Shown one piece after another: positions 1 through 64,000 of a DNA stretch of 64,000 nt; the first letter of the stretch is position 1, and every line of letters starts with the position of its first letter. The notes under the pieces were generated by a model that did no database searches, was not told the origin of the DNA, and saw only the letters and a program-made list of their open reading frames with translations. The DNA is taken from contig CAIIXF020000010.1 in NCBI GenBank assembly GCA_903813345.2, forward strand, positions 18,797,181-18,861,180, read 5' to 3'. This DNA is from Owenia fusiformis (lineage: Eukaryota; Annelida; Polychaeta; Sabellida; Oweniidae). A program made the translations under genes and the position numbers.

Positions 1-663
1 CCACTGGTATTTGAGTTATCAAAGATTATGTTTTTTTTAACGAAAAATTGCCGTTATTTTGAAATAAAGCGGCCATCTTGAAAATTCTTTGTCGAACATA
101 ACAACTGTGTTTCTAGGCATCATCATATAAAATTTGAACCAAATCCATTCACTGGTATATGAGTTATCAAAGATTACGTTTTTTACGAAAATTGGCCGCC
201 ATCTTGAAATTCAGCCGCCATCTTGAAAATTATTTCTTGAACAGAGCTACTGTGTCCCTAGGCATAATCATATAAAATTTCCACCAAATCTGTTTACTGG
301 TATTTGGGTTATCAAAGATTACGTTTTTTACGAAAAATTGCCGCCATTTTGAAATTAAGGGGCCATCTTGAAAATTTTGTCGAACATAGCTACTGTGTCC
401 CTAAACATCATCATATAAAATTTGAACCAAATCCGTTCACTGGTATTTGAGTTATCAAAGATTACATATTTTTACGAAAAATGGCGGCCATTTTGAAATA
501 AAGCGGCCATCTTGAAAATCTCTTTTTGTGCGAAACTCCTTTGTCCCTAGGCATCAGCATTTGAACCAAATCCGTCAACTTGTATTTGAGTTATCAACGA
601 TTACATTTTTTACGAAAAATGGCGGCCATTTTGAATTGAGCGGCCATATTGAAAATTCTCAAC
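1..663. repeat. Tandem repeat, ~145-bp unit, about 4.5 copies
   Basis: The phrase GAGTTATCAAAGATTA recurs at about 13, 160, 305, 450 and 588, each followed by GCC(A/G)CCATNTTGAAA and ATCATATAAAATTTGAACC. The copies are diverged. The array continues past the left edge. It belongs to the same family as 48300-48782 plus 50275-50575, which ends in the same GGAC array and hairpin. Confidence 0.85.
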
Positions 664-984
664 CAATAAAGTGGACTAGTCGCATCATCAGTACTTCTAC
701 CTCCTCAGGTTTCGGGGCGCTCCGAAGTATACCTGATTGGGGATGGAGGTTGCCCCTGCAGAGTTGATCAGACTCCACATGCGGTGGTTAATTGAACCTA
801 GTCATAGAGGGATATACTTTGTTCTAGAATGGGACTGGGTTGGCTGCTATGTTGTAGTTGGAGTCCACTTCTCTTTCCTCCGCAGCCAGAGCCAACGTGA
901 TCATGACTCTGCTGTGGCACCAATATCCTTAACGGCTTTCCTAAGATGGCTGGACCGTATTCCCAGGTCCTTCAACACTCATAA
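664..984. other. GC-richer insert between repeat copies
   Basis: Sequence unlike its surroundings in composition, holding two overlapping small ORFs (up to 84 codons) that I do not recognise. The repeat family resumes at about 985 (GCATAAGCCTATAAAATG). Probably an inserted fragment of another element. Confidence 0.3.
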
Positions 985-1123
985 GGCATAAGCCTATAAA
1001 ATGTGAACCAAATCCGTCAACCGGTATTGGAGTTATCGCCCGGACACACGGACAAATGAACGGACGGACGGACGGACGGACGGCTTCTCTATATCCCCCT
1101 CGAACTTCGTTCGGTGGGATAAT
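985..1123. repeat. End of the 145-bp repeat family: GGAC microsatellite and terminal hairpin
   Basis: A last partial unit leads into (GGAC)n at about 1057-1083, then CTATATCCCCCTCGAACTTC and a short hairpin around CGAACTTCGTTCG. The same ending (GGAC array, CTATATCCC, CGAACTTCGTTCG, TGGGG) is at 50498-50570, so this marks a true family end. Confidence 0.7.
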
Positions 1124-1425
1124 AAATGTGTTCCCAACAATATTACCATGATCACCTCAGTTGGAATACAGTAGGCATTCAACCTAGAGGGCATATTAAA
1201 ATATCATTAAGGTGGAACACAAAGGGAAACATACTGAAAACACAAATCATAAAATAACCCTTAAAATTAATATAATGATAAAATGAACCTTGTTAAATGT
1301 GTTCTGAACAAGAGTACTATGATCACCCTTATTGTGTATACTGTAGCTTTAACCTAGATACTATGTCAAAACATCATTAAAGATAAGGTAGAACACAAAG
1401 AGCAACAGTTGAAAATACAAAAACT
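1124..1425. repeat. Two diverged ~172-bp tandem copies
   Basis: AAATGTGTTC...ACTATGATCACC and AACACAAAGNGNAACA occur in both 1124-1250 and 1296-1420. No coding content seen. Confidence 0.55.
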
Positions 1426-3548
1426 CAATTCAAGCTGAATCTAGTTGCGACTTCCCATTGCATTATATTTTCATTTGGCATTGTCAAAGAAATTAAAACA
1501 ATGATAGATGACATAATGGTCTTAATTTATTTTATATGAACACTAAACAAGCAATATTCATTCAAACAAATGACAAGCCGAAACATATTTTTTCGATCAT
1601 CGGGCTCATTGCTTGCATATCACATATTCTAATAGTATACCCCATGAACAGATTTTCTAAAAACATATTTTAAGTTACAGTGATTTAATTGCTTTATCGC
1701 AAATGACACATGTTTTCTTTGATCTTGTTATCATTGAAAATTGAATACATGTCTGTTTAGAGGTTTGAACATGGTGCTCAGAATTATCTATGGGAACTCG
1801 GGTTGGATGTCTCTGTGGCGTGATACGTTGACACAATCGTTATTGTATAAAATGACAGAGTTTGTTGGAAGGTTCAGTCCAGAATGTCTTTCCAAATAAG
1901 ATTTTGTATTTTTGTAGAAGGTTCTATGTTGCACCTACCTTAAGCAATACATTCAAGGTAGAATGTATTCTTGACTATATTGCAATTGGCAATTTGAATA
2001 TGGCCTCCTTTTTTAAACTAAATTTTTGCTTTTGCTATACTTTCGTATTGTGCATCTTCCACACTTAGTACCCTCTCTTATTTCATGTTTGAATTATATA
2101 ATAGTGTCAATACTAAACAATAAAGGTAAATTCAAAGGGGATCTGGTTTGTGGAAGTACCTCAATCTGTCAATAAATTGGGAAGGTCATTCACTGTTTAC
2201 AACAAAAACACAATAGGGTGTCTTTCAATACAAATTCTTATATTGACAAGTATCTACAAAACTCAAGATTTTAATCAAGGTTCTGTGAAAATATGTCAAA
2301 ATTACTCATTTGAAGAGTCGACATGACATGTGTTAAGAATCACTGTTAAAAACACACACTATTTTTTCTGATTTATTGAAAATATACTTAATGAAGATTC
2401 AAATTGCATAAAAATAATTCTGGAATTGCATTTTACCCTTTTCAATAATTTTCTAAGTTCTTATAGGTACACTAACTACCTTTCAATTTTGATAAGTTGG
2501 CACATGAATAAAGACATGAATAATACCCTAATAGTAAATAAAAAGTAGAAGAACAAAAGACTTGAAAATTAACTCAAAGTGACTTTCACCTTATTTGTTT
2601 TAAAAGTGATCTGACTTTTTTCCATAGGTGTTTGTTTAGTGTTTATGGAAGTCTACACGAGTTAAAGAATAATTTCCAATTTTCAAATCCTGTACTTGTA
2701 AATCCACCCTAGATCATGCATTTATGTAAAGGAGGAATAGTAAGGGGCCGAGAATAGATCCTTGGCGACGCCTGAGTTAATATAATTCATATAGGAAAAG
2801 ATTCTTGTCCATCAAGCATTACTTTGACACTTGTTGTATGAGTTCAGAAGGGATATAATGGAAGGGCCAATACCATGATGATTCTCTATGTTTATGTCAC
2901 GACCAGAAGTGATGACATGTTATTATTGTCTTTAACTTTTTTGCCCGGTGTTCGGCGGTTGTTGTTCGGCGTTTGGCGTCTATAACAGTGTTCGGCGGAT
3001 GGTGTTTGTAACAAATGGCAGGTGGTGACATTTTGCATGAAACTGCCCTGTTTTAATAGTAAAGAATGTATAAGTAATCTTAATACTTTATTAGTAATCA
3101 ATCATTAATTTCATATCAAAGTTATTCTTGTATGTTTGTATCTATTTCTATGTATACATCCAGAGGAGTAAGTGCACACTTACCAAAACACTCAAATTTT
3201 CTTTTTATTATGATTCAGCTATCCTCTCTTTTACCCATTTAATGTTGATGAAAACTATTGTGTAATTTAAACACTTACTGTATATTAAGTGTCATCACAT
3301 CATTATTTACATTACACTACGTCATTATTTAATTTCCATAAAAATATGTATGTAATTAACGTACTCAATACTGAGATTTTTTTAACATATATACTGTCCA
3401 AAATAATTGGTACTGGAAAAGCAATATACTATATCTAGTATCTCAATAACTACTCCGACTAGGAGAGTAATCTCTTCTTATATAGAGGGAAGGCCAATTT
3501 TTGTTTGGGCTTTATCAGTTTAAGTAAGACTCATTGGTGGAACGCGTA
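1426..3548. other. AT-rich stretch without recognised genes
   Basis: Only ORFs under 70 codons with no recognisable product. A cluster of GTTCGGCG motifs lies at about 2945-3000. I see no RNA gene or clear transposon ends. Confidence 0.5.
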
Positions 3549-4600
3549 TATACAGGGCGTTCATAAAGTTCTTGCAAAAGTAAGCTTACTCTAAAATTTT
3601 TGTTTCTCAATCATTCTGGCTGAAATTTTCACTCAGTATACCTACACTATTCATACATTTGAATCTTTTATAATAATGAATATGTCCTTGAAGAAAAAAA
3701 TAAATTTATGATTGCTAGAGTAACATGAGTCGGGGGTAGGTGGAGCAGCATTGAAAAAAAGAAAAATGTCGATAAAAATATGGGTTAGGGGTAACTTTAA
3801 CATACTTTGAAGTATCCTTGAAAATACAAAACAAGCCTATGTTGCCATGTCAACACTAGATGATGTCATATGATAACATCATAGTTGAAATTTCTTTGAT
3901 TCATGACATCACTCATGGTATCATAGTGACCTATATTGGTTGTTGACATCGGACTTTGTGAAAGGCAACGTAAATCTTATTTTTATGGAAATGGCTGCAA
4001 AATCAGCAAAAGATGATGATTTGCAATTACAAATAATCAGCATCATTGGAATGTATGTTTTACTGGGAAATTCAAGAAAACATACACTTGATGATATTCA
4101 TAAGGTGTTTTGGAAGTGGGCTATGGCCAAAAGAACCATTTACAAAACGGACTAAAACATTTACTGATGGTAGAACAAATGGTAAGGACAATGCTACATC
4201 AAGCCGTCCAAAAACGAAATCAAGTGAGGATCAGATAAGGTTGATGAAAGCCATCCATACAAAGATCAATCACAATAGATTTTCCAAATGGGTTCCCCCA
4301 TCTATTTTGGGAATGGTAAGTAAGACAGCAGAGGTGTATAGACCACGATAGACACTATTTTGATTGTGTATAGACCACGATAGACACTATTTTGAACACC
4401 TATACTCTTGAGATACTGTTATCAAAGTAAATTGGACAAGTTAAAAACATTTTGAACATTCAAACAAAACAGATCCTTTTTTGCCTACTCCGCCTACCCC
4501 TGACTCATGTGACTATAGCAACAATAACTTTTTTCCTCAAGAACCTATAAATTATAACTTAGGATCTCAATGTATGAATAGTGTATAGGTAGTAAGCTAG
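3549..4600 (+). mobile_element. Tc1/mariner-like DNA transposon relic
   Basis: Begins with TA and CAGGGCGTTCATAAAGTT. The interior is flanked by imperfect inverted repeats (CATGAGTCGGGGGTAGGTGG near 3725 against its complement near 4490; ACTATTCATACATTTG near 3645 against its complement near 4570). Two overlapping frames at 3940-4351 give a mariner-type DNA-binding region: RTIYKT, F-DGR, SRPKTKSSEDQIRLM and later a second helix-turn-helix trace. The frame changes between them, so it is not functional. No catalytic domain was seen. Confidence 0.6.
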
Positions 4601-5830
4601 CACCCAAAAATGTATTAGTTCGTGAACAAATTGAAATTACTTATTTCTTATGTATTTTTATGTGATACTTCAGAAAATTTTTGTCTGACGCGCCATATCC
4701 GGGGCGAAAACTGTCAAATAGGGTTTTCGACCCTAAAATGGAAAATTACAGGGGGTACTTTATCATCATTGAATAAATCATTCAGTTGGTCTTCAATCAT
4801 CATGATAATTTTGTTGAGAGTTGAGGAGATCATTTTGGGGTAGTATATAAAATTTCAATGGTCTGTCACTCATGGTTGTCATGGAAACCACAATTTTCGT
4901 TGTAAAGATCCTTAATTTTGGCAAAACCTGAACATGTACATCATATAGAATATAGATTATTTTTCGAATCAACAGATATCAGAACATTTTAGATCACTCA
5001 AAATAATCAGTACAGTTCAAACATTTGTTTAAATATAAAGGATATTGCAATGCACATGATTGGTCAGTGTCAAAGAACATACAATGACATGAGTGATCAA
5101 AAGTGGGCGTCGCCCCCATAATAGTAGATGATTGTTATTCTCTATAAAAACAGAGTTTAACTTGACTTTTGAGATATATTTACACTAAACTTATTTGATC
5201 ATATTTTATTTCAAGCATTTCTGGTAACACTGTATAAAAAAACGAATATTGCTTGCAAATAACGAGCAATTCTGGTGTTTATTTGCTTCGAATTGCATGT
5301 TATAAACAGTAATCATCACTGACAGAACGCAGACAATAACTGCATATATGGAACACAAATATATGCAGCTGCATATAACAAACATCCACAGAGGATACTG
5401 ACTGAATATACGGGTACTGTCACTGAGTATATTTGCTTATATTCAGACATACTTTGCATATTTGCTGTTTACTTGTGATTATATGCAGCGCAGAAACTGC
5501 ATATACCTGCTTATTTGGGATAGACAAATATAAGCAGTTGAGTATACTAGATATATATAGAAATTGACACTGGTTATATTTGCATATGATCTGCATATAT
5601 GCCATTTTTCATGAGTATTCCTGCATATTTTGAGATAAGTGATATACAGCATGTGATTATATTGAGACATGTACGAGAATATAAACTAACTACATTAGCA
5701 TATATGGAGTCAAGATCGGTATATTTGGCATTCCTTTAAGATCATATGCAGCACAAGATATGCATATTTTTGCTTATTTAGGACTGGTAGACGCTGTATA
5801 CAATTTAACACAAGTTAGAAAAAATTGCAC
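4568..5830. repeat. Left member of a large inverted repeat family
   Basis: 4580-4960 matches the reverse complement of about 14290-14645 closely (shared GTTCGTGAACAAATTGAAAT and CTGACGCGCC-TATCCGGGGC). 5030-5226 matches direct copies at about 11140-11300 and inverted copies at 13340-13450, 13740-13860 and 14060-14210. From 5330 to 5790 an array of short ATATGCAG/GCATATTTGC motifs has its inverted relative at 10310-10520. Confidence 0.75.
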
Positions 5831-8800
5831 ACAAACAGCTTTTACGTTTTTATAATTTATTTTAAAGTTCTTAAATACATCGGGAAACGAAAATAATTTT
5901 CAAAATCAAGGATATGATGTTCAATACTAAAAAATATGATGAAACATTTTGATGGATATAAATAGGATTATTATGTTTTGGCCAAACCTGTATACTGCTA
6001 AACAAATATATTTACATTGCATTGTACATGATGTAACATTATATTTCTATCTTTAAAATGGTGCGATGTATGCATATTGCTCGATTTTAAAAACTGTGTT
6101 TTTGTAGTTAGATATGGCCTGTCTTCCAGTAGAAAATTCTCGTACGATACCGAATTCTGCTTTCCCCATTCAAACTCCATTCTTCTACAAGTTTCTCAAT
6201 ATCTATGTAAATTCAGCTATCACATGATTTCTATTTTGCGAGAAATCTGTCAATGCACACAAATACCCTGCTCTGGAGACACTGCTCTGAAAGTACATAG
6301 ACACTACTGTGTATTTTAATCAATGATACAAAGACACCAGTTTATAGCATACTGTTCAGCCATACAGTATAATCATGGGCTTTCAATTAATTAAATTATC
6401 AAGATCAATGCCAAGTCTTATATTTACAACAATTTGCCAAGTGTCTTTATTGTGTTTTTTATTCATCGAACCTACTTATATCAAAACTCAATCATCTATC
6501 CATTAAGAGAAATAAAAGCAAGCTAAACTTTCACTTACGAGAGGCTTCGTCGTGTTCCTGGGTCTGGCATGGAGCAAACGACTGTCTGGCTAAATTGCGC
6601 CAATGTGTAGACATTCTCACCGTATGGCTTTATATTTATTGACTACTCGTAGAGCAAGCAAAGCAAGGCAAAATGTCAACCACCTTTGTGCGTGCCACGT
6701 ACGATCATTACTTGTACATCATAGCTCGGAGACATGCAGCGTGCTCAATATCCACCCTCCCCTCATCTTCAGTTATTCAATAACAATAGATATTGTTAAA
6801 ACATGAAAGACTAAATTCTGCAACATTTTGCTGCTATATTGAACAAGCATAATGCTGTATTGATGAACCCATGATTTGACATCTCTAATAAGTAATCTAA
6901 ACATAAACAGTGCTAATTACCTGACACAATTGCACAATTGTGGCCGGATGTTTGGAGAAGCATTCGTGATTTGTATAGAATTACCTTTTCATTCTTGGCA
7001 TTCAAAATACAAACTAATAATTCACTTTTTTATGTATTCAGTTTTAATTTCAAATAATAAGCTTATTCATAGGATTAAATCTGAATGACATTCTGGTGAT
7101 TTAAGAATTGTATTAATCTTGGACCCCCTCCCGACATAATATCTCATTAATAATCTGCAATCAAGAAATTGATAGACATAATTTAATCAGATAAATGGCT
7201 TATTAAGTTGTTAAGATTACTGATAAAGTGTTTGTTGGAACCCTTATTTAATATTTGTGTAGGCCTTGATATATATCTTATCTATATAGGGATTCAGCAA
7301 GAGATTATTGGGTCAAATGTATTTCCTCGCTAATGCATAGGTCACATTTGCTGCGATTCATCGGCCCGGTTGAGTATTTTGTTCCAAACTGAAATATGTG
7401 TTGCAATCAAATGTTTCGAAAGCCATTTACCCTGATTTAAACAAAACATCATTAAAGCTCTTTTTCAGACATTCGATCAATTTAAATCAATCAAGTTTAA
7501 ATGCGATCTCGCATATATTGCATACATGTATTTGTTTGCAGATGTAGTGATTGTATCTTACTCACATTTTCACATATTAATAGCTGTCATTTGACATGTA
7601 ATATTGAGTTTTCAATATTTTGATACATTTGTTTATTATTTTGCGATCATTAAAGCTTTAATCGGGGATAAAGATTTTGAATAAGTACACGTACATAACG
7701 TATTACAAGTCAAATACCTTATTTACTTTATATCATAATTTACTAGGAACCCAGATGCTAGAAGAAGCAGTAGATAAAACTCACATCAAATAAGCTAGAT
7801 GTAATTATTGAAAGGGTTATTGGTATTAAAAATCTCAATATTTTATTTCAACAAATGCCTTGATCTAAGGTATTACTTTCCCATGGATTTAAAAATCATC
7901 CCAGCACTAATTATAAGTAACACCATTGAACACAAGCCGTCTGATTGCATTACTTGCTAAAATAACATCCTTAGAAGTGAACAATACAGACATCTGATAA
8001 TAATCTAGCTAAGCCTCCCCCCGTGGTATCCATGCCCACCTTGTTATATTCTTAAAAAATGTTGAACTACCTTTTGTATTCCTTCAGAGATAATCGGTTA
8101 ATTTCTGAATTTAACAGAAAGTTAATTATACAATGTAGCACGGGGACTATACAATCATTACATACATGTAAACTTACCTTGCAAAATAATTTTATGCGGA
8201 AATTAGAACCACCGGCTGTAGAAATTAATCCATATAATAACTATAACAAACGGATTAATATTAGTGAGAACTTAACTCATTTGCAAGAATTAAATAATAA
8301 GGGATAAAAGTTTTGTATATTGCTCTGGCATGTCAAAAGGTATTTTTTGTAAGTTTGCTCTACCATGCACAAAACTTATTAATTGATCTGTCAAATGAAA
8401 CAGTTGCAATAAATGTGGCCGTTTCTTTATCTTTATTATCAACTGAGCATACCGAATCTTTCAAATATCGTGAATATATTTGGAAATGAGAAACAAAGCA
8501 AGACCCAATTCGAAATAGAAACAAGGCTATCTCTGATAAAATGCATAACAGAAAACATGTATTGTGGAATATATTGTTTGCAAGTTTAACTCAGTAAAGT
8601 CACCTGAATAATGTATGTTCCCGAATATCTTATTACACGATTGAGAAGACAATTCATCATATTACAGGCTAATTGCCAGCTTTCGCCTGGGGGGGAGGGG
8701 GGCTCAAGTACTTTCAAAAAAGTTCATATTAAACGCAATTGATATTTTATGCAAAGATCATGTAGAATATAGATTTTAGTGTCAAGGTTATCTCATTTGA

Positions 8801-8836
8801 TTTCACAAAATGGCTAACCTTATAAGCACTATTTGA
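5831..8836. other. AT-rich interval without recognised genes
   Basis: ORFs are short and unrecognised; the longest is 82 codons at 8059-8307. The exception is a locally CG-richer patch at 6530-6760, listed separately. A G-run (about 8690-8702) follows a GCCAGCTTTCGCCT motif like the hAT-type ends elsewhere. Confidence 0.5.
6539..6614 (-). CDS. Possible first coding exon (25 codons)
   Basis: On the minus strand ATG at 6614 opens 25 codons (MSTHWRNLARQSFAPC...) up to a strong donor CTC|GTAAGTG at 6539, leaving phase 1. A TATA-like AATAAATATAAAG lies just upstream on this strand (about 6630-6643) and the patch has more CG than its surroundings. No matching downstream exon was found between 1 and 6500, so this is only a candidate. 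Confidence 0.2.
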
Positions 8837-9064
8837 ACCAGGGGCAGAGTCAGCAATTGTTCAGGGGGTGAGATTTCTTGGGTTTGCATCAATGCGAACG
8901 AAGCGAGGCCCGGAACGGCGTTTACCCCCGGAATTTCTGGATGTCAATGTCAATGTTTTTTTCATATTTTGCAAAATTGCCTTTTCTTTTTGAGAGGGTG
9001 GGGAATGCAAGCGCACATGCCCCCCCCCCCGCCTTGGCTACGCCCATGCGAACCTACACCCAGC
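8837..9064. mobile_element. hAT-like nonautonomous element
   Basis: Starts CAGGGGCAGAGTCAGC and ends with a C-run then CTTGGCTACGCCCATG, the degenerate complement of CAGGGGCGTAGCCAG. Resembles the copies at 60883 and 62549. No transposase. Confidence 0.5.
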
Positions 9065-10289
9065 CGTAAACAGGTATGGGAATTATGTTATAATGATCAT
9101 GACATAGATAATGAGACGGAATGTAGCCTGTATAACTGTTGATTCCCGGGTTTTTTCTCTTCCTTCTCATATTATCAAATTATTAAAAAATGATATTTTG
9201 ATTCACAAAACTGCACTGTAACATAAAAAAGTACACAAAGGCAACCGCATTTACAATCTATAGTTCTGAAAAAGCAGGATTAAAAAAGCCAGTTTCAAAC
9301 TGAAGTTAAAAAGCCGGCTTTTGATACCAAGTTTGTAAAATTCAAATAAGAATACTAACTTTATTTTCTATTTAAACTTAAATCAATTTATTATGAACAA
9401 ACTATCCGGGCAAACTATGACCAAGCATCGGGAATAGAAAACTCATGTAAATGAGTTATATAAGACAATGAAATCAACACTGATTGAAACATAAACACTA
9501 TGAAATCTTCTTTCGATTCCATTACCTGTTATAATTTTTTTGAAATACCGACTTTACCGGGAAGAATTTAACATGGGCTTTAATTCAAAGGCAAGAATGT
9601 GTTTTGATAATTTATTAAGCGGATTAAAAGCTGTTGGACGTTGCTCCAGTGATCTATATTTTATGATTCTGAATTGATGTGTGGATTATAATTGAAATCG
9701 AAAACATGACCAAAATAGTCTAGACTTCCATTTGCTTTGATCATGAGGAATTGGAAACAATCAAAGCGGCGATTTGAAAAAGTAAAAACTTGAATTCCCA
9801 TGCATAATCCAAGATTTAATACAAACGGTGTTAACAGGTTGTCAATGTTAAACAATAATACCTTCTCGGGAAGAATTAGGTTGCATTGACTCTGAAAGTA
9901 GAGATAACAAGTTCAGCGGTGTAGCCAGCTTTCCGTCGGGGGGGGGGGGGGGGGGCGATATCCATACAAAACACGTGTTTGCACAAGCTATTTTTATTAG
10001 CAACTTTTGATAACTACAAGGAAGATCTCTCTTTTCTGGCGCGACTGTAAAGGTGTCCAAAATCATAATTATAGTAAAAATAGATCATTTCAAAATCCAT
10101 CTAGTTGCTTATTATACACAGGTAAAGTCATATTCATTAAGAACTACGGACGGTTCTTACATTCTTTTGTTGTATTGTTTTATCATGCTTAAAAGAAAGA
10201 TACGCACAAATAGTCTGTTTTTTATTTGTATGCTCAGTTATAAAATGAGCAGTGTAACTTAGAAATAGCTTAATATAGTCAGAAAGAAG
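9065..10289. other. AT-rich interval without recognised genes
   Basis: Nothing coding is supported. A run of about 20 G at 9938-9957 follows GTAGCCAGCTTTC, another trace of the hAT-like end. Confidence 0.45.
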
Positions 10290-13200
10290 CAATTATAATG
10301 TGTGACTATATTGCACACTTACAAAGTATTGCGTTTGCATATATTTGAGTATTCTTAACTTCACATATAATCAGTGCTTATATGCGCTGTTCTACAAATA
10401 AAGAGGAGCAATACCTGAATATACAGAGTGTTCCATATATGCAGCGAGTATTGTCTCTGTAATGTCTCTGTTTATATGTGCTGAGTATTTTTGCTGATTA
10501 CTGCTGATTACAAGAGATTCTTACAAATAGACACTTCTTATAACCAAGCAATATTCTCTATTTTATATAGTGTAAATAATGTACATCTAAGTGTTATAGT
10601 TATTGCATGGGGGGGGGTACAGAGGGGGGGGGCTAGTAAAAGAATTGGGAGGAGGCAGAGCTAACCAGCCTTAAAGCAGATATGAAATGGTATTTTTAAC
10701 CTAAACGAATCAATATAATTTTTTGATAAATGTATTTGGACATGTTTTCTCATCAGTAGTGTGAAAATTATTTCACTCTAACGATCGTTATAGCTGCTTA
10801 ATAAGCAATATTCAAATTGGTTGTGACGTTATTGGCCCCCACAAGATCTCTCACTGGTCCCCACGTGGCCCGTTTTTTGGTCCATTAGATCATGACGTCA
10901 TAATGCCAAACTGTTTTGTTATTTGTTTACACAACAATCCTATGGTTGCCGTGACGTTGTGACTACCTACGTTCGCAAGAACTCTACATTGGGCTTACAA
11001 TGGAGAAAACCGCATTTTTGTAGCTGCAAGTTGAGAAAAGCTATTTCAGTTGTCCTTTAAGTATAAATCTCATCTACATATTTCTGGATTTCATGGGGTA
11101 CATCTTCTGGGTCTTCTTCATATTCATCTCAATATAAGGGATATTACAACTTACATGATTGGTCAGTGTCAAAGAACATACAATTACACAAGTAAGTGGA
11201 TATCGTCCCATACTAGTAGATGATTGCTATTCTCTATAAATTGACTTGAGATACATTTACATTGGACTTCTTTGATTATACTTTATATCAAGCATTTCTG
11301 GTAAATAATGTACATCTCAGTCCAATAGTTATTGCATGAGGAGGGGTGGGGTTAGTAACAGTATTGGGCGGGGGCAGAGTTAATCAGCCTTAAGTATAAA
11401 TCCTATCTTTTGGACTTCATCATAGAGTATTTTCTGGGTCTTCTTAGTTATCTCAATATACTGTATATAGTTATTGTATGGGAGGGGGTAGTAACAGAAT
11501 TCGGAGGGGTGGGGGAACAAGTCAGCATTAAGTATCAATTTCATCTCCAGAGTTCTGGATTTCATATAAGATACATCTTCTGGAGTCTTTCTGATTCATC
11601 TCCTGGTGCTATATCAACAATTTTTTGAAGGAGAATATCAGTTGATAATCAATGCAATGGTGGAGTCATTCAGTTTCCATCTGTGTCCGTCTCCTGCTGG
11701 AATGTCAAGGTTTATGATATGGGCCATATGCACGATAAGTGCTTTGTAGTAAGCTCTTGACAAGGTGAAAGAAGACTGATGTTGGTTCCTCCATAGTCTT
11801 TGATTGTTTTAGGGGTCTAAACTTCTATTTCAATTGGTTTATGTAGTTTTGCTGGTGTAAGACATTGTGGCTTAACATAAATGCTTTTTTTTATATTAAT
11901 CAGTCTTCTTTTGTGTCTCCAGCACTACACTTTGCTGTATTCTGTGCTTATCCTAACACATTGATTGAAGGACTTATAAATGAAAGATATGTAATCTTTA
12001 AAATGCACATGAGATGAGGAAAATATTGCCTCGCTACATAATTTTGGTAATCATATATGTATGAGATGGATTGAAATTGTGTTTATTCCTTGTGACAATA
12101 TTACCCTCTGGGCCCATATAGGCCCTAAGGAAATATTATACTGTCCCTCAGAAAAAAAACATATTGAATCCCTCCTGGTAAATAATCTCTATATACACTG
12201 TGATGTGATGCAAATGCTGAATTTCATGGATTCTCTGATGGACTTGTTTTGTTTCTGGAGCTGGCAGAAAATATGTAACCTGATAGGAGAAGAAGAGGGT
12301 GGTGGCACCTCAAATCTAGAAATGTAGAAAATATCAAATGTAGTACATGAGTCCCTAAAGATTGGAATGAGTTCATAAATAAGGATGCAAACAAGAAGCA
12401 ACTTTACCAGTTACACTTAATTGAATGATAAAGACCAGAATATGCCAAGAAAAATCTACTGTGTAGCAGGTGGGAAATGCCATATCCTTTCATGATCATC
12501 ATGATAAACCATGACACTTTATTTCTTCCTAGCCCTGAAACAGAAAGATACTATGAGTATCAGAATGTCTAGTGATGGCAATACAATAACAACTATAGAT
12601 GAGCCTTCTCATAGTCTGATCATTTTCATTCTTTTGATTTATCGCCTGATATTGATATATCAACAATCTCTTAAGAGAGAATACCACTAAACACTTGCAG
12701 ATTTGAGAGTCATTCAGCTGCGACTCATATGGTGCTCCATCTTTTTAAAATGTGCTATCCTGCCCCTTCAAAGCATGGCACTTACTTCATCTAGCGAAGG
12801 TATAAGTGCTAGGAAGGCTGCATAAATTATGCCAGGCCCTAGATTGGGAGTAGTAACAGAATAATTGGGAGGGAGTAGAGCTCATACACTGGCTCTACTT
12901 CCTCCCAAGTCTGTATTTTGGGGAGTTTTCATGTTTGAATTGTAATATAGACCTCAGAGCAGGCGTGAGATTGACAGTGACCCTTTAGGGCTAGGTACAA
13001 AAGCTTTCGAACCCCTCACTACCTTGCCTAGCCATATGGAGTGTATTTGTCGATATAACACCTGCTCTTCAGTCTATATTTCTTAAATAATAGAAGTTAA
13101 GACTTATAGATGACAGTGATCTCCCCAGCATTAAAGCAAGAAGGCGCAGCACCCAGCTGAGATTTTGAAAATAGGCTTGCACCCACCTGAAAATCCATAT

Positions 13201-14745
13201 GCACCCACTTGAAAATGAGAAAATCATGAAAAATTGGCATATTTTGACCAATTTAGGTCTGAATTGTGAAAATGAAAATTTTGTACCCACCTGAGAAAAA
13301 ATCCTGGGGAGATCACTGGATGATTTTAAAACTCAAGTTGAACTCTGTTTGTAGAGAATGAACCATATAATGTTGTTGGGGCGACTTTTGATCACTTATG
13401 TAATTGTTTGGTCTTGGACACTTACCTATCATGTTTATTGTAATATCCTATATATTGAGATGAATATGAAGAAGACCTAGAAGATGTACATGTTCCTTAG
13501 TAAATCCAGAACGAAGTATTATGAAATTTATACATCAAGCTGATTAGCTCTGCCCCCTTCCAGTTTCTATTACTAGCCCCCTCTCCCAACCTGCCTCTCA
13601 TGCAAAAACTATAAAACTCACTGAAAGAGTCAGTCGGCTCCATAGCTCAAGTGGTATAGAGCACCTGACATGTAATCGGGAGGTTGTGGGTGTGGAGTGT
13701 CTTTTTCACATCAGCCCTTTCTAACAAAAAGTTTACTTAAACCCTGTATTTATAGAGAATGGTCATCATTTATTTTTTACTATTATGGGGGCAACGGCCA
13801 CTTTTGATCACTTATGTAATTGTATGGTCTTTTACACCAATCATGTAAAATGTAGTACCTATATATTGAAATGAAAATGAAGAAGACCCAGAAGATATAA
13901 CCTATGAAAATCCAGAACTATATTAATGAGATATACTTAAGGCTGATTAGCTCTGCCCCCTCCAAATCCCCCCCCCCCGCCCGCTCCCCATGCAATAACT
14001 TTTACACTTAGATGTACATTATTTACCAGGACTGCATGATATTAAATATATTCAAAGAACTTCAATATAAATGTATCTCAAAAGTCAAGCTAAACTCTGT
14101 ATTTTTGGAGAATGGTAATCATTTACTATTATGGGGGCGACGCCCACTTTTGATCACTTATGTAGTAGTATGGTCTTTGACACTTACCAATTATATAAAT
14201 TGTAATATCCTTTATGCTTAACCAAATGCTTGAACTTCCCTGGCCATTTTGGGTTTGCTAAAATATCTGTTAATTTGAAAAATAATCCACATTCTATATT
14301 ATGTACATGTACAGGTTTTGCCAAAGTTAAGGATTTTTCAACGAAAATTGTGGTTTCCATGGCAACCATGTGTGACAGACAATTGAAACTTAAAATACTA
14401 CCTCAACATGATCCAATCAACGCCCCATAAAATTATTATGATGAATGAAGACCAACTGAATGATTTATTCAATGATGATAAAGTACCCCCTGTAATTTTC
14501 CATTTTAGGGTTGAAAACCACAATTTGACAACTTTCGCCCCGGATACGGCGCGTCAGACAAAATTTTTCTGAAGTATCACATAAAAATACATAAGAAATA
14601 AGTAATTTCAATTTGTTCACGAACTAAAACATTTTTGGGAGCTAGCTTACTACCTAGTAGGTATACTGAGTGAAAATTTCAGCCAGATTGACTGAGATAC
14701 AAAAATGTTAGAGGACTTTTGCGAGAACTTTATGAACATGCAAAT
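10290..14745. repeat. Right member of the large inverted repeat family, with internal copies
   Basis: Contains the inverted relative of the ATATGCAG array (10310-10520), then a module ATTGCATG-G-run-CTAGTAA-AGAATTGGGAGG-GGCAGAGCTAA at about 10600, 11330, 11480 and 12840 in one direction and at about 13540 and 13920 in the other. It ends with a mariner-type end, GCGAGAACTTTATGAAC (about 14730), which is the complement of the end at 3556. Short ORFs are not recognised. Confidence 0.7.
13638..13712 (+). pseudogene. tRNA-like relic (Thr-type), possibly a SINE head
   Basis: GGCTCCATAGCTCAAGTGG gives an acceptor start and a good A box; a five-pair anticodon stem CCTGA/TCGGG encloses the loop CATGTAA (TGT). 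The base before the anticodon is A, not T, and the B box (GGTGTGGAGTG) is degenerate. The acceptor stem does not close well. A relic or SINE promoter rather than a working tRNA gene. Confidence 0.45.
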
Positions 14746-15260
14746 TAGATATGGGGACTATCGTATTGTAGATTTTATAGTCTAATAGATATAGTATTAC
14801 ATTTTCTGTAGAATACTAAATGGGAACTTTAAACATTGACTTGAATTGAAAGTGCTCGGAAACCCAAAGGTACTAAGAAACACACACAGTAAAAGGAACG
14901 TTTTAGAATATAATCGATCATTAGGAAATAAACCTATAGCATGTCAATCAACGAATTGAATCTATAAAAAGTACTTTTTACTCAACTACAAGATGGGCCA
15001 CGCAGGCTTGGTAACGAGACTACTTCAGCTCCAGTCAAGATGCAAAATTCCTCTTTGCAAGTACGCAAGTATTTTCCATATAAAGAAAATCATGTTCAAT
15101 ATATATTACTTATTGAGGGTAAAAAGCAGTCCATGTGACTAAATTCAATATATTTATAGTTGAATGAAACGAAGTCATCGATATCAAAAAAGCACATTTT
15201 ACTACAATCGTCTCCATCGCAGAAAAATGTCTGTACCCTTAGCCTAACTCCCTCATGGAT
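14746..15260. other. Downstream flank of the STAND gene
   Basis: AT-rich; presumably contains the 3' UTR of the minus-strand gene ending at 15261. No other feature seen. Confidence 0.4.
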
Positions 15261-15551
15261 CTACATGTAAAGACCTGGTGGAGTTGGGGGTTCTTTTTCT
15301 AAACTGGAGACAGGGGCGGATTGTGACCTTTGGAGCTTAAGTGCCCCTGGTACAGTGCAAAAACGTTTCTTGATTGTATCCTTGAATGGTTGGGGAGCCT
15401 TTTCCACGAACACTCTCACCTCTTGTCTTGCATAATCGAAATTTCCACTGGCAACAGGATCACCAGGATTAACTTTCAGCCAATCGTGAGCAGTTTTCAT
15501 CATGCCTGATATTGCCCTAGCATATTTCTTCCATGGGATGGTCAACGCTTC
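15261..15551 (-). CDS. Exon: C-terminus of the STAND protein
   Basis: The last coding exon, 96 codons and TAG, after acceptor TATTTTACAG. It joins in phase 0 to give SRYK-EALTIPWKKYARA, continuing the TPR-like helical pattern, then a proline- and serine-rich tail (SQSAPVSSLEKEPPTPPG). No clear poly(A) signal was picked out downstream. Confidence 0.8.
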   Translation of the reverse strand, partial: EALTIPWKKYARAISGMMKTAHDWLKVNPGDPVASGNFDYARQEVRVFVEKAPQPFKDTIKKRFCTVPGALKLQRSQSAPVSSLEKEPPTPPGLYM

Positions 15552-18500
15552 CTGTAAAATAGACGTACAAGTCTTTATTGAAAGAGATGTAATAGTTATG
15601 CATACATAAGATGTAATAAAACGGCAGTCAGAATCTCTTATAAGCTTGTACTTAGCACATTGAACAACTCTTTTGATATTTCAACTACAAAGCTGGTGAT
15701 ATTTATCCATAATGTTTTGCCGGCTTTTAAGTCATATGAGCATGACAGTTTTGACGTGCCATGTGTCTAAGTTATTCTGACGCCAAATTTGAAAGTTGCT
15801 GTCGCGACAATGGCATATAGTTGATGTAGCTAATCTGTTATCAAACGGCCTCGATCAATCATCCAAAGAAACAAGCATGATAGTCTGATAGTACATTGGC
15901 TTTTCTAAACGATACAAGCATAACAAAGGTAGCAATGGTTCTTACAGTATGTGATCTACAAGGCACTTTTTTCGTCGGTCTAACTAAGGCTAAACCAGTA
16001 CATTAAAACAAGCTTACCTTATACCTACTTACTGCTTCTGTGAAATCATTAATGGCAGATTGCCACTCTTTGATCGCCACATTGAACTCGGCACAAATAA
16101 GAAGATAATCGCCCCCTCGCTGTAATTTCAGCTCTCCGTGTTCTTGGTTCTTAATGTTTCTCTTCAGCGCTCCCAAACACATAATTCCATCTTTCTCAAC
16201 CTCACTGCGTTTTGACGAATTTGTTTCAATGTCCAAAATTCTCTTGCATATGAACAATAACTTTTCCCGACATATGCTACCGTGATGAGGGTCGTTTTGC
16301 ATCAATTTCAATATGCCACGCTGAAACCAACGTTTGTTGGACGTTTCCTCCAACAGTCGTTCGTACTCTTTCTTACCATCATAAAGATGACCAAGGGCTA
16401 CTTGAGGAGTTTTCTCTTCCCCGCCTTCATCCAGGTATTCAGAGTGTAGATAAAGGAGACCACTTCGTTGTGTTAGTACGGTATGAAGTACATTGATGTC
16501 TGTGCCTTTAGCAATTGCTTTCCCCAATGCATGAGCAAGTCTCAAAGCGGCAATTAGACATCTTGCTTGTTGACGATTTTTCTCTTGATGGAACTTTTCT
16601 CTGTGGTAATAGTACAGTCTGCCGTAAGCATAGAGTGTTGAGGACATTAACTCGGTAACATATATTTGTTTGAATTGTTCTTCTGGTATAGCTAAGTTCA
16701 AGCTAACGAGCTTCTTGTATGCATCTTTGGTCACTTGGTTGTGTGATCCAAGATTAGGAAATTCACGTTCTCCAACTTCTAGTTTCATCTGCTCTATGTC
16801 TGTATCATTCAACACAGTGCCAATAACAGGGCTGGCGATGTTAAAGTATTTAAGTTTGTCATAGACCATCGCAGCATATGAATCCAGGGGTAATGCCTCG
16901 CGTGTATCTAGTAGATCATCCTTTGTAGTCTCAAGGATTGTCACAAATAAATCAACCGCTCTGCTTAATCGTTCTTCAGCCAGCTCTAATTGCCCAGTTT
17001 TCGAATATGCATGACCTAGTCGATCCAGTAGGTCTATTTCTAAGAACGTAAGGGATATCTGTTCCAGTACTGGATTTTCAAGTTCACTTTCGACCCTTAA
17101 ATCATTCACTCGATCAATTGCTTTTTCTACGTGGGGAAGCAATAGCAAATTCTTTTTGTGGAACTTCATAAAGCCTGTATCTTTTGTAAAATAGCACAGG
17201 AGTGCCTTTAACAGGTTTTCGAGTGGCTTGAGTCGCGAATCGTCGTCATTGTCCTTCATAGATCGCGCTGCTAGTTGAACGAGCTCATGGATGTCTAGAA
17301 GACGAGGCTTGTCTTTCTCTTCGCAAAAGACACCGATCCAACACCTGTTTGACATTTTGTCAATCAGTTGGTTAATGCAAGACGGAATCCTGGTTTCTTT
17401 CCGTGGGTTGATTATTATCAGAAGAAGGATTTCTAGTAGGAAAACCGGAATTGCTTTTGAGTCCATGTAAGCAATGGCCTTGAGCACCAAGCATAAACCA
17501 TTGACGTCTTCCTTTTTAAAGGGTCCTTCCTTGTTTTGCAGACGCAATTCATCCATCATATTCCTCACACTCATGATGTGGGCCTTCACGAATCCCCTAC
17601 TTTTATAGTCGGGACCCAGTGCTTTCTGCGTTCTCTCTTCTACAAAGGGATTAGTATCAACATTGTTCACCTCCTCCAGGTATTTTTCAATGGTTGTTTT
17701 TTGCTTTTTGATGTCATACACTGCACACGCCAATGCGCATGGCAGGTGGCCCATCTCTGTCCAAAGCTTTACCTTTTGAGAGGAAGTCTCATTTAAATCA
17801 TCAAGGAATTCAGACATCTCCTTTTTCGTAAACCCACCTACTTCTAGAATGTCTGATGACTTAAAGTTATAGAGACGCAACTCGGTTGTAATGATGACCT
17901 TGATGTTATTAGCTGATGGGAAGTTTTGCTGAATAATGAACTGTGTTTCCTTTGTAACGTCATCAAATATAATGAAATATTCCTTTTTGATGTCTTGTTT
18001 CATTTCCTCATTCATTTCACCAAGCATGACAGATAATTGTGAATCTACTGGGCGAAATCTTTGAAACAGTTTCAGTCCATTGTACAAGTCATGTTCAGTT
18101 CTACTATGGACAGTCCATCCAACCTCAAACTTCTGTTTGTTTTCTGCCCAGTACCGTTTGGCGATTTCTGTTTTTCCGCTCCCACTGAGACCTACAAAAA
18201 ATTGAATAAATCCCTATTTATGAAGCAGAGCTCAATAGCTGAAATAACAAGTAGTTTTGAGAATGCCATAACTGACGATGATGTTCGAACCTACACTGTG
18301 CATCGGCCAGAGCCAAATCTCGAGGCCAGGCCACAGAAGAGGCTCGGGGAGTTTATAGGAAGTTGTAAAGAAGATGATGAAAGATAAGCAGGTCGAGTAA
18401 AATGTGTGGAAAAGAAGGACTATAAGATGAAAAAGATGTCTGCTGACTGTTTGATGTCAGGACATGTGTCTTTTGATTGTCTGTAACCAAAGAAAAGTCA

Positions 18501-21500
18501 CAATGATAAGAGTGCTTTTCCTGGAGGTAAGGCATTGGCCTGACATGTGCACCTGTTTAAATCCTCAGAAATAACCCAAACCCAACATATGACTGTCCGA
18601 AATCTGTTGCGATACTTTCCCTCCTCTATTGTCTTTGATTGTCGTCATCCTTTTTGGACAGATTCTATACACATTAACAAACACTATTGGTTGGGCTTAA
18701 ACATGAGCGGAATTTTTTATTCACATAACATTAGCCTATTATAAATTGCGATAAAACCGCCCTAACCCCCCTATCACACCAAACTCGTTCTTACCCGTTC
18801 TTGCCAGTCCTACGAAAACGTCGTAAAACGGGCTCAAACTGGCTGTGGTCGGGAAATATGTCTGAAATAATTAGCTTCTTCGTTCTTAAACAGTCTTCAA
18901 TACGTCCATCTCGTTCGCAGTTCGTTCAGGTCGCACCACGTCGGTGTGCAACGCCGTAGAACGCGTCCCTTAGTCTAGAAGGTCATCATGACCTGATAAC
19001 AGAACGGTATGGTCGCAATCGAATTTTGAATCGATTCAAAATTCTAAAATCACATTCCCGTCTGAGAACGTTCATAAAGTTCGTAAATAGACCTTAGAAA
19101 GTTGCAGCTACGTTCATTCCGTTCGCACACAGTTTAATACCAGTTTTGAAGAACGCAGTGGCAACTTGTTTGGTGTGATGATATTTTTGCTAACTCGTTC
19201 ATAAGCAGTGTTAAATACGTTCTTAATCAGTTTAAACTCGTTTGCAATGAGTTCTACCTCGTTCTCAACGCGTCCTCAGACAGTTCCACTCGTTGTTAAA
19301 ACGTCCCTAGTAGGATTGAAGTACGACGGTTCCGTTCGTAGTACGTCCAGCTCGTCGTTAGTATGTTGTCACTCGTAGAACGTGACGACCACGAAAACAT
19401 TTTGAGCATTGTCTAAGTTCTAGAGGACCTACCCGTTCGAGTACGTTCGACGAAGATTGTAAATAGATCCCAAACGGTTCTTAGTACGTCCAGTCCGTTC
19501 GTACACAGTTGAAGCCCGTTTTCGAGAACGTAGTGAGAACTAGTTTGGTGTGATAGTGTGATAGTATAATACAATATTAGTAATTTAATAAAAAGGGTGT
19601 GAGGGACTATGGGTTCAAAAACTTTGTTCAACTGGCAATGATTCAAAATGTACTTAAAGTCCCCGATAAATCGGGCTACGTATACCGCCGTGTTTACATT
19701 AGGGGATTAGAAGAGTTTATTTTTTATTTAGGTATGCAAGCTACGTATATCAATATTAGGCCTTCATTCATGTACTCGTGTGCATGTAATCAGCATGCCC
19801 TTCAATATTATGTAAACCAGGCTATTCAAGTAATGTATAATGTACACTATTTATGTGTGTACTACATACAATACAATTCCCTGGGGAACAAAACACAAAT
19901 ACTTTTTATATGTTCAAAATAAGCCATTTGATTGATGCAAACACTAAACAGCTTCATAAATAACATCTACAAAGTATATCTAATAGTAATTTTCAATTTC
20001 AATTGTGAAACTTCCCTGGTTACGATTATATGGGAAATCATCACGAGACGAAGATCGTTCGCCTTCCTGGCTTACCTCTGAATCGTGTACCTGGTAATCT
20101 CTTTATATAGTTTAGCGAGAGCGGTGCGCCTGCGCAGTTTTAAACTTTGGCGCACACTTTAAGGGAGTCATGAAACCAAAGAGAACAACCTGGAACGAAT
20201 GGAAACGCCATGGAAAACCAAGATCACAGGACAACCCATACTGGAGAGAATACAAGAATGCTAAAAGGGAGTTTCGAAGGGAAATACGCAAAGCACAAAA
20301 CGACTACGAATTAAAGTGCCAAAGGGAAATTGACGATGCCGCAGATCTCTCACTGAACAAGTTCTGGTATCTTATCAAAAAGCGCAGAAGATCACCGCAG
20401 AGTTCAGCCTTAATCAGAAATGGTGAAGGGGAGGTTCTAACTGAACCAACAGATGTCCTAAATGAGTGGAAACAATACTTTGAACACCTTGTATCCGACA
20501 AGATTAATCCTGAGTTCGATAATGACTTTTTATTGAAGATAAGATCGGAAGTTATGACCATGAAAACAGAAAGCTGGAGAAATGATGATGGTGCCTTTAA
20601 CGACCCAATTACATGCGATGAGATGAAAAAGGTAATATCAAAGTTAAAAATCGGCAAAGTTCCTGGATGGGACATGATCACGCCCGAGCACCTGAAGTAT
20701 GGCGGGGACGGTCTCAATAGCATTTTGACAAAATTGTATAATGCATTAATTGTAAGAGAGTACGTTCCTGAGAGCTTCAAGTTAGGAATCCTCATTCCAC
20801 TCTTTAAGGGAGGAAACAAAGATATCCTGTCAAAAGACGACCATAGAGGCATAACTTTAATGACCATGTACATGAAGGTCTTAGAAAGGATCATGATGAG
20901 CAGAAGCCAAAGATGTAAGCGAATTGACCGACCGTGTAATATGCAAGGAGTTAATGTCCCAAAATGTTCGAGCCTCCACACCTCCCTGATAACTAGAGAA
21001 GCGATATCCTCCGGGTTGGAAAACGGAAGTGACGTCATTATTGCGTCTATGGACATCCGTAAAGCTTTTGATGGGGTGTGGCACGAAGGACTCTACCACA
21101 AACTGTACAGACAAGGAATCAATGGAAAGCTCTGGAGATTACTTATCAAGTGTTACGATGGATACACATGTGCAGTAAAACTAAACATTGGTCAAACGTA
21201 TCAAACCGATCAGGTAACAGCAAATGCAGTTGGTGATAAAGACATCATGAGCAAGTCGCCCATGACAGAAGCAATGCATCACTTCCTCAACTGCAATACA
21301 AATGTGTCAAAGCCGTTCCCAGTCCAGCAGGGAGTGCACCAAGGAGGGGTTTGGTCCATGGATCTCTACGCCAGATACACTAACGAGCTTTTGAATGAAA
21401 TATGTGACACCAACAAAGGGTGCTCCATAGGCAACATTGTCTGCATATGTCCTACGTTTGCTGACGACATGAACCTATTGGCATATCACCCCAAAACAAT

Positions 21501-24500
21501 GCAGGCACTTTTAAATCACGTCTACAATTACAGTCTCAAATGGAGATTCACCTTTCATCCTAATAAATGCAAGATCACAACATTTACAAATAGGAACGCA
21601 ACACAGAAACGACTGTCTCTTAGTCTTGGACACCACAATATCCCGGTAACTACAAATATCGAACATGTAGGTCTCCCACTAACACAAAGTACATCAAACA
21701 AGGAATTTATCGATACACGAATCTCAAAAGGCAGAAGGGCGATGATAGCGTATATCGGAACAACCACAAGCAATAACAATCCCACAAATCCCCTGACAGC
21801 ATCCAAACTCTACTGGTCAATTTGTGTACCAACCATGACGTATGGATTGAACCTTCTCCCTTTGAAAGACACTGACTATGACAGAATGGAGACTGCACAT
21901 CGGAATATTGCGAAAAAATTACAAGGCTTACCACAAAGTACGAGGAACCCAGCCTGTATACAACAACTAGGATGGTCTGACTTAACGTCTAAAATTGTCG
22001 TTGACAAAATGATGCTTATCTGGCAACTTTTATCACTGCCCATTAATAGCATATACAAAGTAATCGCATTAACACGAATAATGTGCCACAGGTCTCGTGC
22101 ACTATCCAGCATTTCGCCGATAGGAAATTGTTTGAAAATTGCCGAGAATCTTGGAATCCAAAACCAAATATACGATATCATAGACACGGGAATCATACCA
22201 TCCAAAACAGTATGGAAAAGGAACATTCGATCAATAATGTACGACAAAGCAATCTGGAGTTGGAGACTAAAATGTATGATGTACACAAACATTCATTTAT
22301 ACAAGAGTGTTGTGGAATTTCAAAAGCCAAACCTATGGTGGGAAATCGCATCTCATAATAGTCAACTAGTCAAGATCTGCAAAACAATGATGCTACTCCT
22401 CACGGGAGAGGGAAATTTGAATGCAATCACATCTAATTGGGGAACGTCATATGACAAGCACAGTAGAAGTTTATGCAATGCATGTAAGTCTGAGACTGAA
22501 AACGCAAATAGTATTCCCGAAGACTGCTCAAATGAGATCAAATTAGCAATCATTTTTGGGAAAGATAAACTATTAAAGATAGATAGCTATGTAACGATAT
22601 CAAAGACGATTTATACAATGTACACTAGTAACGATAGGATGATACTCTGAAAATAAACCCAATGATTGTAAATACTGGTAGAATGAACATAACTTTTGTC
22701 ATATGGCACTATTAGAACTAGATCAGGTGTAATGTTGGGGCAGCGGTAGTACCTAAATAAGCTGACTGAGATGATCTGATCGCACTATTATATTCAAACG
22801 CATTTGTATATAGTGTATAATATGTTTTATTTTTGTCATTTATTATCATTGTAATATATTTAAAGTATGTACTCTCCAATATTAGGAGGCAATAAAGATA
22901 CATAAACAGAAATTGATTAGAATTTAAAAACATAGATGGCATTACAGTCATTCCTCCCATTAAAAACCATTTACACATATAAATAATCATTAATTGTCGT
23001 CATCCTTTTTGGACAGATTCTATACACATTAACAAACACTATTGGTTGGGCTTAAACATGAGCGGAATTTTTGATTTTTTATTCACATAACATTAGCCTA
23101 TTATAAATTGCGATAAAACCGCCCAAAAACGGCCCAACCAATAACTCAAAGCTCAAATATAGTAGTCCATGGCAATATAATTGTAATAATTATATAGCAT
23201 CATCTCATCATATAACATCATCGTCAATACATAGGAAACACACTGACTGGTTCAAACTTTTCCAATGAAATGTTCTTTGTTAGATTGTAAAATTAAGATA
23301 TTTTATTTCTACTGAGGGCATCTGATATCGAATTCCTAGAGCCTTCTATATGGACAGCTCGACAATCTATCTGATTTCTGGCACAAACAAAGAAAAGTGC
23401 TCTCACTAGTGCCATGACGTGTTTATTTTTACTTGAACCACACGACATACAAAGGTTAACTTTCCTATCAATGAGAGCATATCACGCTTTGTCCTTTTTG
23501 ATGCATAACGCTATTCTTTCAACAATGATAGAATATCAGCTAGTCTTTCATCAGAAATTCTGATTTCCATTTTCACTGAATCAATTATCATTCCTAAAAA
23601 TTCTACAACAGAGCCATCTATTGATGATACAGATACAAAATGTCTAGATACAAGGAGAGAAGAGAAGAGTGTATTCATCATCAAAGAAGCCTAGGGACAA
23701 TTGATGGGGATTAATGTAAAGTAGGATCCCGGTGAAGGATCTATGGACGACCTTTCTTACTTGACAGACAAGGGTGCTTGGAATTCACTGACACATATAG
23801 AAGGCCTTGTTCATTGACCTTGAAAAGTGGATCAAGTGGATGACTAAAGTATCTATTGCTGGCAAGTGAAATCGGTTTCAAGAGTTTTAAATTTAAAAAG
23901 TTATGACAACTTTTGTCATTTTTTCACGTTTTTGTAAATGTAAACAAAGGAGGTTGGAACCCTAAGGCTTTTTCATTATTCTATCGACAGAGATGTATTT
24001 GGTGTCTATCATAGATATCTATGTATAGAAAGTAGAATCAAGTCCCTAGAGCATGACGTGCTATACAGTATCGCTGTGCGAACTTGCTGTGAAACATAAT
24101 CTCAATTTCCGTAGGACAATGTCACCATTTTTCATGAAATGGTATGATTTATTCCGTATTAATGTCAACAAAACCACTAATACGGAACGTTGTAAACGGG
24201 ACCGTGTTAGGATATAGTATGGATTTACATAAAGTCAAGTGAAAGCAATTTCATTACCAAATTTACAAACCTACACGTACCTCTACACTTTTCCATAATT
24301 CGAATACAAATGGTTGTGAAAAGCAAGTCTGGAACGGTGTACGTTGGGTAGTTGTGCTCACCGTGATTTAGGACGGGGCAGGGCTGTTTGAGAATTTAGG
24401 ATAAGCTTGGCGTGATGGGGGTTGCACAAGGACCAAAATCAAATTTCTTACCAGACAGGACGAGTAAGTTTGAATTCTCTAGATGTTGTTTACACTTCCG

Positions 24501-27500
24501 GAAGTCGTCTGTCGGCATAAAATTGCTTATGTTCTCTGTAATGTTACTTCTGAGACCTAAAATTGAATAGTGGCTCGTAAAACAACATTCTCGAATAATA
24601 AAGAAAAAGCTAGCAATCCAGAGTTTTTACAACTAAAGTCTTACATAGGAGAAAGATCACCATGACGTCATCATATAAGTATGATTAAGTTAATTAAGTT
24701 GATTGAGTAGATTAAGTGTTGTCTATGGCATTTTTTGCTTCTTTGTTCGTTAAATTCAAAAATATTCGATATATGGAATATTTATATTCACTAAATCAAT
24801 TTTCTGTCCAGTAAAAAAACTTTTATATATTTGCTACAGCGAATTAAAGGCAGAATCAGATTTATAGGGGTTACAAAATTCCAAGCAACATATCCAATTG
24901 ACCTACCATCTATATATCCCACAAGATTCACAATATGTTATAAATTGATGAAGTTAAAATGGATTAAAAGTGCAAAAATTGGTGAAAAATGCCAAGAGTA
25001 AAATTCTCCAAAATAATAACAATTGTAACCATAGAAAAATAACATTATTTAAATGTATCACGTGGCTGAATTTCTCGTAAAGTATCGAAAAATAACGAAA
25101 TTTATCGAATGTGGCATTCGGTATTCAATATATAAATAATTTAAATACCGAATGTATATATACTAATTGAATAATCAGTCAGACTCAGTAACTGCGTCAA
25201 CATTCGAAAGGAAAATCTCAAAAATCGTACATCTTTAATTTCCAAAATAATTTGTGAGGTGGTTATTAAGATGATAATAGTACACATATTAACCCATTTA
25301 TTTTGAGTACATCTCGAATCCCTTCTCAACAAAACATTCACGAAATAAATATTCAAAATTGTCAAGTGCGAGGAATAGAAGTACGATAAAATACACTGGT
25401 CCTTTACCGATTACTTTGAGAACAAGATGAACAATCAAAGTCATATTCTTCTTATTTACTCACTGACACATGCCAACGAATGTTACATAAGTAAGTATTC
25501 CCGTTCTAAATAATTTTATTAACATTACTATCTACAGCTGCCATTTTTGTTATTGAATAACAAATGCAATATTGTTTGAAGTAAAAAATCATTTTACATT
25601 TCTTGGAAAACATCATAACTGTTAACAATTTAAGTAATTAACTAAAATGTCTACCGTGATTCCATGACAAAAAGATAGTAAATGGGTCAATTTTTATGTT
25701 CAAACTTGTTTTCACGACTTTTAAACATGAGTTAACAATGATGTAGGCGATCACATTTCCTCATGTCAGTGTGTGAACTCGTGTTTTTCACAACATTTAG
25801 ACTTTTATTATGACGGATCTCCAAAATGCATATTCCTTTTAATGAGATGATATATATTTAATAATTCCAGAGATGTATACCCATACCATAATTATTAATT
25901 AAAATGAAACATCAGGCTCGCCAGGCTAGATACTTGTACATCCTCCGTTCGCAAGGCTCCAAAACCAATCCAGATACCTTCTTTCTTTTTACAAAAGAAG
26001 GAGGTATGGATTCTGGACACTGCTTAGGAGGATGGGCTAGATAATGAACCGTTTCGACCATTGATGATTTGAGGTAAACTGTGGATATTTATGTAAATGT
26101 GAGATGGTTTGTATTCGACAGTTACACATATATTGTTAACATAAAAATGTGACCTAAATATCACTTCGTGGTCACTTCAAAAATTGTGTCGGAAGTTACA
26201 GTGGTTGGAGATGACGGAAAACGTCAATCACATCCACATATTCGAACGACGTCAAGTATTAACAATACACCTTTCGTGCACTTCGAGCAAGGAAAGGTTC
26301 TAAGATCCAGCAATAGGTATTTCATATGGAAAACTTCACATACAGGGTGTCCGGAAAGTAAAGATACAAATGCTCTAATTTCAAGAGATTTACCTTCTAT
26401 GAGATGAAATTGCTACAGAATGTGGAATGACATTATAAGAATATATCCTACAACTGCCATGACTTTTAGTTTCAAAATGAAAAAGTTATGGTTGTTATGG
26501 TAACGAGAGTCGAGGGTAAGTGGAGCAACGTCACAACTGTGTTCTGCAAATCTCTTTCCTGCTCATATGATCTTGGCACTCCACCATCTAGTCCTATATT
26601 ATATCAAATTTTGTACCACAACAGCATAAGGATTAGTAATGTAACATCATTTGATCATTTTATATTACTACTATCATTGAATATTCAGTATTTTCCCCAT
26701 TATCTATACATTATTGGTGCATCTTGACCGGCGATTCAAAGGCCTGGCAAAACCGCTGCTGTCCATCTCTCAGATTGCTGACAACATTGGCTTCCAGCTG
26801 AGTCTCAGTTGTATGTTCAACCTTTTACAAATATTGCTTTCAAATGGTCATTAAAGTAGAAGTCTAAAGAGGCTTTATCAGGTGAATATGGGGCATTATA
26901 TAGAAAGGTTTAATGTCAAGACACTCCATTGTAAGATTTGTTTTTGCTTTGTGAATTGGTGCATTGTGCAGATGCAATATTGACTTTCCTACTAATGCCC
27001 AGGGACCATTCTTCTAGGCACTTGTATAATATTTCTTTCATTATACTGGTTAGTGACATAACATAGTTCTGATATGTAGCAATGGCATCATTATATAAAA
27101 GAAAACACTATGGCAGCAATAATACAATGATTAACAAAACAAAACATAGATAGAAAATACAACAAATAACACTGTTTCAAATGGTTGTCTTTTAGCAATT
27201 TTCACTTTTGAGCGTTGTTCTGGAACTGCTCCGCATACCCCTCACATCCGTAACCATAACAACCGTAACTTAAACACATTTAGACTATATGTGACGAAAG
27301 TTGGTAGATATATTGTAATATTGTTTATCTACAATCTGTAGCAATTTCATTTCAAAAAACCCAAATTTCTTAAAATAAGAGTATTTGTATCTTTACTTTC
27401 CGGACACCCATCAACACTACGCGTTTTGTTGGATGTTACATTCGGAATAACAACTTCAAAAATATTTGCTTCAACCAAGAATTTTAGAACTTGAAATACA

Positions 27501-28212
27501 GAAATTAAGGCCATATCGTTCTTAATTGCTTCACCAATATGTTACAGAAAATAAAAATTAACATTTACGTGTTTGCAGATAGGTAAATTGAAAATAATAA
27601 ACCGGAGGTTTGTTTCAACTGTGACACCATTCTGTGTACATGTTGACGCAGTTACCGAGCCTGACCGTAATACATGCGTTAAGGAAAACAAATTGATTCG
27701 CTGCAGAGCATAAATACATGTTTAAATATCAAATGTAAATGCCAACACAAAGAAGAGGTGAAATTATTTGTCGAATATAAATTGATAGATTGGTGAAGGT
27801 TTGGCAAATTGTTTGTTTTATTCTGTTTCCAGAAGTAGCCAATTGTTTCAATCGAAGATGGATAATAAAAATAAAGTACTTGGTAAAAAGATATAAAAAT
27901 GTAAAAATCATTTTCTATTTTGCAAATTGAGCCCACTGTTACCTATAGTTTTCTGGCCTAAGTGTCGCTCTGCTACTTCACTTAAACTGCATTCGACAAG
28001 GACATCATGAAGTATGACTTTGGGATTGAAGCCCTTGAAACCTGAATACCACTTTCTTAAAATTTGGTATGATATTTCCTCAGAATGTCCCTTTAGGTCG
28101 AGCTTTAAGATGTCCATGTCCTCATCACTTATTCCTAGTTTTCTCCCAACGTTAAAGGTCTGCGGCACAATACTGTGAGCGACTTTCTGTAGCCAGATTG
28201 GTGATGTGTCTT
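15261..28212 (-). CDS. Death - NB-ARC - TPR STAND (NLR-like) protein, four exons
   Basis: Likely cytosolic nucleotide-dependent signalling switch of the Apaf-1/NLR class. The reading joins 28212-27943, 24556-24452, 18191-16018 and 15551-15261, giving about 946 residues with GT-AG introns of 3386, 6260 and 466 bp. Seen in order: a Death fold with W near the start and YQILRKWYSG; a linker ending in a beta strand; P-loop GLSGSGKTE; Walker B EYFIIFDDV; sensor-like KVIITTE; GHLPCAL in the GxP position; a winged-helix-like stretch; IHELVQLAAR in the MHD-like position; then TPR-like helices (LGHAYSKTGQLELAEERL and the C-terminal exon). By family knowledge, ATP/dATP binding at NB-ARC drives oligomerisation and the Death domain recruits partners. 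Odd: the usual TTR after sensor 1 reads TTE. An in-frame ATG at 28264, directly preceded by a stop, is an alternative start; otherwise an unseen 5' exon precedes 28212. Ligand and pathway are unknown. Confidence 0.85.
16018..18191 (-). CDS. Exon: NB-ARC core, winged helix and TPR-like repeats
   Basis: A 724-codon exon opening with GT-CTC-AGT-GGG after acceptor TTCAATTTTTTGTAG and ending at donor AAG|GTAAGC (16017). P-loop residues GLSGSGKTE are at its very start, Walker B FIIFDDV about 75 residues in, GHLPCAL about 145 in, and the MHD-like IHELVQ about 300 in. The second half is alpha-helical with TPR character (AYSKTGQLELAEERLSRAV; EFNVAIKEWQSAINDFTEAV). The first in-frame Met is not the start: the frame is open upstream to the splice site. 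Confidence 0.9.
18638..18762. repeat. Direct repeat, left copy (~125 bp)
   Basis: Nearly identical to 22993-23124, which has an extra ~7-9 bp in a T-run (GGAATTTTT). Begins ATTGTCGTCATCC and ends ATAAAACCGCCC. The pair brackets a 4.2-kb block with the CACACC element and the LINE. Confidence 0.9.
18771..19556. mobile_element. DNA element with CTATCACACCAAACT ends and GTTCG-rich interior
   Basis: Starts CTATCACACCAAACTCGTTC and ends GAACTAGTTTGGTGTGATAG, a ~15-bp inverted repeat with more dispersed inverted motifs inside. The interior is packed with CGTTC, GTACGTC and their complements in both directions. An internal GTTTGGTGTGATGAT at about 19166 suggests two elements joined or a composite. 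No transposase ORF. Confidence 0.65.
19557..20169. other. Interval between the CACACC element and the LINE ORF
   Basis: A 107-codon ORF (19599-19922) is not recognised. The last ~80 bp before the LINE ORF are GC-richer with TTTATATAG near 20100. Could be LINE 5' sequence, but no endonuclease motif was found. Confidence 0.35.
20170..22650 (+). mobile_element. Non-LTR retrotransposon (LINE) reverse-transcriptase ORF, 5'-truncated
   Basis: An uninterrupted 826-codon ORF. It starts in the basic region that usually separates endonuclease from reverse transcriptase (YWREYKNAKREFRREIRKA). The RT blocks follow: KVPGWDMITPEHLKYG, DDHRGITLMTMYMKVLERIM, SMDIRKAFDGVWH, PVQQGVHQGGVWSMDLY and PTFADDMNLL (FADD at about residues 430-433). 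After RT comes LPQSTRNPACIQQLGW and a C-terminal CNAC...C remnant of a zinc knuckle. The type resembles the CR1/Jockey-like groups, but the clade is not fixed. No endonuclease domain was seen upstream, so this copy is probably 5'-truncated although its remaining frame is open, implying a young insertion. It lies in the second intron of the STAND gene, opposite to that gene. The 3' tail has AATAAA near 22891. Confidence 0.85.
22993..23124. repeat. Direct repeat, right copy (~132 bp)
   Basis: Right copy of 18638-18762; continues beyond the shared part as CCCAAAAACGGCCCAACC, possibly the original uninterrupted sequence. Confidence 0.9.
23125..24451. other. Intron sequence of the STAND gene
   Basis: AT-rich, no ORF above 60 codons and no transposon end recognised. 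Confidence 0.5.
24452..24556 (-). CDS. Exon: short linker ending in the first NB-ARC beta strand
   Basis: A 105-bp exon that is not part of any long ORF. Acceptor CTATTCAATTTTAG and donor CTG|GTAAGAA bracket 34 complete codons plus split codons at both ends (phase 1 in, phase 1 out). It encodes a linker (NFMPTDDFRKC) and ends NSNLLVLS. Joined to the next exon this reads NLLVLS-GLSGSGKTE, the hydrophobic strand expected before a P-loop. Splicing the Death exon directly to the NB exon would leave only KTI before the P-loop. Confidence 0.8.
24557..26342. other. Intron sequence with an imperfect hairpin
   Basis: Mostly plain intron. At about 25955-26035 CATCCTCC...CCAGATACCTTCTTT pairs with AAAGAAGGAGGTATGG...GGAGGATG around a short loop, a probable small foldback relic. 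A 79-codon ORF at 26168-26407 runs into the mariner end and is not recognised. Confidence 0.4.
26343..27409 (-). mobile_element. Mariner-family DNA transposon, degenerate
   Basis: Begins CAGGGTGTCCGGAAAGTAAA after TA and ends TTTACTTTCCGGACACCC, inverted repeats of about 30 bp. On the minus strand around 26830-27000 the frames show LHNAPIHKAK and then PYSPDKASLDFYF, the mariner D-NAPxH and PYSPD-x-x-x-x-DF catalytic-core signatures. The reading frame shifts repeatedly, so it is inactive. It lies in the first intron of the STAND gene. Confidence 0.8.
27410..27942. other. Intron sequence next to the Death exon
   Basis: AT-rich, nothing recognised. Confidence 0.4.
27943..28212 (-). CDS. Exon: Death domain
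   Basis: A 90-codon exon with acceptor TGTATGCTGTTGCAG just upstream and donor GTAACA at 27942. It enters and leaves in phase 1. The Death-fold pattern is visible: SPIWLQKVAHSIV, then LGISDEDMDIL, then SYQILRKWYSG, then LVECSLSEVAERHLG. If the acceptor is not used, the frame stays open to ATG 28264-28262 and adds 17 residues; the codon before that ATG is TAA. Confidence 0.8.
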
Positions 28213-28561
28213 CTGCAACAGCATACAAAATGCATGACACGTTTAGTTGAGTACAGAAACGCATTTAGCCGAATGCAATATGGACATGTCGGGCATATTT
28301 GGAATATAACGGATGACACTGAGCTCCTGATGTGTAGGACTAAAATATCCGTCTAAATGGGAAATCTGTCCCGATAGTTATACTCAAACTGTTGCGATGA
28401 GTGCGTGGTTTTTGACCATATTTTCACGGATTACTTAATGTCAACAAAGGTGGTCTCATTGATAAGGTTTTTTACAACTATTTGAGATAAATATTTTGTT
28501 TTAATTCTCTGAGGGTCAAAGGGTCCCATATGCACCCGAATTTTTTTTATTTTGACTTAAT

Positions 28562-29166
28562 AAACCGTTAGGGTGTATTTTCAAAGAATTTTGATGTTAA
28601 CATGGTTACATACCCTCCCTCTTCCAGGACGCACCCCTTTTAGAGGAAATATTTTTTATTTCTTCAGTACAATTTAAATTTTATTTCTGTATATGACAAA
28701 CATAGAAATAACATTAATTAATCATTTGAAGAACGATTCATGCAGATAGCTCTTTTGAAACTTGACTATTAGCAAAAAGTGGGTAGCTCAGGGGGCAAAA
28801 TTGTTGAGTTGTTTCCATCCAATTTTGATATAGCTCTTTTAATAGGCAATGACAGGTGATGATAAAATTCATTTAAACAGCTTGGGAGTGGACCTAGTGG
28901 TCCTGGAAGAATTGAAGTATTTGCTTCGCTAATGACTGAGAAAAAAGAGAAAAAGAGCTATCTGCTTAAAATGATAAATTAATGTTGTTTCTATGCCTGT
29001 AATGTACAAAAATAAACATACAAATGATATTGATGAAATAAAAAATATTTCCTCTAATAGGGGTGCGTTCTGGGAGGGGGAGGGCTGTGTAAGCCTACAA
29101 AAAAAATTGGACCAGAGATGGCAATGTTAACATCTAAATTCTTTGAATAGACGCCCTAATGGTTTA
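28562..29166. mobile_element. Foldback/MITE 1 upstream of the Death exon
   Basis: Arms of ~125 bp: AAACCGTTAGGGTGT...TTCAAAGAATTT at the left pairs with AAATTCTTTGAA...CGCCCTAATGGTTTA at the right; the inner parts (AAATATTTCCTCT; AGATAGCTCTTTT) also pair. No ORF. Confidence 0.8.
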
Positions 29167-29175
29167 CAAAAAAAA

Positions 29176-29671
29176 CAGAACAACGGCAACGCCAAAGCTT
29201 AGCGAATCCCATCGAACAGAAATGGCTGGCATTTTTACAAACAAAATATATTATTATTATTATAATTCTAATTTTGAAAGCAATCGGATGGATGGATCGT
29301 TCCTCATATGACTTATGGCAACCCAACCATCCCCAATTTGTTTAACATGGGATCTTTCATTTTTGTTAAATTTCATGAAATTCATCAATTTTGACATCAA
29401 ATTTTGACCCAGTGTAATGGAGATATAACATTGAAATGTTGCGGACTTTATAGGGAATAGAATCAAGATACAGATTTTTTTCTTTATTGGGATTTCTTTT
29501 GTTCCCTGCTTAGAAAATAGTCGTTCAAACAAATATGGGGGTTAACATGTAAACCTATGAGGAAAACCACTGGTCCTTAACTTTTTTTGAGGAGTATATA
29601 TTTTGTTTGTAAAAATGCCAGCCATTTCTGTTCGATGGGATTCGCTACGCTTTGGCGTTGCCGTTGTTCTG
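29176..29671. mobile_element. Foldback/MITE 2
   Basis: Left arm CAGAACAACGGCAACGCC through GGCATTTTTACAAACAAAA pairs almost perfectly with the right arm TTTTGTTTGTAAAAATGCC through GGCGTTGCCGTTGTTCTG (about 80 bp). The 90-codon ORF between the arms is not recognised. Confidence 0.8.
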
Positions 29672-29678
29672 ACATATA

Positions 29679-30238
29679 CCAGTGTCGTAATAGTATGTGT
29701 CATATATCATTTTAAAGCTTATCCAAAGTTACATTGATTCGCCAAGTATCATGGTTCAACTCTCAAATGTGAAAAAAATTACAGGTATTTCAAAATTTAG
29801 TGTTTGGTCAAAATTAAGTGCAATTTTACACGAAATCAATAATCAAATCAATGTGTCCTCCTGGGCCCTCTTAACAGCAGCAATTCTTTTCGGGTCGGAT
29901 GGATATTGAGTTGGACAAAGAGAACGGTGAGGGAGGAAACTCTAAGGAAACCCTTCTAAAGTGCCTAAACAGGTTTTAAGAGGGTTATAAAATTCCACAT
30001 CCCTATTTGAAGGGCTTTTAAGGTCATATCTGAAAATAATTGCTGCTCTTAACATGGCCAAGGGGGGACTCATTGACTAGTAATGTGGTGTAAAATTGAA
30101 CTTTATTTTGACAAAACTTAACTTTTAAAATGACTGTAACTTTTTCCCATTTGGGAGTTAAACCATGATACTTGGCGAATCAATGTAACTTTGGATAAGC
30201 TTTAAAATGATATAGGACACATACTATGAGGACACTGG
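29679..30238. mobile_element. Foldback/MITE 3, abutting the duplication border
   Basis: Ends CCAGTGTCGTAATAGTATG and CATACTATGAGGACACTGG; arms of ~150 bp include TTTAAAGCTTATCCAAAG and its complement. It stops 18 bp before the first base of the 9-kb repeat unit. Confidence 0.8.
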
Positions 30239-30256
30239 AATATGTCTGCCTATGCA

Positions 30257-30437
30257 GGCAATCGGCCGTCATCTGCGCCAAGCCCTATTTAGAGAGATTT
30301 CTTTTCCAAATCTCTTTAAAATTTGGCACATCTCGCGCCTTCGCGATACTTTTCGAGATCTCGACCCCGACCTCTTTCTAGTCAAAAGGGGATCCCCTCC
30401 ATGTAGAATGAATATGGCGACCTGAATTTTCTAAAAG
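30257..30437 (+). promoter_or_regulatory. CpG-rich block at unit start, possible promoter/first exon
   Basis: Compared with its AT-rich surroundings this block is dense in CG (CTCGCGCCTTCGCGAT, TTTCGAGATCTCGACC) and ends in a consensus donor. A second copy is at 39241-39421. A promoter is an inference; no TATA element was identified. Confidence 0.35.
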
Positions 30438-30711
30438 GTAAGAAATTCTTCTTCAATTTGGTGTATAGAACGTTGCGATGCTTTGAAAAGAAGTATGTTT
30501 TTGGAGGGTCCGAACAACGAACATAAATTTTGAGTCGATGAGACCAGAGTACGCTGCAAACCATATCTTCAGCGGGCCATTAAACTTTGGTGTTCAAAAT
30601 GGTTGAAATTCGTTTCAAAACATATCGTTTTTCGTTAATTTCAAGTAGTTTTGACGGGGCATCAGGTATCTTTCGAGATATATACGAAATAAAACCGATA
30701 ATATGACTTCC

Positions 30712-31473
30712 GGTTTACCTTATCCTGTTCCCGGACTATAGTCCTGTACGGAGCCAATACATTTGCCTGTACGATTACAACTTGGGAGAATTATCTACGC
30801 CCCTTCCACTTAAGAAACCTACCTCAATGCATTCTAGAACTCAAAATGTAACTTCTAATATATAGGAACCGCCGATTGTCTGGGTTAGTTGGCAGAACGA
30901 GGTCTTTTTGTTTCTTATGGCTCTTTTGGTCGAAGTTCGATTAAGATGGCGGTTATAACGGAATTTCCCGAACTCTTCCGTAATAGCACGAACTTGGTTT
31001 TTCGTTACTTCACTTCCATGTAAAATGGATTTGTTTCCGGTAAGAAACATTGTTTAACCATTCGGTATACAGTTAAGAGCATAGGATGTCGACATGGCAG
31101 TAAATATTGAAAATATTGTCCGAAATTTTCGAAATTCCCTCTTACCCGAAACAAATCCATTTTACACGGAAGTGACGTAACGAAAAACCAAGTTCGTGCT
31201 ATTACGGAAGAGTTCGGGAAATTCCGTTATAACCGCCATCTTAATCGAACTTCGACCAAAAGAGCCATAAGAAACAAAAAGACCTCGTTCTGCCAACTAA
31301 CCCAGACAATCGGCGGTTCCAATATATTAGAAGTTACATTTTGAGTTGTAGAATGCATTGAGGTAGGTTTCTTAAGTGGAAGGGGTGTAGATAATTCTCC
31401 CAAGTTGTAATCGTACAGGCAAATGTATTGGCTCCGTACAGGACTATAGTCCTGGAACGGGATAAGGTTTACC
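30712..31473. mobile_element. Large foldback element, unit 1
   Basis: Two ~335-bp arms (30712-31043 and 31133-31473), nearly complementary throughout, around a ~90-bp spacer; ends GGTTTACCTTATCC and GGATAAGG-TTACC-like. A related single arm sits at 56858-56970 in a DAP3 intron (GGACTATAGTCCTG, GCCTGTACGATTACAAC). Lies in the first intron of the predicted noncoding transcript. Confidence 0.85.
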
Positions 31474-31606
31474 AATTTATCGAATAAATTGAAGGAGTTT
31501 GTACTAAAAGCCAAAGTTCTTGATCCGATTTTCAACAAAATTGGAGACCCTATCTGTTGCAAGACTTATGCCTGGCACAACCGTCAAAATTTGAGACCTT
31601 ATCTGT

Positions 31607-32379
31607 TGCAAGACTTATGCTTGGCACAACCGTCACCATGTTATAGTGTTTTTATAAAGTTTCGCAAGGATCCTACCAGGACCGTAGTACCACCCCCATA
31701 AATGTGGGGTTATTTTGATGTTTTTTTATATTTAGGACATTTGTTTGTCAAAATAATTATTTTGAGAAACAAATGTCTTAAATTTAAAAAAAACTCAATA
31801 TAACCCCACATTTATGGGGGTAGGTATACCGACAATGCTATATTATATTGCAAAGCCTGTCGTGACCGTGGTAACGTTAAAGCCTGATATGACCGTGACA
31901 TTGATATATTATATTGCAAGGCCTGTCATTACCATGGTAATGTAAAAGCCTTGTATGACTGAGGCAATGGTTGTAAAACCTGTCATGACCGTGGTAATGA
32001 CGTTAAAGCACAGTATGACCGTAACAATGGTTATATTAAATTACATTTAGTAGCATGAGAATACTGTAATGCAAATTTTCATCGTTTATCTACCTTAAAT
32101 ATGTAAATCTAGACAACTACTACATGTACTACTACTTTAACTCATAATTCATTTCAACAAAATGAAATTCTAATTTCATTCAAGAATGTGAACATTGTCA
32201 CTGTAAAAATAAGGCTTTTACATTACCACGGTCATGATATGCATTGCAATATAATATAGCATTGTCACGTTTATACCAGCGCTTTCATGATAACAATACC
32301 ACAGTCATGGCAGGATCCTTGCGAAACTTAAAAACACTTAATAACATGGTGACGGTTGTGCCAGGCATAAGTCTTGCAA
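31607..32379. repeat. Nested inverted repeat, unit 1
   Basis: Outer arms TTGCAAGACTTATGC...CGCAAGGATCCT (31607-31676) and their complement (32307-32379). Inside, a hairpin at 31677-31817 pairs CCCCCATAAATGTGGGG and ACATTTGTTT with their complements, followed by irregular copies of CATGACCGTGGTAATG. Second copy at 40591-41363. Confidence 0.75.
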
Positions 32380-32714
32380 TAAATAGCATGTGCAAAATTG
32401 AAAGTTTCATGTGTTTTTTAGGTGTGGTCTTCAGATATACTACCATATAGTTATGTGATACGAGATGCAGCTATCGATCACTCATCACCATCAAAGGTAA
32501 TTATCATACTTTTTAAATTGTCTCTCATCAGTCAAACATTCACACTTAAGCCAACACATATGTAGGCTTATTTGATTTTAATCATAAGCCTATGTAGATA
32601 TATTGGCCTAGCCTAATTCATAAATACAATGCTCTTTTGGTAGTATGAGTTGGTCCTCAAAAGGGCCATTTTTTGTTGTTGCTCGGCTGGCTTATCTTCT
32701 GTATCCACATACAT

Positions 32715-33000
32715 CAGGGGCGGATCTGGGAAACATCAAGGGGGCGGGCCAAATTTCCAGTCAGAGAAAAAAACATCTGTGCTCGTGCGGGAAAAAATTT
32801 TGGGCCCCTGAAACCTTAAAGCCCAAATTTTGAGGGCCATTTTCTTCAGAATTTAGTCTTGAATTCAAAAATAAGGCCCCAAGGCCCACTTTTTTGGGCC
32901 TTAAGGCCTTCTTCGGGCCCAAAATTTTTTTGAGCCCAAAAAATCTTTGATGATGCCCCCTTCTCGAAATGTCTGGGAATGGCGCACATATGTTATATGC
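32715..33000. mobile_element. hAT-like repeat fragment (CAGGGGCGGATCTGG end)
   Basis: Starts with CAGGGGCGGATCTGGGAA, a typical hAT-type nonautonomous end, followed by inverted GGCCC/GGGCC and AAAATTTT motifs. The right end is not well defined. Copy at 41699-41984. Confidence 0.4.
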
Positions 33001-33667
33001 CAGGCTATGGAAATATTTGTTCATGTAATCAATTTCTTATTTCAAATTATTACTATTTTTCTTTTTTTTCAGGTGGGCCTCAATCCTATTATCATTCATT
33101 TGACCAGTGGATGTTGAGAAAAGGCAATGCTGTATTATCACTCTAGGTGCTATACAAGGTATGTTATTTCTATGCATTTTAAGTGGTGAATCCAAGAATG
33201 ATAAAATTGCAAACAAGCAAAGGTATTCTAGAGTCATTGTAGAAACATATTGGTTTTCAACTCATACACAGAGGTTTCACTAGAATTTCCCACAGCAGGC
33301 TGTAAATGAAAACAACAGGCTAAATTAATGGAAATCATAAATTTAACATGGAAAACTTGAAAAAACAAAAGGCGACTTTGTGAAAATAACTGGTGAAAAT
33401 ATAAAATTGTAATTGAGTTTTACATATAATCCAACCTTAGATTATCAAGCTCACTTAAAACATGAACATGTGATTCTTAATAGCCTATATGATTTTGATG
33501 TTAAAACTTGCTGAAGAATATGAAATCAAAATACACATTTATATGTATATACCAGTATACACCTTTATATGTATATACCAGTATACACCTTTCAGTTTTT
33601 CAAATTATAAATATGAAATATACAGTAGTATGGTCTAGTTTAGGGTCTAGTTTTCAGTTATATGTAA

Positions 33668-33735
33668 TGTTGATAGGGAAAAGCTTGGTGGTAGAGCAAT
33701 CGCCTTGGAAGGGAGGGGTCTGATCAGCCCTTAGC
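33668..33735 (+). pseudogene. tRNA-like relic, unit 1
   Basis: AGCTTGGTGGTAGAGCAATCG resembles a tRNA A box and D arm, followed by CCTTGGAAGG in the anticodon-arm position; the B box is weak. Likely a SINE head. Copy at 42652-42719. Confidence 0.3.
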
Positions 33736-36706
33736 ACAGGATTTCATTCTTTGTTTTCTTTAACTGTACTCTTTTCTTGCTAGGTCCTTAAACATTTTGG
33801 GTAAAATATCCAATGTGAGCCCTTCTGGCTTCATTTGAATCAGAGCTTAAAAAGGGAGAATATCTAGTTTGGTTTTTGCAATGTTATTATCATTCTTTTT
33901 TGTTTGTTTAAGGTTGGATGGACTTTCCTGTTGTTATGCTGTGCTGGAGAAGCTGATCAGTAATTCATACTGGACTTGGAGGTGATTATATTCTTAAAAC
34001 ATAATAATAAAATCCTGCTAAGATATACCTGTACCTGTTTGTTGGCAATTCTAGCATCACCCCTGAATACTATGTGACAGAATACAGTTTTTACTCTAAA
34101 ATACTGAAATAATATAAGGATTGATTGTTTTTGTATTAACCAGGACTATGCATCATAGGAAAAATAACATTGTGTCAACCTGTATTGTTCAGTATACTTC
34201 TGTGTTCAAGTCACCTGTTTATCAGTTGCACATATTTACTACAGATTTTTAGGTTGTGTACTATAGATATCAAAAGCATGCATTCCATTTTTAAACTTAA
34301 GTAACATATTTTCTGTTAAATTTAGGTTTTGGAAGGCGGGTAACAGGTGGGCATGGACTAACCGAAGATGGGGACCACACATGGACCAGCAGGAAGCAGG
34401 GGGTGAGAAGCAGTGGAAATAGATGGGATGCAGTGGTGATAGGCAGGATCTATTGGGGTTTGCTGATTGTTTAGTGCCACATATTCATTGATGATTAATG
34501 GTATGTAGTTATTTGTTAAGTATGTGAATATAGTAAAACCTGTGCACAATGAATATTTGTTAACTGTCTACAGGGGTTCAATAGAGAGGTGTTCATTAGC
34601 GCAGGTTTTACTGTATTAAAATTAATAAGTTTTAATATGGGACTAGACTTGCTAACTAGAAAGGTTAACTGTTGGTAGGGATTCAATAGGACATGTTTAC
34701 TAGTAAAGGTTCTACTGTATTAAAGTGTATGAATTTTAATTTTGTGTATGGGGGTCAGAAAACAGGAATTTTTGTCAATTTTGAGATCTTTCTGAAGTAT
34801 AGCTTTATTATACTCAAATTAGAAAAAATCTAAAGTATATTGCAAAAATTAATAATTTTTCTGTCTCAGGCCTCGTAAAATTCAAAATGGCCGCTTAATG
34901 TGGGATCTAGCAAAAAATTTCCGATCAACATAATACTTATTAGAAAATAATAAATATTGTATTGTCTTTATGATTTGTGCCTTTGAAACTCATCAGTGGT
35001 CACACCAATGCTTAAACTGGTAATTTTGGTTGGTAATTTTCTAATGTATGACTTATATCTGCCAATTTAATTCAACTTTTACAAGTTGTTTTATTATAGT
35101 TTTCAAAAAAGAAAAGCCCGTGGCTTGTTAATGCCCGTAATAACTAGTAATAACAATACATACAATTAACACATTATTGTCATGTATATTGCATTATTAT
35201 TTAAAAACTTTTTTCTTTCAGTTGTTGTAATGCCTGAATGCTGGACAATGAAACAACCCACAGCAGTCATGTGCTTCACTACAACTCAACACTGGACTGT
35301 GTAATTGTGGGTAATTACTAATTAGCCTAGATCATATTTTACGTGTTTGATATCCCATTGCATAAATACAAAGTTATAAGAAAGTTATGTTAAGTAAGAA
35401 GTTAAGATTTTATTTTACTAATTTTTTGAAAATGATGAATCTCATTTGAATATGTTTGACCAAATAAACAAATTTATATTGATATGACTAAGAGTGTTTA
35501 TTCTGATATTTTCTTTGTTATTTGATACACATGTAGGTATATCAGGCATATATAAGGCATCCGTCAATTAATTAGAGAGTCAGGACTTTTTTATTTTATA
35601 AATTGGAATCATTTTTGTCCATGATTTTCAAGTGAAAAAACCTTGCCATGTTTGCACATATGTGTACAAGTAAAGTAGAACATATTGTACTGCAGTCTAG
35701 TCTAGTGTAAGCTGTCCTAATTTTTTTTACTACTAGGTTTGCTGTCTAGCTGTCTGTAACAGTCATGAAATTGCAGATTTAATGCACCATGAGAATATAT
35801 AATGCATTTGTATTTTACAGTAAACTTATATTTGCAAGTGCAACATATAATTTTGTAAAACAGGAAATGTCATACTTAAAACAGCTCTAATCAAGACAAG
35901 AATTCATGTTTATTTGTAAACACTACTGTTATTTGAAGAATGTGTAAACTGTCCAAACTGTGTCAAACTGTTATACAGGTAAATAATGTTAAAGGTTCCC
36001 CAGGTATTAAAAGGTTTTGCAATATAAACAATGTATATGTACATATAAATCTAGTATATAAAGATATCACTCTCAAACTTTAAGTAAAATAACATTATAT
36101 TCAAATCTGTGCAATTACAAAAATATATACCTGAATGCAATACATGCATATTCTGCTAAATTTATATGACAGATGATCTTGCTCAGATGATATATATGAA
36201 CATTTACTCCTTTTTTACAGGCGGTTATTATTATTAAGCCCTGTGTTATATAACGTGTATTAAATCAATGAAAATATGTAAGCGAGAAAATAAGTTTCAG
36301 TAGTTAGAAATAGTCAGAAGTCAATACAAAAATTTTGAATAACATATTAGTATAACATGAAGCATTAGGTACAAATATATGTAAATTTATGCAATGGTAT
36401 ATCTATGGCTTACAGATATATGGGTATTTACAAGTAAAGCCATGTTATGCAAGTAAATATAAAGAAAGATGTTCATGTGTGTAACGAATACTGAAGTAAA
36501 GTGCAATTCTCTAAACAATCATGGTATTTGAGGCAATTCATTATTGCTTTGTACTGTTATTCACATAAGTGTGCCATTGGCTACTATAGTACATTTTACC
36601 CAAGTTCTAGCATTTTCTATATTTTGCTTCAAATGATGACATTTGACCTATATTTGAACATTTTGGTATTTCTTTTGGGTGAAAATACCCACACAAAAAT
36701 CATTTC

Positions 36707-37660
36707 ATAATCATTAGCTAATGATTATTGAATCCTTCAGGAATTAATCAGAAAACCTGAAGAATTTAAAAGCAACGTCTGATTAGTTTCTGAATAATTA
36801 ACTGAATTGTTTCTGAATGATTAATAATCTGAATAGTTACTGAACAATTAAAGATTTGTTTCTGAATGATTAACTTGGAATTTCTTATTCCGAATTGTTA
36901 CTGAGTGATTAACGATTTGTTTCTGAATGATTACCTAAAAGTCCATGATTTAGAATGAGAAACCCCACATTGGCAGACGTTAAAATTTGGTTAAGATGTG
37001 AGAGAATTATTTGTCTAATAAAAGTGAGCATAAACAACCTGAAGGGTGGCTAGACTATCTTGAAACTTGATCAACATAATCATAAAGGTATGTAGAACAT
37101 GTTTAGATTGAAACTTATTCATATTTATCTCTACTATTCTAATGAATTTGAATTCAAGATATTTTTTTTGAATTTGATCAATTTTGGGTTGTTCCCCATA
37201 CATGATTAGGCACAAACACTCATTTTAGCCCTAGGTTTCTGAGCAGATAAATATAAATTAATTTGGAGTATATGTCACCTCTATATGAGCATGTATTAGT
37301 CAGAATAATACAAGACAGCTCCAGGAGAGGCAACAGGGTCTTGATAAAGAAGAAAATGAGTCAGATAACCTGAGTAATTACTGAATAATTAACGATTTGT
37401 TTCTGAATAATTAACGGTTTCTTTCTGAATAATTACCGATTTGTTTCTGAATAATTATTGATTTGTTTCTGAATAATTAACTATTTGTTTCTGAATAATT
37501 ACTGAATGATTACTGAATGATTAACGAAGAAAAAAATCAGTGTTTCATTCAATTCACAATCATTAGCTAATGATTACCCTGAATGATTATCTCATTTGCA
37601 TGTCAAATTGCTATACTATTTGTTACCTATTTGTTTCATAATCATTAGCTAATGATTACC
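36707..37660. repeat. Palindrome-flanked repeat with ~22-bp tandem motif, unit 1
   Basis: The palindrome AATCATTAGCTAATGATT occurs at 36709, 37558 and 37640. Between the first two lie two arrays of TTTCTGAATAATTAACGAT-like units (36770-36930 and 37375-37525). Copy at 45691-46644. Confidence 0.75.
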
Positions 37661-38643
37661 CTGAATATGTATGCTATTATTTTGACCTGGGTACTCTTAA
37701 CAAGTACTTTGTAAAAATTATTTGGTATGGGAACATGCTAATTGGCATTTAGGAAGTTTTTTGTATTGCAAATGTAGTATTGTTTTATTTTTTGCTTTAT
37801 ACAGGTTTCAAATAGCTCATGAACATTTGTATGAAAGGTGCTATGTTTTGTGTGTACATTTGAGCCCAAAAGAATCAACTGCTTTTTTATTTTGCATTAA
37901 TGATATATGAATCTGTATACTATTCAGTATTCACAAAGATTTTACAAATACTGAAATATGTAACTTTTTACCAGTTTCACTGCAGTATATCACAATATAT
38001 AATGATAACATTCCATGAAATAAAGCTTAGCAAAGACATGGAAATCATGATCTTTTGATAAATATATATAACTTTGTATATGAACTAAGCAAATACTTTA
38101 TTCTGTTATAATATCCATGTAGGATAGCATTTCAGTATTGTACACATACATAGATAGAGAAATATTTTTGAATTTGAATCCCCTTGCTTTCTTAGTGCAC
38201 AATATGCTGATAATATGAAATGCTAGTTTAGTCTTCACACTACTGCACTAGCCCCAGTGCTACATGTCTATGTCAAGAAAACATTAACTTTTTGATGGAA
38301 AGAGTAGCCCTTGGTGTCCAAATCGATTGTTTTGTCGTTATTATTTGGTTCAGTTCTTGGTCTCTAGCCTTTACCCACTCTGTGGTGTACATGACTCCCA
38401 GTCAGTTTTGACTTTTCTACTTTCTGTTCACCCATGGACTACTACCATCTGGAACCCATGGTTCACCTGAAAACTCTACATATAGAACTTTTTTATAGTG
38501 TACGATAACCGTTTTCAAAACACTAATTGAAGAATAACAATATATCATTTGACAATTTTAATCTTTTGATGGTATGACATGTACGAAGCGGATAATGACA
38601 AAAACATTCTAAAAAAATTCTTGAAAAATTGAAATAATCAATC

Positions 38644-38952
38644 ATGGACGATTTTTACACGATTCACGAACCTAGGCATTCGTCTGGTGCTGGAATAGAA
38701 GTTATAAACATTATATTTAGTAATTATAACCTCGAAAAATTGAATACGACTCTGTTTATGTTAGTATCAAAGAAAATATATTCTGAATTGGACTTTTCGA
38801 AAAATTATTTCGGCCGCCATCTTGTTTTTTTCGATAAATCTACAAAACTGAAAAAGAAAAAGTGTATCTTCATCGGGCCACTCAAGGCTCACTTGTGGTT
38901 TTACGTTATTTGGAAACATGACATTAATGGCAATCGTTTAGTTAAAAAATAA
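38644..38952 (+). CDS. Unrecognised 102-codon ORF, unit 1
   Basis: An ORF with an ordinary ATG (ATCATGG context), reading MDDFYTIHEPRHSSGAG at the start and ending in lysine-rich NGNRLVKK. No family recognised, no signal peptide or clear membrane segment. It contains GGCCGCCATCTTG, a motif shared with dispersed repeats of this genome, so it may be repeat-derived. Identical copy at 47628-47936. Confidence 0.2.
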   Translation: MDDFYTIHEPRHSSGAGIEVINIIFSNYNLEKLNTTLFMLVSKKIYSELDFSKNYFGRHLVFFDKSTKLKKKKCIFIGPLKAHLWFYVIWKHDINGNRLVKK

Positions 38953-39695
38953 AATCGGGGCAGAGTCGGCGTTTAGTCAAAATCTACGAAAAAGGGAAGA
39001 TAAATTTTTCGAAAAAAAATTCAATCGGCAAGTTATACTCGATATAATTGATCAATTTCCAAGAATTCGGTCTTAAAATGTTCTTCAATAAGTTCGCCAG
39101 ACGTAGGTTACGAGTACTTTGATAGTTGGAGAGTATTTCGGGATGAAAATAGCCTAAATGTTTCAGCCGAAAGAAGATGCGCAGAAAACCTGCGCAGAAA
39201 ACAAATATTGGTCTTTTTCACCCAGTGGCTCACTGCCTGCGGCAATCGGCCGTCATCTGCGCCAAGCCCTATTTAGAGAGATTTCTTTTCCAAATCTCTT
39301 TAAAATTTGGCACATCTCGCGCCTTCGCGATACTTTTCGAGATCTCGACCCCGACCTCTTTCTAGTCAAAAGGGGATCCCCTCCATGTAGAATGAATATG
39401 GCGACCTGAATTTTCTAAAAGGTAAGAAATTCTTCTTCAATTTGGTGTATAGAACGTTGCGATGCTTTGAAAAGAAGTATGTTTTTGGAGGGTCCGAACA
39501 ACGAACATAAATTTTGAGTCGATGAGACCAGAGTACGCTGCAAACCATATCTTCAGCGGGCCATTAAACTTTGGTGTTCAAAATGGTTGAAATTCGTTTC
39601 AAAACATATCGTTTTTCGTTAATTTCAAGTAGTTTTGACGGGGCATCAGGTATCTTTCGAGATATATACGAAATAAAACCGATAATATGACTTCC

Positions 39696-40457
39696 GGTTT
39701 ACCTTATCCTGTTCCCGGACTATAGTCCTGTACGGAGCCAATACATTTGCCTGTACGATTACAACTTGGGAGAATTATCTACGCCCCTTCCACTTAAGAA
39801 ACCTACCTCAATGCATTCTAGAACTCAAAATGTAACTTCTAATATATAGGAACCGCCGATTGTCTGGGTTAGTTGGCAGAACGAGGTCTTTTTGTTTCTT
39901 ATGGCTCTTTTGGTCGAAGTTCGATTAAGATGGCGGTTATAACGGAATTTCCCGAACTCTTCCGTAATAGCACGAACTTGGTTTTTCGTTACTTCACTTC
40001 CATGTAAAATGGATTTGTTTCCGGTAAGAAACATTGTTTAACCATTCGGTATACAGTTAAGAGCATAGGATGTCGACATGGCAGTAAATATTGAAAATAT
40101 TGTCCGAAATTTTCGAAATTCCCTCTTACCCGAAACAAATCCATTTTACACGGAAGTGACGTAACGAAAAACCAAGTTCGTGCTATTACGGAAGAGTTCG
40201 GGAAATTCCGTTATAACCGCCATCTTAATCGAACTTCGACCAAAAGAGCCATAAGAAACAAAAAGACCTCGTTCTGCCAACTAACCCAGACAATCGGCGG
40301 TTCCAATATATTAGAAGTTACATTTTGAGTTGTAGAATGCATTGAGGTAGGTTTCTTAAGTGGAAGGGGTGTAGATAATTCTCCCAAGTTGTAATCGTAC
40401 AGGCAAATGTATTGGCTCCGTACAGGACTATAGTCCTGGAACGGGATAAGGTTTACC
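39696..40457. mobile_element. Large foldback element, unit 2
   Basis: Duplicate of 30712-31473. Confidence 0.85.
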
Positions 40458-40590
40458 AATTTATCGAATAAATTGAAGGAGTTTGTACTAAAAGCCAAAG
40501 TTCTTGATCCGATTTTCAACAAAATTGGAGACCCTATCTGTTGCAAGACTTATGCCTGGCACAACCGTCAAAATTTGAGACCTTATCTGT

Positions 40591-41363
40591 TGCAAGACTT
40601 ATGCTTGGCACAACCGTCACCATGTTATAGTGTTTTTATAAAGTTTCGCAAGGATCCTACCAGGACCGTAGTACCACCCCCATAAATGTGGGGTTATTTT
40701 GATGTTTTTTTATATTTAGGACATTTGTTTGTCAAAATAATTATTTTGAGAAACAAATGTCTTAAATTTAAAAAAAACTCAATATAACCCCACATTTATG
40801 GGGGTAGGTATACCGACAATGCTATATTATATTGCAAAGCCTGTCGTGACCGTGGTAACGTTAAAGCCTGATATGACCGTGACATTGATATATTATATTG
40901 CAAGGCCTGTCATTACCATGGTAATGTAAAAGCCTTGTATGACTGAGGCAATGGTTGTAAAACCTGTCATGACCGTGGTAATGACGTTAAAGCACAGTAT
41001 GACCGTAACAATGGTTATATTAAATTACATTTAGTAGCATGAGAATACTGTAATGCAAATTTTCATCGTTTATCTACCTTAAATATGTAAATCTAGACAA
41101 CTACTACATGTACTACTACTTTAACTCATAATTCATTTCAACAAAATGAAATTCTAATTTCATTCAAGAATGTGAACATTGTCACTGTAAAAATAAGGCT
41201 TTTACATTACCACGGTCATGATATGCATTGCAATATAATATAGCATTGTCACGTTTATACCAGCGCTTTCATGATAACAATACCACAGTCATGGCAGGAT
41301 CCTTGCGAAACTTAAAAACACTTAATAACATGGTGACGGTTGTGCCAGGCATAAGTCTTGCAA
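40591..41363. repeat. Nested inverted repeat, unit 2
   Basis: Duplicate of 31607-32379. Confidence 0.75.
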
Positions 41364-42651
41364 TAAATAGCATGTGCAAAATTGAAAGTTTCATGTGTTT
41401 TTTAGGTGTGGTCTTCAGATATACTACCATATAGTTATGTGATACGAGATGCAGCTATCGATCACTCATCACCATCAAAGGTAATTATCATACTTTTTAA
41501 ATTGTCTCTCATCAGTCAAACATTCACACTTAAGCCAACACATATGTAGGCTTATTTGATTTTAATCATAAGCCTATGTAGATATATTGGCCTAGCCTAA
41601 TTCATAAATACAATGCTCTTTTGGTAGTATGAGTTGGTCCTCAAAAGGGCCATTTTTTGTTGTTGCTCGGCTGGCTTATCTTCTGTATCCACATACATCA
41701 GGGGCGGATCTGGGAAACATCAAGGGGGCGGGCCAAATTTCCAGTCAGAGAAAAAAACATCTGTGCTCGTGCGGGAAAAAATTTTGGGCCCCTGAAACCT
41801 TAAAGCCCAAATTTTGAGGGCCATTTTCTTCAGAATTTAGTCTTGAATTCAAAAATAAGGCCCCAAGGCCCACTTTTTTGGGCCTTAAGGCCTTCTTCGG
41901 GCCCAAAATTTTTTTGAGCCCAAAAAATCTTTGATGATGCCCCCTTCTCGAAATGTCTGGGAATGGCGCACATATGTTATATGCCAGGCTATGGAAATAT
42001 TTGTTCATGTAATCAATTTCTTATTTCAAATTATTACTATTTTTCTTTTTTTTCAGGTGGGCCTCAATCCTATTATCATTCATTTGACCAGTGGATGTTG
42101 AGAAAAGGCAATGCTGTATTATCACTCTAGGTGCTATACAAGGTATGTTATTTCTATGCATTTTAAGTGGTGAATCCAAGAATGATAAAATTGCAAACAA
42201 GCAAAGGTATTCTAGAGTCATTGTAGAAACATATTGGTTTTCAACTCATACACAGAGGTTTCACTAGAATTTCCCACAGCAGGCTGTAAATGAAAACAAC
42301 AGGCTAAATTAATGGAAATCATAAATTTAACATGGAAAACTTGAAAAAACAAAAGGCGACTTTGTGAAAATAACTGGTGAAAATATAAAATTGTAATTGA
42401 GTTTTACATATAATCCAACCTTAGATTATCAAGCTCACTTAAAACATGAACATGTGATTCTTAATAGCCTATATGATTTTGATGTTAAAACTTGCTGAAG
42501 AATATGAAATCAAAATACACATTTATATGTATATACCAGTATACACCTTTATATGTATATACCAGTATACACCTTTCAGTTTTTCAAATTATAAATATGA
42601 AATATACAGTAGTATGGTCTAGTTTAGGGTCTAGTTTTCAGTTATATGTAA

Positions 42652-42719
42652 TGTTGATAGGGAAAAGCTTGGTGGTAGAGCAATCGCCTTGGAAGGGAGG
42701 GGTCTGATCAGCCCTTAGC
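42652..42719 (+). pseudogene. tRNA-like relic, unit 2
   Basis: Duplicate of 33668-33735. Confidence 0.3.
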
Positions 42720-45690
42720 ACAGGATTTCATTCTTTGTTTTCTTTAACTGTACTCTTTTCTTGCTAGGTCCTTAAACATTTTGGGTAAAATATCCAATGT
42801 GAGCCCTTCTGGCTTCATTTGAATCAGAGCTTAAAAAGGGAGAATATCTAGTTTGGTTTTTGCAATGTTATTATCATTCTTTTTTGTTTGTTTAAGGTTG
42901 GATGGACTTTCCTGTTGTTATGCTGTGCTGGAGAAGCTGATCAGTAATTCATACTGGACTTGGAGGTGATTATATTCTTAAAACATAATAATAAAATCCT
43001 GCTAAGATATACCTGTACCTGTTTGTTGGCAATTCTAGCATCACCCCTGAATACTATGTGACAGAATACAGTTTTTACTCTAAAATACTGAAATAATATA
43101 AGGATTGATTGTTTTTGTATTAACCAGGACTATGCATCATAGGAAAAATAACATTGTGTCAACCTGTATTGTTCAGTATACTTCTGTGTTCAAGTCACCT
43201 GTTTATCAGTTGCACATATTTACTACAGATTTTTAGGTTGTGTACTATAGATATCAAAAGCATGCATTCCATTTTTAAACTTAAGTAACATATTTTCTGT
43301 TAAATTTAGGTTTTGGAAGGCGGGTAACAGGTGGGCATGGACTAACCGAAGATGGGGACCACACATGGACCAGCAGGAAGCAGGGGGTGAGAAGCAGTGG
43401 AAATAGATGGGATGCAGTGGTGATAGGCAGGATCTATTGGGGTTTGCTGATTGTTTAGTGCCACATATTCATTGATGATTAATGGTATGTAGTTATTTGT
43501 TAAGTATGTGAATATAGTAAAACCTGTGCACAATGAATATTTGTTAACTGTCTACAGGGGTTCAATAGAGAGGTGTTCATTAGCGCAGGTTTTACTGTAT
43601 TAAAATTAATAAGTTTTAATATGGGACTAGACTTGCTAACTAGAAAGGTTAACTGTTGGTAGGGATTCAATAGGACATGTTTACTAGTAAAGGTTCTACT
43701 GTATTAAAGTGTATGAATTTTAATTTTGTGTATGGGGGTCAGAAAACAGGAATTTTTGTCAATTTTGAGATCTTTCTGAAGTATAGCTTTATTATACTCA
43801 AATTAGAAAAAATCTAAAGTATATTGCAAAAATTAATAATTTTTCTGTCTCAGGCCTCGTAAAATTCAAAATGGCCGCTTAATGTGGGATCTAGCAAAAA
43901 ATTTCCGATCAACATAATACTTATTAGAAAATAATAAATATTGTATTGTCTTTATGATTTGTGCCTTTGAAACTCATCAGTGGTCACACCAATGCTTAAA
44001 CTGGTAATTTTGGTTGGTAATTTTCTAATGTATGACTTATATCTGCCAATTTAATTCAACTTTTACAAGTTGTTTTATTATAGTTTTCAAAAAAGAAAAG
44101 CCCGTGGCTTGTTAATGCCCGTAATAACTAGTAATAACAATACATACAATTAACACATTATTGTCATGTATATTGCATTATTATTTAAAAACTTTTTTCT
44201 TTCAGTTGTTGTAATGCCTGAATGCTGGACAATGAAACAACCCACAGCAGTCATGTGCTTCACTACAACTCAACACTGGACTGTGTAATTGTGGGTAATT
44301 ACTAATTAGCCTAGATCATATTTTACGTGTTTGATATCCCATTGCATAAATACAAAGTTATAAGAAAGTTATGTTAAGTAAGAAGTTAAGATTTTATTTT
44401 ACTAATTTTTTGAAAATGATGAATCTCATTTGAATATGTTTGACCAAATAAACAAATTTATATTGATATGACTAAGAGTGTTTATTCTGATATTTTCTTT
44501 GTTATTTGATACACATGTAGGTATATCAGGCATATATAAGGCATCCGTCAATTAATTAGAGAGTCAGGACTTTTTTATTTTATAAATTGGAATCATTTTT
44601 GTCCATGATTTTCAAGTGAAAAAACCTTGCCATGTTTGCACATATGTGTACAAGTAAAGTAGAACATATTGTACTGCAGTCTAGTCTAGTGTAAGCTGTC
44701 CTAATTTTTTTTACTACTAGGTTTGCTGTCTAGCTGTCTGTAACAGTCATGAAATTGCAGATTTAATGCACCATGAGAATATATAATGCATTTGTATTTT
44801 ACAGTAAACTTATATTTGCAAGTGCAACATATAATTTTGTAAAACAGGAAATGTCATACTTAAAACAGCTCTAATCAAGACAAGAATTCATGTTTATTTG
44901 TAAACACTACTGTTATTTGAAGAATGTGTAAACTGTCCAAACTGTGTCAAACTGTTATACAGGTAAATAATGTTAAAGGTTCCCCAGGTATTAAAAGGTT
45001 TTGCAATATAAACAATGTATATGTACATATAAATCTAGTATATAAAGATATCACTCTCAAACTTTAAGTAAAATAACATTATATTCAAATCTGTGCAATT
45101 ACAAAAATATATACCTGAATGCAATACATGCATATTCTGCTAAATTTATATGACAGATGATCTTGCTCAGATGATATATATGAACATTTACTCCTTTTTT
45201 ACAGGCGGTTATTATTATTAAGCCCTGTGTTATATAACGTGTATTAAATCAATGAAAATATGTAAGCGAGAAAATAAGTTTCAGTAGTTAGAAATAGTCA
45301 GAAGTCAATACAAAAATTTTGAATAACATATTAGTATAACATGAAGCATTAGGTACAAATATATGTAAATTTATGCAATGGTATATCTATGGCTTACAGA
45401 TATATGGGTATTTACAAGTAAAGCCATGTTATGCAAGTAAATATAAAGAAAGATGTTCATGTGTGTAACGAATACTGAAGTAAAGTGCAATTCTCTAAAC
45501 AATCATGGTATTTGAGGCAATTCATTATTGCTTTGTACTGTTATTCACATAAGTGTGCCATTGGCTACTATAGTACATTTTACCCAAGTTCTAGCATTTT
45601 CTATATTTTGCTTCAAATGATGACATTTGACCTATATTTGAACATTTTGGTATTTCTTTTGGGTGAAAATACCCACACAAAAATCATTTC

Positions 45691-46644
45691 ATAATCATTA
45701 GCTAATGATTATTGAATCCTTCAGGAATTAATCAGAAAACCTGAAGAATTTAAAAGCAACGTCTGATTAGTTTCTGAATAATTAACTGAATTGTTTCTGA
45801 ATGATTAATAATCTGAATAGTTACTGAACAATTAAAGATTTGTTTCTGAATGATTAACTTGGAATTTCTTATTCCGAATTGTTACTGAGTGATTAACGAT
45901 TTGTTTCTGAATGATTACCTAAAAGTCCATGATTTAGAATGAGAAACCCCACATTGGCAGACGTTAAAATTTGGTTAAGATGTGAGAGAATTATTTGTCT
46001 AATAAAAGTGAGCATAAACAACCTGAAGGGTGGCTAGACTATCTTGAAACTTGATCAACATAATCATAAAGGTATGTAGAACATGTTTAGATTGAAACTT
46101 ATTCATATTTATCTCTACTATTCTAATGAATTTGAATTCAAGATATTTTTTTTGAATTTGATCAATTTTGGGTTGTTCCCCATACATGATTAGGCACAAA
46201 CACTCATTTTAGCCCTAGGTTTCTGAGCAGATAAATATAAATTAATTTGGAGTATATGTCACCTCTATATGAGCATGTATTAGTCAGAATAATACAAGAC
46301 AGCTCCAGGAGAGGCAACAGGGTCTTGATAAAGAAGAAAATGAGTCAGATAACCTGAGTAATTACTGAATAATTAACGATTTGTTTCTGAATAATTAACG
46401 GTTTCTTTCTGAATAATTACCGATTTGTTTCTGAATAATTATTGATTTGTTTCTGAATAATTAACTATTTGTTTCTGAATAATTACTGAATGATTACTGA
46501 ATGATTAACGAAGAAAAAAATCAGTGTTTCATTCAATTCACAATCATTAGCTAATGATTACCCTGAATGATTATCTCATTTGCATGTCAAATTGCTATAC
46601 TATTTGTTACCTATTTGTTTCATAATCATTAGCTAATGATTACC
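45691..46644. repeat. Palindrome-flanked repeat, unit 2
   Basis: Duplicate of 36707-37660. Confidence 0.75.
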
Positions 46645-47627
46645 CTGAATATGTATGCTATTATTTTGACCTGGGTACTCTTAACAAGTACTTTGTAAAA
46701 ATTATTTGGTATGGGAACATGCTAATTGGCATTTAGGAAGTTTTTTGTATTGCAAATGTAGTATTGTTTTATTTTTTGCTTTATACAGGTTTCAAATAGC
46801 TCATGAACATTTGTATGAAAGGTGCTATGTTTTGTGTGTACATTTGAGCCCAAAAGAATCAACTGCTTTTTTATTTTGCATTAATGATATATGAATCTGT
46901 ATACTATTCAGTATTCACAAAGATTTTACAAATACTGAAATATGTAACTTTTTACCAGTTTCACTGCAGTATATCACAATATATAATGATAACATTCCAT
47001 GAAATAAAGCTTAGCAAAGACATGGAAATCATGATCTTTTGATAAATATATATAACTTTGTATATGAACTAAGCAAATACTTTATTCTGTTATAATATCC
47101 ATGTAGGATAGCATTTCAGTATTGTACGCATACATAGATAGAGAAATATTTTTGAATTTGAATCCCCTTGCTTTCTTAGTGCACAATATGCTGATAATAT
47201 GAAATGCTAGTTTAGTCTTCACACTACTGCACTAGCCCCAGTGCTACATGTCTATGTCAAGAAAACATTAACTTTTTGATGGAAAGAGTAGCCCTTGGTG
47301 TCCAAATCGATTGTTTTGTCGTTATTATTTGGTTCAGTTCTTGGTCTCTAGCCTTTACCCACTCTGTGGTGTACATGACTCCCAGTCAGTTTTGACTTTT
47401 CTACTTTCTGTTCACCCATGGACTACTACCATCTGGAACCCATGGTTCACCTGAAAACTCTACATATAGAACTTTTTTATAGTGTACGATAACCGTTTTC
47501 AAAACACTAATTGAAGAATAACAATATATCATTTGACAATTTTAGTCTTTTGATGGTATGACATGTACGAAGCGGATAATGACAAAAACATTCTAAAAAA
47601 ATTCTTGAAAAATTGAAATAATCAATC

Positions 47628-47936
47628 ATGGACGATTTTTACACGATTCACGAACCTAGGCATTCGTCTGGTGCTGGAATAGAAGTTATAAACATTATAT
47701 TTAGTAATTATAACCTCGAAAAATTGAATACGACTCTGTTTATGTTAGTATCAAAGAAAATATATTCTGAATTGGACTTTTCGAAAAATTATTTCGGCCG
47801 CCATCTTGTTTTTTTCGATAAATCTACAAAACTGAAAAAGAAAAAGTGTATCTTCATCGGGCCACTCAAGGCTCACTTGTGGTTTTACGTTATTTGGAAA
47901 CATGACATTAATGGCAATCGTTTAGTTAAAAAATAA
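47628..47936 (+). CDS. Unrecognised 102-codon ORF, unit 2
   Basis: Copy of the ORF at 38644-38952 in the duplicated unit. Preserved because the duplication is young, not necessarily because it is functional. Confidence 0.2.
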   Translation: MDDFYTIHEPRHSSGAGIEVINIIFSNYNLEKLNTTLFMLVSKKIYSELDFSKNYFGRHLVFFDKSTKLKKKKCIFIGPLKAHLWFYVIWKHDINGNRLVKK

Positions 47937-48299
47937 AATCGGGGCAGAGTCGGCGTTTAGTCAAAATCTACGAAAAAGGGAAGATAAATTTTTCGAAAAA
48001 AAATTCAATCGGCAAGTTATACTCGATATAATTGATCAATTTCCAAGAATTCGGTCTTAAAATGTTCTTCAATAAGTTCGCCAGACGTAGGTTACGAGTA
48101 CTTTGATAGTTGGAGAGTATTTCGGGATGAAAATAGCCTAAATGTTTCAGCCGAAAGAAGATGCGCAGAAAACCTGCGCAGAAAACAAATATTGGTCTTT
48201 TTCACCCAGTGGCTCACTGCCTGTATGGGGGCCCCCATACTTTCGGGACACCCTGTGTATAGCAATTTATCATAAAATAACACCCATAAGAGAGGCCAC

Positions 48300-48782
48300 A
48301 GTTTTCAAAATGGTTCCTCACTAGCCAAGTTGTCATCGGAAGAAGTAAAATGCTTTTAAGTAGCCACATATAAAATTTTTAAAAAATGGCACAAACATAC
48401 ATGTAAATGTATTACATTAAAATGGCCGCCTACTACCCAAAATGTCATAAGACAGTTTGCAATCCTTACGAGTATTCACATATCAAATATGAACAAAATC
48501 GCTCTGTGACTTTTTGAATTATAATAAAAAATGTAAAATAACACACATCATAATGGTGGCCATTTTTCAAAATGGCCGACTACTCCCCAAAGTTTTATTA
48601 GGCAATGTGCCATGCTTAAAGTATTCACATATCAAATATGAACAAAAACGCTCCAATAATTTTTTCGAGTAATACTAAAAAATGTAAAATGACAGCCATT
48701 TTTTAAAATGGCCACCTAATACGCGAAGTGTTATGAGACATTGTGCAAGGCTCATAAGTATTCACATATCAAATATGAACAA
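48300..48782. repeat. Tandem repeat element, left part (interrupted)
   Basis: Units of ~120 bp with AAAATGGCCGCCTACTA, ATTCACATATCAAATATGAAC and CGCTC. The element breaks off at ATGAACAAAT and resumes at 50275 (GCAAAATCGCTC), ending in the GGAC array at 50570. Confidence 0.8.
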
Positions 48783-50274
48783 ATCAAGAAATCTCCTATG
48801 GCAGCGTATACCGCTACACTAGCCGTATAGAATTTCCATATCATCAGTGATTAAGCCAGTTTGTTTGTTATCTGATACGTCTGCAGTAGGAGTCTTGGAA
48901 GAGTGTAACTACTTAATATTGATAAGGCATAAACATGAATACTTTACCGTTAAAATGTCTAATGGTCAAAACATTGAAAAGTCTTATGTTAATTAAATGT
49001 AAAGCTGTGTAGAATGCTCAATTTCTAGTCACTAGTACCCCGCACGAGTTTTTGATAATAACTTTGACCCGTGATTTTAACATTCTACCCTAAACTATGT
49101 GTTATTAAATTTAGCACACAGATAAACTAGAGGCAATTTCCAACATAGGAAATTTTTGTTTTTATTTTACTTCAATATCAATAACAATAGAAACACACGC
49201 AACTGAACCAATGGTGTTAATGCTTTTAACCAATTTGACGTCATAAAATCAAAATTTAGAATTGATTTAAACAATTTTATTTACTTATCACTTATTTGAA
49301 CAATAACACTCTGTTTAAAGTAGATCTTTATGGTATTTTTGAGTAGTCTATCGGTAGTCTGTCCATAAGACAGGTTTATCGACAAAGCTTTATTTTGGAA
49401 ATATAATTGTGCTTGATATCTAGTTCCCCAGGTGTTGTCATGGTTGAATCATAAATGTACTACAGTTTTAACATCATATTCATTGAAACAATATAGCAAT
49501 TTTGGTAGAATGTTCAAATCACGGGTTAAAGTTATTATCAAAAACTTGTGTGGGGTACTATAATGCTGACCCTACTGTGCACTCACAGCGCAGTATTTGT
49601 AAAATATCAAAAATTACAAAAAATTGCAACCGAAAGAATATAAATTCACAACAAGAGTTTACTATCTTGTATCATCTAATCAACCTCTTCTGAAATCAAT
49701 CTAATGAAATATTTGTCACTCAAAATAGATTAAAAAAACGTTGAAAATATTTGAGATAGCAGCATTCTTTCACAGTACACTACATTGAAAATCATTGATA
49801 GATCCAAGACTAGATGGATTCGATAAATAATATTAATGATAAAGTTTGCTACATTTAGAATGTAAAGGGTAATGTATTCTCTTAAAAGCAGTTTGGTTTC
49901 TTCTATTACTGTAAACTCTTTATATTAGCGTATAGTGATCTTTCAGAAATAAATCAACGAAATCTCATCCTTTTAAATAATCTAACAATGATTTTTAACA
50001 GTACGCAATTTATTTATTTATATTTTGTCAACAAACTAAGTCAAATAAGATAAATAACATTATTATCTCAAAAACAAAAATGATGGGAAATGAAGTATAT
50101 TTCTCTGTGTACAGTAACATTTTAGCAAAACCCTAATTCTGCTTTGAGAAGCAACTTCTACAGTTTGCTGGAATATGAAACCACATTAATGTTTGCGTTG
50201 ACAGCTTAATGGGCCTAGATAGGGATTTAACATGCAGTATAGTTATACTGGTAGCGGTATACGCATTTCTTGAT
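48783..50274. mobile_element. DNA element inserted in the tandem repeat
   Basis: Starts ATCAAGAAAT and continues with GCGTATACCGCTAC; ends with GTAGCGGTATACGC and ATTTCTTGAT, so the termini are inverted. About 1.49 kb, AT-rich, no transposase recognised. Confidence 0.7.
49036..49562. mobile_element. MITE nested inside the 48783-50274 element
   Basis: Left end TAGTACCCCGCACGAGTTTT through GTGATTTTAACATTCTACC is the near-complement of the right end (GGTAGAATGTTCAAATCACG through GTGTGGGGTACTA); arms of ~60 bp. Confidence 0.75.
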
Positions 50275-50575
50275 TTGCAAAATCGCTCTACTACTTTTGA
50301 AGTTATAGTCAAAAACGTAAAAAATGGTGGCCATTTTTCAAAATGGCCGCCTACTAGGCTTACCCAAAGTGTCATTAGACAGTGTGTCATGCTTATAGTA
50401 TTCACATATAAAATTTAAACAAAATCGCTCTACTACTTTTTGAGTTACAGTAAATTATGTGTACAAAATCGGGCCAACGGTATTTGAGTTATTGCCCAGA
50501 CGGACGGACAGACGTACGGACGGACGGAGGCGTTCCCTATATCCCTCCGAACTTCGTTCGATGGGGTAAATATAT
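50275..50575. repeat. Tandem repeat element, right part with GGAC array
   Basis: Resumes the interrupted element, then GGACGGAC-type array at 50498-50530, CCTATATCCC and the CGAACTTCGTTCG hairpin, the same ending as at 1057-1123. Confidence 0.8.
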
Positions 50576-51439
50576 CTTTCGGGCGCATGGGGACCGTTCG
50601 TTCCTACTAAACTAAGGTACTAGGATTTAGCCCAAAGTCTTTCGCACACACGTGAAGCAAAAGATTTTGTAGAGTATCAAATCAAAAGATATATAAATTT
50701 CAACCAGAAACCTTTTGCAAGGTTTTTTCAAGGTAGACTTGACATAATCAGCACAAAAGTGAAAGTTACCCGCAAATGGTATTGCATAGAGTAAGTAATT
50801 TTTTGGGTATAATGCAACTTATATCAAAAAATGATTTGTGAATTTTTCTTAGGGTTTTTATGAAAACAGCATGCTCCGTCACAGCGTTCAAATCTCTCTC
50901 TGTGAAAAAATCGTGAATTTATATTATAGTAAATTTTAGAGACTAGAACGTAGACATAGAATCGTATTTTGCTCAAGAACAGTCTTGGGTAAAGAATTCC
51001 TCTACAAGTTTCTTCCTTCTTGGGAGCTATACATTCTGGATCTTGAAAAATTCACATCTTTAGGTCCCAGGCAATTTCTCTTTTCAATTCATGGTAAGTG
51101 TGGCCGATATCCGAATAATTACATGTTACAGGTACTCATCCGAAAATACTACAATATATATTTTTAGTTTGAATGTATCAAATTACCTGACATGTTGACA
51201 GTTTCCCGATTGTTTGTTAGACCTGTCACTCCCACCTGCAACAGTTTGACACTGGGAAGGGTAACTGTTAAATTTTGTTTGTAATCAATTTTACTGATAA
51301 TCTATGTGTCTCAATTTGTTAAACAAACAATTGTCTACGTGTGACATGATACGCATTTATTCAACGTCAAAGTCAAGATCCTGAAGTATAGTCATTATCC
51401 TTCAGGATTTTATAACGAAAATTCAAGGTATGCATCCAT
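50576..51439. other. Interval with one exon-like stretch
   Basis: No gene recognised. 50983-51093 (+) is exon-like: acceptor-like GAACAG, then 37 in-frame codons (LGKEFLYKFLPSWELYILD...) and a consensus donor CATG|GTAAGT. There is no polypyrimidine tract and no partner exon, so it stays a weak candidate. Confidence 0.25.
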
Positions 51440-51660
51440 GTTGTGAAAACTGTAAGGTAGGTAATCTCCTACAAAGGTATGACTCTGGAAATGTCTGCCC
51501 TAGATCTTATCGCACGTACTGCATCCCTGATGATGATGTCTTACTGTCCCCTTAGATCCTTCGCTGCTGCAATAATTCTGGTCCATAGACCATCAACGTC
51601 TCTCGGTGATGTTGTGTAGACTCTATTACTGTGATAACCCCAAATAACCATCCTGGCATA
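51440..51660 (-). mobile_element. Tc1/mariner-type transposase C-terminal relic
   Basis: Minus-strand translation gives MVIWGYHSNRVYTTSPRDV, then DGLWTRIIAAAKDL and VRAIRSRADISRV, matching the common transposase tail (FLWGYLK-RVY-T-PRDL---RI--A). A stop interrupts it. A mariner-type end (GGGACACTCTGTATATT) lies at about 51882. Confidence 0.55.
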
Positions 51661-53420
51661 GCCATTTTAATCCCTCATTGTTCAGTCATCCATGATAGAA
51701 AAAGTGGCATAAACCCATTTCTGGCGTGGTCGCTTAAATCCCTTAGAACTCGGTCATCTGTGAAGGAAAATAAACATATCAAGCTGATAGAGGACATCAT
51801 AACATATCGGATGATAGCTGTGAGATTTTCCTATTATTATTCATCGTTGAGAAATTAGTAATTAAACCTCGGTTTCCTTTTTTGGGACACTCTGTATATT
51901 AACAGGGTAGTTGACAAGATAAATAAATTAACTTTTATCATGAAACTTTTCAGCGTGCAAAATTACAGAATTAAAAAATCCTATGTTCAGATAATACTGC
52001 CTCTAAATCTCCTACTCTCCTATTCTTTAACAAAGGGATCAAAATGTTTTCTAGCTTTGAGTAAAAATCGAAATCGGTGAAACCAACTTTTTTGTTTGAT
52101 TATGAAACATAATTTATATGTCCTGGTCAGTTTAATATAAAAAATATATTTCATCGTACCACCCGTGTTAACCATAAACTTTGAATATTCCAAAAATACT
52201 ACAACTTGTTTACTATACAGTGAAAAGTCAAGTTGACAAGATAAATATTAGTTTCGTTTTAAAATGATTTACAATAATTTAACAGCTTCCCCACTGGTAC
52301 TATCTGTATGTCAATAAATATTATCGCATAATTCTTTATTCTCTAGTTGAGATCTGAACTATGTCAACAAAACATGCAAAAAGTCGGTTTAAAAAAATAA
52401 ATATTTTTTTTACATTTACAAACAATGTTGTGTAACCTAAACCGCTCATGAAAGTTGCATTTTCTTTGAGTCATATTAAATACTTTTATGGATCAAACGT
52501 GCGAAGACTTGGCCCATAACCACAAACATCTAGACTAAAAAAGAGTAACTCCCCGTATTCTACACATCGAACAAATTTTCTTAATTACTTATCATTTTGA
52601 ACATTTTATGATAGAAATAGTAGCCATGTTCCTCCTCTATGGGGTTCCTTCATGGGACTTTGCCTCATGCTCCCCTATCGTCATCGATACATACATGTAT
52701 TTCCCTTGGGATAAAACCTGTATCCAAAACCTCCCAGTACATAATACTGTGGAGTCAGAATGAGAGTAGGCGTGCGTTAAGAGGGATTTCATTGGACATT
52801 AGTTTTCATGTTGCCAGTATGATTTACATATTTGTATCCAAATAGATCTTAGTTTGATATAGGCTAACTGAATTTATAATAAATATCACATCACATAGTT
52901 TAGTGGTTGCCATGAAAATGGATAAAACAATTCTAGACACAATAAAATACGAAGTTGAATTGTTCATCTGCAAAAGTACGATAGAATTACAAAAATACAT
53001 TTGTAACTGACATCAATAGATTACTATATGAGCTGTTTCAAATAAGATATTCTCCAAAACTGCAGTGCTGCCCTCACTTATGAAGGTGTTGACAGTTCAA
53101 CTCTTCCCATCTTTCAAGATCGGTCCTTCACTGCTTTCATAGGAGCTAATGTAATGCAATGAATTACGTTGGGTCAATGATGAACTCTTCAACCTAGTAA
53201 TGTTTGCTCATTACAACATTTGAAGAGGATGAATGGCAAAACCTGTACAGTATGTGGAAGTGGAAACATTCCCTCCAGTCTCCCGGGCAGTTCACTGTAT
53301 TTAAACCTTGAGGTTGATCCTCGGCTCAGATCTGATGGGGTACTTTTGACATTTGGTATGGCAATGGACCCAAATTATTGGATCTGATATGAGAATGCCC
53401 TCCAAATTATGACTTGAGGT
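51661..53420. other. AT-rich interval without recognised genes
   Basis: Only short, unrecognised ORFs. Contains the mariner-type end near 51882 but no partner end. Confidence 0.45.
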
Positions 53421-53780
53421 ATGGCAAATTGGCAATGATCGGATTTTTCCACCGTCGTGAAAAAATATGTTACCCTTCACTTGTAGTATGCTATTTATAT
53501 CCTTAATGTGAGGTTGTTTTTGGTTTTTTCCTCATGGCAAATTGGCAATGATCGAATTTTTCCACTTATGAGAATGGTCGTGAAAAATATGTTACCCTTC
53601 ACTTGTAGTATGCTATTTATATCCTTAATGTGAGGTTGTTTTTGGTTTTTTCCTCATGGCAAATTGGCAATGATCGAATTTTTCCACTTATGAGAATGGT
53701 CGTGAAAAATATGTTACCCTTCACTTGTAGTATGCTATTTATATCCTTAATGTGAGGTTGTTTTTGGTTTTTTCCTCAAA
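53421..53780. repeat. Minisatellite, three ~122-bp copies
   Basis: Copies begin ATGGCAAATTGGCAATGATC at 53421, 53534 and 53656; the last two are almost identical, the first lacks ~9 bp (no CTTATGAGAATGG block). Confidence 0.9.
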
Positions 53781-55043
53781 GATCTGTCTTCTCAGGGCAT
53801 TAGACATTTTGAATGGCCATGTTTTTATCTCTGGTTATTTGGCATGGCATTGGTCCTATACATGGGCATTTGGTATGGCTTTTGGGCATTATTTTGGTTG
53901 GTATGGGACCACATTCAAATTTGGCATTTCTAGTATTAATGAGTCATAAGCATGTCAATCATATAAAATAGATAAAAAATCCAAAAATTAAGCATAAAAT
54001 GATGAGCAATTTTGTCTGAAAAGATGTTATCTGTATCTGACTGTATTTAAAAGTTGTAGCATTTATCAATTGTGGAGGTCTGAATTTCAACAAAGTCCTG
54101 ATTACTTTTGTAATCAATCAAATAACAACAACCAAAGTCTAAATCAATGCTTAATATCAATCATTGTCTAAAATCTGAAAAATGAGACATGTATCTCCCT
54201 TATTTCAAAAGTTATAGCATCCATCCAATGTGTGGGTCAGAATTTCCCTAAAACCCTGATGACCATGGCAACCAATCATATACCAGCTCCCAAAGTATAG
54301 TTAAATACTTAAAACCAACCATTTACGAAGATCTGAAAAAATGAGACTTGTATCTCCCTTATTTCTTAAGTTTTAGCATCCATCCAATGTGGCAGTTTGA
54401 GTCTGTGAAATAGACGCCCTGCTAATAGATTATAGAAGTTTTCTATTCACATTTTAACCCTTCCTAACATAATGGTAACAGAATATGCACAAAATCAACC
54501 TATCATTCCTGAAAAAATGGCCTGAAAATCAACACCTGAAGGGTATGTTTTATCCATTTCCATGGCAACCACTTCTCTATGTGAAATGAAATTTCTTTCA
54601 TATATTCAGTTAGCCTATACAGTATATCTTAGTAATTTGGAAACATTTCACAGATTATTTTTTGAGTTCTAGCCCAATTTTACAGTAGGGGTCCAAATTA
54701 AAGACCATGGGGGGTAAAATGGTCACAAAATCTAAAAGCTGAAAAACTAAGATCTAATAATCCATGCAAATATGAAAGTTATAGTAGTAACATGAAAAAT
54801 TTTGTCCCATAAAATCCCTCTGAATGCACGCCGAAACCCACATTCTGACTGCATTATAACCATGCCCATGATTAAAACCCTTTGTAACCCTTATTATGAA
54901 TTCTCCATGGATGAGAGATTAAGCAATACAACGCATTATCAATATTCCTTTTACAATTTATTTGTGTATAGAAAGTGAAATCAGACTCATATATTTGCTG
55001 AAACTTAAGCATTGTCCATTTACTGTTTAATCACTGGTCCTAA
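53781..55043. other. AT-rich interval downstream of DAP3
   Basis: Loosely repeated phrases (TGTATCTCCCTTATTTC...AGTT-TAGCATCCATCCAATGTG at about 54190 and 54350). No gene. A possible DAP3 AATAAA at 54962-54957 (minus). Confidence 0.4.
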
Positions 55044-55420
55044 CCTAGTTACACTGACGATACATCAGCGTAACAGGATGGAACAACTTTCGGGCTTCGT
55101 TTTCGGTAAGATATTTTTGTTTCTCGATTTTACACCACTTATAAGTCAAGTTGTGGACAAAAATTTGGCTCAAATTTAAGGAAGATGGTCTAGTTTGAGA
55201 ATATGCAGGCGGTTCTATATGTTTGGAATATTAACGAAGACGCAATTCATATATTTAGTCCCTCTCTTTTGTTCTTGTTCTTCCTTAGCTTTGAGCCAAA
55301 TTATTGTCCACAACTTGACTTATAAGTGGTGTAAAATCGAGAAATAAAAATATCTTACCGAAACCGAAGCCCGGAAGTTCTTCCATCTTGTTACGCTGAC
55401 GATACGTCAGCATAACTAGG
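55044..55420. mobile_element. Foldback element in the DAP3 3' flank
   Basis: Ends CCTAGTTACACTGACGATAC and GATACGTCAGCATAACTAGG; arms of ~130 bp with ACACCACTTATAAGTCAAG and its complement. No ORF. Confidence 0.85.
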
Positions 55421-55501
55421 CGAGTACCAGTGTTAATGACTATGAAGTTGCAATTGTGATTGTTGAACCTATTGATATGTTGAACCTATTGCCTTTGAAT
55501 G

Positions 55502-55587
55502 CTACCAGGCTGCCGCAGTTCTCTCGAGTATTCTAGGATTTTTGTTGGTAAGAAATATTAGTTGGTTTCTGCCTTCCTCAGTGAGGG
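55502..55587 (-). CDS. DAP3: DAP3 terminal exon
   Basis: Acceptor CTCTTTTTCAG, then ALTEEGRNQLIFLTNKNP and a short tail ending RTAAAW and TAG. The split alanine codon G|CC joins correctly to the previous exon. A candidate AATAAA on this strand lies at 54962-54957, beyond a foldback element at 55044-55420 that would then sit in the 3' UTR. Confidence 0.88.
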
Positions 55588-58500
55588 CTGAAAAAGAGTG
55601 AGTAAAGGCATGTACAAAAACAAGCTCTAGATATACAATTATCCAGCTGAAGAAATATACATGTGTACCCATTTTCGTACACATTTGTTCACTCCAAATG
55701 TAGTATACTTAACAGAAAATTCATTTTGAACGGCCTTATTTAAGATTGTGAAAAATGGAATACTGGAACAATGAATCTGAAAAAGTTTGTTAAAATACCT
55801 TTAGGGTTTTGTATCCATAATTTGTCTACATAGTAGTCTATACAGCTGTTCACTTCTTTATCATTGTAGTCATCTACGTGTATTGGAACAAATGGGTCCA
55901 ACCATTCAAAGCCCTGTAAGTACATGAAATTTTTTTCCGATTTTAACATTTGCCAATCATAACATGAATTATGCAAAAACTTATTCCCAACATGTCACCC
56001 GTGCTTTCAATTTTAGTGTTCATACCAACACCCATTTTTGAAAATAAATAGGTCTACATGTATGTAAGGATATACCTCTTTCTTTAGTAGATATCTAGGC
56101 ATGAATGAGGCTCTCTCTTCCTTCACTGAAGCCTTAGCATCAACTGTACCCACTACAGCTCCATTGCTCTAAAATGCACAATAATGGACATACGACGTAT
56201 ATTAGTTCCTCCTTACTGATAACTTGACGTTAGATTATGATTATGATGAGCATACATGTATAAGGGATACCAGATTATGGTAAGCATATCAGAAATACCA
56301 AACAGAGATATTATCTTCATATTGTTATCCAATGGGAAGTTCTGGTCATGAGGAAAATTAAAATTAGGAAAATGATAAAATTTGACCATTCGGGAAATTA
56401 TCCACTTGGATTAAATACCACTTCTACAGTGATTAAATACCACTTCTACAGTGATTAAATACGACTTCTACAGTATATTTTGGAATAGTTATCAACTTAC
56501 CCAGTCTGTTTGAAGTAGTTTTTTAAAGTTATGAATCAATGTTATTTTGTCAGGATCAGCCTGAAAATGAAACATGAATAAAAGCATGAATAAAAATATT
56601 TTTTGTCATTTTCGAGCTTTCCTGCCTGGTCAAGTCATCTTTGTACATAGTATTTATATTTTAAATTTACATTATTTTTAAAGAACTCCAAAAGCTTTTC
56701 CAATACACCTCACTTCACTTTCACTGGCGAGTCTGAAAACACAAGCCACTTGCCAATTGGCGAGTAATTGAAAAATCCTAAGGCCCACACTGTGAGACTG
56801 TTTACTTGTCTTTCTCATTGTAATTGCCTAAATAGATAATACCACAAGATATCCACTTGTTATCCCGTGCCAGGACTATAGTCCTGTGAACGTCTTATTC
56901 TTTTGCCTGTACGATTACAACATGGGAGAATTTTCTACGCTTCTTACACTTAAGATACCTATTTCAACAGATTCCTTGGTATTTTAGCATTCTTTTCGTG
57001 TAGTTGAATCCACAATATATTTTGCCATACCATCACAGGCAAATTACATCGGGCCCCGTACGAGCTCGTACGAGGCTCGAGAATTACTAGTCATTACGGG
57101 CAAAAAGGAGCACCATCCTCGTACGAAGCTCGTTTTCGAGGCCCGTGCAAGCTCGTACGATGCTTGTAATTGTTGTTTCCGAGGCCCGTACAAGCATGTA
57201 CGAGGCTCGCAATTTCGAGGCCCGTACGAGCTCGTACGAGGCCCGTTATCGAACTCCGAACAAAAATTAAATTGCTGTCATGCTACATGCACGAATTTCG
57301 TATTTGGCCAGACCATGTTTATTTATTTTAGAATAATGTTTAATGTTTTAATTCACACATTCGATAACAATAACATTTATTTACATCACATTTCAACTCA
57401 TCCTAATAAAGCACGCAAATGGTTTTATATGCATTTACTTAACTTGTAGAGAAATATGGTGTCTCCTATTGGTAACCCTCCTGTTTATTTTGTTTCCTAG
57501 CTTTTATACTGTTTATCATGTTGATACAGACATGCGAATATATTGAAATTATTGAAGACATATTAATTTATAATTTGGATATAATTGAATTGTCATTTTT
57601 CATATATGCTGTATTTTATTTCATCGATCAAAAAGAAAACATCAAAATAAACGAGCAATTACGAGCCTCGTTACGAGCCCCGTACGGGCAAGTACAGTGC
57701 TTGAAAATTACGAGCCCTTACGGTCCTTGTTACGGGCATTGCACGGGTAAGTACAAGGCTCGAAAATTATGAGCTATTACGGTCCTCGTAACAGGCACCG
57801 TACGAGCAAGTACGGGGATCGAAAATTACGATTTATTACGGGGCTCGTTACGGGCATCGTACGGTCAAGTACGGGAGTCGAGAATTACGAGCTATTACAG
57901 GCCTTGTAATCACAAGCTCTTACGAGGCTCGAAAATTACAAGCAATTTGAGGTTGTACAGGGTCCGTTGACAAACAGACAATTACGAGACTCGTAACGAG
58001 CTCCGTACGGGCGTGTACGGGGTCCGATGTAATTTGCCTGTGTACCTGGTCCTTTTGTTTGAAGAATCTCACAATATTATTATAGAAACAATGTGAACAA
58101 TATAAGGAATAACAGTATGAATCATGACTCCATTTGACAATATTACATCATTAACAATTTTAGCTAGATTTCTAGTAATAACCAAGAAAACTAGTATTAA
58201 ACTACTACTTACAAACTCTTTATTGTCAAGCTTGATAGCAGTTGGCCTCCAAAAAGAGTTAACGCCATCTATTGCTAGAAGAATCCTCACTCCTAGCTCT
58301 TCATTCTGGCATTTCAGTTCTTTAATAAGTGCTCCTATACAATCTGATGAGAACTTGGGTCGACTGATGCCCTAAAACCATATTTGGTAATTTAATGCTT
58401 AAAATAAAAAGGCATCTCTAGATTTAATAGTCAACAGTTTTTGGGAGGTGTTCAGTATTTTCTCAAACTTTTGATCTTCATGATTGGCTCAGATATTTTC

Positions 58501-59726
58501 AATTTACAGTATCATTTGTTAAAATACATAAAACATGTGCAAATAGAACACCTTTGGAAGCTCAAAGTGTTCCACATTGGAGGTGTTCTTGCAGAGTTTA
58601 TCACCAAATCTCAGGACAAATGAGCTTCTACAAGGGCCGATCAAAAAGTTTCTTACTGTTGGCTCTAGATTCTATAATAAGAGGAGTTGGATGCTCAAAC
58701 TTTTACATAAGACAGGGTAGTAAGTTTGCTTGAGACTGTCTGAGTTTCAATACATATTTTCAATGATTGAATTAGGTGGAGCAGCTTTTTTTATAAAAAA
58801 AATTGTGCTAAGCTGCAGTTTTTGAAATTTCTAGCACTAAGTAGTGTCATCTGTCAACAGACTGTAGTTTAGTAATGTTTAATTACTTTTTCTTCTCATA
58901 TTCATTCTCATTCAAAATATTCAACCCCAGTTCCAATGCACTTCCTATATCTGTCCACTCGATCCAAAAACACAAGTTTAAGGCCTTCGTATGAGAGGTT
59001 TGAAACGATGTCGGTAAATTACCAGAACCACAACTCGGCAGATATTTTATATACAACGCTGCTCCACCTAACTCTGTCATTGAAAATATGAATTGACTCT
59101 GTGTCACTATCAATGAACCAATTTATATGAAACCCGTACAGTTTCAAGCAAACTAACTATCCTGTCTCATGTTAAAGTTTGAGCTTCCAACTCTTCTCAT
59201 TAAAAAATTGAGAGCCAACGGTAAGAAACTTTTTGATCGGCCCTTGTAGTTCTTGGGACACTATAATGAGCATGTTATCGAGTATTTGCATTATATGTCA
59301 TTGACTTTAAATGAGGTCTTAAATGTAAAGCATAATGTTTTTTATACATGATGGAAATAATATAAGTCACATTTAGTGACCATTAGTCTTTATTTGTCAT
59401 TCCTGAAGCAAATCCATCATTAAGTTTGAAGAAAATCCATTCATATTCTATAATTCTTGGGACACCCTGTATATGTGTTGTTTGGGGTTTTGTATTATTT
59501 TAAATATAGTGTTTAATTTGTTATAATACTTGTAATTTTCATCATGTACTGTCAAAAGTACTACCCAAGTACTATCTCAGTGAAAAAAGTGATTATTGTA
59601 CCCCATTGTGTATATTACACAAGTGAAAAGGTACTGTGAACTTACGAACTCTATTAGGTATGTGAGGGCAGATCCCTTTTCCATAACTTCACGCTTTGTC
59701 CATTCATAGGAGTATCTAGTCTTGAT
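55502..59726 (-). CDS. DAP3: DAP3 / mitochondrial small-subunit ribosomal protein mS29, last six exons (partial)
   Basis: GTP-binding protein of the mitochondrial small ribosomal subunit (mS29, DAP3), also known in vertebrates as a death-associated protein. Joining 59726-59646, 58371-58213, 56560-56501, 56168-56076, 55913-55799 and 55587-55502 gives 197 codons plus TAG in one frame with GT-AG borders. Diagnostic segments are YEWTKRE, GISRPKFSSDCIGALIKEL, VRILLAIDGVNSFW (Walker-B-like), DKITLIHNFKKLLQTDW, GFEWLDPFVPIHVDDYN and ALTEEGRNQLIFLTNKNP; each matches what I recall of human DAP3 in order. The P-loop and N-terminus lie in exons not seen here, presumably beyond 64000. Introns are filled with short transposons. 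Confidence 0.92.
55799..55913 (-). CDS. DAP3: DAP3 exon with the LDPF-P block
   Basis: 115 bp, enters in phase 0 and leaves in phase 1. Encodes GFEWLDPFVPIHVDDYN, then SCIDYYVDKLWIQNPK. Acceptor TGTACTTACAG and donor AAAG|GTATTT. Confidence 0.9.
56076..56168 (-). CDS. DAP3: DAP3 exon, 31 codons
   Basis: Phase-0 exon with acceptor CATTTTAG and donor GAG|GTATAT. It begins SNGAVVGTVDAK, the GGAIV strand of DAP3, and ends PRYLLKKE just before the LDPF block. Confidence 0.85.
56501..56560 (-). CDS. DAP3: DAP3 exon, 20 codons
   Basis: A small phase-0 exon encoding ADPDKITLIHNFKKLLQTDW; acceptor TCATTTTCAG and donor TGG|GTAAGT. It corresponds to the LVHNLRKMMKNDW region of human DAP3. Confidence 0.88.
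56858..56970. repeat. Solo arm related to the 30712 foldback
   Basis: Shares GGACTATAGTCCTG, TTTGCCTGTACGATTACAAC and GGGAGAATT-TCTACGC with the arms at 30720-30800, in a DAP3 intron. Confidence 0.7.
57034..58042. mobile_element. CpG-rich DNA element with GTACGAG subterminal arrays
   Basis: Ends CACAGGCAAATTACATCGG and CCGATGTAATTTGCCTGTG. Both flanks (about 57050-57250 and 57655-58020) are arrays of CGAGGCCCGTACGAGCTCGT-like units in opposite sense around an AT-rich centre. No transposase. Lies in a DAP3 intron. Confidence 0.85.
58213..58371 (-). CDS. DAP3: DAP3 exon with Walker-B-like motif
   Basis: Fifty-three codons, phase 0 at both ends, acceptor TTTTAG and donor TTT|GTAAGT. Contains GISRPKFSSD, LIKELKCQNEE and RILLAIDGVNSFWRP, the conserved GTPase core strand with D-G-[IV]-N. 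Confidence 0.9.
58631..59246. mobile_element. Mariner-like MITE with TA target duplication
   Basis: CAAGGGCCGATCAAAAAGTT at the left and AACTTTTTGATCGGCCCTTG at the right, both bordered by TA. Inverted similarity extends ~150 bp. The 76-codon minus ORF inside may be a transposase relic but is not clear. Confidence 0.85.
59646..59726 (-). CDS. DAP3: DAP3 exon (first visible)
   Basis: Twenty-seven codons, phase 0 at both ends, acceptor TATTTGATAG and donor TTC|GTAAGT. Encodes IKTRYSYEWTKREVMEKG and following residues, matching the segment before the Walker B exon in vertebrate DAP3. Confidence 0.85.
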
Positions 59727-60113
59727 CTATCAAATACAATTACACAGATTTAGAATAGATTAAAGTACATGTGAGACATTGTTAATTACATGAGGAGCAG
59801 GGTCAAAATATCTGATTTCATAGAGCTGTTTATGTTTCAACCTAACTGTACATTTAAAAAAAAAGGTTACAACCCATTTTTTTATCCCCCTAATGTAATT
59901 ATATAGCAAGAAATGACACATCAATGCAGCATTCATGTTAAAGCTCTTTTTTACTTTTTTTATGCAAAAATGAGACCTGTGGTCATCAGGTTGCATCACT
60001 TGTAGTGTGGGAGCAAAAGTCCAAATATGAGGTTCCGTGTCCTTTTTAGAGGCGAGCTAAGCGACATATGTTTTTATGAACTATACGTGAAACTGATCAA
60101 GAAAAATGATGTT
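59727..60113. other. DAP3 intron, no feature seen
   Basis: AT-rich. No upstream DAP3 exon recognised here. Confidence 0.4.
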
Positions 60114-61290
60114 GGCAATTCTGAATCCGCGACGGCGTTGCTATGGTAACCAAGTAAATATGCCACGCCCACTTTTAGGGGCTCTTTTCAGTGTATGGCA
60201 CCTATCTCTGTCATTATTGCTCAGATTAAGATGAAATTCACACCAAATGGAAGGTAATGGATAATGCAATCAAGAAATATTAAGTGGGCAATTCTGAATC
60301 CGATATGGCGTTGCTATGGTAACAAAGTGAATATCCCATACCCACTTTTAGGGGCTCTTTTCAGTGTTTGGTCCCTATCTTCGTCAATATTGCTCAGATT
60401 TAGGTGAAATTTGTACTAAATGAAAGGTAATGGAAAGAGCAATCACACAATTTAAGAAATATGCAAATAAGGTGATTTGCATATTAATTATGACGTCATA
60501 ACCATTTGTTCTTGCACATTTTATTTTAATCATGATGTATAAATCTGGGAAATTATTGTCTTTTAAATGGTCAGTAATGCTTTTAAGTAGTTAATTAGTT
60601 TATTTATTTTCATTGAGCTTATTAGTTTATTTCATTCATACATGTATGGTCATAAAAATTTGAAAGAATGTAATGAATATATCCAATTCAAGTTGTTGCT
60701 ATGGTAATGGTATGTTGCAAAACTATCTGCTGTAAAAAAATATTTGGGAAATGTTACATTTTGACAAGTTGACTGACATGTATTCCTTCTAAAATTTGAT
60801 GGCAGAGAATAACCTAATAACGATAGAAACTTATCTAATTTAAATTGTGTTATATTATGATGTCATAATGGCAATTATTAATCAGGGGCGCAGCCAGCTT
60901 TCAATCAGGGGGGGGGGTGTGATCTCGGCATAAGCAACTCAAAAAATGTTTAATGTGTCTTAAATCTTACAAAAATTCCTTCAAAATTGAGCTAGAAGCT
61001 TCAAGTCAAAAGTATTTTAAATCTCTTCTTCTCTGTAATGGTTCTATTTTTATTGGTTAATGGGAGGGGGACTGGGGTGACCCCATCACACCCCCTGGCT
61101 ATGCCTATGTTAGCTATGGTATTGAGGTGAATATGCCGTCCCAAATTTCAGGTCTTTTTCAAAGTTTTGATTCTATCAGTTGTCATGATCATAGCTCTGG
61201 TGTATATGAAATTTTCATCAAATGGAAACTAAAGAATCAGACAATGCATTGGGAATGTAGATTGACAGACTGGCATACCTGTTATGGTAT
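60114..61290. repeat. Diverged tandem duplication, copy 1
   Basis: Built of ~175-bp modules (GTTGCTATGGTAAC, ATATGCC-C-CCCACTTTTAG, GGGGCTCTTTTCAGTGTTTG) at about 60114 and 60290, then AT-rich sequence, the hAT-like element and a module ending GACTGGCATACC. Further modules at 61498 and 61950. Confidence 0.75.
60883..61106. mobile_element. hAT-like MITE, copy 1
   Basis: CAGGGGCGCAGCCAGC at the left, CACCCCCTGGCTATGCCTATG at the right. Homologous to 62549-62779. Confidence 0.7.
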
Positions 61291-62548
61291 GACTATACTA
61301 TATCTAGACTATACTACTCTACTATCATAGCTGTTATCGTGATTATTTTCTTGAAATAAGGTAAAATTGCTCAAGATGATTCCAAAATGGTACCTTGTCC
61401 TTTGACATTCACAATAAAAGTAGGTCAAAGCTGAAAACTATGATTGATTTTCATTCTATTTCTTTACATGTATAAAGTATGATCAATAAATATTATGGGC
61501 AATTCTGAATCTTCGATGCTGTTGCTATGGTAACCAAGTAAATATGCCATGCCCATTTTTAGGGGCTCTTTTCAGTGTTTGGCCCCCATCTCCACCATTA
61601 TTGCTAAGATTTTGATGAAATTCTGACCAAATTGAAGGTAATAGAAAATGCAATCAGGAATTCCACCCATTGTTGCGCTGCTTCAACTTGTACTTTTGAA
61701 CATCCGCGCTAAGAGAATATAGTCCACAACATGTGTTCCAGGCAGGTCCTCAAAATTGTCAACAGACATTTTTATTTTGTTGTAACTTTCTTCTCATATA
61801 TTTTTCATATATCTCTGGTAAAAAATGAAAAAGTTACATTAAGTTTAAAACAAGTGATTGACTCGGGATGAATTTCGCGTCAAAAAATAGTGGATTGATC
61901 ACCATAGATTACTACGCGATTTGGCACGAAAGAACAATTGAAATGACGTCGTGGAATTCCCAAGGATGGCGTTGCTATAGTAACAAAGTGAATATGCCCC
62001 ATCCACTTTTAGGGGCTCTTTTCAATGTTTCGCCCTTATCTTCTTCATTATTGCTCAGATTTAGATGAAATTTGCACCAAATTAAAGGTAATAGATAGAG
62101 CAATCATACAGTCAGTAAACTATGCAAATAGGATGATTTGCAAATTGATTATAATGTCATAACTGTTTGTTCTTGCATATTTTATCTTAATTTTGATATA
62201 TTAATCTGTGAAATTATTGTCTTAAAAATAGTCAGTAATGCTTTTAACTAGTTAATTAGTTTATTACTTTTAGTTGAGTTTATAATTTTATTTCATTCAA
62301 ACTTGTATGGTCATAAAAACTGAATAAATCTAAATATGTAATCTCCAGTTTATGCTGTTGCTATGGTTACAGCACATAGCAAAACTATCTGATGTAAAAA
62401 GAATTCTTTAGGAAATTTTACATTTTGACTAGTTGACTGACACATGTATTATTTTTAAAATATGATGACAGAAAATAATCTTATAACTATAGAAAACTAT
62501 TTAATTTAAATTATGTTATATTATGATACCATAATGGCAATTATTAAT

Positions 62549-62779
62549 CAGGGGTGCAGCCAGCGTTCAGTCAGGAGAGGGGGGGGGGTTGCGATCGTGG
62601 CATAAGCAACCCAAAAATGCTTTTAAGATTTGTTTTGAATTTTACAAAAATTGATGCAACTCCCTTCAAAATTGAGCTAGAAGCTTCAAGTCAAAATGAT
62701 TTTAAAGCTCTTCTTCTATTTAATGGTTCTATTTTTTGTTTATGGGGGCGCACCCATCGCACCCCTGGCAATGCCTATG
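62549..62779. mobile_element. hAT-like MITE, copy 2
   Basis: CAGGGGTGCAGCCAGC at the left and CACCCCTGGCAATGCCTATG at the right; shares the interior with copy 1 (AATTGAGCTAGAAGCTTCAA). Confidence 0.7.
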
Positions 62780-62795
62780 TTAATCCAATATGATG

Positions 62796-63426
62796 TGTTA
62801 CGCGGTATATGGCATACATTAATGGTTGCGCGGTATTTGTGATACGGGTGAATATGCCATACTCACCTGCGGTATATGGCATATTCCCCAGGGGAGTATG
62901 CGATATTCCGCAGTGAATATGCGATACATTGATTTCAGTGAATACCTGATACTCACCTGCGGAATATGTCATACTCACTTGCGGAATATGCCATATACCG
63001 CAGGTGAATATGACATATACTGCAGGTGAAAACGTGATACAGAAAGCCTTGATTTGATTGATTGCGAGAATCGACTCTAAATGTAAAACTACTCTGTATT
63101 ACCATTATAGTTAGTGCGTCGAGTACTAATATATGAATCCTAGATTGATTGAGTAAGTTTATTACGTGAGATTGGTGACTGATACTTCTGCTAAGTTGAT
63201 ATATTCGATACACAGTACTGTTGATTCAGTAATCATTACAATAATTAATAACGTTTTACTATTTCGTTCAATCGATGCAATTGACAATTGCGTACTTCCG
63301 TATCACATTCTCATTGGTAAGTTTGTTTGCCATATACCGCAGGTGAATCTGTCATACACCGCAAGTGAATATGCCATATTCGTTGCGGAATATGACATAT
63401 TTTTGTATCATGTTTACCGCGTAACA
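62796..63426. mobile_element. 631-bp element with TGTTACGCGGTA ends and TGATG target duplication
   Basis: TGTTACGCGGTATATGGCAT at the left, TACCGCGTAACA at the right, with TGATG on both sides (62791-62795, 63427-63431). The flanks are arrays of CTGCGGAATATG / CATATACCGCAGGTGAATAT. Confidence 0.85.
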
Positions 63427-63689
63427 TGATGTTCTAATGGTAACTAGGTGAATATGCCATTCCCACTGTTCAGGGCTTTTCCAAAGTTTTGCTTCTATCT
63501 TTGTCATGATTACAGCTTGAGAAATATTCACCAAATTGAAGCTAAAGATTCATACAATGCATGGATTATGTCGATTGACTGACTGGCATACCCATTGTCG
63601 CATTAATAGCTGCTAATGGTTTTGAAATCCGAAAAATATGTTCAATGTCAATTTACATTTCATGGTATTGGTCAATACTTTAGCCTATT

Positions 63690-63990
63690 TCATCTTTTTA
63701 GGTCATGTAGACACAACTGTATCAATTTTGAACCGAATGGTTGGATGTCGGATTTCAAAACCAAAAGCATATCTGAAATCAGGGGCTTCCATACTTCATA
63801 CGAGGGCCATCCTCGCTGGTTGAGATGCCTTTCTTGAACTTGTTGAACCAGCTTCTTATCATGGGAAAGGAACAACAGGTGTCTTCATATGTTGCTGTTC
63901 ATGTTCTTACAGTCTTTTCCTTGTTTTACACAGATTTTAATGCAAGGTCTCTGCTCTTTGATAAGTTCATTCACCATTTCGCTCCACTGT
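63690..63990 (-). mobile_element. Mariner transposase N-terminal fragment
   Basis: Minus-strand frames give MVNELIKEQRPCIKICVKQG and, in another frame, SWFNKFKKGISTSEDGPR, matching the mariner helix-turn-helix start (EQR-x-IKFCVKLGK; FEWFKRFKEGR-S-EDDPR). The frame change and a stop show it is degenerate. The 5' end is at or beyond the right edge. Confidence 0.65.
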
Positions 63991-64000
63991 TTGGAAACAC

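Follow-up and report, generated by a model that had tools for sequence, protein, structure and literature searches.

A 105-nt exon predicted to supply the N-terminal segment of the NTPase in a Death, NB-ARC/nSTAND3-type gene family of Owenia fusiformis

The window analysed here, a stretch of 64,000 nucleotides from Owenia fusiformis, carries on its minus strand a gene with the following features, given in the order of transcription.

27943..28212, minus strand: Death-domain exon, 270 nt, phase 1-1, located 5' of the small exon (Pfam Death).
24557..27942, minus strand: 3386-nt intron that separates the Death exon from the small exon and contains an inserted inverted-repeat element at 26345-27409.
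24452..24556, minus strand: small exon, 105 nt, phase 1-1 (splice sites, family homologs, leave-out profile, dN/dS and Pfam gain).
18192..24451, minus strand: 6260-nt intron that separates the small exon from the NB exon, made longer by a reverse-transcriptase element.
16018..18191, minus strand: NB exon with the P-loop GLSGSGKTE, the Walker B-like FIIFDDV, the remaining NB-ARC and a TPR-like region (Pfam and paralogs).
15264..15680, minus strand: open frame closed by a stop, probably a 3' exon region of this gene (similarity to the nearest paralog).

The preliminary description had placed a 105-bp minus-strand exon with good splice sites and an open phase 1-1 frame between the Death exon and the NB exon, within a gap of 9.7 kb. 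Its coordinates were exact, the gap measured 9.75 kb, and the join of the three exons contained no stops. The acceptor of the small exon reads ...CAATTTTAG/GTCTCAG, with 24556 as the first exon base, and the donor reads CTGTCTG/GTAAGA, with 24452 as the last (slashes mark exon boundaries). The exon consists of 2 bases, 34 codons and 1 base, and encodes, with its split codons, (G)GT-LRSNITENISNFMPTDDFRKCKQHLENSNLLVLS-G. It had two stops when translated from its own first base and was open in phase 1. It ends one base into the codon for the first P-loop Gly, which the splice junction divides as G/GT. On either side, the Death exon ends with the phase-1 donor ATAG/GTAACA (last base 27943) and the NB exon begins at the phase-1 acceptor TTGTAG/GTCTCAG (first base 18191); the NB-exon donor is AAG/GTAAGC. 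The Death domain scored 20.9 bits (E 4e-4), slightly under the Pfam cut-off of 22.6, and several weak TPR models followed the NTPase, the best with 17.1 bits against a cut-off of 25.7. A similar frame lies 3' of the nearest paralog; its match to 15264..15680 covers 97 residues at 59% and contains one TAG. No Rfam match was found at the gathering score, and a tRNA search found none.

An open frame alone is a weak sign of an exon because 206 open phase 1-1 AG..GT stretches of 60-199 nt are present in the gap, compared with a mean of 130 in 100 first-order Markov gaps; this abundance would also suit the view that 24556-24452 is an accidental open frame whose ends happen to resemble splice sites, and no exon at all. 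With filters picked once the small exon was already known, a G/GTRAG-type donor was found in 4 of the 206 stretches (Markov average 0.61), this donor together with a pyrimidine-rich acceptor in 2 (0.19), and both together with a hydrophobic end again in 2 (0.01). The two surviving stretches were both the small exon, with the alternative acceptors 24589 and 24556. Homology settles the reality of the exon from sequence.

Homologs were sought in the source's own genome of 498 Mb; all genome evidence comes from one species. The 34-residue query gave nine matches in a search up to E 10, all nine lying 5' of one of the family's NB exons and in its orientation; three further small exons came from a profile search that covered 13 upstream loci. 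All 12 family members, of which 11 have near-full-length NB matches and one on C1 is broken, carry a homologous small exon 5' of the NB exon. It is 105-132 nt long, has its phase-1 donor at the same residue in each member and has one or more phase-1 acceptors. The Death exon was found 5' of the small exon in eight of the twelve, window included, with order and strand kept and a possible phase-1 donor; it was not found within the 10 kb examined in the other four. Profiles built with copies left out recovered the small exon of the window with E 1e-18 when its own copy was removed (next best window match 0.57), 9.1e-17 when the nearest paralog was also removed (0.43), and 3.5e-16 when all C10 copies were removed (0.26). 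Among the distant relatives, one on C6 (28% identical) gave no small exon by profile, and one on C3 (26%) gave a weak candidate (E 0.013) with a profile not containing it. The search of prokaryote genomes for relatives yielded 594 pattern stretches, none of which was confirmed.

The dN/dS of the small exon against the nearest paralog was 0.08 (Fisher p 1.5e-6), indicating that its frame is under purifying selection in this comparison. A second close pair gave 0.07. In the close pair L023/L024 the small exon had a higher dN/dS than the NB exon (0.43 versus 0.14), and in four more paralog pairs the silent sites were saturated. The hidden exon of the preliminary description was therefore upheld, since it is kept 5' of all twelve NB exons and its comparison with the nearest paralog shows purifying selection. 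The leave-out profiles, the dN/dS and the gap-stretch counts led us to reject a chance ORF: with homologs at the matching place and phase in every member, leave-out E-values of 3.5e-16 or better, purifying selection and the domain-profile gain described below, such a reading is hardly credible. Judged by these sequence comparisons, 24556-24452 on the minus strand is a genuine exon.

The gap is so long because repeats were inserted. The intron leading into the NB exon spans 274-1315 nt in nine of eleven paralogs; of the other two, one has 9772 nt there and the other about 19.5 kb. A genuine small exon could still be preceded by an extra coding exon, or be extended by the use of acceptor 24589 in place of 24556; the intron of 3386 nt is spacious enough for the former, and 24589 is a second acceptor open in phase 1. 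However, the frame of the nearest paralog stays open for just 16 nt beyond the 5' end of the 105-nt exon, and acceptor 24589 is thus not conserved. The intron from the Death exon to the small exon is short in the paralogs C12:31.72 (about 140 nt) and C2:30.46 (about 183 nt), and the C12 copy therefore leaves little space for a further exon. When six paralog loci were compared in all frames (E <=1e-3), an inserted repeat was the sole shared piece in the 3386-nt intron. Either variant is very unlikely.

The effect of the small exon on domain recognition was consistent among the members tested. In the window, NB-ARC scored 29.1 bits with the exon and 21.6 without it, against a Pfam gathering cut-off of 23.5, and nSTAND3 scored 31.3 bits with it and had no listed match without it, which bears out the earlier claim that the exon completes the NB-ARC P-loop. 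In four other members NB-ARC scores with and without the exon were 26.5 and 19.2, 23.5 and 17.4, 40.3 and 32.8, and 35.1 and 24.4, and nSTAND3 scores with it were 36.2, 30.6, 31.7 and 24.5, again with no listed match without it. The exon thus added 6-11 NB-ARC bits in all five members tested (of the twelve), and nSTAND3 exceeded its cut-off of 27.2 in four of the five, the fifth reaching 24.5. The nSTAND3 match spans only positions 1-44 of 155; position 1 is F12 of the small exon, which covers positions 1-23. The NB-ARC alignment of the joined window piece extends over positions 6-138 of 248. The open frame 18213-16006, which includes intron residues before the P-loop, scored 23.5 bits for NB-ARC, at the cut-off. 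Scanning the own genome with Pfam nSTAND3 gave two matches (C11 and C3), none at the exons of this family.

Across the junction the residues read NLLVLS-GLSGSGKTE, a Walker A led by a predicted strand. NLVVLTG of the small-exon profile aligned to the pre-Walker A residues of Sr35, MLA13 and NRC3, and a longer stretch of the profile aligned to 6j5t, which we take to be ZAR1; the NB exon alone gave no match to solved structures up to E 1. The alignment to solved plant NLRs supports the earlier proposal of an NLLVLS strand before GLSGSGKTE, and NLLVLS is predicted to be the first beta strand of the NTPase. That this strand would be missing without the exon was also supported, yet the claim was too narrow, since the exon also carries the pre-strand segment and nSTAND3 positions 1-23. 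This segment is probably helical and perhaps gives an adenine contact. FMPTDD starts 29 residues before the Walker A Lys, where hhGRE is expected about 33 before, and GR is not kept. The Walker B of the window, FIIFDDV, matches hhhhDD; by eye, its second part varies among relatives, to IFEDA in L019, IFDNV in L027 and LFEDA in the distant L030. LDIHELVQLA, also picked out by eye in the family alignment, may be the MHD-like motif of the winged helix. In NRC1, Val158 of hhGRExE and Lys191 are reported to bind ADP (PMC6713354).

Taken as sequence evidence, these data make the small exon very probably a coding exon of an animal gene of the order Death, NB-ARC/nSTAND3-type NTPase and TPR-like region. 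We propose that its product is the N-terminal part of the nucleotide-binding domain, in which FMPTDD, near the hhGRE place of other NB-ARC proteins, may touch the adenine, and FRKCKQHLENS would form a probable helix followed by NLLVLS as the first beta strand. Phase-1 splicing would then link the exon, via the first P-loop Gly codon, to GLSGSGKTE. By analogy with Apaf-1 and NLR relatives, the completed domain could act as an ATP/ADP switch able to oligomerise Death domains. Splicing in the mRNA, the helix and strand in this protein and the adenine contact are what we infer from the sequence.

The small exon is most likely constitutive. It might instead be a regulated cassette, whose inclusion would give an ATP-binding receptor and whose skipping would give an in-frame Death-TPR protein with no working NTPase, a decoy or adaptor. 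An exon of 105 nt in phase 1-1 is symmetric, the Death exon joined straight to the NB exon is stop-free as far as read, and all twelve members have a small exon whose length, counted from the listed phase-1 acceptor, is a multiple of 3. However, phase-1 introns on either side force a length divisible by 3, which is therefore no independent sign of a cassette. The window donor GTAAGA is strong, and the 150-nt intron flanks, set against those of the nearest paralog, showed no clear conservation (upstream flank 54%, downstream flank 42%; four unrelated intron pairs 38-48%). We consider a cassette unlikely. It is similarly doubtful that the family uses this arrangement, in which the segment presumed to contact the adenine and the first strand sit together on a symmetric exon of their own, as a splicing switch; if it did, splicing would set receptor activity across the whole family.

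Animal STAND proteins that combine Death or CARD, NACHT or NB-ARC, and TPR or WD40 share the order of Death-type domain, NTPase and TPR-like repeats that is predicted for this gene. The family also resembles animal STAND repertoires in being multi-copy with near neighbours on one chromosome. NLR-like repertoires have been described in corals and placozoans (PMC4083563, PMC6321704); the likeness is by description and not by sequence, and the available portions of these accounts mention no P-loop intron or separate first-strand exon. The titles and abstract openings returned by literature searches, with few subscription journals among them, describe no such exon and no animal NB-ARC P-loop intron. 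Walker A and B are common to the window gene and NB-ARC/AP-ATPase (PF00931; Apaf-1, CED-4, ZAR1, Sr35), but the gene is only weakly similar to these, has FMPTDD at the hhGRE place and has an intron inside the P-loop. The joined window piece scores highest with nSTAND3 (PF20720; 31.3 bits, cut-off 27.2), whereas the later part scores as NB-ARC. We regard the small exon as an ordinary component of an animal NLR-like gene of an already known type.

Gene models without the small exon would make the NTPase look incomplete, and its omission puts three of the five tested members under the Pfam NB-ARC cut-off; a split P-loop could skew counts of NB-ARC repertoires. Among 13 six-frame NB-ARC matches in the genome, seven begin only at profile positions 20-23, which is at the P-loop or immediately ahead of it, and six at positions 2-8. 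The split P-loop is therefore probably a trait of this family and not of all NB-ARC genes of the genome.

The window gene appears to combine a Death domain, an NB-ARC/nSTAND3-type NTPase and TPR-like repeats on the minus strand, and a 105-nt exon had been proposed in the preliminary description to lie between its Death exon and its P-loop (NB) exon, in a phase 1-1 frame. Both the letters of the sequence and homology agree with this position, and the phase is correct, as both neighboring exons join in phase 1. The three exons are as follows (a slash marks the splice site).

28212-27943, minus strand: Death exon, phase-1 end at ATAG/GTAACA
24556-24452, minus strand: small exon, acceptor TTTTAG/GT, donor TCTG/GTAAGA, reading GT + 34 codons + G
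18191-16018, minus strand: NB exon, phase-1 start at TTGTAG/GTCTCAG

The join of the three is stop-free (...GQKTI-G-LRSNITENISNFMPTDDFRKCKQHLENSNLLVLS-G-LSGSGKTE...), with introns of 3386 nt and 6260 nt on the 5' and 3' sides of the small exon. A second AG within the small exon (24556-24549, GTCTCAG/AAGT) would shift the phase and is incompatible with the Death donor. By eye, GTCTCAG directly follows TAG at the start of the small exon (24556-24550) and again at the start of the NB exon (18191-18185), and in the nearest paralog these exons open with GCCTCAG and GTCTCAG, respectively; the common start is probably a coincidence.

Open stretches of this kind are frequent in the 9751-nt gap, where 206 phase-1-1 AG..GT stretches of 60-199 nt were counted, compared to a first-order Markov mean of 130 (100 simulated gaps). 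A G/GTRAG donor filter left 4 (Markov mean 0.61), also requiring 9 pyrimidines among the 15 bases ahead of the acceptor left 2 (0.19), and both passed when 4 of the last 5 residues had to be hydrophobic (0.01); these filters were picked after the small exon had been seen, and the Markov comparison is a guide only. Both survivors are the small exon itself, with acceptors at 24556 and 24589.

In the surrounding genome (498 Mb, 525 contigs; the window is on contig C10), the NB exon gave 11 matches over almost its whole length, including itself, with identities from 100 down to 34%, a twelfth on contig C1 in three pieces, and weaker or partial matches. The 34 residues of the small exon, used as the sole query against the whole genome (E up to 10), returned nine places, every one upstream of a family NB exon on the same strand. 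When 13 upstream loci were searched with a profile built from these nine, three further copies emerged (L022, E 7.4e-15; L025, E 4.1e-11; L026, E 9.8e-8), and the exon was found in all 12 family members; the L021 copy came from the whole-genome search and lies outside the 10 kb upstream sequence used for the profile. For two more distant relatives, the nine-copy profile gave a weak candidate on C3 (E 0.013) and detected no small exon upstream of the C6 relative. When 2137 six-frame pieces of the window were scored with leave-out profiles, the window frame had an E of 1e-18 without its own copy (runner-up 0.57), 9.1e-17 without the nearest paralog as well (0.43), and 3.5e-16 without any C10 copy (0.26). 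In all 12 exons the donor follows the same Gly base, at least one phase-1 acceptor is present, and N-I and T15 are conserved in the alignment by eye; the lengths are 105, 114, 117, 120, 123 or 132 nt, depending on the acceptor chosen by hand among candidates.

Between the small exon and its counterpart in the nearest paralog, differences fall on 13.5 of 20.7 synonymous sites and on 9.5 of 81.3 non-synonymous ones (dS 1.54, dN 0.127, ratio 0.08, Fisher p 1.5e-6), and the ratio for the NB exons is 0.15. The close pair L020/L021 gave 0.07 for the small exon, and the weakest pair, L023/L024, gave 0.43 versus 0.14 for the NB exon; silent sites were saturated in four other pairs. The 150-nt intron flanks are 54% (upstream) and 42% (downstream) identical to the nearest paralog, while four unrelated intron pairs showed 38-48%. 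Judged from sequence, the small exon is a real, conserved coding exon, and the gene is of an ordinary kind. A literature search of titles and abstract beginnings found no description of the exon. According to PMC4083563 and PMC6321704, which jointly cover corals and placozoans, both have NLR-like proteins that combine Death-type domains with TPR or WD40 repeats, and the coral loci are often paired or in triplets; PMC8195603 presents STAND NTPases linked to repeats, TPR among them, as assembly switches.

For five of the 12 members, namely the window gene and four of its paralogs, one and the same NTPase piece was scanned twice, once including the small exon and once lacking it. With the exon, the NB-ARC score rose from 21.6 to 29.1 bits in the window gene and from 19.2 to 26.5, 17.4 to 23.5, 32.8 to 40.3 and 24.4 to 35.1 in the paralogs. 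nSTAND3 scored 31.3, 36.2, 30.6, 31.7 and 24.5 bits with the exon (cut-off 27.2), and without it no match was listed in any of the five; the unspliced frame of the small exon by itself reached nSTAND3 positions 1-25 at E 0.09. In a profile of six joined proteins, NLVVLTG aligned to the residues preceding Walker A of Sr35, MLA13 and NRC3, and the aligned piece was longer for 6j5t (ZAR1), starting at profile position 20. The gain and the alignment uphold the proposal that the first NB-ARC strand is encoded here, and the exon would contribute this strand plus a segment ahead of it, probably a helix. FMPTDD at the front of the exon occupies roughly the position of hhGRExE in other NB-ARC proteins, to which it may be equivalent; the Val of hhGRExE in NRC1 binds the adenine base, according to PMC6713354.

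A Death exon was found upstream of the small exon in eight of the 12 members (the window gene, L018, L019, L020, L021, L023, L027 and L028), each with a possible phase-1 donor and with weaker matches at L023 (E 1.4e-7) and L027 (E 1.2e-6); none was found within 10 kb upstream at L022, L024, L025 and L026. The intron preceding the NB exon has 6260 nt in the window. Among 11 paralogs, nine have 274-1315 nt at this place, and the other two are L019, with 9772 nt, and L021, with about 19.5 kb. The window introns contain the following elements.

20116-22650, plus strand: reverse-transcriptase frame of 844 aa (Pfam RVT_1, 78.8 bits), in the intron preceding the NB exon
18632-18765 and 22987-23127: direct repeats of about 135-140 nt, 97-98% identical, flanking this frame
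26345-27409: inverted-repeat element of about 1.06 kb with 183-nt arms, 76% complementary, in the first intron

We regard 18632-23127 as an insertion, and the small exon probably stands alone in 9.7 kb because of inserted elements in both introns. A related copy of the inverted-repeat element is present close to a paralog (L035, 6493-7592).

Searching the genome in six frames for NB-ARC (E up to 0.1) yielded 13 matches, 11 of them above the cut-off. Six begin at profile position 2-8, the start that would be expected if one exon held both strand and P-loop, whereas seven begin at 20-23, including the window gene, its paralogs on C10, C2 and C1 and the distant relative on C6. From this contrast the split P-loop looks like a trait of the window gene's family. 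Upstream of the C6 relative (L029) lie two Death-like matches (E 1e-8 and 1.4e-7), and the NB frame of this relative also begins at a phase-1 acceptor within the P-loop. The three-piece NB match of the C1 paralog (G000:C1:45932806-45936010) may reflect extra introns gained there. In the paralog L005 (G000:C12:31744190-31746370), a single in-frame TGA occurs towards the end of the NB exon and the frame stops after 629 residues, versus 728 in the closest relative of this paralog; it is possibly a decaying copy.
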